Shown one piece after another: positions 1 to 36,555 of a DNA stretch of 36,555 nt. The notes under the pieces are model-generated. The model saw only the letters and a program-made list of their open reading frames with translations. It was not told where the DNA came from and ran no database searches. The DNA is from an uncultured Acidobacteriota bacterium. GTDB lineage: Bacteria; Acidobacteriota; Thermoanaerobaculia; UBA5066. The first letter of the stretch is position 1. Every line of letters starts with the position of its first letter. The stretch covers positions 1 to 36,555 of the forward strand of contig CALAQS010000296.1 in NCBI GenBank assembly GCA_937888435.1, read 5' to 3'. The position numbers and the translations under genes were made by a program.

Positions 1-1149
1 CATCGCGCGCATCGCGTGGTCCACGCCCGTGAGGACGGTCGGAGGGAACCACCATCCCTTCGCGCGCGGGCGCTCGCCACCCACGAGGACCTTCGCGCCC
101 CGCTGAACGGCATCCTGAAGATGCTCCTCGACGAGGTCCCGCTGACTGGAGGTCGTTAGGGGACCCATGTCCGTCGTTCTCGAGAGCGGATTGCCGAGGC
201 GAAGCGCCTTCGTTCGCGCGACGATCTTCGAAATGAGCTCCGCGGCCACGTCCTTGACGACGTACACGCGCTCGACGGAGCCGCAGGTCTGACCGGCGTT
301 CACGAACGCGCCCCAGACGAGACCCGCGGCCGTCCGGTCGAGATCCGCGTCGGCCGCGACGACGGCCGCGTCCTTGCCGCCGAGCTCGAGGACGACGCCC
401 GTGAGGTTCTTCGCCGCGCGCCGCATCACCTCGACGCCAGTCTGGACCGAGCCCGTGAAAAGCACCTTCGCGATGCCGGTGTGCTCGATGAGGACGTTCG
501 TGTCCGCGCCGCCGGCCGTCACGACGTTCACGACGCCGGGCGGCAGGCCCGCGCGGCGGCAGAGGTCGCCGACCGCGAGGCCCGTGAGCGCCGTGACCGA
601 CGCGGGCTTCAGCACGACCGTGTTGCCAGCCGCCAGGCAGGCTGCGATCTCGACGAACGGAATGCCGAACGGAAAGTTCCAGGGCGTCACGACCGCGATG
701 ACGCCGAGAGGCTCGAAGCGGAAACGGCCCTTCTTGTGCGCGAAAAGGATCTGCGCGTAGTCGATGGGCTGCTCGGCGAGAAGCTCGCCCGCGTGGCGCG
801 AAAGATAACGGAGCGTGTCGGCGGCGGGCACGATGTCCACGGCCCGCGCCTCGCCCACGGGTTTGCCCTGCTCGGTCGCGATGAGGCGGGCCACGTCGTC
901 GTGCGCGCGGCGCACTTCCTCGAGCAGGCGCGCCAGGTGCCGCTGCCGGTCGGCTACGGGCGTCTTCGACCAGGAGAGGAATGCCTTCCGCGCCGAAGCG
1001 ACGGCCATGTCGATCTCGCGCGGGCCGGCGCGGACCACCTCCGCGAACGGCTCGGCCGTGGCGGGGTTCACGGCCGCGAAAGCCACCCCCGTTTTCACGT
1101 CCTGACCGTCGATGATTGGCGCGTTCGTGAAGGGAAACGGTGGTCTCAA
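1..1149 (-). CDS. Aldehyde dehydrogenase, C-terminus cut by window edge
   Basis: NAD(P)-dependent aldehyde dehydrogenase that oxidises an aldehyde to its acid; the substrate cannot be told. About 383 residues are visible; the C-terminal part lies beyond position 1. The reading frame shows VTPWNFPFGIPF, the cofactor loop VLFTGSVQTG, the general-base region ELGGKDAAVV (catalytic Glu) and the nucleophile region NAGQTCGSVERVYV (catalytic Cys), in the normal family order. I chose the TTG at 1149-1147: it overlaps the stop of the upstream reductase gene (TTGA) and has GGAG 7 bases upstream; the next start, a GTG about 17 codons in, would remove the usual N-terminal strand. It is translationally coupled to the reductase, so the two probably act on related acyl or aldehyde substrates (inference). 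Succinate-semialdehyde dehydrogenase-like enzymes are the closest general match. Confidence 0.9.
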   Translation of the reverse strand, partial: MRPPFPFTNAPIIDGQDVKTGVAFAAVNPATAEPFAEVVRAGPREIDMAVASARKAFLSWSKTPVADRQRHLARLLEEVRRAHDDVARLIATEQGKPVGEARAVDIVPAADTLRYLSRHAGELLAEQPIDYAQILFAHKKGRFRFEPLGVIAVVTPWNFPFGIPFVEIAACLAAGNTVVLKPASVTALTGLAVGDLCRRAGLPPGVVNVVTAGGADTNVLIEHTGIAKVLFTGSVQTGVEVMRRAAKNLTGVVLELGGKDAAVVAADADLDRTAAGLVWGAFVNAGQTCGSVERVYVVKDVAAELISKIVARTKALRLGNPLSRTTDMGPLTTSSQRDLVEEHLQDAVQRGAKVLVGGERPRAKGWWFPPTVLTGVDHAMRAM

Positions 1150-2255
1150 ATCATCGCTCCGCGCTTGATCGTGTCCTTCTTCGTGCGCCAGAAGGCGACG
1201 AGCTTCTGGACGTAGTCCGTGAACGGCGGGCACGCGACGCCGAAGCGTGCGAGGTCCGCCGTGGCCTGCGCCGAGTCGTAGCTCACGGGATGGTCGAAGT
1301 AGTCGAGCGACTGGACGGGCATCCCGAACGACTTCTGGATCAGCGACGGCATGAAGAGCAGCTTCGCGACGAGGTGCGGCACCGGCACGTAGACGAACGA
1401 CTTCCCGAGCGCCTTCGCGAACATCTCCTCGATTTCGAACGCGGTCGACGGGTGCGGGTCCGTGAGGTGGTACGTTTTCCCGATTGCGCCCTCCCAGGTC
1501 GAAAGGCGGGCGATCGCCTCGAGGACGAAGTCCACGGGCACGAGGTTCACCTGCGCCTCGCCCGTACCCACCTTGATGAAGGCGCCGGGCGACGGAAGGA
1601 CGCCCATGGCGTTCAGCGAGTAGTAGGGGCCGTCGAACTTCGCCGTCTCCCCCGTCTTCGAGCTGCCGACGACGATGCCCGGCCGGTAGATCGCCGCGGG
1701 AAGGCCGCTCTCCTTCACGGCCACCTCGGCGAGGAACTTCGTCTCTTCGTAGAAGTTCTTGAACTTCTGCCCCACGTCGAGGTCCGTCTCGCGGTACGTG
1801 CCGACGGCAGTGCCCGAAACGTACGCCGTCGAGACGTAGTCGAGGCGCTGACAGGAAGGTGCATCGCCGAGGAATTCGAGGACGTTCTTCGTGCCTTCCA
1901 CGTTGATGCGCATGCCCACGTCGCGGGCGACCGCGAGGTCGTACACGGCCGCGAGATGGAAGCACCCCCCGAGGCTCCTCTGGAGCTCCTTCGCCTTGGA
2001 CGCCGCGAGGCCGAGGCCGGGCGACGTGATGTCGCCGACGACGAGGCGGATTCGCCCTTTCGTGCCGGGATGCTCCTCGGCGAGGGCGGCCACGGACGCG
2101 TCGGCCGCCGAGAGAAACTTCTCCTGGACGAGTGCGTGAAAAGTGGTATCTGGTGCGAGCTCGAGGAGGCGCGGGATGAGCCGCGCCCCGATGAACCCGG
2201 GAAAGCCCGTGAAAAGGACATGGCGGGACCGGGAGGTGGGACGGGATCTGACCAT
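1146..2255 (-). CDS. SDR-family reductase, fatty acyl-CoA/thioester reductase-like
   Basis: Extended short-chain dehydrogenase of 369 residues. The N-terminus has the Rossmann nucleotide-binding motif TGFPGFIG (about residues 16-23), a GDIT segment near residue 74, STAYVSG near residue 142 and the active-site pair Tyr169-x-x-x-Lys173 in YEETK. Layout and motifs fit the NAD_binding_4 ('male sterility') group, which reduces acyl-CoA or carrier-bound thioesters, though other epimerase-like activities remain possible. I chose the ATG at 2255, not earlier in-frame codons, because upstream residues are Arg/Ser-rich shadow sequence of the pabC-like gene. No Shine-Dalgarno precedes it; instead TACACT lies 9 bases upstream with TTGGCA 18 bases further, suggesting a leaderless transcript. 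Its stop overlaps the aldehyde dehydrogenase start, so a reductase/dehydrogenase pair handling long-chain aldehydes is a reasonable inference. Confidence 0.85.
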   Translation of the reverse strand: MVRSRPTSRSRHVLFTGFPGFIGARLIPRLLELAPDTTFHALVQEKFLSAADASVAALAEEHPGTKGRIRLVVGDITSPGLGLAASKAKELQRSLGGCFHLAAVYDLAVARDVGMRINVEGTKNVLEFLGDAPSCQRLDYVSTAYVSGTAVGTYRETDLDVGQKFKNFYEETKFLAEVAVKESGLPAAIYRPGIVVGSSKTGETAKFDGPYYSLNAMGVLPSPGAFIKVGTGEAQVNLVPVDFVLEAIARLSTWEGAIGKTYHLTDPHPSTAFEIEEMFAKALGKSFVYVPVPHLVAKLLFMPSLIQKSFGMPVQSLDYFDHPVSYDSAQATADLARFGVACPPFTDYVQKLVAFWRTKKDTIKRGAMI

Positions 2256-2264
2256 AAGAGTGAA

Positions 2265-2294
2265 AGTGTAGACCCTGCTAAAGCTCCGTGCCAA
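2265..2294 (-). promoter_or_regulatory. Probable promoter of the SDR reductase gene (leaderless)
   Basis: On the minus strand TTGGCA (2294-2289), an 18-base spacer and TACACT (2270-2265) resemble a sigma-70 promoter. The hexamer ends 9 bases before the ATG at 2255, so the expected transcript start is almost at the start codon. Most of it lies just before or within the last codons of the pabC-like gene. Confidence 0.5.
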
Positions 2295-3069
2295 AGGCCG
2301 GATCTTCCAGCAGACGGCGGTTGAATTCCGCGATGCGCGCGAGCATCTCGGGAGGACGCGCGCACGGCGCCCCATCGAGCGTGAGGATCGGCGTCGCCAT
2401 CGTCAGCGAGCCGAGGAGGATCGACCCCTCACGGAGGTTCTCCGCCTTCAGGGGCGCCGACGCGGAGCGGCCGCCGAAAAAGGCGGCGGCCGTCACGCTC
2501 GGGAGGACTCCTTTCGGCGCGAGCAGGGGCGTGCCGCCGTTCCACGCGGCAAGGCCCGTCGTCGTGCCCTCGAGGTAGTTCCCGTCCGGAGAGCGGAACA
2601 GCCCTTCGTCGCCCCCGGCCTTCACGGCGAGACGTCCACCCTGGATCGCGGCGAAATAGCTCGTGGACTTCACGCCCGGTGTGTCGCGCTGGAGGTCGAG
2701 CGGCAGCGAGACGGAATGCGAGCCGCTCCGGCGCGCGAGGCGGCTCTCGGGAATCGGCATGAGGTGCGCTTCGAGGCGGTACGAGGCCGGGTCGTCCAGG
2801 TCCTCGCCCACGGCGAACCACGTGAGGCGCAGCGCGCGCTGCTCCGCTAGTTTTGCCGGCGACGCGTCAAGGGCGTTCTTCGCGGCGGCGTCGAGGCGTC
2901 CGCGCGAGGGTTTCGGGAGGTCGAGCCCCGAGAGGATGCGGTGCATCCGGTCGAGGTGTGGCTCCCACAGGACGGCGCGCCGACCCGCGAGAAGCGCCGT
3001 CTCAAAGAAGCCGAAGCCGCGCTGGACGGCCGGCGAGAGGAACGGGACAGGCGCGTACTCGAGGCTCAC
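2278..3069 (-). CDS. pabC: Class IV aminotransferase, PabC-like (aminodeoxychorismate lyase)
   Basis: Pyridoxal-phosphate fold-type IV enzyme of 263 residues. Seen: RGFGFFETALL near residue 17, the Schiff-base lysine Lys134 in VKSTSYFAAI, GDEGLF near 153 and EGTTTGLAAW near 168, which replaces the usual E-x-T-x-SN motif. In folate synthesis PabC splits 4-amino-4-deoxychorismate to 4-aminobenzoate and pyruvate; D-amino-acid or branched-chain aminotransferases share the fold, so the function is inferred mainly from context. The GTG at 3069 was chosen because AGG lies 7 bases upstream and because it overlaps (GTGA) the stop of a PabB-like C-terminal fragment just upstream. That coupling is typical of pabB-pabC pairs, but here the pabB part is only a remnant. 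Confidence 0.8.
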   Translation of the reverse strand: MSLEYAPVPFLSPAVQRGFGFFETALLAGRRAVLWEPHLDRMHRILSGLDLPKPSRGRLDAAAKNALDASPAKLAEQRALRLTWFAVGEDLDDPASYRLEAHLMPIPESRLARRSGSHSVSLPLDLQRDTPGVKSTSYFAAIQGGRLAVKAGGDEGLFRSPDGNYLEGTTTGLAAWNGGTPLLAPKGVLPSVTAAAFFGGRSASAPLKAENLREGSILLGSLTMATPILTLDGAPCARPPEMLARIAEFNRRLLEDPAFGTEL

Positions 3070-3320
3070 GGGGCCACCTCGCCCGCGCCAAGCGCCCCCA
3101 TCGCAGCCCCGAATTCTCGCGACTTCGCCTCCGTCTCGCGCCATTCGGCCTCCGCGCTCGAGTCCCACACGATTCCGCCTCCCGCGTGATAGTCCACTGT
3201 ATCCCGGCCGAGGATTCGGGTTGCCGGAGGATGCAATGTCGTCAAGGCGTCGAGGACCTCGGGGAGTTGCTCCGGCCGGCCGGCGCGCCGGAGCGTTTCT
3301 TCACCTTCTAAGAAACTCCC
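3066..3320 (-). pseudogene. pabB: C-terminal remnant of pabB (chorismate-binding enzyme)
   Basis: An open frame of about 85 codons ends at the TGA at 3068-3066, inside the pabC-like start. It contains DYHAGGGIVWDSSAEAEW followed by RETEAKSREF, the signature C-terminus of PabB/TrpE-type chorismate-binding enzymes (GGGIVxDSxxxxE...K), preceded by ALTTLHPPATRILGR, which fits the preceding strand. The other roughly 350 residues of a normal PabB are absent: upstream DNA holds the divergent thioesterase gene. No ATG or Shine-Dalgarno serves this fragment. The 322 bases between the pabC-like start and the thioesterase hold only this tail, a GC-rich inverted repeat at 3270-3293 and a purine/pyrimidine-rich element at 3304-3360. 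I read it as a deletion relic whose coupling to pabC survives. Confidence 0.65.
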
Positions 3321-3360
3321 CGGTCCCCCTCTCTTCTTTCAGTCCCCAACTCTCTCCCCT
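3304..3360 (-). repeat. Purine-rich interspersed element, copy A
   Basis: On the minus strand a purine-rich run is followed by the core TTTCTTAGAAGG (3315-3304). The core matches the copies in leuS and rluD. Unlike the others it lies at the broken upstream edge of the pabB remnant and between divergent genes. Confidence 0.5.
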
Positions 3361-3385
3361 GAAGAGCGCTCTCATCGGCATCGTC

Positions 3386-3391
3386 TAGTCT
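3386..3391 (+). promoter_or_regulatory. -10-like hexamer of the thioesterase gene
   Basis: TAGTCT lies directly before the ATG at 3392 and exactly 9 bases before an in-frame GTG at 3401. If it is a -10 element, transcription would begin close to the GTG, making that the leaderless start. No clear -35 is visible. Confidence 0.35.
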
Positions 3392-3820
3392 ATGGGGACC
3401 GTGAGCGCCCCCCCTCCCGCAGTCGAGACCTCCATCCAGGTTCGCTATGCCGAGACCGACGCCCAGCGCGTCGTCTATCACGGCAACTACATCATCTGGT
3501 TCGAGGTCGCGCGCACGACGTATTGCGAGCGCGCCGGCTATCCCTATCCGCGCATGGAGGCCGAGGGCTCGTTCATAACGGTCACCGAGGCGCGCGTGCG
3601 TTATCGCCGCGCCGTGCGCTACGGCGACACCGTGAGAGTCCGCGCCCGGATGACCGCTCTGAAGAGCCGGGGTTGCACGTTCCAGTACGAGGTCGTCCTT
3701 GCGGACGGCGCGCTCGCCGCCGAAGGAGAGACGCAGCACCTGTTTCTCGACGCGTCGGGCCGGCCGCGCACCGTGCCCGACCCGATCGCAAGGGCATTCC
3801 GGGAGTTCGCGCCGATCTGA
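3392..3820 (+). CDS. Acyl-CoA thioesterase, 4HBT/YbgC hotdog family
   Basis: Hotdog-fold thioesterase of 142 residues that hydrolyses acyl-CoA or acyl-carrier thioesters in the cytoplasm. The N-terminal part has the family signature VRYAETDAQRVVYHGNYI followed by WFEVAR, with the catalytic Asp in the ETD segment; length is normal. In many Gram-negatives ybgC sits at the head of the tol-pal operon; here it is about 8 kb away and alone, flanked by the divergent pabB remnant and the convergent coaD, whose stop is only 5 bases from its own. Start choice is open: ATG 3392 has no ribosome site, while GTG 3401 would suit a leaderless message from TAGTCT at 3386. The first conserved strand begins after both. 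Confidence 0.9.
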   Translation: MGTVSAPPPAVETSIQVRYAETDAQRVVYHGNYIIWFEVARTTYCERAGYPYPRMEAEGSFITVTEARVRYRRAVRYGDTVRVRARMTALKSRGCTFQYEVVLADGALAAEGETQHLFLDASGRPRTVPDPIARAFREFAPI

Positions 3821-3825
3821 GCGCG

Positions 3826-4314
3826 TTAGTCGCCGGTCGGAATCTTCCTGGCGAGCGCGCGGTGGACGAGGGCCGGAACCAGACCCGAGACGTCGCCGCC
3901 GAGCTGGTGGACCTGCTTCACGAGGCGGCTCGACGTATACGACAGCTCCTCCTTCGGCGTGAGAAAGAGCGTCTCGACCTCCGGACCGAGGCGGCGGTTC
4001 ATGAGGGCCATCTGGAACTCGTGCTCGAAGTCCGAGACGACGCGCAGGCCACGCACGACGATGCGCGCCTTTTCCTTGCGCATGAATTCCACGAGGAGGC
4101 CGCTGAATGACTTGACGACGACCTTCGGCTCGCGCCGGAAGATCGCGCGGATCATCTGAAGGCGCTCTTCCACGGTGAAAAGTGGCGCTTTCTCGGTGTC
4201 GATGAGGACCGCGACGAGCACCCGGTCGAAGATGTGGCAGCCCCGCCGGATGAGATCGACGTGGCCGTTCGTCATGGGATCGAACGTGCCCGGGTAGACG
4301 GCGGTGCGCTTCAC
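3826..4314 (-). CDS. coaD: Phosphopantetheine adenylyltransferase
   Basis: CoaD transfers AMP from ATP to 4'-phosphopantetheine, giving dephospho-CoA, the penultimate step of coenzyme A synthesis in the cytoplasm. The 162-residue product has the nucleotidyltransferase motif YPGTFDPMTNGHVDLIRR (TxGH type) at residues 7-24, the VVRGLRVVSDFEHEFQMA stretch near residues 86-103 and the C-terminal YTSSRLVK segment (ISSTxVR equivalent) near 126. Length is typical. The GTG at 4314 is chosen because the YPGT strand begins five codons later and because it overlaps the permease stop as GTGA, so the gene is translationally coupled to the ABC permeases. That linkage looks like operon packing and says nothing about the transporter substrate. 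Confidence 0.96.
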   Translation of the reverse strand: MKRTAVYPGTFDPMTNGHVDLIRRGCHIFDRVLVAVLIDTEKAPLFTVEERLQMIRAIFRREPKVVVKSFSGLLVEFMRKEKARIVVRGLRVVSDFEHEFQMALMNRRLGPEVETLFLTPKEELSYTSSRLVKQVHQLGGDVSGLVPALVHRALARKIPTGD

Positions 4315-5186
4315 GCGAGACGGGATTGTACGTCCCCTCGCCGGCCGAGGAACGCGTCGCCGAGCCGGCGCGCCGTCCATACGAGGAAGAAGAGCGCGAG
4401 GGCGGGCGGCAGGATGCACCACCAGGCGCCCGGAAGGAGATTGCGCGCCTCGGCAAGCGCGCGCCCCCAGGACGCGGTCGGCGGCGGAGCGCCGAGTCCG
4501 AGGAACGACAGTCCCGCCTCTGTGAGAACGGCCGAACCGAGCACGTACGGCAGCGTCGCGAGCGCGGGCGGGAGCGCATGCGGCAGGACGTGGACGAAGA
4601 GTAGGCGCGCGTTCGAGGCGCCCGTCGCCCGCGCTGCGTCCACGAACGCCTCGTTCTTCAGGCGCTGCGTGCCCGCGCGCACGAGGCGGGCGGCATCCGT
4701 CCAGCCCGTCAGGGCGATGAGGAGCGCCGCGACGAGAAACGACGGCTTCAGGAACGCCGCGCCGGCGATCACGAGGACGAGCGCCGGGAGCGCCTGAACG
4801 ATCTGGAGGAAAAGCAGCACGGTGCGATCGGTGCGTCCCCCGGCCCAGCCGGCGAGCGTTCCGAGAGCCGCTCCGAGCCCGAGAGCGAGCGCGGAGGCGA
4901 GGAGGCCTGCCGCGACGGAGAGCCGCGTGCCGTGGAGGGCGCGAGAGAGAACGTCGCGGCCGAGCTCGTCCGTGCCGAGGAGGTGCCGCCGGCCGGGCGA
5001 CGCGAGCCGCCGGTCGAGATCCACCGCATCGGGATCGAAGGGAACGGGGGCGCTCACGATCGTCTCGCCGCCGCGGCCGGAGATCCACGGCTTCTCGCGG
5101 GCGACGAGCGGGGCCAGAAGCGCGATCAGGGGAAAGAGCGCAAAGGCGATCGCCGCGCGGCGGAGCGCCGCCCGTGCGGGCGTCAC
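4311..5186 (-). CDS. ABC transporter permease, DppC/OppC type
   Basis: Inner-membrane permease of 291 residues. It has an N-terminal membrane segment, the family motif HLLGTDELGRDVLSR near residue 67, four to five further hydrophobic segments and the cytoplasmic EAA loop (EAFVDAARATGASNARLLF...HVLP) that contacts the ATPase, then AGLSFLGLG and a C-terminal segment. These are typical of the second permease of dipeptide/oligopeptide/nickel importers. The GTG at 5186 overlaps the stop of the first permease (GTGA), and its own stop overlaps coaD. Solute-binding protein and partner permease are upstream, but no ATP-binding subunit is found in the window, so an ATPase must be supplied from elsewhere if the importer works. 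Confidence 0.92.
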   Translation of the reverse strand: MTPARAALRRAAIAFALFPLIALLAPLVAREKPWISGRGGETIVSAPVPFDPDAVDLDRRLASPGRRHLLGTDELGRDVLSRALHGTRLSVAAGLLASALALGLGAALGTLAGWAGGRTDRTVLLFLQIVQALPALVLVIAGAAFLKPSFLVAALLIALTGWTDAARLVRAGTQRLKNEAFVDAARATGASNARLLFVHVLPHALPPALATLPYVLGSAVLTEAGLSFLGLGAPPPTASWGRALAEARNLLPGAWWCILPPALALFFLVWTARRLGDAFLGRRGDVQSRLA

Positions 5187-6154
5187 GCCGCGACTCCCGG
5201 CACCGTGACCTCGTCCTCTCGGGCAGTCCGCGGGTCGAGCGCCGCCGCGACGAGGTCGGCCACGAGGGACGCGGCCACGACCACCACGGCCGAGCACCAC
5301 GTGAGAGCGAGAACCGTCGGGAGGTCGCGCGCGAAGACGGCTTCCGCCAGAAGGCTGCCGGCTCCGGGCAGCGAGAAGACCCGCTCCACGAGTATCGAGC
5401 CGGACACGACGGAGGGCACGAGCACGGCTCCCATGGCGGCGAACGCCGACGACGAGCGCCTGAGGGCGCGCCGGATCTCTTCGGAAGGTCGTTCGCCACG
5501 CGCGCGCCCCGCGAGAGCAGCCGGATCCGCGAGCGCCGCCGCGACGCAGACCCTGACGAAGCGCGCGATGAGCGCGAGCGACGCGAGCGCCAGGGTCGCG
5601 ACCGGCAGGAGAAAGCCGCGCAGCCCGGTCTCCGTGTCGGCAAAAAGGGGCGTGACGCGCAGCCAGCCGGAGAAGACCAGGAGGAAGACGAGTCCGAGGA
5701 CGAACGTGGGCGTCGAGAAGAGCGCGTCGCAAACGAAACCGGAGATTCTGTCGAGACGTCCGCCCGGGCGTCGCGCCGCCATGACACCCAGGGGCACGCC
5801 GATCAGGGTCGCGAGGAGAAGGGCGGCGGTATTCAGCGCGAGGGTCGCGGGGAGCGCGCGGGCGACCCGCAGCGCCACGGGCTGGCCGTCCAGGAGCGAA
5901 CGCCCGAAGTCGAGGCGCGCGGCGCGCCAGACCCACGTCAGGAAGCGCTCGGTCAAAGGCCGGTCGAGGCCATAGAGATGCCGGAAGGCCGCCAGCGCCT
6001 CGGGCGAGATCGCCACGGCGCGGTTTCCGCCGGCGCGGGCCGCGAGCGCCGCCGCGTCACCGGGCGCGGCCGTGACGAGCCCGAAGACGAGAGCGAGAAC
6101 TCCCAGCAACGTCAGAAGGGCCGAAGCCGCCCTCCGCAGCGCGAAACGGAGCAT
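5183..6154 (-). CDS. ABC transporter permease, DppB/OppB type
   Basis: Inner-membrane permease of 323 residues, first of the pair. The N-terminus FALRRAASALLTLLGVL is a typical DppB signal-anchor; YGLDRPLTERFLTWVW and LDFGRSL follow, then ALPATLALNTAALLLATLIG and FVLGLVFLLVF, as in peptide-importer permeases. The C-terminal half keeps LVERVFSLPGAGSLL. The EAA region is unusual: where relatives have a clear RxARAKG stretch, this has an Ala/Arg-rich segment (GRARGERPSEEIRRALRRSS), so its ATPase contact may differ. The ATG at 6154 is 25 bases after the solute-binding protein stop; TAACAT lies 6 bases before it, possibly by chance. Confidence 0.9.
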   Translation of the reverse strand: MLRFALRRAASALLTLLGVLALVFGLVTAAPGDAAALAARAGGNRAVAISPEALAAFRHLYGLDRPLTERFLTWVWRAARLDFGRSLLDGQPVALRVARALPATLALNTAALLLATLIGVPLGVMAARRPGGRLDRISGFVCDALFSTPTFVLGLVFLLVFSGWLRVTPLFADTETGLRGFLLPVATLALASLALIARFVRVCVAAALADPAALAGRARGERPSEEIRRALRRSSSAFAAMGAVLVPSVVSGSILVERVFSLPGAGSLLAEAVFARDLPTVLALTWCSAVVVVAASLVADLVAAALDPRTAREDEVTVPGVAA

Positions 6155-6179
6155 GGCGAGATGTTACTTGCCTGCGGAC

Positions 6180-7772
6180 CTACGAGATCGGGCCCGTGGT
6201 CGCGCTCGTCCGCCAGCCGGCCGCCCCCGGCCAGAAGAGGAAGAGGCCGTAGGGCGACGTCTTCACGTTCGTGAGGCGCGAGGAGATGCCCCATTTCATC
6301 AGCGGAACGTTCAAGAACGTGACCGGCTCGTCCTCGTGGATCAGGGCCTGCACGCGCGCGAGAAGCGTGCGCGTCTGCTCCCTGTCGAACGTCGTCTTGA
6401 GGCGGTCGAGGAGCGCGTCGACCTCCGGGTTACTGTAGAAGGCCGGGTTGAAGCCGACCGGAGGAGCCTGCCCGGAGTGCCAGCTCACGGCGAGGTCCGG
6501 GTTCGGCTCGAGGTTCAGCGCGGCCGCCCAGGCCTCGCACTCCCCCGCGTCCATCTTCGCCCCGAAAGCCGCCCACTCCAGCGGCTGGATCGCCATCTCG
6601 ACGCCCGCCTTTCGGAAAGATTGCTGTGCCAGCTCCACGATCTGGCGCTGGATGTCGCTGCCCATGCCGAGCGACAGCGTGAACGCGAGCCGCAGGCTTC
6701 CCTTGCGCCGCATTCCGTCCGGGCCCTTTCGGAATCCGGCCTCGTCGAGGAGCGCCTCGGCGGCCACCGGGTCGTACGGCCACGGTGCGAGGGAGGCATC
6801 CCATGCCCAGTGCGCGGGCGGGAGGGGTCCGTTCGCGAGCTTCGCCAGGCCCCCGTAGAGGTTGCGATTGATGCTCTCGCGGTCCACGAGCATCGTGAGG
6901 GCGCGCCTCACGCGGCGGTCGGCGAAGACCGGCAGGCGGTTGTTCCAGCCGAGATACGAATACGCGAGCTCGTCGAACGTGACGACGCGCGGCGCGCCGG
7001 CCGTGCCGGCCTTCGCGTCCAGCTCCTTCTTTTGCGCGTAGAGGAGCTTCATCTCGTCGAGATCGCCGGTCTGGAGCGCTGCAAACGCCGGCGCCGTCTC
7101 GGGCACGACGCGGAAGATCACCTGCTCGGGGGCGGGCTTCTCGTCGAAATACTGCGTGTTCCGCACGAGCGTCAGCGTCCGGCCCGCCTCCCATGATCCG
7201 AGGCGGTACGGCCCGTTCGCGAGCGGTTTCCGGTTGCGTGGATGTGTGGCCACGTCGCCTCCCGCCCAGGCGGCCGCCGAGAGGAGCGGCAGGTTGAAGG
7301 CGTCCAGACGCCCGGCCGCGGCCGACTTGAAGACGACGCGCGCCGTGCGGGCGTCCACGGCCTCGGCCTTCACGAACCCGTCGAAGAGCGCCCGGCGCGT
7401 GAGCGCGGGCGCCTTCGGGTCGAGGAGCGTCGTCAAGGTGAAGACGACGTCCGCGGAGGTGACCGGCGAGCCGTCCTCCCAGCGGGCGTCCTTTCGCAGG
7501 CGGATCGTGTAGACGAGATGGTCGGGAGAGTCGGAGACCTCCTCCGCGAGGCCCGGCACGAGGTTCAGCTTTTCGTCGTAATCCAGCAGGTTCCGCTCGA
7601 TTAGCGCGAGGACGATTTGCTCTTGATCCGTCGTGGCCAGGATCGGGTTGAGAGTCTTCGGTTCGCCGTCGAGGCGGCGCCGAACGACGCTCTCCTGGCT
7701 CTTTCCGCGCACGCCGCAGGCGGCAAGAAGAACGACGACCGCGAGGAGCGCGAACTTCTTCAGAACGGCCAC
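6180..7772 (-). CDS. ABC transporter solute-binding lipoprotein, family 5
   Basis: Extracytoplasmic binding protein of 530 residues, SBP_bac_5 family (peptides, nickel, opines). The N-terminus KKFALLAVVVLLAAC is a lipoprotein signal with lipobox LAAC, so it should be anchored after processing by Lgt and LspA, whose genes are also in this window. Family landmarks: EPKTLNPILATTDQEQIV near residue 38, LAEEVSDSPDHLVYTIRLRK near 75, WEDGSPVTSADVVFTL near 98, NGPYRLGSW near 187, and RVRRALTMLVDRESINRNL near 284. The start is GTG at 7772, overlapping the upstream gene by 13 bases. The ligand cannot be read from sequence. It is followed by both permeases, so the three form an importer that lacks an ATPase gene here. 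Confidence 0.93.
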   Translation of the reverse strand: MAVLKKFALLAVVVLLAACGVRGKSQESVVRRRLDGEPKTLNPILATTDQEQIVLALIERNLLDYDEKLNLVPGLAEEVSDSPDHLVYTIRLRKDARWEDGSPVTSADVVFTLTTLLDPKAPALTRRALFDGFVKAEAVDARTARVVFKSAAAGRLDAFNLPLLSAAAWAGGDVATHPRNRKPLANGPYRLGSWEAGRTLTLVRNTQYFDEKPAPEQVIFRVVPETAPAFAALQTGDLDEMKLLYAQKKELDAKAGTAGAPRVVTFDELAYSYLGWNNRLPVFADRRVRRALTMLVDRESINRNLYGGLAKLANGPLPPAHWAWDASLAPWPYDPVAAEALLDEAGFRKGPDGMRRKGSLRLAFTLSLGMGSDIQRQIVELAQQSFRKAGVEMAIQPLEWAAFGAKMDAGECEAWAAALNLEPNPDLAVSWHSGQAPPVGFNPAFYSNPEVDALLDRLKTTFDREQTRTLLARVQALIHEDEPVTFLNVPLMKWGISSRLTNVKTSPYGLFLFWPGAAGWRTSATTGPIS

Positions 7773-9991
7773 TCCACGGAGATCGCCGCGACGTTGCCGG
7801 CCGCGTCGAGCACACGGATCGACACCACCACCGGCCCGGGCGGCTTCGGGACTCGGAAAACGAAACGCTCCACCGGCGAGTCGGCCGCACCGTCTTCCGC
7901 GGCCAGGAGGCGCCAGCGATCCGCGTTCACGGCTCCTTCGGCCTTCGTGACGGGCGAGAGCGCGTCCGTGGCGAGCACCGTGACGACGAGTACGTCGCCT
8001 TCGAGCTTGCGGGATTCCACTTCCAGGACGGGAGGGGTGTTGTCGACGATGACGACGCCGCTTTCCTCACGCGCCGTCAGCGCCTCGCTCTCGGGCTGCG
8101 ACAGGCGATCCGAGGCCGTCACGCGGAAGCGGTAACGGCCGTCCGGAAGCGCCGTCGTGTCGAACGAGAGAAACGAGTCTTCGAGATCCTTGCGCACGGG
8201 GAACCAGGCCGACCCGCCCTCGCGGCGCGCCTCCACCTCGTAGCGCAGCGTGTCGCCATTCTGGTCCGTGCCTTTCCATGTGAGTGTCCGGTAACCCTTC
8301 CGGAAGAGCCGTTTTCCCAGGCCCTCGGCCGGTCCCTCGTGCGGCGCCTCGAGGCCCGCATAGATGCCGGACTCGTCGGGATTCGTCACGGAGAGGACGC
8401 CGGAGCCCCCGGCGCCGCGCGAAAAGACGGCGCCCGGCTCGAGGACAGCAAGGTTCTCGAGCACCGGCCGGGCGTTCCGCTCTTCGTACGAAAGCTCCAC
8501 GCGCTCGACGACCGGCGACTCGCCTTTCGGGGACGCGGTCAGCTCGGCCTTCCACTGGAAGAAGCGCGCGACGGGAGGCTTCGCGCCGCCGCCCGGGGCG
8601 ACCGGCATCCAGGCCGACCAGGTTCCATCGGGCTTGTCCGAGTTTCCCGTCCGCACCCAGAGGGCGAGGGCCGCTCCCGTGGGCAGGTTCCCCTCGAACC
8701 GGAGACGTCCGAACGTGGACAGGCGCAAACCATCCTTGACGGCCGAGGTGAACGTGCCGGCGGGCGGACTGCCCGCGGGAGAGGGTCGCAGGATTCCCGG
8801 CGATCCCATCGTCACCACCGCGAAACCGGGCCCGGCCGCGGGGCTCGCGAGCGCCAGCTTCTCACCGGTCGAGGCCACGAGGCGCACGTGGCGGTCCTTC
8901 CACTCGTATACGCGCCCGCGCGGGCCCGTCGCGACGAGGAGCGCTCCCCCCGCGTCGAGACGCAGACCGAGAATCGACTCCTCGGGAAAGAGCCAACCGG
9001 GCTCGACGAAGCCGTCGGGCTGAATGACGACGATCTCCGAGCTGCTCGTGGAACGGGGCTCGACGGGAGGCCGCGCCGGAGACGTCGAAACGGACACCGA
9101 CACGGAGCCCCGCGGAGCCTCCTCCGCGCGCCCCGAGGGCACCGGCGTCGGCGTGGGTGTGGGCCGAAGGCCCGGCTCGACCGGCGCCGGCCGGCCCGTC
9201 GAGGCATCGAGCTGCGATGCCGCCGCGTAGACGACACCGCGGGCGTCCACGGCGAGACCCGAAACCTCCGGGCGCGAGAAATCGTACAGCGTGCGCGGGC
9301 TGCCCTGAACGGGCAGCGCGACCACGAGGCCTCGGTCCGACGTGCCCGCGTACACGGTGCCATCGGGACCCACGGCGAGCGTTCTCACGTGTACGTCCTC
9401 GATTTCGTGGAAGAGCTCGAGGACGCCCAAGGGCGTCTTGCGATAGACGCGGCCCTTGTTCCCCGTGCCGACGTAGAGCGTTCCGTCCCTCGCGAACGCG
9501 AGCGCCCAAATCGCGGCCTCTTTCGGCTCGGCGAGGACCGCGCCGGCTTTCGCGGGATCCGTGGCCTTCGGGTCGACCCGGTAGATCTTTCCGTTCGGAG
9601 ACGAGGCGCAGACGACGAGGCCGTCCGGCGCGACCGCGACCGCCGTGATGTTCGGCTCGGGCGCGGTAAAAAGCAACGTCACCTTCGCGTCGGTCGAGAC
9701 GAAAAGCCGGCCGAGGCCCCCGCCCGTCGCCACGAACACGCGGCCGGAGGAGTCGGCGGCCGCGCCGAAGACGGCCGCGTCGTTCGCGTCGTCGGGCCAT
9801 GCGCGGCCCGCGAGCGCCGCGCCGAGCATGAGCCTGCCGTCGGCGGAGACTGCGACGCCCTTCGTGTCGCCCGCGAGAAAGTCGCGCGCGCCGGCCGTGA
9901 CGGCGATGCGGGGCGTCCCGGCCCCGAGCGGGGGCGCGACGAGAAATGCGGCGGCAAGGGCGGTGGCGGGAGCCAGCGGGGGGAGTCGCAT
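7760..9991 (-). CDS. Exported beta-propeller protein with C-terminal Ig-like domain
   Basis: 743 residues, no enzyme motif recognised. A signal peptide (LAPATALAAAFLVAPPLGAG) is followed by repeats of the type 'LYVGTGxxGRVYR': VFVATGGGLGRLF, VVCASSPNGKIYRV, LYVGTGNKGRVYRK, VYAGTSDRGLVVAL, VVYAAASQ and LLVATGPRGRVYEW, consistent with a six- or seven-bladed propeller. A Pro/Thr/Ser-rich stretch (PTPTPTPVPSG...) interrupts the blades in the middle. The C-terminal third has Ig/FN3-like strands: YRTLTWKGTDQNGDTLRYEV, DGRYRFRVTASDRLSQPESE and IVDNTPPVLEV. Its ATG follows the S55 gene stop directly (TAAATG) and it overlaps the solute-binding protein gene, so it is coexpressed with both. A scaffolding or sensing role outside the inner membrane is possible; the function is unknown. 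Confidence 0.85.
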   Translation of the reverse strand: MRLPPLAPATALAAAFLVAPPLGAGTPRIAVTAGARDFLAGDTKGVAVSADGRLMLGAALAGRAWPDDANDAAVFGAAADSSGRVFVATGGGLGRLFVSTDAKVTLLFTAPEPNITAVAVAPDGLVVCASSPNGKIYRVDPKATDPAKAGAVLAEPKEAAIWALAFARDGTLYVGTGNKGRVYRKTPLGVLELFHEIEDVHVRTLAVGPDGTVYAGTSDRGLVVALPVQGSPRTLYDFSRPEVSGLAVDARGVVYAAASQLDASTGRPAPVEPGLRPTPTPTPVPSGRAEEAPRGSVSVSVSTSPARPPVEPRSTSSSEIVVIQPDGFVEPGWLFPEESILGLRLDAGGALLVATGPRGRVYEWKDRHVRLVASTGEKLALASPAAGPGFAVVTMGSPGILRPSPAGSPPAGTFTSAVKDGLRLSTFGRLRFEGNLPTGAALALWVRTGNSDKPDGTWSAWMPVAPGGGAKPPVARFFQWKAELTASPKGESPVVERVELSYEERNARPVLENLAVLEPGAVFSRGAGGSGVLSVTNPDESGIYAGLEAPHEGPAEGLGKRLFRKGYRTLTWKGTDQNGDTLRYEVEARREGGSAWFPVRKDLEDSFLSFDTTALPDGRYRFRVTASDRLSQPESEALTAREESGVVIVDNTPPVLEVESRKLEGDVLVVTVLATDALSPVTKAEGAVNADRWRLLAAEDGAADSPVERFVFRVPKPPGPVVVSIRVLDAAGNVAAISVEWPF

Positions 9992-11932
9992 TTACGAGCG
10001 GGGCCTTTCTACCTCGAGCTCGAGGCGCACCGAGCCGGACGCGGGCCGGTCGAGGGTGACGAACTCTTCGGCGAGGATGCGGATCGGGACCGAAGCGTGC
10101 GCGTTCGCGTCTCCCCCCTCGGACAGCACCATCGCGAACGAAGGAGGCAGCGCGCTCAGCGTGTCGTCTCCCGTCGTCGTGCCCCGCGTGGGAACGACGA
10201 GGAGCGCCGCCAGCCGGTCCGCGGGCACGAGCCGTCCGAGTGCGGCGCGCAGGCCACCGAGCGTGCGTGGCTCGGCGGGCTGCGCGGCCAGGCGCGCGGC
10301 TGAGGCGGCGTTGCCGTCGCCCACGATGACGAGCGCGCGACCCTCGGGCGTCTCCCGCGGAACGGTGAGGGACAGGACGCGCGTCTCCTCCCTTCCGCGG
10401 CGGTCCGCGAGACGCACGGTGGCGCGCAGCGTCTGCCCCGGAGCCACCTTGCGGGCCGAGAGGGCCGCCTCCACGACGCGCAGCCGCTTCTCGCCGGGCG
10501 CACTCAGGACCGAGATGTCCACCTCGGAGATTCCGGGGTCTTCGAATTCATTCTGGGCGACGAGGCCCGTGAGGACGTTGGCGGTCAGGAGCGCGAGCTC
10601 CTTCGCGCGCGGGCCCGTCATCTGGTCCGCGTAGACGAACGGCCCGACCGCTGTGCCGACGGAGACCTCCAGACGAAGGGTGCGGTCGACCGGGGTCGGG
10701 TCGAGCGTCGTGAGAGCGGCGTCCATCGAGATCGCGACGAGGACCGGGAGGAGAGCCGCGTCCTTCGCCACGCCCCACGACAAGGTGCGCACGGGCCCGC
10801 CCTCCGACTCGAGCCGGAAATGCACCGGCACGAGGGCCGCCGCCCGGTCCGTCCGCCCCGCCACGCCGCTGTCGCGGTCGTGAGTGAGGCGGTAAGCCGG
10901 CGCCAGGGCATAGGCCATTTTGAACGAGAGCATCGCGCTCGGAAACACGGCCACGACCTCGGCGGGAGCGACCGGTAGCTCGAGCATTCCCGCACCGAGG
11001 AAGGGATGGCCGAAAGCCAGAAAGCGGCCCTTGCCATCCACCCGCGTCACGGTGCCGGTGGCGCCGAGCTGCAGGTCGCCGTCGATGAGAAGCGCCGTCA
11101 CCGCGGAGCCCGGTGCGATCGGCGCCGCGGGGCGCGCCCGCTCGGCCGCCTGAAGAGCCGTTCCGGGAAGCGCCGGAAGCTCGCCCGAGACGAGTGAAAC
11201 AGGAATGCCGAGGCGCGCGAGGTCCCTGCCCCATCGCCCGAGCGTGTCGGCCGGAAATCCGGCGGCCACGGGCGCGAGCAGTGAGGCTTGCGCGTGCGCC
11301 GGCAGGCTCGGACGCGCGTCCACGATTTTCTGAAGAGCCGCGAGACGTTCTTCCTCGGGAAGCGCGAGCGTCCCGGCGAACGCGGGAAAACCGCCGCCGC
11401 CGGAGGTCGGCCGCGCGCCGCCTTCCGTTCCGGCCGCCGCATCGCCGGTGTCGATCGCCAGCATCGATTCGATCGGCGTGACCGCCCCGATGGGCTCCTT
11501 CGAGAATCCCCACGTGGCCGCAACGGCTCCCGCGAGGCGGCCCTCGAAGTAGACGGGGCTGCCGCTCATCCCCGCGAGGATGCCCGTCTTGTCGAGGCCG
11601 AGCCCGGAAACGCGCACGAGAATCTGCGAGCGTCCGAGAGAGTTCGGAACGACGCCGAGGACCTCCACGTCGAAGCGCTCCACGGCCGTGCCGTGGAGGA
11701 CGGTCAGGCCGTAGCCTTTCATCCCCGCCTTGACGGCGGCGAGCGGCAGGACGTCGTCCGGGAGAGGGGCCGTCCGCGCGGGCCCCGCGAAACCCAGCGC
11801 CAGAGCCGCGACGAGCGCCGCAAGAACCTTCCAACGCTTTGACCCGCTTGAAGATTCCGTGCTACCTTGACGGGACGGCCCGAGACGGGTCCGTCGCGGA
11901 ACACATCCCGAGAGGGAGTCACCTGAAACCAT
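9992..11932 (-). CDS. Exported SpoIVB-type S55 peptidase-domain protein
   Basis: About 646 residues from the ATG at 11932. An Arg/Lys-containing N region is followed by a hydrophobic signal (VLAALVAALALGFAGPARTA, residues 36-55). The S55 motifs follow: GMKGYGLTVLHGTAVERFDV near residue 70, ILAGMSGSPVYFEGRLAGAV near 118 with the candidate nucleophile Ser, TPIESML near 152, then GRFLAFGHPFLGAGMLELP near 302 with the candidate catalytic His. In B. subtilis SpoIVB (from memory) the His motif comes before the Ser motif; here the order is reversed. The C-terminal half lacks recognised motifs. Start is uncertain: no ATG/GTG/TTG lies between 11932 and the mature domain, and this ATG overlaps the tolQ start on the other strand. 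It heads the row with the propeller, solute-binding protein, permeases and coaD. Confidence 0.82.
   Translation of the reverse strand: MVSGDSLSGCVPRRTRLGPSRQGSTESSSGSKRWKVLAALVAALALGFAGPARTAPLPDDVLPLAAVKAGMKGYGLTVLHGTAVERFDVEVLGVVPNSLGRSQILVRVSGLGLDKTGILAGMSGSPVYFEGRLAGAVAATWGFSKEPIGAVTPIESMLAIDTGDAAAGTEGGARPTSGGGGFPAFAGTLALPEEERLAALQKIVDARPSLPAHAQASLLAPVAAGFPADTLGRWGRDLARLGIPVSLVSGELPALPGTALQAAERARPAAPIAPGSAVTALLIDGDLQLGATGTVTRVDGKGRFLAFGHPFLGAGMLELPVAPAEVVAVFPSAMLSFKMAYALAPAYRLTHDRDSGVAGRTDRAAALVPVHFRLESEGGPVRTLSWGVAKDAALLPVLVAISMDAALTTLDPTPVDRTLRLEVSVGTAVGPFVYADQMTGPRAKELALLTANVLTGLVAQNEFEDPGISEVDISVLSAPGEKRLRVVEAALSARKVAPGQTLRATVRLADRRGREETRVLSLTVPRETPEGRALVIVGDGNAASAARLAAQPAEPRTLGGLRAALGRLVPADRLAALLVVPTRGTTTGDDTLSALPPSFAMVLSEGGDANAHASVPIRILAEEFVTLDRPASGSVRLELEVERPRS
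11839..11868 (+). promoter_or_regulatory. Candidate promoter of the tol-pal operon
   Basis: TTGACC (11839-11844), an 18-base spacer and an extended -10, TGC-TACCTT (11860-11868), lie inside the coding start of the divergent S55 gene. A start near 11875 would give tolQ a leader of about 55 bases that includes the AGGGAG ribosome site at 11912-11917. Confidence 0.4.
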
Positions 11933-12626
11933 GACGGAAGCCGGCGGCTCGAACATCGCCCAGCTCTTCATTTCAGCGGGAATGACGGCGAAGGCCGTCC
12001 TGATCGTCCTCGCTTTTTTCTCCCTGGTGTCGTGGGCAATCATCATCGGCCGGCTGTGGAGTTTCTCACGCGCCGCGTCCGACTCGCGCGCGTTCCTGAA
12101 TCACTTCCGCAAGAGCCGCAAATTCGCCGACGTTCTCGGAATCTGCGACAAATGCGAGTCGAGCCCGCTCGTCGGCATCTTCCGCGCGGGTTACGCCGAG
12201 CTGGACCAGCAGGTGAAGGACGGCCGCGAAGTGGCGCCGGCCGACACCGGACGCCTCTTCGTGAAGAGCCTCGCCTCCATCGAGCGCGCGCTCGAGCGCG
12301 CGGCAGGGGTCGAGACGACGCGTCTCGGGCGCGGGATGTCGTTCCTCGCCACCACCGCCTCGGCCACGCCTTTCATCGGCCTCTTCGGAACCGTCATGGG
12401 CATCATGATCGCGTTCCAGCAGATCGCCCAGAAGGGCTCGACGTCGATCGTCGTCGTGGCGCCGGGCATCGCGGAAGCCCTCATCAACACCGCCGCCGGC
12501 CTCGTCGCCGCGGTGCCCGCGCTCATCGCGTACAACAACTTCGGCGGGAAGATGCGCGCGGCGCGCGCCGAGATGCGCGACTTCGAGCTCGAGTTCATGA
12601 ACCTGGCCGAGCGCCACTTCACCTAG
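11931..12626 (+). CDS. tolQ: TolQ/ExbB-type proton channel subunit
   Basis: Inner-membrane protein of 231 residues that with TolR forms the proton-driven motor energising TolA. It has an N-terminal membrane helix (TAKAVLIVLAFFSLVSWAIIIG), a cytoplasmic domain, and two C-terminal helices within the MotA/TolQ/ExbB domain, including FLATTASATPFIGLFGTVMG and IAEALINTAAGLVAAVPALI; the Thr and Pro residues lining the channel are present. AGGGAG stands about 13 bases before the ATG, so it is initiated in the ordinary way. It is first in tolQ-tolR-tolA-tolB-pal-cpoB, which identifies it as TolQ over ExbB. Its ATG overlaps the proposed ATG of the S55 gene on the opposite strand (shared CATG). Confidence 0.95.
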   Translation: MTEAGGSNIAQLFISAGMTAKAVLIVLAFFSLVSWAIIIGRLWSFSRAASDSRAFLNHFRKSRKFADVLGICDKCESSPLVGIFRAGYAELDQQVKDGREVAPADTGRLFVKSLASIERALERAAGVETTRLGRGMSFLATTASATPFIGLFGTVMGIMIAFQQIAQKGSTSIVVVAPGIAEALINTAAGLVAAVPALIAYNNFGGKMRAARAEMRDFELEFMNLAERHFT

Positions 12627-12639
12627 GGCAGGACGTCAC

Positions 12640-13062
12640 GTGGCTTTCAAGCTCGACGACGACGCAAACGCCTTCTCGGACATCAACGTCACGCCTCTCG
12701 TGGACGTCATGCTCGTGCTTCTGGTCATCTTCATGGTCACGGCGCCGCTCCTTCATCAGGGCGTCGAGGTCCAGCTTCCGAAGTCCGTCGCGCAGAACCT
12801 TCCGAAGACGCCCGAGGACCCGCTCATCCTCTCCATCACGAAGAACGGGAACTACTACCTGAACGAGACGCCCATTCCGAAGTCGCAGCTCAAGGAGCGC
12901 CTCCATCTCATCCTCTCGCGCCGCCACGACAAGGCCGTCTACCTGAAGGCCGACCGCAACCTCGCGTACGGCGTCGTCGTCGAGACCATGGACACGCTCA
13001 ACCGGCTTGGTGTCGAGAGCCTCGGAATGGTGACCGAGCTCCGGGGCGAGGGCGCTCCATGA
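12640..13062 (+). CDS. tolR: TolR/ExbD-type motor subunit
   Basis: 140-residue inner-membrane protein with one N-terminal helix and a periplasmic domain. INVTPLVDVMLVLLVIFMVT near residue 19 carries the conserved membrane Asp used in proton transfer, and the periplasmic part contains LPKSVAQNLP and VYLKADRNLAYGVVVETMD, normal for ExbD/TolR. The start is GTG at 12640, with AGGGCAGGA upstream and only 13 bases after the tolQ stop; the stop overlaps the tolA ATG (ATGA). It works with TolQ to drive TolA and so support outer-membrane constriction at division. Confidence 0.95.
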   Translation: MAFKLDDDANAFSDINVTPLVDVMLVLLVIFMVTAPLLHQGVEVQLPKSVAQNLPKTPEDPLILSITKNGNYYLNETPIPKSQLKERLHLILSRRHDKAVYLKADRNLAYGVVVETMDTLNRLGVESLGMVTELRGEGAP

Positions 13063-13841
13063 CGACGCGCGCGGCGGCGCTTCCCGGACCGCTCACCGTT
13101 TCGGACATCCTCGCGCAGCGCGCGCGCACCGGCCTCGCCCCGCGCTCCCTCACGGTTGCCGTCTCGATTCTCGCGCACGCTGGGTTCCTCGCGCTCCTTC
13201 TCTTCATTGGCAAGCCGCGCAAGGCGCCGGTCTTCATCCCGATGTCCCTGCCCGTTCGCGTCGTGAGCCCCGCCTCCCTCGGCCGGCCCCAGGCCGCGCC
13301 CGCTCCCGCCCCCGTGGCCGCGCCGGCCGAGCCGGCGCCGGCGCCGAAGGCGAAGCCCGTGATCGAGAAACCCTTCGAAAAGACCCTCCCTTCCGCGAAA
13401 GCGATGCCCGAGCCGAAGAAGCCCGCGAAGCCCGAGAAACCGAAGGCCGCTCCGGGCGCCGTGAAGTCCGCCGTACCCGCGCTCGAGCTCCCGAGCGCCG
13501 CGGGGACCGCGAACGGCAGCACCTCGGGTGCGGGTGTCTCTTTCGGGGCATCGGTCACCTCGTTCGACGCCGACTTCCCTTTCGCGTATTACGTGGAGCA
13601 GCTCCTCTCGCTCATCGGCGCGAACTGGTTCAAGCCGGAGTCGGTCGACGGCACGAGCTGCGTCGTCTCGTTCCGCGTCATGCGTTCCGGACAGGTGACG
13701 GACGTCAAGGTCGATTCATCGTCGGGTGTGAGCTACTACGACCGGGCCGCGGAGCGTGCCGTGTTCGCCGCGAACCCGCTTCCACCGCTCCCGCCGGATT
13801 ACCGGAACGAGTCGCTCGGCGTGCACCTGAAATTCCAGTGA
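13059..13841 (+). CDS. tolA: TolA/TonB-like energy transducer
   Basis: 260 residues. An N-terminal cytoplasmic stretch is followed by one membrane helix (LTVAVSILAHAGFLALLLFIG, residues 28-47), then a Pro/Ala/Lys-rich periplasmic linker (APAPVAAPAEPAPAPKAKP and following) and a C-terminal TonB/TolA-type domain with YVEQLLSLIGANWFKPES, VVSFRVMRSGQVTDVKV and ERAVFAANPLPPLPPDY. In the Tol system it connects the TolQR motor to TolB and Pal. The short linker and the TonB-like C-terminal domain differ from the long helical TolA of Escherichia coli but are common outside gamma-proteobacteria. Both ends overlap neighbours by 4 bases (ATGA with tolR, GTGA with tolB), so the three should be made in fixed proportion. 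Confidence 0.9.
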   Translation: MTTRAAALPGPLTVSDILAQRARTGLAPRSLTVAVSILAHAGFLALLLFIGKPRKAPVFIPMSLPVRVVSPASLGRPQAAPAPAPVAAPAEPAPAPKAKPVIEKPFEKTLPSAKAMPEPKKPAKPEKPKAAPGAVKSAVPALELPSAAGTANGSTSGAGVSFGASVTSFDADFPFAYYVEQLLSLIGANWFKPESVDGTSCVVSFRVMRSGQVTDVKVDSSSGVSYYDRAAERAVFAANPLPPLPPDYRNESLGVHLKFQ

Positions 13842-15262
13842 AGGGGAAGTCGTTGAAAGAAGAAAGAGAAAACGGAGAAGAGAAGGTTTCTTTGAAAGGG
13901 GTCAGGGGCGCCGGCGCTCTCCTGGCTGCAGCGGCCCTGTTCTCGGGCGCTCCCCTTTTCGGCCAGGCGCCGAAGAGTGCGCCGACTCCTTCCGGTGTCG
14001 CGCAGCCCTCGAACATCGATCTCACGCTCACCGGCGCCACCGGAGCGCGGCGGCCGCTGGCGATTCCGATGACGATCGCGCCGATCTCGCCCGACCTCCA
14101 GTCGCGGGGCGTGGATCCCTTCTACACGACGCTCTCCGACGACCTCGCGGGCTCCGGCGTCTTCGTCGTGGCCGATCCGGCTCTCTACCCGAAGGCGATG
14201 CGCCCGCCGCGGAACCGCGAAGAGGGCGACGCGTGGAAGGCCACGTCGGCCCAGTTCCTTCTCGACACGCACCTCGCGCCCGATGGGGGGAACGTGGTCG
14301 TCGAGGCGATGCTCTGGGACCTCGGGATGCTCAAGCCCATCCTGAGCAAGAAGTACTCCGGCGAGCTGCGCGCGGTGCGCCGCATCGCGCACACGCTCGC
14401 GAGCGACCTCGTGCGCCAGTTCACGGGCAGGCCCGGGCCGTTCCTCACGAAGATCGCCTTCTCGTCCGACCGCGAACGGGTCGCGGGGAAGCACGTCGTG
14501 AAGGAAATCTTCACGATGGACTTCGACGGCGACAACCAGCGCCGCATCACGTATTCGAACACGCTGTCGCTCGCGCCAGACTGGTCGCCGGATGGCACGA
14601 AGCTCGTGTACCAGTCGTATGAGAAAGACACGCCTGGCCTGTGGCTCATCGGAAAGGACGGAACCGACAAGCGCCAGATTCCGGTCCCGACGCAGCTCAA
14701 CGCGTCGCCGTCCTTCTCCCCCGACGGCAAGACGGTCGCGTTCTGCGGAAGCGTGAAGGGGAACACCGAGATCTTCACGGTCCAGACGGACGGGTCGAAC
14801 CTGAAAAGGCTCACCGAGAACGCGGCGATCGACTCGACGCCCCGGTGGTCCCCGAACGGCCGCGAGCTGGCGTTCACGTCGAACCGTCAGGGCACGCCCC
14901 AGATCTTCATGATGGACCTCGAAGGCGCGAACGTGCGGCGCGTATCGCTCGCGGGGAACTGGAACGACGAGGCGGCGTTCTCACCGGATGGCGGGCGGCT
15001 GGCGTTCGCCTGCCGGAACGAAGGCGATTTTCAGATCTGCGTCATGGACCTCGCGACCGGGCGGACCGTTCAGATTTCGAGCGGAACTGGCGCAAATGAA
15101 GGGCCCACGTGGTCACCCGACGGCTCGAAGATCGCCTGGGAGGTGCAGCGCGGCGACTCCACGCAGATCGTGGTCGGAAACGCCGATGGCGGCGGCACGG
15201 CGCGCATCGTGACGTCGTCCGGGAACAATTTTTCCCCCTCGTGGATCAAAACGCTAGAATGA
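13838..15262 (+). CDS. tolB: Tol-Pal system protein TolB
   Basis: Periplasmic protein of up to 474 residues: an N-terminal domain (PMTIAPISPDLQSRG, FYTTLSDDLAGSGVFVV) and a C-terminal six-bladed propeller with repeated WSPDGTKLVY, FSPDGKTVAF, WSPNGRELAFTSNRQGTPQI, FSPDGGRLAF and WSPDGSKIAW blades. It binds Pal and receives TolA. The GTG at 13838 overlaps the tolA stop (GTGA), but then residues 2-20 form an odd Glu/Lys-rich stretch before the signal sequence LLAAAALFSGAPLFGQ; this stretch is encoded by a purine-rich repeat (13853-13908). An alternative TTG at 13892, with AGAAGG 5 bases upstream, would give a conventional signal peptide and 456 residues. I keep the coupled start but consider both possible. 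Confidence 0.94.
   Translation: MKGKSLKEERENGEEKVSLKGVRGAGALLAAAALFSGAPLFGQAPKSAPTPSGVAQPSNIDLTLTGATGARRPLAIPMTIAPISPDLQSRGVDPFYTTLSDDLAGSGVFVVADPALYPKAMRPPRNREEGDAWKATSAQFLLDTHLAPDGGNVVVEAMLWDLGMLKPILSKKYSGELRAVRRIAHTLASDLVRQFTGRPGPFLTKIAFSSDRERVAGKHVVKEIFTMDFDGDNQRRITYSNTLSLAPDWSPDGTKLVYQSYEKDTPGLWLIGKDGTDKRQIPVPTQLNASPSFSPDGKTVAFCGSVKGNTEIFTVQTDGSNLKRLTENAAIDSTPRWSPNGRELAFTSNRQGTPQIFMMDLEGANVRRVSLAGNWNDEAAFSPDGGRLAFACRNEGDFQICVMDLATGRTVQISSGTGANEGPTWSPDGSKIAWEVQRGDSTQIVVGNADGGGTARIVTSSGNNFSPSWIKTLE
13853..13908 (+). repeat. Purine-rich interspersed element, copy B (tolB N-terminus)
   Basis: Low-GC purine run with core GAAGGTTTCTTTGAAAGGG (13882-13900) followed by GTCAGGGG. It aligns almost base for base with the copy at 26698-26724 in ileS (GAAGATTTCTTCGAAAGGG then TCAGGGA). 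It encodes the charged N region before the TolB signal peptide. Confidence 0.6.
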
Positions 15263-15263
15263 C

Positions 15264-15294
15264 GGCGCCGACGGGGCGGTCGCCGCCCGGCGCC
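15264..15294 (+). other. GC-rich hairpin between tolB and pal
   Basis: GGCGCC (15264-15269) pairs with GGCGCC (15289-15294), and inside it GGGCGG (15274-15279) pairs with CCGCCC (15283-15288) around a three-base loop. No T-run follows, so it is not a classical terminator; it may pause transcription or protect mRNA ends, allowing pal to differ in level from tolB. Confidence 0.4.
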
Positions 15295-15325
15295 CTCATT
15301 CCCCCGTCAACGGAGGCTAGATTCC

Positions 15326-15880
15326 ATGAAGCAGTCCCTCAAGGTCGTTTCGCTCACGGTCGTCGCTCTTGCGTTCGTCGCCGCTTGCTCGAGCAAGCCG
15401 AAGGCCACCCCACCGCCTGCGCCCACGCCCGCGCCTGTCTCGACGCCCACCGTCGTGACGGTGGAGCCTCCCGCGCCGACGCCACAGCCGACGCCGAGAG
15501 TGGACGCAGATGACATCACGCGGAAGTCGCTCAGCGAGATCTCGAGCTACCTGAAGCCCGCCTTCTTCGACTACGACAAGGCCGATATTCGCACCGATGC
15601 CCGCGACGTCCTCGCCGCGAACGCGGCGTGGCTGAAAAAGTACGCGGGCGTCCAGTTCACGATCGAGGGCCATACCGACGAGCGTGGCACCGCGCAGTAC
15701 AACCTCGCGCTCGGCGACCGCCGCGCGAACGCCGCGAAGGACTACCTCACTTCGCTCGGCGTGGACGCGAGCCGCATCAAGACCGTGTCGTACGGCAAAG
15801 AACGCCCCTTCGCCACGGGACATGACGAAGACTCGTGGCAGAAGAACCGCCGCGCCCACTTCGTCGTCACCGCGAAGTGA
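15326..15880 (+). CDS. pal: Peptidoglycan-associated lipoprotein Pal
   Basis: Outer-membrane lipoprotein of 184 residues. KVVSLTVVALAFVAAC is a lipoprotein signal with lipobox VAAC at about residues 18-21; a Pro/Thr-rich tether follows, then the OmpA-like peptidoglycan-binding domain: FFDYDKADIRTDARDVL near residue 77, FTIEGHTDERGTAQYNLALG near 112 with the Asp and Arg that hold diaminopimelate, RRANAAKDYL and NRRAHFVV. It anchors the outer membrane to the wall and is the partner of TolB. CGGAGG lies 9 bases before the ATG. The 63 bases after tolB contain a strong hairpin and TAGAAT at the tolB end, so pal might also have its own promoter. The stop overlaps the cpoB start. Confidence 0.96.
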   Translation: MKQSLKVVSLTVVALAFVAACSSKPKATPPPAPTPAPVSTPTVVTVEPPAPTPQPTPRVDADDITRKSLSEISSYLKPAFFDYDKADIRTDARDVLAANAAWLKKYAGVQFTIEGHTDERGTAQYNLALGDRRANAAKDYLTSLGVDASRIKTVSYGKERPFATGHDEDSWQKNRRAHFVVTAK

Positions 15881-16746
15881 CCCGCCAGCGCGCTACGCGA
15901 GCCGGCCGTCTCGTCCTGGCCGCGGGATTTCTCGCGGCGGTGACCGGTTGTGTCAGCGGAAGCGACATCGACGGCCTTCACAAGCACCTCTCGACGGTCG
16001 AGAAGGAAGTCGACGTCGTCTCGAAGCAGTCGTCCTCCAAGGAGGAGATCGCGAAGCTGAGCGAGACCCTCGCCAAACAGGCACAGACACTCCTGCGCTC
16101 GAACGCCGATCTGGGCACGAAGTTCGACGACCTGACGCGCGAGATGCAGGCCCTCGCCGGGAAGCTCGAGGACGCGAATCGGCGCCTCACGCAGCTCTCC
16201 CAGCAGATCGCCGAGACTCAGGGGCACGCGCCTGCTGGGACGGTGGTCGTCCCGCCGGCACCCTCTCCGGCCCCGCAGGCGCCCCCGACGTCCGGCGCCG
16301 CGCCGGGCGCTGGCGGCGCCGGTCTCGCGCCGGTTCCCGCGGCGCCGCGTGGCGGAAGCATCACGCCGGCGGACCTCTTCGCGCAGGCCACGGCCGACTA
16401 CCAGCGCGGCCGATACGATCTCGCGCGGCAGGGTTTCGAGGACTACGCCGAGAAGTTCCCGCGCACCGATCTCTCCGACGACGCCCTCTACTGGGCCGGC
16501 GAATGCTGGTCTGCGCAGAAGAAGCCGCGCGAGGCGATCACCTCGTTCGACAAGCTGTTTCGCACGTATCCGCAGAGCGACAAGGCCCCGGCAGCGCACC
16601 TCAAGAAGGGCATCGCCCATCTCGAGCTCGGCGAGAAGGCGCAAGCCATGGTCGAGCTGAACTTCGTCGTCAACCAGTTCCCCGGCTCCGACGAGGCCAA
16701 GAGCGCACGCCAGCGCCTCAAGTCCCTCGGCGGCGACTCCCGCTGA
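15877..16746 (+). CDS. cpoB: Tol-Pal-associated protein CpoB/YbgF
   Basis: 289 residues from a GTG that overlaps the pal stop (GTGA). The N-terminus has a hydrophobic segment ending in a possible lipobox (LAAGFLAAVTGC, Cys at about residue 26), so unlike the soluble E. coli protein it may be a lipoprotein. A coiled-coil region follows (HLSTVEKEVDVVSKQSSSKE through QLSQQIAETQ), then a Pro/Ala linker, then TPR repeats: LFAQATADYQRGRYDLARQG, FEDYAEKFPRTDLSDDALYW, GECWSAQKKPREAITSFDKL and YPQSDKAPAAHLKKGIAHLE. CpoB links peptidoglycan synthesis to Tol-driven constriction in proteobacteria. It is the last gene of the tol unit; rpsT begins 33 bases later. Confidence 0.92.
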   Translation: MTRQRATRAGRLVLAAGFLAAVTGCVSGSDIDGLHKHLSTVEKEVDVVSKQSSSKEEIAKLSETLAKQAQTLLRSNADLGTKFDDLTREMQALAGKLEDANRRLTQLSQQIAETQGHAPAGTVVVPPAPSPAPQAPPTSGAAPGAGGAGLAPVPAAPRGGSITPADLFAQATADYQRGRYDLARQGFEDYAEKFPRTDLSDDALYWAGECWSAQKKPREAITSFDKLFRTYPQSDKAPAAHLKKGIAHLELGEKAQAMVELNFVVNQFPGSDEAKSARQRLKSLGGDSR

Positions 16747-16779
16747 ACTACATCCAGAGAAAGGCGTCACCGAACCCAC

Positions 16780-17055
16780 ATGGCGAACACCAAGCAAGCC
16801 AGGAAGCGCGCCGCGCAGAGCGACCGCCGCCGGGCCCGCAACCGCTCCGTCGTCACCCAGGTCCGCAACGTCGTGAAGAATCTCCGCAGGACGGCGGAGA
16901 CCGAGGCCGAAAAGGTCGGCGGCTTCCTTTCGAACGCCGTCTCCGAGCTCGACGTCGCCGTCCGCAAGGGCGTCCTCCACAGGAAGACCGCCTCCCGCCT
17001 CAAGTCGCGGATCTCGAAGACCGTGAACAAGGCGAAAAAGGCCGTCGCGAAGTAG
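16780..17055 (+). CDS. rpsT: 30S ribosomal protein bS20
   Basis: Basic 91-residue protein of the small subunit that binds the 5' domain of 16S rRNA. MANTKQARKRAAQSDRRRAR is the canonical N-terminus and the C-terminal half carries HRKTASRLKSRISKTVNKAK; length is typical. GAGAAAGG lies about 20 bases before the ATG, farther than usual, so initiation may depend on a weaker site. It follows cpoB by 33 bases and is followed by a strong hairpin, so it is probably the end of the tol transcript or has a promoter in the end of cpoB. Confidence 0.97.
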   Translation: MANTKQARKRAAQSDRRRARNRSVVTQVRNVVKNLRRTAETEAEKVGGFLSNAVSELDVAVRKGVLHRKTASRLKSRISKTVNKAKKAVAK

Positions 17056-17057
17056 CG

Positions 17058-17094
17058 GCTCGCACCTCGGGGGCAACCCCATCCAGAGGTGAGC
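17058..17094 (+). terminator. Hairpin between convergent rpsT and lptE
   Basis: CACCTC (17063-17068) and GGGG (17069-17072) pair with CCCC (17077-17080) and GAGGTG (17086-17091) around a GCAA loop of the stable GNRA type; GCT/AGC extend the stem. There is no T-run, but its place between two convergent genes suits a two-way stop or an mRNA 3'-end stabiliser. A second small stem, CCTAGA/TCTAGG (17112-17128), overlaps the lptE stop. Confidence 0.5.
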
Positions 17095-17112
17095 GGCTGA
17101 GAAGCGCTCTTC

Positions 17113-17628
17113 CTAGAACCCCTCTAGGATGGTCGTGACGAGGTTCTGCGCGAATGGGCGGGCCATCGCCTCGATGGCCTCGCGCTCGCGGTCGTAATAC
17201 GAGCTGGCGCTCGAGGGCACGGTGTAGGGCTGGCGGAAGAGGTACGCGGGCTCGGAGAAGATGGGCTTGTCGGTGGCTTTCTCGGTGAGAACGAGCTTTC
17301 CCGACACGGTCACCTGGTATTCGACGGCGATTCCGTTCGCGTCGAAGCGCACGGGCGCGACGCTGCACGCGGTCAGGCGTCCGGACAGCTCGGCGTCGGC
17401 CGCCGAGCGGTCGGCCACGGGCTTCAGCCGCCCGCGGGCGGACAGCTCGCGAATGACGGCGTCCGTGAGGCGCTGCTCGAGGCCCACCACCGTCGTGTCG
17501 TTGATGAACGTCGGCACGTAGACCGTCTTGACGCCAAGGGGCAGCGCGCTCGACCCGGTACCCACGAGGGAGTAGCCACAGCCGAGAAGACCGAGGAGAA
17601 GGGCGACGAGGAAGATCTCTTTCCTCAT
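17113..17628 (-). CDS. lptE: LPS-assembly lipoprotein LptE
   Basis: 171-residue outer-membrane lipoprotein that plugs the LptD barrel and helps insert lipopolysaccharide. [17 protein letters not shown] has the lipobox LLGC with Cys17, followed by the CGYxLxG start typical of Lpt[31 protein letters not shown] (residues 33-62) and the repeated beta strands after it fit the family, as does the C-terminal helix with [18 protein letters not shown]. The ATG overlaps the leuS stop (ATGA); the leuS-lptE order is common in Gram-negative bacteria. It indicates an LPS-bearing outer membrane. Confidence 0.9.
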
Positions 17629-20144
17629 CGCACAACGATATTCAGCAGGCGGTCCTGCACCCAGATGGTCTTCACGCGCTGCTTGCCTTCCAGCCAGCGC
17701 GCCACGGCCGGATTCGCTTCCGCGGCCGCAACGACCTCCTTCTCGGAGGCTCCCCTTTGGACGCTGAGCTCCGCCCGGACCTTTCCGGAGACTTGCACGG
17801 CGATGGAAGCGGATTCCATCTCGGCGAGCGCCGGATCGAAGCTCGGCCAACCCGACGCGAGCAGGCTCTTCTTTCCCCCCATCTTTTCGTTCAATTCCTC
17901 GGAGAGGTGCGGCGCGATGGGATGGAGCAGCGTCACGAGCGTTCGCAGCGTCGCCGCGGTCTCTCCCGCGTCCGCGCCCGCGTCGTTCACGAGGACGGTG
18001 GCGCCGTTGAGGAACTCCATGAGGTGCGCGACGGCCGTATGGAACGAGAACGCCCGGAAGTCCTCCGTGACTTTCTTGATCGCCATGTGGCGCGCGCGCG
18101 CCATGGGCGTGTCGGCCTTTGCCGGCTGTGCCTGCGGGTCGGCGCCCGTCGCGAGAAACCGGTCCACGGCGCCGCGGACCCGCCAGAGGAAACGCTCCGG
18201 CCCGCTGATGCCCTCGTCGCTCCACTCGGTGTCTTTCTCCGGGGGCCCAAGGAAGAGGACGAACGCGCGCACGGCGTCGGCGCCTTTCTCGGCGATGAGC
18301 GCGTCGAGCGACACCGAGTTGCCGCGCGACTTCGACATCTTCTCCACGCGGCCCGTCGGGGACAGGCGCGTGATCATCCCCTGGTTGAAGAGCGCCGAAA
18401 ACGGCTCCTCGAACGTCACGAGGCCGAGGTCCTTGAGGATGCGCGCGAAGAACCGCGCGTAAAGGAGGTGCAGGATCGCGTGCTCGATGCCTCCGATGTA
18501 CTGGTCGACGGGCGCCCACTCCTTCACGATGGCGGGGTCGAAGGGCGCCCCGGCGTTTTTCGGGTCGATGTACCGGAGGTAATACCAGGACGAGTCCACG
18601 AACGTGTCCATCGTGTCCGTCTCGCGGCGGGCCGGGCCGCCGCACGAAGGGCACGTCGTCTGGACGAACGAAGCGACCTTCTCGAGCGGATTTCCGCCCT
18701 TGCCCGTGAACGGCGCGTCCTTAGGCAGGACGACGGGCAGGTCCCTCTCCGGTACCGGCACCCAGCCGTCCTTCTCGCAATGGACCATGGGAATCGGCGT
18801 GCCCCAGTAGCGCTGGCGCGAGATGAGCCAATCGCGCAGCCTATACCGCACGCGCGGGCCGCCAATCCCTCTCTTCGCGGCTTCGGCCGAAATTAGTTCG
18901 CGAGCTGTGGAAGAAGATTCTTCTGTGAATGGACCAGAGGCAATGAGGCGGCCCTCGCCCGTATAACAGTCGCCCTCTCCCTCTTCCCTTCTAAGAAAAT
19001 CTTCTTTCTTCTCTTCTCTTCCCGGCTCAATAACCTTGACGATCGGAATGCCGTACTTTTTCGCGAACTCGAAGTCGCGCGTGTCGTGCGCGGGCACCGC
19101 CATGAGCGCGCCCGTGCCGTAGTCCGCGATGACGAAGTTCGCGAGCCACACGGGCACTTCCTGCCGGGTGAAGGGGTTGATCGCCGTGCGACCGGTGTCG
19201 CGGCCGTCCTTCTCGGCTCCGTCGGCCTCGCGCACGATGCGCTCCTGACTGCGCACGGACGTGACCCACGTCTCCAGCTCGGCCCGCTTCGGGTTGCCTT
19301 CGAGAAGGCGCGGGACGAGCGCGTGCTCGGGCGCGAGGATGAGCGCCGTGGCGCCGAAGACGGTGTCCGGGCGCGTCGTGAAGACGCGGACGGTCTCGTT
19401 CAGCGACGGGATCGCGAAATCCAGGTCGGCGCCCGTGGACCTGCCGATCCAGTTGCGCTGCATCGTGACGACCTTCTCGGGCCACTTGCCGAGCGTGTCG
19501 AGGCCGTCCAGGAGGCGATCGGCGTAGTCGGTGATCTTCAGGAACCACTGTTCGAGCTCGCGCGGGACGACCGCAGTGCCGCACCGCTCGCAGACGCCGC
19601 CCTCGGCCTGTTCGTTCGCGAGGACGGTGAGGCACGACGGGCACCAGTTCACGGCGGACTTCCTGCGGACCGCGAGACCCTTCTCGAGGAGCTTCAGGAA
19701 GAACCATTGGTTCCAGCGGTAGTACTCCGGCTCGCAGGTCGTGACTTCCTTCGTCCAGTCGTAGAGAACGCCCCACGACCGAAACTGCTCCTTCATCGCC
19801 GCGATGTTCGCGAGCGTGGACGTGCGCGGGTGGACACCCTTCTGGATCGCGTAGTTCTCCGCGGGCAAGCCGAACGCGTCCCAGCCCATCGGGCAGAACA
19901 CCGTCACGCCCGTCTGGCGCAGGAAGCGGTGGAGCGCGTCCGTGAGAAAATACGTGCGCGCGTGCCCGACGTGGAGGCGGTCGCCCGAGGGATAGGGAAG
20001 CATGACGAGGAGATACGTCCCGTCGCCCCCCGCCTTCGCCGTGTCGACGAACGCCGCGTGGTCCGCCTCCCAGCGGTCGCGCCACTTCGCCTCGATCCTG
20101 AGGATTTCGTCGCCCTTCGTACTCGCCGTCGCCGTGCGTTGCAT
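17625..20144 (-). CDS. leuS: Leucyl-tRNA synthetase
   Basis: 839-residue class I synthetase that charges tRNA-Leu. Seen: the HIGH-type motif [16 protein letters not shown] near residue 52, the zinc-like knuckle [14 protein letters not shown]...CERCG near 165, the CP1 editing-domain motif [20 protein letters not shown] near 255, [20 protein letters not shown] near 436, and EKMSKSRGN near 609. The end, [18 protein letters not shown], is the usual C-terminal domain. A short Glu/Lys/Arg-rich insert ([15 protein letters not shown]) follows [10 protein letters not shown] in CP1; it is encoded by a purine-rich repeat at 18971-19024. No Shine-Dalgarno precedes the ATG; TACACT lies 10 bases upstream. 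Its stop overlaps lptE. Confidence 0.97.
18908..18930 (+). repeat. Weak purine-rich element in leuS
   Basis: GAAGAAGATTCTTCTGTGAA on the plus strand (antisense to leuS) shares the GAAGAwTTCTT core but not the flanks. It encodes EESSS in a variable loop 80 bases from the stronger copy D. Confidence 0.3.
18971..19024 (-). repeat. Purine-rich interspersed element, copy D (leuS)
   Basis: On the coding (minus) strand an AG-rich run leads into the core GAAGATTTTCTTAGAAGGG (19005-18987), then AAGAGGGAG. It is nearly identical to the mtnP copy. It is in frame and encodes the extra charged loop of LeuRS between IEPG and CYTGEGRL. Confidence 0.65.
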
Positions 20145-20154
20145 CGAGTCGGCG

Positions 20155-20184
20155 AGTGTAAACGACAGAGAGGCCGGGCGTCAG
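20155..20184 (-). promoter_or_regulatory. Probable leaderless promoter of leuS-lptE
   Basis: Minus strand CTGACG (20184-20179), an 18-base spacer and TACACT (20160-20155), which ends 10 bases before the leuS ATG. The -35 overlaps the last codons of the transglutaminase-like gene. Confidence 0.5.
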
Positions 20185-21086
20185 CGGCGCGGGAGCGCGG
20201 GGGCCGCGAGCGCCCGCGGGTCGAGGGGCGCCCCTTCGACGGCTTCCACGATGCTCGCTCCGCGGGGCCGGTAAAGCGTCAGGCCGCCCCCGGCGGTCTC
20301 GAGAACGGGCCGCTTCAGCTCGGCGGAGCGGGCGGCGACGTCCACGTGAAAACCGGCGGGCGGCTGCCTCTCGAGCGCGAGATGCTTCGCCGTCACGGTA
20401 TTCGCGAGGCCGCTCGGATCCGAAGGCACCCAGCCGAGACCGGGCACGAAGACTTCAATCCAGCGGTGCCGCACGCCGCCGAGGTCCGCGTTGAACACGG
20501 CGCGCGACTCCGGCGTGAGCTCCCGGGCGCGCTGCGCAGCCAGAACACCCGTCACCTGCCGGGCCGCAACGCCCGCCCGGAGCAACAGCTCGGCCGCGAG
20601 AAGCGATCGCCCCACGCACGAGCCGCGGCGCGTGCGGAGCGTGAGGGAAGCCGTCTCCTGCGAGCCGTCCGGCAGCGCATAGCGAACCCGGTGGGCCGTG
20701 AAGGCGACGACGCGCTCCACGGCCTCGAGCGTCGTCTTCGCGCCTGCGAGAAGCCTCTCGGACAGCAAGTCGAGGTCGGGATCGTCCGCGAGCGGAACGG
20801 CGAGCGCCGCGCGCGCTTCCGCGGAGAGGGCCGCAGGTGCGGGCGGGAACGGAGCGTCCGCCGTGAGCGGCGCGGCGGACACCTCGACGCGCGCTTCCAG
20901 CGCCACCCCGTCCGGCGACGAAAGCACGACGCGATAGCCCGCTCCCTCCACGGCGCGCGCATACCGCCACGGCGCGGGCCCGTCCAGCCGGTAACGCGCC
21001 CACTCCCCGGCGGCCGGCGCATCCTGCCCCGCGGCCGGGACGGCGCACGCAGAGACAAGTGCGAGAAGCAGCGCGCGAGCCTTCAT
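20181..21086 (-). CDS. Exported transglutaminase-like protein
   Basis: 301 residues with signal sequence ARALLLALVSACAVPAAGQ. The C-terminal half is a transglutaminase-core domain: the nucleophile Cys in RTRRGSCVGRSLLAAELLLR near residue 153, the catalytic His in VRHRWIEVFVPGLGWVPSDP near 207, and the Asp in the same segment (SDPS). The domain includes cysteine proteases and protein-crosslinking enzymes; a role on cell-envelope proteins or peptides is likely but the substrate is not evident. The N-terminal region (about residues 20-120) has no recognised motif. Its ATG overlaps the nusB stop (ATGA), so it is coexpressed with ribH-nusB, with no functional link I can see. Confidence 0.85.
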   Translation of the reverse strand: MKARALLLALVSACAVPAAGQDAPAAGEWARYRLDGPAPWRYARAVEGAGYRVVLSSPDGVALEARVEVSAAPLTADAPFPPAPAALSAEARAALAVPLADDPDLDLLSERLLAGAKTTLEAVERVVAFTAHRVRYALPDGSQETASLTLRTRRGSCVGRSLLAAELLLRAGVAARQVTGVLAAQRARELTPESRAVFNADLGGVRHRWIEVFVPGLGWVPSDPSGLANTVTAKHLALERQPPAGFHVDVAARSAELKRPVLETAGGGLTLYRPRGASIVEAVEGAPLDPRALAAPALPRR

Positions 21087-21523
21087 CCGCTTCGTCCTCC
21101 GGTCTGGGCGCGCGGGCCGAAAGTGGCGCGGCGGATGCCGTCGAGAACCCCGTTCACGAACGGCCCTGAGGACGGCGTCGAGAACTTTTTCGCGATCTCG
21201 ACGGCCTCGTCGATCACGACAGGGTCCGGCGTGTCCTCTTCGTAAAGAAGCTCGTAAAGCGCGAGGCGCAGGAGATTGCGGTCCACGGCCGCCATGCGCC
21301 CGAGACGCCAGTGCTCGGAGCGCTCAGAGAGCTTCGCATCGAGCTCGTCGCGCCGCGAGAGCGTGCCCGTGACGAGGCGCTGGGCGTACTCCTGGACCTC
21401 GGGCTTCGCGAGGACGTACTCCTCGGTGTGTTGGAACATCTCCTCGGGCGGCGTCCCCGCGAGGTCGTTCTGGTAGAGGAGCTGGAGCGCCAGCTCTCGG
21501 GACTTCCGCCGGCGGCCGCTCAC
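21083..21523 (-). CDS. nusB: Transcription antitermination factor NusB
   Basis: 146-residue all-helical RNA-binding factor that with NusE recognises boxA in rRNA operons. Family landmarks are RRKSRELALQLLYQNDLAG near residue 4, WRLGRMAAVDRNLLRLALYE near 72, PVVIDEAVEIAKKFSTPSSG near 101 and FVNGVLDGI near 122. The GTG at 21523 was chosen because GGAGGA lies 7 bases upstream and the arginine-rich N-terminus starts there. It follows ribH by 20 bases, the common ribH-nusB arrangement, and overlaps the transglutaminase-like gene. Confidence 0.96.
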   Translation of the reverse strand: MSGRRRKSRELALQLLYQNDLAGTPPEEMFQHTEEYVLAKPEVQEYAQRLVTGTLSRRDELDAKLSERSEHWRLGRMAAVDRNLLRLALYELLYEEDTPDPVVIDEAVEIAKKFSTPSSGPFVNGVLDGIRRATFGPRAQTGGRSG

Positions 21524-21543
21524 GCGCGTCCTCCGCCCGGCTC

Positions 21544-22041
21544 TCAGCGCGCTGGGCGCGCGGAGCGGGCCGGGGCTTTCTTCAGGCGGGCGCGGAGGTC
21601 GGCGGCCTCGACCGCGGCCATCGCCGCCTCGAATCCCTTGTTCCCGCCCTTGGCGCCCGACCGTTCGAGAGCTTGCTCGAGCGTGTCGCACGTCAGGACG
21701 CCGAACGCGACGGGAAGGTCGAGCTCGAGAGAGACCTGGAAAACGCCCTTCGCCGTCTCCCCCGCCACGTACTCGAAGTGCGGCGTGCCGCCGCGCAGTA
21801 TGGCGCCGAGGGCCACGAGCGCGTCGAACCTGCCGGACCGCGCGAGATCGCGGAGGGCGAGCGGGAGCTCCCACGCCCCGGGAGCGCGGACGAGAACGAC
21901 GTCCTCGTCGGCGGCACCCGTCCTTCGGAACGCGTCGAGAGCTCCTTCGACGAGGCGCGACACGACGAGGTCGTTCGCGCGTGCCGCGACGACGCCGAAG
22001 CGCCGGCCCGCGGAGGAAAGATGCCCTTCGATGGCGTTCAT
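21544..22041 (-). CDS. ribH: 6,7-dimethyl-8-ribityllumazine synthase
   Basis: 165-residue enzyme that condenses the pyrimidine intermediate with dihydroxybutanone phosphate, the next-to-last step of riboflavin synthesis. Seen: FGVVAARANDLVVSRLVEGA near residue 15, VRAPGAWELPLALRDLA near 51, GAILRGGTPHFEYVAGE near 79 with the catalytic His88, and PVAFGVLTCDTLEQALERSG near 110. No other rib gene or FMN riboswitch is present, so the pathway is dispersed. The ATG at 22041 has no clear Shine-Dalgarno; TACACT lies 10 bases upstream in the 22-base gap after the kinase gene. Confidence 0.96.
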   Translation of the reverse strand: MNAIEGHLSSAGRRFGVVAARANDLVVSRLVEGALDAFRRTGAADEDVVLVRAPGAWELPLALRDLARSGRFDALVALGAILRGGTPHFEYVAGETAKGVFQVSLELDLPVAFGVLTCDTLEQALERSGAKGGNKGFEAAMAAVEAADLRARLKKAPARSARPAR

Positions 22042-22051
22042 GGGACCCGAG

Positions 22052-22057
22052 AGTGTA
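22052..22057 (-). promoter_or_regulatory. -10-like hexamer of ribH (leaderless)
   Basis: TGA-TACACT (extended -10 form) on the minus strand ends 10 bases before the ribH ATG. It lies in the short gap after the PfkB-family gene. A -35 is not clear. Confidence 0.4.
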
Positions 22058-22063
22058 TCAGCC

Positions 22064-23074
22064 TCAGCGCGGCGCGAGGTCGCGGACGCGCGCGTGAGGT
22101 CCTTCGAAGCCGAAGTTCTCGCCGTAACGGGCGATGAAGTCGGCGACCGCATACCGGGGCGGCTGCGGTCCGAGGGCTTCGAGCGAGTAGACGGCTGCCA
22201 CGCTTCCCACGCGGCCCGCGACCTCCCACGGCAGCCCGTGGTGACGTGCGGCGAGGAGCCCGCCGCGGAACGCGTCTCCCACGCCCGTCGGGTCAACCGC
22301 CGGCCCGCGGAGGCGGGCGGGCGGAATGCGGAACGTCGTCGCGCCGGCGGGAGCTTCCGGCTGGCCGCCCCGGAGCTCGATCGTGGAGCCTTCGGCGCCG
22401 CGCGTCACGATGAGGACGGGCACGTGCGAGAGCACCTCTGCTTCCGAGAGGCCGGTCTTCTTCTCGATGACGCCGAACTCGTACTCGTTCGCGATGAGCA
22501 TCGCGGCGCCCCGGAGCCCGTCGAGGATTTCCTCCCCCGAGAGCCGCGCGACCTGCTGACTCGGGTCGTAGACGTAGGCGATGTGGAGCTCGCGGCACTC
22601 CGTCGCGTACTTCGCCATCGCCTCTGGAGCGTTCGGCGAGATGATCGCGAGGCTCACGCTGCTCGGCGAGAGCTCCCGGAAGGACAGGGTCGCCGCGCGC
22701 GCCATGGCCCCGGCGTAGAACGTGGCGATCTGGTTCTGCGCTTGGTCGGTGGAGACGAAGAACGAGGCCGTGAACAGGTCGTCGCAAATGTGCAGGGACG
22801 AGGTGTCGATGCCCTGCTCGGCGAGCCAGCGGCTGTAGTCGAGCGCGTCGACGCCTGCCGTCGCCATGACGAGGGGCCTGAGACCGAGGAGCGCGAGCGT
22901 GTAGGCGATGTTCGGAGCCACGCCCCCTCGCACCTTCCGCATGGAGTCCACGAGGAACGACACCGAGAGGCGGTCCATGCGGTCGGGAACCACGACGTCG
23001 AGGAACTTCCCCGGAAACGTCATGAGGTAGTCGTAGGCAACGGAGCCGGTGACGACGATACGGCGTGCGGTCAT
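22064..23074 (-). CDS. PfkB-family kinase, probable nucleoside (adenosine) kinase
   Basis: 336-residue ribokinase-fold sugar or nucleoside kinase. The N-terminus IVVTGSVAYDYLMTFPGKF, the Gly-rich VRGGVAPNIAYTLALLGLRP near residue 48 and the C-terminal ATP/anion-hole motif DPTGVGDAFRGG near 261 (base Asp267, with Val in place of the usual Ala of GAGD) define the family. The MTFPGKF segment and the neighbouring methylthioadenosine phosphorylase make adenosine kinase a good guess; other nucleosides or sugars are possible. Its ATG overlaps the mtnP stop (ATGA), so the two are coupled, as expected for purine salvage. Confidence 0.85.
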   Translation of the reverse strand: MTARRIVVTGSVAYDYLMTFPGKFLDVVVPDRMDRLSVSFLVDSMRKVRGGVAPNIAYTLALLGLRPLVMATAGVDALDYSRWLAEQGIDTSSLHICDDLFTASFFVSTDQAQNQIATFYAGAMARAATLSFRELSPSSVSLAIISPNAPEAMAKYATECRELHIAYVYDPSQQVARLSGEEILDGLRGAAMLIANEYEFGVIEKKTGLSEAEVLSHVPVLIVTRGAEGSTIELRGGQPEAPAGATTFRIPPARLRGPAVDPTGVGDAFRGGLLAARHHGLPWEVAGRVGSVAAVYSLEALGPQPPRYAVADFIARYGENFGFEGPHARVRDLAPR

Positions 23075-24000
23075 CTCTCGTCCTTCTTCAAAAACAGCGC
23101 GAGGCGTTTCGAGGTGGCGGGCCCAACCCGGTTCCTCGGCGTGAGAACGGCCCCCGTGATGGCGTCCGCGCAGTCGCTCGGACGGTTTGGGTCGAGGTGT
23201 CGGACGGCGTTCGCAAGGACGCGATTCGCCGTGCCTGCGTTTTTCTTCAACACGGCGAGAACGGCCTCCACCGAGACGGCGGCCTGTGCCTCGTTCCAGC
23301 AGTCGTAGTCCGTGACGAGCGCCATAGAGGCGTAGCCGATCCCCGCCTCGCGGCCGAGCTTCGCCTCGGTCGCGTTGGTCATGCCGATCACGTCCGCGGC
23401 CCAGGAGCGGTAGAGCAGCGACTCGGCCACCGTCGAAAACTGAGGCCCCTCGATGCACACGTACGTCCCGCCCCGGTGGCACGCGGCGCCTTCCGCTTTC
23501 GCGGCCGCCTCGAGAGCGTCGAGGAGGACGGCCGAAACCGGATGCGCGAACGACACGTGCCCCACGCAGCCGTCCCCGAAGAACGTCGAGACGCGCCGTT
23601 TCGTCAGGTCGAGGAACTGGTCCGGCAGGACGATGTCGGTCGGCTCGTAGGCCTCCTTCATCGAGCCGCAGGCCGAGGCCGAAAGAAGCCACGAGCAGCC
23701 CAGCTTCTTGAAGCCCCAGATGTTCGCGCGGTAGTTGATCTCGGAGGGCAGGAGGGAATGGTGACGCCCGTGTCGGGCGAGAAAAGCGACGGGGACCGAG
23801 GAAAGATTTCCGAGAAAATAAGAGTCGGAAGGGGCGCCAAAGGGCGTCGAGAGCGCGACTTCGCTGGTGACCTCGAGGCCGGGAAGCGAATACAGACCCG
23901 AGCCTCCGATGAGGCCGATGCGTTTTTCTTCCCTCTTACCCTTCAAGAAAATCTTCTTATTCTCTTTCTTGCTTTTCCGAACAGATCTCTCCTTCTTCAT
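23071..24000 (-). CDS. mtnP: S-methyl-5'-thioadenosine phosphorylase
   Basis: 309-residue enzyme that splits methylthioadenosine, by-product of polyamine and homoserine-lactone synthesis, into adenine and methylthioribose-1-phosphate. Seen: RIGLIGGSGLYSLPG near residue 27, FLARHGRHHSLLPSEINYRA near 73, GGTYVCIEGPQFSTVAES near 165, and IGMTNATEAKLGREAGIGYA near 190, as in MTAP-group phosphorylases. The first 26 residues are a Lys/Glu-rich extension absent from relatives and encoded by a purine-rich repeat (23921-23975); an in-frame TTG at codon 19 is a possible alternative start. The ATG overlaps the oxidoreductase stop (ATGA) and the stop overlaps the kinase gene. Confidence 0.94.
   Translation of the reverse strand: MKKERSVRKSKKENKKIFLKGKREEKRIGLIGGSGLYSLPGLEVTSEVALSTPFGAPSDSYFLGNLSSVPVAFLARHGRHHSLLPSEINYRANIWGFKKLGCSWLLSASACGSMKEAYEPTDIVLPDQFLDLTKRRVSTFFGDGCVGHVSFAHPVSAVLLDALEAAAKAEGAACHRGGTYVCIEGPQFSTVAESLLYRSWAADVIGMTNATEAKLGREAGIGYASMALVTDYDCWNEAQAAVSVEAVLAVLKKNAGTANRVLANAVRHLDPNRPSDCADAITGAVLTPRNRVGPATSKRLALFLKKDER
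23921..23975 (-). repeat. Purine-rich interspersed element, copy E (mtnP N-terminus)
   Basis: Coding-strand AG-rich run with core GAAGATTTTCTTGAAGGG (23956-23939), then TAAGAGGGAAG. It differs from the leuS copy by few bases. It encodes the extra N-terminal residues before the first strand (RIGLIGGSG) of MtnP. Confidence 0.65.
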
Positions 24001-24941
24001 CGTCCCCGCCCCATCTCCTCGAGGATGTCGAGCGCCAGCTTCAGCGCCGCGCGGCCGGCTGCGCCCGTCACCTCCGGCTCGCTGCGCTCCGCGCAGGCCT
24101 TCAGGAACGCGCCGTCCTCGGCGGTGAGGGGATCTGCCGGCTCGACCGTCACGGGCCACGGCACGATGCGCGGCGGGCCGCTGAGCCGGTCGAGGCGAAA
24201 GGCCGTCACGTCCCGGTTCTGGGTGTCGATCGAGAAGTACCAGTCGGGCTGGAAGAAGCGGAATTTCCGCGTCTTGTCCTGCGAGACGCGCGAAGCGGTC
24301 AGGTTCGCCACGCATCCGCCCGCGAACGACAGGCGAACCGAGGCGATGTCGATTTTCTCGCTCAGGATCGGAACGCCGACGGCCCGGATCTCCGTGACCG
24401 GCCTTCTCACGAGATCGAGCGCGATGTCGAGATCGTGGACGAGGAGGTCGAGGACGACGTCCACGTCGAGCGCGCGCGGCACGAAGACCCCGAGGCGGTG
24501 CGCCTCGATGAACTTCACGTCCGTGACGAGCGGGCGCACGGCGGCCACCGCCGGGTTGAAGCGCTCGATGTGGCCGACCTGCAGGACGCGGCCGTTCTCC
24601 TCCGCGAGAGCGACGAGACGGTCCGCCTCGGCCAGGCTCACCGTGATGGGCTTCTCGACCATGACGTCGGCGCCGCCAGCGAGAAGCTCTTCCGCAACCT
24701 CGGCGTGCGTGGAGGTCGGCGACGCCACGACGACCGCCGTCGCGCCCGCGCCCAGGAGCTCCTTCACGGAGCGCCTCCTGACCAGTCCCTTCGACCCGTG
24801 CGCTGCCTCGATCGCGTTCGCAGTGGCGTCGTCCGGCTCGACGAAGCCGACCGGCTCGGAGCCGGCGAGCTCCGTCAGGATCCGAGCGTGGTGTCGGCCG
24901 AGATAGCCGCATCCCACGACTCCTGTCCGGATTCTCGCCAT
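23997..24941 (-). CDS. Gfo/Idh/MocA-family oxidoreductase
   Basis: 314-residue NAD(P)-dependent dehydrogenase acting on a sugar or sugar nucleotide. The Rossmann motif GVVGCGYLGRHHARIL (residues 7-22), VASPTSTHAEVAEELL near 73, the family EKPITVSLAEADRL near 96 and GHIERFNPAV near 122 are clear; LLVHDLDIALDL near 165 matches the H-x-x-D region. The GHIERFNP form recalls GnnA-type UDP-GlcNAc 3-dehydrogenases of lipid A synthesis, but no lpx gene is adjacent, so that remains a guess. No Shine-Dalgarno is seen; TAGACT lies 9 bases before the ATG. It heads the unit with mtnP and the kinase, overlapping mtnP by 4 bases. Confidence 0.85.
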   Translation of the reverse strand: MARIRTGVVGCGYLGRHHARILTELAGSEPVGFVEPDDATANAIEAAHGSKGLVRRRSVKELLGAGATAVVVASPTSTHAEVAEELLAGGADVMVEKPITVSLAEADRLVALAEENGRVLQVGHIERFNPAVAAVRPLVTDVKFIEAHRLGVFVPRALDVDVVLDLLVHDLDIALDLVRRPVTEIRAVGVPILSEKIDIASVRLSFAGGCVANLTASRVSQDKTRKFRFFQPDWYFSIDTQNRDVTAFRLDRLSGPPRIVPWPVTVEPADPLTAEDGAFLKACAERSEPEVTGAAGRAALKLALDILEEMGRGR

Positions 24942-24950
24942 GCGCGGCGC

Positions 24951-24956
24951 AGTCTA
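24951..24956 (-). promoter_or_regulatory. -10-like hexamer of the oxidoreductase-mtnP-kinase unit
   Basis: TAGACT on the minus strand ends 9 bases before the ATG at 24941. It lies in the 112-base divergent gap shared with ileS, which is locally AT-richer (around 24978-25003). No confident -35 or ileS promoter could be assigned. Confidence 0.4.
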
Positions 24957-25053
24957 AGGGATGGCTCGCGCCCGCAACATGATCAGTTGGAATCAATTGA
25001 AGGCCGGCTCCTTGCCCGGCACGGGCCGACCGCGTAACCTCCGCGGCTTCACC

Positions 25054-28000
25054 ATGAGCCCTCGCGACTGGAAGTCCACGCTCCTCCTGCCAAAGACGGA
25101 GTTCCCGATGAAGGCGGACCTGCCGAGGCGAGAGCCCGTCCGCCTCGCACGGTGGCACGCGGAGAATCTCTACGGGCGGATCCGGGAGGCGCGCGCGGGA
25201 GCCCCGCGCTTCCTCCTGCACGACGGTCCGCCGTACGCGAACGGCAAGATCCACATCGGCACGGCGATGAACAAGATCCTGAAGGACCTCGTCGTGCGCA
25301 GCAAGACGCTCGCGGGCTTCGATTCGCCTTACGTGCCCGGCTGGGACTGCCACGGCCTGCCCATCGAGCTGAGCGTGGACAAGGAGCTCGGAGCAAAAAA
25401 GCGAGAGATGTCCGACGTCGCGATCCGCCAGGCCTGCCGGAAGTTCGCGGAGAAGTGGATCGACGACCAGCGCGCCGACTTCAAGCGCCTCGGAATCCTC
25501 GGCAGGTGGGAGGCTCCCTATCGGACCATGGACTTCTCCTATCAGGCCGAGATCGCGAAGGCCTTCGGCGGATTCGTCGACCGGGGCCTCGTCACGTTTG
25601 GATTCAAGAGCGTGCTCTGGTGCGTGCGCGACCGCACCGCGCTCGCCGAGGCGGAGATCGAGTACGAGGACAAGGTCGACCCTTCGATCTACGTCGCGAT
25701 GCCGATGCCAGTCGACGATTTCTCCAGCAGCGTCTGGGAGCTCGCCGCGCTTGGCGTGCGGCGTCTCTATGCGGTGATCTGGACGACGACGCCGTGGACG
25801 TTGCCCGCCAACCGAGCGATCACGCTGGGTCCGAAGATCGAATACGTTCTTCTGAAAAAGGAATCGGAACCCGGCGCCGCCTATCTCGTAGCCGACGCGC
25901 TGGTTTCGCAGGTGACGGCCGCGCTCGGCTGGCACGACGCCTCCCCTCTTCCCCACTCGAAGAAAAGCGGTGAGACGATCGCCCGGGCGGGACTCGCGCC
26001 GCGATACGCCCGCCCGTTCGCGTCCGACTCATTCGACAATTTCGGTTTCCTTCTGGGCGAGCATGTCTCGACGAGCGACGGCACGGGCCTCGTTCACACG
26101 GCGCCCGGGCACGGGCGCGACGACTATGAGGTCGTGAGGCGGCACGGTATCGCGGTCGACGACGCCGCGCTTTGCCCCGTGGACGAAGGCGGCTTCTACG
26201 ACGCGAACGCGCCGGAGTTTCTACGCGGGAAGAGAGTGGTCATCCCGAAAACGCCCGACCAGAGTGCGAACGACGCCGTTCTCTCTGCGCTCGCAAGGAA
26301 CGCGGCGGAAGCATCTTCCTTCCGTGACCATCCCGAAAAGGATCAGTCCGGCGCTCTCCTTCTTTCGAAGACATCCCTCTCTCATTCGTATCCCCACTGC
26401 TGGCGGTGCAAGCAACCGGTCATCTTCCGCGCGACGCATCAGTGGTTCATCGACCTGCACGCGATCCGCGACGAGGCGCTCGCCGAGATTCACGACCGCG
26501 TCAAGTGGATTCCTCCTTTCGGCGAGAACCGCATCGGCGCGATGGTCGAGAACCGCCTCGAGTGGACGATTTCGCGCCAGCGCCGCTGGGGCTCGCCCAT
26601 CACGTTCCTGCGGTGCACCGAGTGCAAAGAGAAGGGCGTCGTGTCGCACTATCCCGCGGTCGAAGGAAACGTCGGAGAGAAGCAAAAGAGAGAAAGAGAA
26701 GATTTCTTCGAAAGGGTCAGGGAGACGTTCCGCCAGCATGGGGCCGATGCGTGGTATGACGACGAGCGCTTCCCCCCCTCCTACTTTCTAAGAGAATCTT
26801 CTTCTTCCTCCTCTTCCTCTTCATCCTCCTCTTTGTCTCCCGCTTGTTCTCGATGCGGCGGGAGGTCGTTCGAGAAGGTCAAGGACATTCTCGACGTCTG
26901 GTTCGACTCGGGGGTGTCGCACGCGGCAGTGCTCCGGTCGGGCGACTACGGGCTGCCGGATCCGTACACGGCAAAACCCCCGACGCCGGTCGTCTATCTC
27001 GAAGGCCATGACCAGCATCGCGGCTGGTTCCAGTCGTCGCTTCTCACGTCCGTCGCACTCACGGGCCGCGCCCCGTACGACGCCGTGATCACACATGGCT
27101 TCGTCGTGGCCGGCGACGGCCGGAAGATGTCGAAGTCGCTCGGAAACACGGTGGACCCGCAGGACGTCATCAAAAAAGACGGCGCCGACGTGCTGCGGCT
27201 CTGGGTCGCCTCGGTCGACTACACGACCGACGACCCCGTCTCCGAGGAAATCCTCAAGCGAACGGCCGAGGCGTATCGCAAGATCCGCAACACGGCGCGC
27301 TTTCTGCTGTCGAATCTGTTCGACTTCGATCCGGCGAAGGACAGCGTGCCCGCCAGCCGCCTCGAGCCCCTCGATCGGTGGGTGCTCGACGTCGCGGCGC
27401 AGTTTGCCGACGAAGCGAGAGACGCCTATGGCGCCTATGCGTTTCACGTCGTGTCGCGGCGCCTCCTCGAGCTCGTGACGACGGACCTGTCTGCCTTTTG
27501 GTGCGACGTGCGCAAGGACGTCCTTTACGTTCTCGCCGCGAACGATCCGGTGCGGCGCTCGGCGCAGACTGCCGCCTACCGCCTCGCCGAGACGATCGCG
27601 GTTGCGCTCTGTGCGATCTGCCCGTTCACGGCGGAAGAGATCTGGGAAGCCATCCCCGGGAATGCAGCGAATCCCTCAGCGCTCTTCCTGAAAAGCTGGA
27701 GCAACCTCCAGCTCCCAGAGATTCCTTCGAGTGAAAGAGAGGCCTGGGGCCGCGTCCTCGCGCTTCGAGCGGAATTCCTCGCGCGGCTCGAGCCCTTGCG
27801 ACGGGACGGGAAGGTCGGATCCGCCGCCCAGGCCGCCGTCGAAATCGGTCCAGGCCCTGCTCTCGACGCCGACCTCGCTCTCTCATCCCTTTCAGAAGAA
27901 AAACTCGCCGAGGTGCTCGGAGTGCCGCTCGTCGTGCGCTCGACGGCGACGCGAGCGTCCGAACAGAGCGACCTCTACGGCGGTCTCACTCTGCTGGTCC

Positions 28001-28107
28001 GCCCCGCCGAGGGCGTCAAGTGCCCACGCTGCTGGCAGATGCGGAAGAACGTCGAGCCCGGACCCGACGGGATCTGCGCGCGCTGCCGCCGCGTCGTCGG
28101 CGAGTAG
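25054..28107 (+). CDS. ileS: Isoleucyl-tRNA synthetase with several repeat-encoded inserts
   Basis: Class I synthetase that charges tRNA-Ile and edits Val-tRNA-Ile; about 1017 residues against roughly 930-940 usual. The start at 25054 puts [16 protein letters not shown] at residue 9, the normal N-terminus; an earlier ATG at 24961 would add 31 non-conserved residues. Seen: [20 protein letters not shown] near 56, [12 protein letters not shown] in the editing domain near 247, [20 protein letters not shown] near 505, [13 protein letters not shown] near 611, [14 protein letters not shown] near 689, and a C-terminal zinc site (CPRCW...CARCRR). The excess length lies in low-complexity inserts: one around 950 bases into the gene, one near residue 435, EKQKRERED near 543 and a run of 12 serines (582-593). 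All are in frame. Confidence 0.97.
25940..25970 (-). repeat. Weak purine-rich element in ileS (editing domain)
   Basis: Read on the minus strand, TTTTCTTCGAGTGGGGAAG then AGGGGAGG matches the second half of the leuS/mtnP copies. It encodes [11 protein letters not shown], a variable loop. Confidence 0.4.
26353..26385 (-). repeat. Weak purine-rich element in ileS, before SYPHCW
   Basis: Minus strand GATGTCTTCGAAAGAAGGAG resembles the core GATTTCTTCGAAAGGG of copy C. It encodes LLLSKTSLS upstream of the conserved HSYPHCWR. Confidence 0.4.
26673..26724 (+). repeat. Purine-rich interspersed element, copy C (ileS)
   Basis: AG-rich run with core GAAGATTTCTTCGAAAGGG (26698-26716) then TCAGGGA, closely matching copy B in tolB. 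It is in frame and encodes a charged insert ([17 protein letters not shown]) in a non-conserved loop of IleRS. Confidence 0.65.
26769..26842 (-). repeat. Purine-rich interspersed element, copy F (ileS, poly-Ser)
   Basis: Opposite in orientation to copy C: the minus strand reads a long (GAA/GAG)-rich run into GAAGATTCTCTTAGAAAG (26801-26784). The sense strand is therefore a TCT/TCC/TCA tract that encodes 12 consecutive serines just before the conserved CSRCGG motif. Two elements in opposite orientation lie 45 bases apart. Confidence 0.65.
27877..27910 (-). repeat. Weak purine-rich element in ileS C-terminal region
   Basis: Minus strand GTTTTTCTTCTGAAAGGGA then TGAGAGAG resembles copies B and C. 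It encodes [12 protein letters not shown]. Confidence 0.35.
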
Positions 28108-28116
28108 AATCCTGCC

Positions 28117-28617
28117 GTGCCGCGCCGGCTCGTCTATTTCGGAGTCTCGCTTGCGGTCGTGGTGCTGGACCAGGTCACGAAGGCGATCGTGGCCGCGCGG
28201 ATTCCCCTTCACGACACGATACCGGTCATCCGGGGCTTCTTCGACCTGACGCACGTCAAGAACAGGGGCACCGCGTTCGGCCTCTTCGCGCTCACCGACT
28301 CACCCGCGCGGACGACGATTCTTACGCTCGTGGCGTTCGGGGTCTTCCTCGGCATCCTCGGGTGGTCCCTCACCTCGCCCGCGACGCTCACGCGCCTGCA
28401 GACCGCGCTCGCCCTCGTCCTCGGCGGGGCGGTCGGGAACCTCATCGATCGCATTCGCTTTCAGTCGGTGACGGACTTCCTGCGTTTCTACGTCAACCGC
28501 TGGGAGTGGCCGTCCTTCAACGTGGCCGATAGCGCGATCAGCGTGGGCGTCGTCCTTCTCGCGTGGGACATCTGGAGACATCCGCAGAAAGAGCCCGAGA
28601 CATGCACCCAGAGCTGA
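28117..28617 (+). CDS. lspA: Lipoprotein signal peptidase (signal peptidase II)
   Basis: 166-residue inner-membrane aspartic protease that removes signal peptides from diacylated prolipoproteins. Four hydrophobic segments are present. VVVLDQVTKAIV near residue 14, the NRGTAFGLF motif near 50, GGAVGNLIDRIR near 105 and FNVADSAISVGV near 135 are diagnostic; the two Asp in the last motifs form the catalytic dyad. The start is GTG at 28117, 9 bases after the ileS stop; TAGAAT overlaps that stop and lies 6 bases upstream. ileS-lspA is a common gene pair. It overlaps lgt by 16 bases, so both lipoprotein-processing steps are coupled; pal, cpoB, lptE and the solute-binding protein in this window are likely substrates. 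Confidence 0.96.
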   Translation: MPRRLVYFGVSLAVVVLDQVTKAIVAARIPLHDTIPVIRGFFDLTHVKNRGTAFGLFALTDSPARTTILTLVAFGVFLGILGWSLTSPATLTRLQTALALVLGGAVGNLIDRIRFQSVTDFLRFYVNRWEWPSFNVADSAISVGVVLLAWDIWRHPQKEPETCTQS

Positions 28618-29384
28618 TCCACATCGGGGACTTCGCGCTCCCGAGTTACGGGCTGATGATGGCGCTCGGCTTTCTCGCGGGCCTGTGGCTCGTGAGGAGG
28701 CGCGCGCCCTCTTTCGGCGTCGCGCCGGATGCCGCGTCGGACATCGGCATCTGGCTTCTCCTGTCGGGCCTCGTGGGCGCAAAGCTCCTGCTCGTCATCG
28801 TGGAGTGGCCGCAATACGTCTCGTCCTGGAGCGGCCTGAAGGACCTCGCGCGGGCCGGCGGCGTGTTCTACGGCGGCCTGATCGGCGCGCTCGTGGCCAC
28901 GGTCGTGCTCCTTCGCAAGCGCGAGATCCCCTTCTTCACCTTCGCCGACATCGCGGCGCCGTCTGTCGCGCTCGGACAGTCCCTGGGCCGCGTCGGCTGC
29001 CTCCTCGCGGGCTGTTGCTGGGGTCGCGAATGCGCGCTCCCCTGGGCGATCACGTTCACCGACCCGAAGGCGCACGAGAACGTGGGCGTGCCGCTCGACG
29101 TCCCCCTTCACCCCACCCAGATCTACGAAGCCGTGGGCACGCTCGTCCTGTGCATTCTTCTCCTCGTTCTCGAGCGCCGCCGGTACTCCGGCGAGACGTT
29201 CGTGCGCTACCTCTTCGGCTACGCGCTCCTGCGCTTCACGATCGAGCTCTTCCGGGGCGACCCGCGAGGGTCGGTGTTCGGCGTGATGTCGACGTCGCAG
29301 TTCATCGCTCTCTGCGGCGTCGCCGTGGCGGCGGTGCTCTGGGCCCTGCGCCGCAAGACGGCGCCAGCGCCCGCCGCCGCGTGA
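28602..29384 (+). CDS. lgt: Prolipoprotein diacylglyceryl transferase
   Basis: 260-residue integral membrane enzyme that attaches diacylglycerol from phosphatidylglycerol to the lipobox cysteine, first step of lipoprotein maturation. The ATG at 28602 puts LIHIGDFALPSYGLMMALGF at residue 5, the normal start. AGGVFYGGLIGA near residue 85, the Lgt signature SLGRVGCLLAGCCWGREC near 126 (the variant with Cys in place of Asn) and HPTQIYEAVGTLVLCILLLV near 170 are present, with ELFRGDPRGSVFG near 218. Seven hydrophobic segments are expected. It overlaps lspA by 16 bases and the rluD start by 4 (GTGA), so the three are translated together. Confidence 0.96.
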   Translation: MHPELIHIGDFALPSYGLMMALGFLAGLWLVRRRAPSFGVAPDAASDIGIWLLLSGLVGAKLLLVIVEWPQYVSSWSGLKDLARAGGVFYGGLIGALVATVVLLRKREIPFFTFADIAAPSVALGQSLGRVGCLLAGCCWGRECALPWAITFTDPKAHENVGVPLDVPLHPTQIYEAVGTLVLCILLLVLERRRYSGETFVRYLFGYALLRFTIELFRGDPRGSVFGVMSTSQFIALCGVAVAAVLWALRRKTAPAPAAA

Positions 29385-30385
29385 CCGGGGCGCCCCGGCC
29401 GCGGCGCATGATCCGCGCCGACCGGGGCGACGCCGGCGAGCGCCTCGACCTCGTGCTGCTCCGACACCTGAACGATCTTCCCGAGGCCTCGCGCACGAAG
29501 ATCCAGGAGTGGATTCGCAGCGGGCTCGTGAGGGTGAACGGAAGAGAACCGGGAAAATCTTCTGAGAAGGTGAAAGCGGGAGAAGACATCACGATCGAGC
29601 TTCCGGCGCCTTCCCCCGCGAGGCCCGAGCTCGTCGCGCAGGACATTCCTCTCTCCATCCTTTTCGAAGATTCCGAGATCCTCGTTCTGAACAAGCCGCC
29701 CGGCCTCGTCGTCCATCCCGCCGTCGGACACCGCGACGGCACGCTCGTGAACGCGCTTCTCCACCGCTCGAAGGAGTGGGCCGGTCCCGCCGACAGGCCC
29801 GGGCTCGTCCACCGGCTCGACAAGGACACCTCCGGCGTTCTCGTTGTTGCGAAGACGGAGCGGGCGATGGCGGTTCTTGGTCGAGCGATGAAAGAGAGAT
29901 TCTTAGAAAAGGAATATCTGGCGGCCGTTTACGGCAAGGCGCCGCTGAGAAAGGGGCGCATCGACCTGAAGATCCGCCGAGACCCGGCCGACCGCAAGCG
30001 CATGGCGGTTTCGAAGAGCGAGGGCCGCGACTCTTCCACTCTCTATGAGATTCTCTCCGAATCTTCGGGCCCTCTCTCCGGCCTCACGCTCCTGAAGTGC
30101 CGCCTCGTCACGGGCCGGACGCACCAGATCCGCGTCCACCTCAAGGCGCTCCACCTTCCCATCGTCGGCGATCCCACGTACGGCGCGCCGCGGTGGAAGG
30201 GGATTGTGGACGAGACGTTGCGCGAGCTCTGCCGGACCTTTCCACGTCAGGCGCTCCACGCCTGGCGCCTCACGTTGAAGCATCCGACCACAGGCGAAAA
30301 AATGACCTTCACCGCGCCGGTGCCGGGCGACGTGAAGGCGCTGCTCGAGGCCGCGGGGCTGGCGCCCCCGGGCGCGGGAGCCTGA
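29381..30385 (+). CDS. rluD: RluD-family 23S rRNA pseudouridine synthase
   Basis: 334-residue RNA-modifying enzyme that isomerises uridines, probably in helix 69 of 23S rRNA. An S4 RNA-binding domain at the N-terminus (SRTKIQEWIRSGLVRVNG) is followed by the catalytic domain with ILVLNKPPGLVVHPAVGH, the catalytic Asp in PGLVHRLDKDTSGVLVVAK and GRTHQIRVHLKALHLPIVGD. The GTG at 29381 overlaps the lgt stop (GTGA); an ATG at 29408 is an alternative. Two purine-rich stretches related to the repeat family, at 29541-29586 (after the S4 domain) and 29887-29917, encode charged loops. Assignment to RluD over RluC is by domain arrangement and length. Confidence 0.94.
   Translation: MTGAPRPRRMIRADRGDAGERLDLVLLRHLNDLPEASRTKIQEWIRSGLVRVNGREPGKSSEKVKAGEDITIELPAPSPARPELVAQDIPLSILFEDSEILVLNKPPGLVVHPAVGHRDGTLVNALLHRSKEWAGPADRPGLVHRLDKDTSGVLVVAKTERAMAVLGRAMKERFLEKEYLAAVYGKAPLRKGRIDLKIRRDPADRKRMAVSKSEGRDSSTLYEILSESSGPLSGLTLLKCRLVTGRTHQIRVHLKALHLPIVGDPTYGAPRWKGIVDETLRELCRTFPRQALHAWRLTLKHPTTGEKMTFTAPVPGDVKALLEAAGLAPPGAGA
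29541..29586 (+). repeat. Purine-rich element, copy G (rluD, divergent)
   Basis: AG-rich sequence with GGGAAAATCTTCTGAGAAGG then TGAAAG; related to the family core but with the central bases rearranged. It lies in the linker after the S4 domain (GREPGKSSEKVKAGED). Confidence 0.4.
29887..29917 (+). repeat. Purine-rich element, copy H (rluD)
   Basis: GAAAGAGAGATTCTTAGAAA then AGGAATAT contains the TTCTTAGAA core (within 29896-29912). It encodes MKERFLEKEYLA; this segment is normal in RluD proteins, so it may be a resemblance and not an insertion. Confidence 0.4.
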
Positions 30386-30398
30386 GCACACTTCGCAT

Positions 30399-30426
30399 GT
30401 GGACGAGCGACCCCGGGTGCTAGTCT
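30399..30426 (+). promoter_or_regulatory. Probable leaderless promoter of the aminotransferase gene
   Basis: GTGGAC (30399-30404), a 16-base spacer and the extended -10 TGC-TAGTCT (hexamer 30421-30426). The hexamer ends 9 bases before the ATG at 30436, and there is no Shine-Dalgarno. Confidence 0.45.
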
Positions 30427-30435
30427 GGCTCGGCC

Positions 30436-31665
30436 ATGAGTACCACCGCCAGGATTGCCGCCCGCGTCTCCAGCCGCGGAATCGCCATGCCCGCCTCGCC
30501 CATCCGCAAGCTCATGCCTCTCGCGGACGAGGCGAAGAGGCGCGGCGTGAAGGTCTATCACCTGAACATCGGCCAGCCCGACCTCGAGACGCCGGAGCCG
30601 ATGCGCCGGCGACTGACGACGCTGAAAGACAAGACCTACGCCTACTCGCCCTCGAACGGGACCCCGGAGTATCTCGACTTTCTCCACGCGTACTACGAAA
30701 AGCTCGGCATCGCCCTGAAGCCCAACGAAGTTCTCGCGACGACCGGCGGCAGCGAGGCGCTGCTCTTCGCCTTCATGGCCTGCGCCGATCCGGGCGGCGA
30801 GATCCTGACGGTGGAGCCCCTCTACACGAACTACCGCTCGTTCGCGGCGATGGCTGGCCTCAGCCTGCGCCCGATCGTCACGCATGGCGAGGATGGCTTC
30901 CACCTTCCGGTGCGCGCCGAGTGGGAGAAGGCGCTGACGCCGAAAACCCGTCTCGTGCTCCTCTGCAATCCGAACAACCCGACCGGGACCGTCTACTCGA
31001 AGGAGGAGATCGTCCGCGCGGCGGAGTTCTGCCGGGACCACGGCCTCTTCTTCGTGTCCGACGAGGTCTACCGGGAGTTTCTCTACGACGGCCGGGAGTC
31101 CGTGAGCAGCCTCTCGCTGGCGGGGTTCGAGGACGAGGTCGTAGTCGTGGACTCGCTCTCGAAGCGTTTCTCCGCCTGCGGCATCCGGCTCGGCGCCCTC
31201 GTCACGCGCAACACCGACGTGGCGGGGGCCTGCAACCGCATGGCCCAAGGCCGCCTCTCGCCGCCGGGGCTGGCCCAGTACATCGCACCCGGAGCGCTGG
31301 AGCTGGGACCGGAGTACTACCAGGGCCTCATCAACGAGTACCAGAAGAGGCGCGACACGCTGTACGAGGGGCTCTCGAAGATTCCCGGCGTTTTCCTCCG
31401 AAAGCCCGAGGGGGCCTTCTACTTCGTCGCGCGCCTGCCCGTTCAGGACAGCGACGACTTCGCCGCCTGGCTCCTCTCGGACTTCGCGCTCGAGGGGAAG
31501 ACCGTCATGGTCGCACCCGCCAGCGGCTTCTACGTCACCCCGGGCCTCGGGCTCGACGAGATCCGCATCGCCTACGTCCTGAAGGAAGACGACCTCCGGG
31601 ATGCCGTGCGGATTCTCGCGGCGGCGCTCCCCGCCTATCGGAAGGCGAAGGGCATCACCTCGTAG
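30436..31665 (+). CDS. Class I/II pyridoxal-phosphate aminotransferase
   Basis: 409-residue fold-type I aminotransferase. Seen: VYHLNIGQPDLETPEPM near residue 39, TTGGSEALLFAFMACADPGG near 102, LCNPNNPTGTVYSKEEI near 176, FFVSDEVYREFLYDG near 204 with the Asp that holds the pyridine nitrogen, and the PLP lysine in VVVDSLSKRFSACGIRLGAL near 236. It belongs to the aspartate/aromatic/alanine-type group; the true amino donor is not clear. The ATG at 30436 is used; a second ATG at 30487 is closer to the conserved start. It has its own promoter, with no functional partner beside it, and is convergent with the transporter gene after a 24-base gap. Confidence 0.92.
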   Translation: MSTTARIAARVSSRGIAMPASPIRKLMPLADEAKRRGVKVYHLNIGQPDLETPEPMRRRLTTLKDKTYAYSPSNGTPEYLDFLHAYYEKLGIALKPNEVLATTGGSEALLFAFMACADPGGEILTVEPLYTNYRSFAAMAGLSLRPIVTHGEDGFHLPVRAEWEKALTPKTRLVLLCNPNNPTGTVYSKEEIVRAAEFCRDHGLFFVSDEVYREFLYDGRESVSSLSLAGFEDEVVVVDSLSKRFSACGIRLGALVTRNTDVAGACNRMAQGRLSPPGLAQYIAPGALELGPEYYQGLINEYQKRRDTLYEGLSKIPGVFLRKPEGAFYFVARLPVQDSDDFAAWLLSDFALEGKTVMVAPASGFYVTPGLGLDEIRIAYVLKEDDLRDAVRILAAALPAYRKAKGITS

Positions 31666-31689
31666 GATCCCGGGACGCCGCCCGGCCCC

Positions 31690-32910
31690 TCAGCCGCGGA
31701 AGAAAATCAGCGTGAGAAGCAGGAACAGCGGCAGAAGGACGGCCGCTGCACGCGCCGCATAACCGAAGAACGACGGCATCGCCACGCCGCGGGACACCGC
31801 GATGGACCGCACGAGAAAGTTGGGCGCGTTTCCTATGTATGTCAGGCCGCCGAAGAAGACGGCCCCCACCGAAATCGCCTCCAGGATGTTCGCCGGAACG
31901 CCCGCCACTTCCGGCCGGCCCAGGCCGCGCGCGACCGCGAAGAACGCGGCGTACGTGGGCGCGTTGTCGAGCAACGCGGAGAGCGATCCCGCTGCCCAGA
32001 AGAAATGCCACGGACGCGTGAGACCGAGCGTCGGCGCCCTCTCGCGCAGCACGACGAGCGCCGGTTCCATTGCGACGAAGATGCCCGCGAAGAGAATCGC
32101 CACTTCGAGGATCGGGTGCCACGAAAAGCCGACCTTCTCCCGCTGCCCCCGGGGCGTCAGAGGGAAGCTCGCGGCCGCGCACGCGAGATAGGCGGCCTCG
32201 CGGAACGGCGAGTCGAGAAGTGCCGTGGCGCCGACGACGCCGGCGAGCAGCAGAAAGTTCCATCGCCCCGTCACGCGGATCGGCCGTCTCGTCGTCTCGT
32301 CGGCGCGAAGAGCCTTGGGCGACTCCCGCGCGTGCTCCCGCCGCTCGACCAGGTAGTACACACCGAGGAGGAGGCCGATCGCCAAAGCCCACTCCTCGAC
32401 GAGCCGCAGCGTCCAGAAGAGGGGCACGCCGGCGAGATATCCGAGGAAGAGCGGCGGATTGCCCAGCGGCGTGAGGCAGCCGCCCACGTTGGAGACCACG
32501 AGAATGAAAAAGAGCACCGTGTGTGACACGTTTTTCCGCTCGGAATTGACCTCGAGGACGATCTGGATGAGGAGCACCGACGCCCCGATCGTCCCGATGA
32601 TCGACGCCAGAAGCCCGCCCAGAAGGAGGAGCCCGGTGTTCGTCGCGGGGTGCGCGGGGACGTCGCCCGTGACGCGGATGCCCGAGGCGACGACGTACAG
32701 CGAGCCGAGGAGCAGGACGAACGCGACGTAATCGTGCGCGACCTGGCCGAGGGCTTGCGGCCGGCCCACGACGATCGGCAATGCCGCGAGAGAGGCCACG
32801 ATCGCCTGAAAGCCGGGCCGGCTCCAACGGCCGGGGATGACGAGGGGCAGGATCGCGATCGAGAGGACGAGAGCGACAAAGGGCAGAAGCCAGAGGACAG
32901 GAGTGCCCAT
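31690..32910 (-). CDS. NhaD/ArsB-type ion transporter (probable Na+/H+ antiporter)
   Basis: Inner-membrane protein of 406 residues with about ten to twelve hydrophobic segments. IIGTIGASVLLIQIVLEVNS near residue 115, CLTPLGNPPLFLGYLAGVPL near 150, SLSALLDNAPTYAAFFAVAR near 312 and GLTYIGNAPNFLVRSIAVSR near 360 are internal-repeat landmarks of the citrate/arsenite/NhaD ion-transporter superfamily; the NPP and NAP turns match sodium/proton antiporters better than arsenite pumps. The ATG at 32910 was taken because the first helix begins at once (LWLLPFVALVLSIAILPLV); upstream residues are shadow sequence. It follows the aldehyde dehydrogenase by 14 bases, apparently in one transcript with bactofilin. 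Confidence 0.85.
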   Translation of the reverse strand: MGTPVLWLLPFVALVLSIAILPLVIPGRWSRPGFQAIVASLAALPIVVGRPQALGQVAHDYVAFVLLLGSLYVVASGIRVTGDVPAHPATNTGLLLLGGLLASIIGTIGASVLLIQIVLEVNSERKNVSHTVLFFILVVSNVGGCLTPLGNPPLFLGYLAGVPLFWTLRLVEEWALAIGLLLGVYYLVERREHARESPKALRADETTRRPIRVTGRWNFLLLAGVVGATALLDSPFREAAYLACAAASFPLTPRGQREKVGFSWHPILEVAILFAGIFVAMEPALVVLRERAPTLGLTRPWHFFWAAGSLSALLDNAPTYAAFFAVARGLGRPEVAGVPANILEAISVGAVFFGGLTYIGNAPNFLVRSIAVSRGVAMPSFFGYAARAAAVLLPLFLLLTLIFFRG

Positions 32911-32924
32911 CCGCTCCGGCCCTT

Positions 32925-34454
32925 TCAGGTCCTCTTCTTCGGTGGTCGGGCGGCTCCGGCCGGGACGTCGATCTGGGCCTTCTGGATCGTGCCCGAGTAG
33001 TCGACGTAGATCGACTTCCACTCGCTGAAAACGTCCAGGGCGGCGAGACCCGCCTCACGGTGCCCGTTCCCCGTCTTTTTCACGCCGCCGAACGGCAGGT
33101 GCGTCTCTGCGCCGATCGTCGGAAGATTCACGTAGAAAATTCCGGCTTCGAGGTCGCGCATCGCGACGAAGGCTTTGTTCACGTCCTGCGTGAAGATGGC
33201 CGACGAGAGGCCGTAGTCGCTGTCGTTCGCGATGTCGATCCCCTCCTCGAGCGACGTGATCGGCACGATGGACGTCACGGGCCCGAAGATCTCCTCGCGC
33301 GCGACGCGCATCCTGCGATTGCAGTCGGTGAATACGGTGGGCGCCACGAACCAGCCCTTCGTGTGCGCCTTGCCCGCGAGACGGCGGCCGCCGGCGACGC
33401 ACTTGGCGCCCTCGTCCTTTCCGATGGAGATGTAATCGAGGACCGTGTCGAGCTGGCTCTCGTTGATGGACGGCCCCATCTCGATCTTTTCGTCGAGGCC
33501 GCTGCCGACCTTCAACGCGTTCGCGCGCTCGGCGAGCATCGCCGTGAACCTCCGCACGACTTTCTTGTGGACGAGGAGGCGCGAGGACGCCGTGCAGCGC
33601 TGGCCGCTGGTGCCGAACGCGCCCCATATCGCACCGTCGACGGCGAGCTCGAGGTTCGCGTCGTCCATGACGAGAATCGGGTTCTTGCCGCCCATCTCGA
33701 GATGGACGTGCTTGAACGTGGGCGCGCACGCCTCGTTGATCGTCTGCCCCACTGCCGTCGAGCCCGTGAAGGAAACGACCTTCACGCGCGGGTCCTTGAG
33801 GAGCGGCATGCCCACCTTCGAACCGCTGCCCGTGACCACGTTGAAGACGCCGGGCGGGAGGCCCGCGTCCTCGAGAGCGCGCGCGAAGTTCACGACCGAG
33901 AGCGGCGTGTCCGTGGCAGGTTTGATGACCACCGTATTGCCGCACACGAGGGCGGCCGTCGTCTTCCAGGCCGGGATCGCCATCGGGAAGTTCCACGGCG
34001 TGATGAAGGCGCAGACGCCGATCGGCGACCGCACCGACATCGCGAACTTGTTCGGCAGCTCGGAAGGTGTCGTCTGCCCGTGCAGGCGCCGGCCCTCGCC
34101 GCCCATGAGGAAGGCCATGTCGATGGCCTCCTGGACGTCCCCGCGGGCTTCCTTGAGGACCTTTCCCATTTCGCGCGTCATGTCGCGCGCGTAGTCCTCC
34201 TTGCGGTCGCGAAGGATCTCGCCGAGGCGGTACAGAATCTCTCCCCGCTGCGGGCCCGGCACGAGGCGCCAGGATTTGTAGGCCTCGGCGGCGACGTCGA
34301 CTGCGTCTTTCGCATCGCGCGCGTCGGAGTCGGCGAAGCGGCCGACGAGGTTGGTGACGTCGGCGGGGTTGCGGTTCTCGAACGTTCGGGCGGAACGGGC
34401 GGGAACCCATTTTCCTGCGATCCAGTTTCCATGGATGGGTGCGGACGAGGCCAT
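32925..34454 (-). CDS. Aldehyde dehydrogenase family protein
   Basis: NAD(P)-dependent dehydrogenase of 509 residues with complete family features: [11 protein letters not shown] at the start, [20 protein letters not shown] near 147, [14 protein letters not shown] near 224, [20 protein letters not shown] near 247 with the catalytic Glu, [19 protein letters not shown] near 277 with the catalytic Cys, [12 protein letters not shown] near 388 and [18 protein letters not shown] near 456. The C-terminal [19 protein letters not shown] resembles semialdehyde dehydrogenases of amino-acid breakdown (aminoadipate or ketoglutarate semialdehyde types), but the substrate is unproven. The ATG at 34454 has an AAAGGAA ribosome site about 13 bases upstream. 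It lies between bactofilin (26-base gap) and the transporter. Confidence 0.93.
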
Positions 34455-34480
34455 GTCGATGCGTTCCTTTCGCGTGCGGG

Positions 34481-34879
34481 TCAGCTCGACGGCGACGGGG
34501 GTCCGGCCCCGCCGCTCATGTCGATGCGCCCCGTGAATCGGGCCCCCTCGCCGATGACGATGCGGGGAGCCTTGATGTTGCCTTCGAGAATGCCGGTCGG
34601 GAGAAGCTCCACACGCTCGTCGGCGCTCACGTTGCCGACGACGCGCCCCGCGATGGCCACCGTGCCGGCCGCGACCTCGGCCAGAACGACGCCGTGAGGG
34701 CCGACCCGAAACGCCTTCGAGATTTTCACGCGGCCTTCCAGGCGACCCTCCACGAGGACGTCTTCGTCCCCGAGGAGCTCTCCCTGGAACCGGATCTCCG
34801 GGCCGATGAAAGAAGAGCGGGACTCCGGGTCTTCACGGCCCGGGGGCGCCGGACCGCCGCTCTTTCCGAAGATCGCCAT
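34481..34879 (-). CDS. Bactofilin-family cytoskeletal protein
   Basis: 132 residues. The core (about residues 22-122) is a right-handed beta-helix of short repeats: [60 protein letters not shown] and [20 protein letters not shown]. Pro/Gly/Ser-rich tails flank it, as usual for bactofilins, which polymerise without nucleotide and scaffold cell-shape or envelope enzymes. TAGACT lies 12 bases before the ATG and no Shine-Dalgarno is present. It heads the unit with the aldehyde dehydrogenase and transporter; no peptidase partner of the kind often found beside bactofilins is in view. Confidence 0.93.
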
Positions 34880-34891
34880 CGCGCGGCGGCG

Positions 34892-34897
34892 AGTCTA
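34892..34897 (-). promoter_or_regulatory. -10-like hexamer of the bactofilin gene
   Basis: TAGACT on the minus strand, 12 bases before the ATG at 34879, in the 57-base gap after the second aldehyde dehydrogenase. No -35 is evident. Confidence 0.3.
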
Positions 34898-34936
34898 ACC
34901 GGGGGGAGGCGCCGCCGCCACCGGGAAGGTCCGGCT

Positions 34937-36382
34937 TCACGTCGCCAAATGGATCCGCTTGATGTAGGCCATCTCTTCGAGCTTGTCGGTCGAACCGTTC
35001 AGCCCGCTGTCGCGGATCCCGCCGATCGGCAGCGAGATGTCGCTGTAGAGCGGCCCTTCGTTGATCATGACCCTCCCGGCCGCGAGATCCCGGCCGATGG
35101 CCGACGCCGCCGCAGGCTCTCCGAAGACGCTCGCGCCGAGCCCGTACCGGCCGTCGTTGGCCAGAGCGACTACCTCCTCGAGGGTGTCGAAGACCACGAA
35201 GGAACGAACGGGAGCAAAAGCCTCCTCGGTCCAGAGGAAGGGCTTCTCCTCCTCGCTCCGCCCCAGGATCTGCGCCTTCTCGAACTCGATCAGCGTCGGG
35301 GTGAAGAACGGGGCGTCGGCCTTGCCGCCGATGAGAAGACGGCCGCCGCGCTCCAGGGCCTCCCGGACCTGATACGTCGCGATGTCCAGGCTCTCGTGCT
35401 TTCCGATGGGGCCGATGTCCGTCTCCTCGTCGCGCGGATCGCCCACCTTCAGCCCGCGGATACCCTCGACGAGGCGCTCCCGAAAGTCCATGGCGATCGA
35501 GCGCTGCACGAGGAACCGCTTTGCGGCGATGCAGAGCTGCCCGCTGTGCGCGAAACCTCCGAGGAGGCCGGCGGCGGCAGCCTGCGCAAGGTCCGCGCTC
35601 TCGAGGACGATGAACGGGTCGTTCCCCGCGAGCTCGGGGACGTACTTCTTCATCCGGCCGCCAACATGGAGCATGCACTCGCCGAGCGTCTTTTTCGTTC
35701 TCTCGAGGTAAGAGCCCATCTTGATCAGGTTGTCCTTGCCGACGGGGCTGGATGCATAGTGGACGAGGACGTCGACCTCGGGGTTCTCGATGAACTCCCA
35801 CGCGGCGTCTTCCCCGGGGCAGGTCGAGATCTGGACACTGTCGGCCGGACAGCCAGCCTCGACGGCGATCTGGACGAGCCGCTGGCAGATGAGAGGAACC
35901 AGGCTCGAGGGCTTCTCCACCACGGAGTTCCCGGCCCCGAGGGCGCAGAGCATCGTGTAAAGCGGCACGACGAGAGGCGTGTTGCGCGGCGGGAGGACTC
36001 CGACCACTCCGTACGGCTCGCGGGTGAGGAAGTTCCTTCCCGAAGCGGCGGGGAGCTCCCGAGGTTTGAGGAGCTCCAGCCTGCGTTCGAGACTCGCCGC
36101 GCTCGCGATGGCCCGGTCCATCTCCCACCGCGCGAACTTGCGGGGCTGGCCGCCCTCCCGGACCATCAGCTCCTCGAGCTCGGCACGGCGCTCTCCGAGG
36201 CGCAGCGCGATGCGGCGCCCGAGCTCGGCGCGCTGCTCGAAGCTCGTCCCCCTGACGGCCCCCTTGACCTGGAATGCCCGGTGGATCTTCGCGCGGAGGT
36301 CCCGGCGCGTGTCCTCCTGCACCTCGCCGATCACCTCGCCCGAGTACTTGTCGCGGATCTCGGACGTTCTGAGCGCCAGCAT
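34937..36382 (-). CDS. Divergent aldehyde dehydrogenase family protein
   Basis: 481 residues. The catalytic Cys is in GGFAHSGQLCIAAKRFLVQ near residue 283 and the Glu in YVPELAGNDPFIVLESADLA near 251; EEAFAPVRSFVVFDTLEEVV near 389 and LPIGGIRDSGLNGSTDKLEE near 450 close the fold. The ELxGNDPFIV form is close to non-phosphorylating glyceraldehyde-3-phosphate and lactaldehyde dehydrogenases. Two normally constant sites differ: VLPPRNTPLVVPLYTM replaces the TPWNFP loop, and VDVLVHYASSPVGKDNL replaces the FTGSTxxG cofactor loop. It may use an altered cofactor mode or substrate. TGC-TAGCAT lies 12 bases before the ATG. It is separate from bactofilin by 57 bases and follows the amidohydrolase by 33. 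Confidence 0.88.
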   Translation of the reverse strand: MLALRTSEIRDKYSGEVIGEVQEDTRRDLRAKIHRAFQVKGAVRGTSFEQRAELGRRIALRLGERRAELEELMVREGGQPRKFARWEMDRAIASAASLERRLELLKPRELPAASGRNFLTREPYGVVGVLPPRNTPLVVPLYTMLCALGAGNSVVEKPSSLVPLICQRLVQIAVEAGCPADSVQISTCPGEDAAWEFIENPEVDVLVHYASSPVGKDNLIKMGSYLERTKKTLGECMLHVGGRMKKYVPELAGNDPFIVLESADLAQAAAAGLLGGFAHSGQLCIAAKRFLVQRSIAMDFRERLVEGIRGLKVGDPRDEETDIGPIGKHESLDIATYQVREALERGGRLLIGGKADAPFFTPTLIEFEKAQILGRSEEEKPFLWTEEAFAPVRSFVVFDTLEEVVALANDGRYGLGASVFGEPAAASAIGRDLAAGRVMINEGPLYSDISLPIGGIRDSGLNGSTDKLEEMAYIKRIHLAT

Positions 36383-36394
36383 TTTCTTCGCAGG

Positions 36395-36400
36395 ATGCTA
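36395..36400 (-). promoter_or_regulatory. Extended -10-like element of the divergent aldehyde dehydrogenase
   Basis: TGC-TAGCAT on the minus strand ends 12 bases before the ATG at 36382, in the 33-base gap after the amidohydrolase stop. GAAGAAA before the ATG is at best a weak ribosome site. Confidence 0.35.
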
Positions 36401-36415
36401 GCACCGCGCGCGCTG

Positions 36416-36555
36416 TCACCCCGAGGCGAAGAGCGCGGCGGCGTTGTCGAAAAGGATCTTCCGCCGCACCGCGTCCGAAAGAGGAAGCGCGAGGAAATCA
36501 TCGACGTTCCGGCGCATCGAGCGGACTCCCTTCGAGGGCCAGTCCGTTCCCCACA
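36416..36555 (-). CDS. Amidohydrolase C-terminal tail (cut by window edge)
   Basis: Only the last 46 codons are visible, ending at the TGA at 36418-36416. The frame opens with WGTDWPSKGVRSMRRNVDDF and continues LALPLSDAVRRKILFDNAAA before ending LFASG. The GTDWP turn and the LPLSxxxRxKILxDNAxxLF tail are typical of amidohydrolase-2 (TIM-barrel metal hydrolase or decarboxylase) proteins; the Asp in GTDWP is normally a metal or catalytic residue. The rest of the gene and its function are outside the window. Confidence 0.75.
   Translation of the reverse strand, partial: WGTDWPSKGVRSMRRNVDDFLALPLSDAVRRKILFDNAAALFASG

Follow-up and report, generated by a model that had tools for sequence, protein, structure and literature searches.

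The ileS gene of this uncultured Acidobacteriota bacterium raises the question of how an essential gene can carry several patches of one repeated sequence and still be read through. The window, which is the whole 36,555-nucleotide stretch analyzed here, is one contig of a 3.70-Mb genome (G000), and was compared with three sister genomes of the same genus (G001, G002 and G003) and with outgroups. An initial annotation had proposed up to five element-like inserts in ileS, as well as a hotspot at this gene. It was right that a dispersed DNA word occurs there in both orientations inside an essential gene, and the main interest lies in the genus-wide paired word that was reached by way of the ileS patches.

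The isoleucyl-tRNA synthetase gene and its patches

The ileS open reading frame corresponds to a protein of 1048 amino acids. An alignment with 17 homologues begins at MSPRDWKS, and the closest solved chains are isoleucine-tRNA ligases. Since 31 codons (24961–25053) precede the conserved start at 25054, the true length of IleRS is probably 1017 rather than 1048 residues. The gene and the patches, scored with a profile of the word that was built from copies with at most two edits, are as follows.

25054..28107, + strand: ileS (isoleucyl-tRNA synthetase), from the open reading frame 24961–28107 and the alignment
26681..26725, − strand: left arm of the ileS pair, 15.2 bits; coding strand GAAGATTTCTTCGAAAGGG, peptide REDFFERV; in all four genus members
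26775..26816, + strand: right arm of the ileS pair, 22.1 bits; TACTTTCTAAGAGAATCTTC, peptide YFLRESS
26797..26841, + strand: serine-rich pyrimidine tract, 15 codons replacing Gly-Gly of the closest sister, net gain of 13 residues; this species only
26356..26390, + strand: degenerate copy, no profile match here; 14.2 bits in G003 (LLLSKKSSPHSY) and 5.5 bits in G002
25942..25966, + strand: degenerate copy, PLPHSKKSG; 1.1 bits here, 8.7 in G002, 6.1 in G001 and 5.4 in G003

The two strong copies in opposite orientation that had been reported initially were thus recovered. Three weaker copies had also been claimed. None of them is significant in this genome, where one scores 1.1 bits and two give no match, and two are borne out as copies in the sister species; the third, at 27887–27907, has no profile match here and is unsupported in all four genus genomes.

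The protein is indeed longer than the typical 917–921 residues of the best-aligned solved IleRS structures. Over the same region, it has 1021 residues in this species and 986–999 in the sisters, compared with 971–983 in family outgroups with complete genes and 946–981 in more distant ones. Five inserts do not account for the excess. Only the copy near 26690 comes with extra residues, six in all four genus members relative to most family outgroups, and to this must be added the serine-rich tract of the present species. The left half of the right arm, TACTTTCTAAGARAA, is present in all four genus members, with unchanged protein length in G002, at a place where the outgroups have FLxEG in GC-rich codons. 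At 25942 the length is the same as in the family outgroups. At 26356 the word itself causes no change of length relative to the family outgroups; a loop longer by 13 residues lies directly ahead of it in three of the four genus members, and is absent from G003, which has the strongest copy. At both of these patches, the outgroups use GC-rich codons where the genus writes the word. For most patches, the loops are ancestral and equally long at the level of the family, the outcome that the initial annotation had named as refuting its proposal. The spacer between the two arms is native gene sequence.

Abundance and distribution of the word

The core consensus of the word is CYTTCTAAGAAAATCTTC, about 18 letters inside a pyrimidine-rich strand. 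Derived from 110 copies, the consensus reads YYTTMCYTTCTAAGAAAATCTTC and continues for about 20 positions of no fixed sequence and roughly 80% pyrimidine. The only symmetry visible in it is a short and imperfect palindrome (AAGAA-AATC-TTCTT). Outside the word, another box, TTTCCGAAGCAAAAT, looks like a tandem variant copy of it, and some arms of paired units bear extra tandem copies with a varied center. The family has many imperfect members.

The word is present in all four genomes of one genus of Thermoanaerobaculia (Acidobacteriota). Allowing at most one mismatch, the 18-mer gave 30, 29, 32 and 50 matches in G000, G001, G002 and G003, respectively, and near-exact copies numbered 13–28 per strand per genus genome, with similar forward and reverse counts. 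In two separate scans, the scoring covered 150 candidates per genome. Among 143 genomes of the class outside the genus, one genome had a single match at the same tolerance and 142 had none. A scan of a named collection for the exact word returned 35 stretches, 27 of them in three Acidobacteriota MAGs and eight as singles elsewhere. The three MAGs, labelled Acidobacteria, Acidobacteriota and Thermoanaerobaculia bacteria, correspond to G001, G002 and G003. The genus genomes are smaller (3.5–3.7 Mb) than other genomes of the family (mostly 4.5–6.2 Mb).

At a threshold of at least 8 bits, the profile gave 65 matches in 516 kb of genus sequence, consisting of seven contigs scanned nearly whole, several of which were already known to hold matches. 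The reversed sequence gave nine, whereas neither a dinucleotide shuffle nor 103.5 kb of family outgroup loci gave any, and matches of this strength are thus rarely due to chance. Because the word is partly mirror-like, the reversed sequence serves as an imperfect null for the core, and the shuffle and outgroup controls weigh more. A seedless count of 10-mers in the 516 kb had pieces of the word at the top of the over-represented sequences, the best being TTTCTTAGAA, found 18 times against 0.08 expected. Units occurred at a density of about 99 per Mb in the seven contigs, and their spacing was close to random and not significantly more even (coefficient of variation 0.85 vs. 0.94 ± 0.11).

In the literature on uptake sequences, palindromic intragenic repeats or repeats in Acidobacteria and Thermoanaerobaculia, no such word was described among the matches listed, as judged from titles and the opening of abstracts in sources that include few subscription journals.

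Copies form inverted pairs of one polarity

The arrangement of neighboring copies was strongly biased. Among copies of at least 6 bits lying 50–300 bp apart in 1.54 Mb, 95 of 114 neighbor pairs had the order "−+", compared with nine "++", nine "−−" and one "+−". At distances of 300–2000 bp, the four orders were similar in number (34 "−+", 35 "++", 42 "−−" and 42 "+−"). In the seven contigs, an opposite partner within 300 bp was found on the inner side of 31 of 55 strong copies and on the outer side of none; eight had a neighbor in the same orientation. The preferred unit thus consists of two inverted words whose CCTTCT ends face each other across an arbitrary spacer of about 20 to 280 bases. 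Pairs like that in ileS are the common arrangement, and the ileS pair is one such unit.

The gap in 89 pairs had a median of 107 bases, with quartiles of 72 and 130. The gaps seem clustered near 66–75 and 125–130 bases. No helical or codon phase was detected in the 89 gaps, and DNA looping at a fixed helical phase was rejected for lack of a 10–11 bp periodicity. When the spacers of 33 pairs were compared, the one strong match, of 25 bases, came from a pair of orthologous copies, and three others spanned 12–17 bases, which argues against a MITE with a common interior. The two arms of a unit fit each other no better than they fit the arms of other units, either in identity (19.81 within units vs. 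19.91 across) or in duplex energy (−48.2 vs. −47.5, s.d. 0.7). Template-switch copying and hairpin pairing were both rejected, since neither similarity nor complementarity was greater between the arms of one unit than between arms of different units.

Copies arise by substitution and by insertion

The ileS gene is not the special hotspot it had been taken for: the word also lies in leuS, in further genes and in many stretches between genes. The names leuS, mnmE, alr, DUF1015, purine nucleoside phosphorylase, TolB and pseudouridine synthase are those that we presume from the sequences. The other copies in the window are as follows.

18975..19025, + strand (gene on −): strong copy in leuS, left arm, 28.4 bits; insertion relative to the outgroups
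18907..18936 (approximate), − strand: weak partner in leuS, right arm; 1.8 bits here, 9.9 in G002, 8.9 in G001 and 7.0 in G003
23931..23973, + strand (gene on −): N-terminal copy in a purine nucleoside phosphorylase-like gene, 16.5 bits; peptide NKKIFLKGKREE; shared with G002
3293..3333, + strand: intergenic copy, 16.3 bits; near-perfect copy at the orthologous place in G002
13868..13911, − strand: copy right after the gene at 13058–13841 and upstream of a TolB-like gene, 11.2 bits; G002 and G003 have copies at the corresponding position
29540..29579, − strand: copy within a pseudouridine-synthase-like gene, 11.6 bits; the G002 locus scores 6.3 bits at its corresponding end

The two arms in leuS differ in origin. 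The right arm is recognizable in all four genus members, and its length is that of six outgroups. The left arm is missing from G002 and G003, and G001 has two copies at the same place. In the LeuRS loop (leuS, window positions 17628–20144), this distribution corresponds either to repeated gain at one place or to repeated loss.

The DUF1015-like gene gave an example without any change of length. Where five outgroups have PEAFLAEV and similar peptides, G000 has KEDFLRKV and G003 has REDFLEGV. At this one place, the codons are GAG GAT TTT CTT AGA AAG in G000 and GAG GAT TTC TTA GAA GGG in G003, with the word shifted by one base relative to the codons. The use of the same word in two registers indicates a constraint on the DNA and not on the peptide. 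The mnmE copy is of the same length as the corresponding stretch in G005, while G008 is shorter there; these were the two of six fetched outgroups that the alignment took in.

The same conclusion is suggested by the reading frames of 97 intragenic copies. All frames are used, and 24 copies sit, as variant words, in the two frames that the consensus would close with a stop codon. The LLRKSS frame is among those in use, and there is no single conserved inserted peptide. With every frame in use, including the two that bear a stop, the constraint looks to be on the DNA, with both substitution and insertion supplying the word. Between sister genomes, there are also clear indels at intergenic units, with presence/absence differences at #94 (107 bases in the stretch compared) and #82 (117 bases), and these count against a view of pure substitution.

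Of 53 comparisons between species with a flank identity above 0.6, 39 retained the word, a share that is too high because most of the G001–G003 stretches were fetched for a match and the sample is biased accordingly. In the 39 comparisons that retained the word, the mean identity was 0.85 for the core and 0.75 for the flanks.

Genomic location

We assigned 317 copies of at least 8 bits to genes and intergenic regions, using gene calls from a simple codon-usage script, some of which are wrong. Between genes there were 137 copies and deep within genes 134, compared with 470 and 3613 of 5000 random points; the intergenic share was thus 43% of the copies and 9% of the random points. The enrichment held alike for intergenic regions of the tandem, divergent and convergent types, which makes a promoter or terminator role unlikely. 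A phage origin was rejected: among 23 viral stretches with a match, 21 had one profile hit and two had two (both of 42% GC), with no sign of a carrier. For an origin of the word in the 3' end of the 16S gene, which was also considered, the one 16S found was partial and lacks that end.

Mobile elements and other explanations

A small mobile palindromic element, whether a MITE, a REPIN-like sequence or one like the Rickettsia palindromic elements, might have inserted into genes in frame and then decayed. Such an element would fit a dispersed repeat found in both orientations and enriched between genes, as well as the presence/absence differences with indels in leuS and at several intergenic units. 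Inverted dimers, furthermore, are common among known REPs (PMC3733652). We consider this explanation unlikely, given that several copies occur at unchanged length relative to the outgroups, that spacers are not shared across non-orthologous loci and are native gene sequence in ileS, and that copies also stand in frames that a consensus word would interrupt with a stop. Moreover, Y1 (RAYT-type) transposase genes were found in none of the four genus genomes, compared with six of seven other family genomes searched (1 to 10 matches each).

The two best-known kinds of such elements differ from the word in other ways. Rickettsia palindromic elements are dispersed in both orientations and lie in essential genes without breaking them (PMC10969869). 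The word resembles them in both respects. The Rickettsia elements, however, are insertions of about 150 bp that encode a conserved peptide, whereas copies of the word often leave the length unchanged, use all frames and have unshared spacers; neither a clean insertion of fixed length with its own interior nor a conserved inserted peptide in one frame was found. REP and REPIN sequences, which go with a RAYT transposase, are also short repeats and often inverted dimers (PMC3733652). Unlike them, the word has many copies within genes, and its consensus from 110 copies lacks a GTAG or CGTC tag; with no Y1 transposase found in the four genus genomes, REPIN was rejected.

An RNA-level signal, in which a sequence-specific factor binds or cleaves a hairpin formed in the transcript by the inverted pair, would fit a spacer length that is free and without helical phase, and the purine-rich arm does come first in transcripts from either strand. 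We regard it as quite improbable: the arms of a unit show no better fit to each other than to foreign arms, and the enrichment extends to intergenic regions between divergent genes, through which no transcript need run.

Finally, low-complexity expansion, by which purine/pyrimidine simple repeats grow in flexible protein loops with no specific signal, is very improbable and is refuted as a full account by a core that is one specific word in 13–28 near-exact copies per strand, by the fixed polarity of the pairs and by the lack of such matches in the shuffle and the searched family outgroup sequence, while the flanks are simple pyrimidine tracts, one of which became a serine run in ileS, and expansion may explain their changes in length.

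A proposed genus-specific recognition word

From the sequence comparisons, we think it somewhat probable that the patches represent a genus-specific DNA recognition word, often two-armed, that is kept by selection or biased exchange, and not inserted mobile elements. The abundance of the word, its restriction to the genus, the polarity of the pairs, several in-place origins and the differing reading registers are direct observations. A putative sequence-specific DNA-binding factor would read the word, which would be maintained by selection or by a bias in the exchange of DNA that contains it. Most copies would arise when point substitutions alter existing sequence, and some through short insertions, and they would be kept wherever the altered protein tolerates them. 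The suggestion in the initial annotation that selection decides where the word is tolerated was correct.

DNA uptake sequences (DUS in Neisseriaceae and USS in Pasteurellaceae) are the closest parallel. They are abundant, lineage-specific words on both strands, in and between genes, that are built by point substitution rather than insertion, with about 10% present as inverted repeats (PMC1939737). They form lineage dialects, with inverted pairs in some genomes (PMC3630211). Like them, the word is over-represented in its lineage and lacking in relatives, and has coding and intergenic copies without strand preference (134 of 317 in gene interiors and 137 of 317 intergenic). Substitution likewise accounts for the ileS patches, the leuS right arm and the DUF1015-like and mnmE copies, whereas insertion gave rise to the left arm in leuS and to some of the ileS copies. 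Unlike uptake sequences, which are mostly single words, 31 of 55 strong copies had an inverted partner within 300 bp; more than half of the strong copies thus form inverted pairs that share a single polarity and are separated by about 20–280 bp. It is also longer, and its roughly 100 units per Mb compare with hundreds to thousands of copies per genome-megabase. In being restricted to a lineage, tolerated within genes and created by point mutation, the word behaves much like uptake sequences, but we do not file it as one. Chromosome-architecture sites, such as the sequences bound by Noc or SlmA, are tolerated at tens to hundreds of sites in coding sequence and are single palindromes. The word resembles such sites in the number tolerated in coding sequence, and differs in having a two-armed unit and a binding protein that is putative.

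As for a concrete role, the likeliest would be a self-recognition signal for DNA uptake or exchange, an assignment made by analogy that we put forward tentatively as possible. A chromosome-architecture binding site comes next and is rather doubtful. There is a somewhat better, though still minority, chance that the word is a two-armed signal of a new kind: a lineage-specific word in inverted pairs of fixed polarity and flexible distance, at hundreds of loci including essential genes, made largely by substitution and read by a putative factor.

Several observations count against a recognition word. No protein that recognizes it was found. The insertions (the leuS left arm and units #94 and #82), together with imperfect members such as a decaying repeat would have, would speak against recognition, and the intergenic enrichment also fits mobile DNA. 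Uptake sequences are usually denser and mostly unpaired. The spacing of the units is not significantly more even than random.

Outside two proteobacterial families with their uptake sequences, abundant lineage-specific DNA words that reshape proteins are, to our knowledge, not well known. Finding a comparable one in an uncultured genus of Acidobacteriota, with a strict pair polarity atypical of uptake sequences, would show that such signals arise elsewhere, perhaps with another reader. Odd protein loops in this genus should be interpreted with caution, as they may reflect a constraint on the DNA rather than protein function. The two-armed geometry makes a direct search for a binding factor possible.

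The profile gave no match of at least 8 bits in 400 kb from G005, which belongs to another genus of the family. This genome has an over-represented word of its own, AGGGACAGACA, with one of its 10-mers found 13 times against 0.36 expected. G005 also carries several Y1 transposase genes, and its word may be a REP family.
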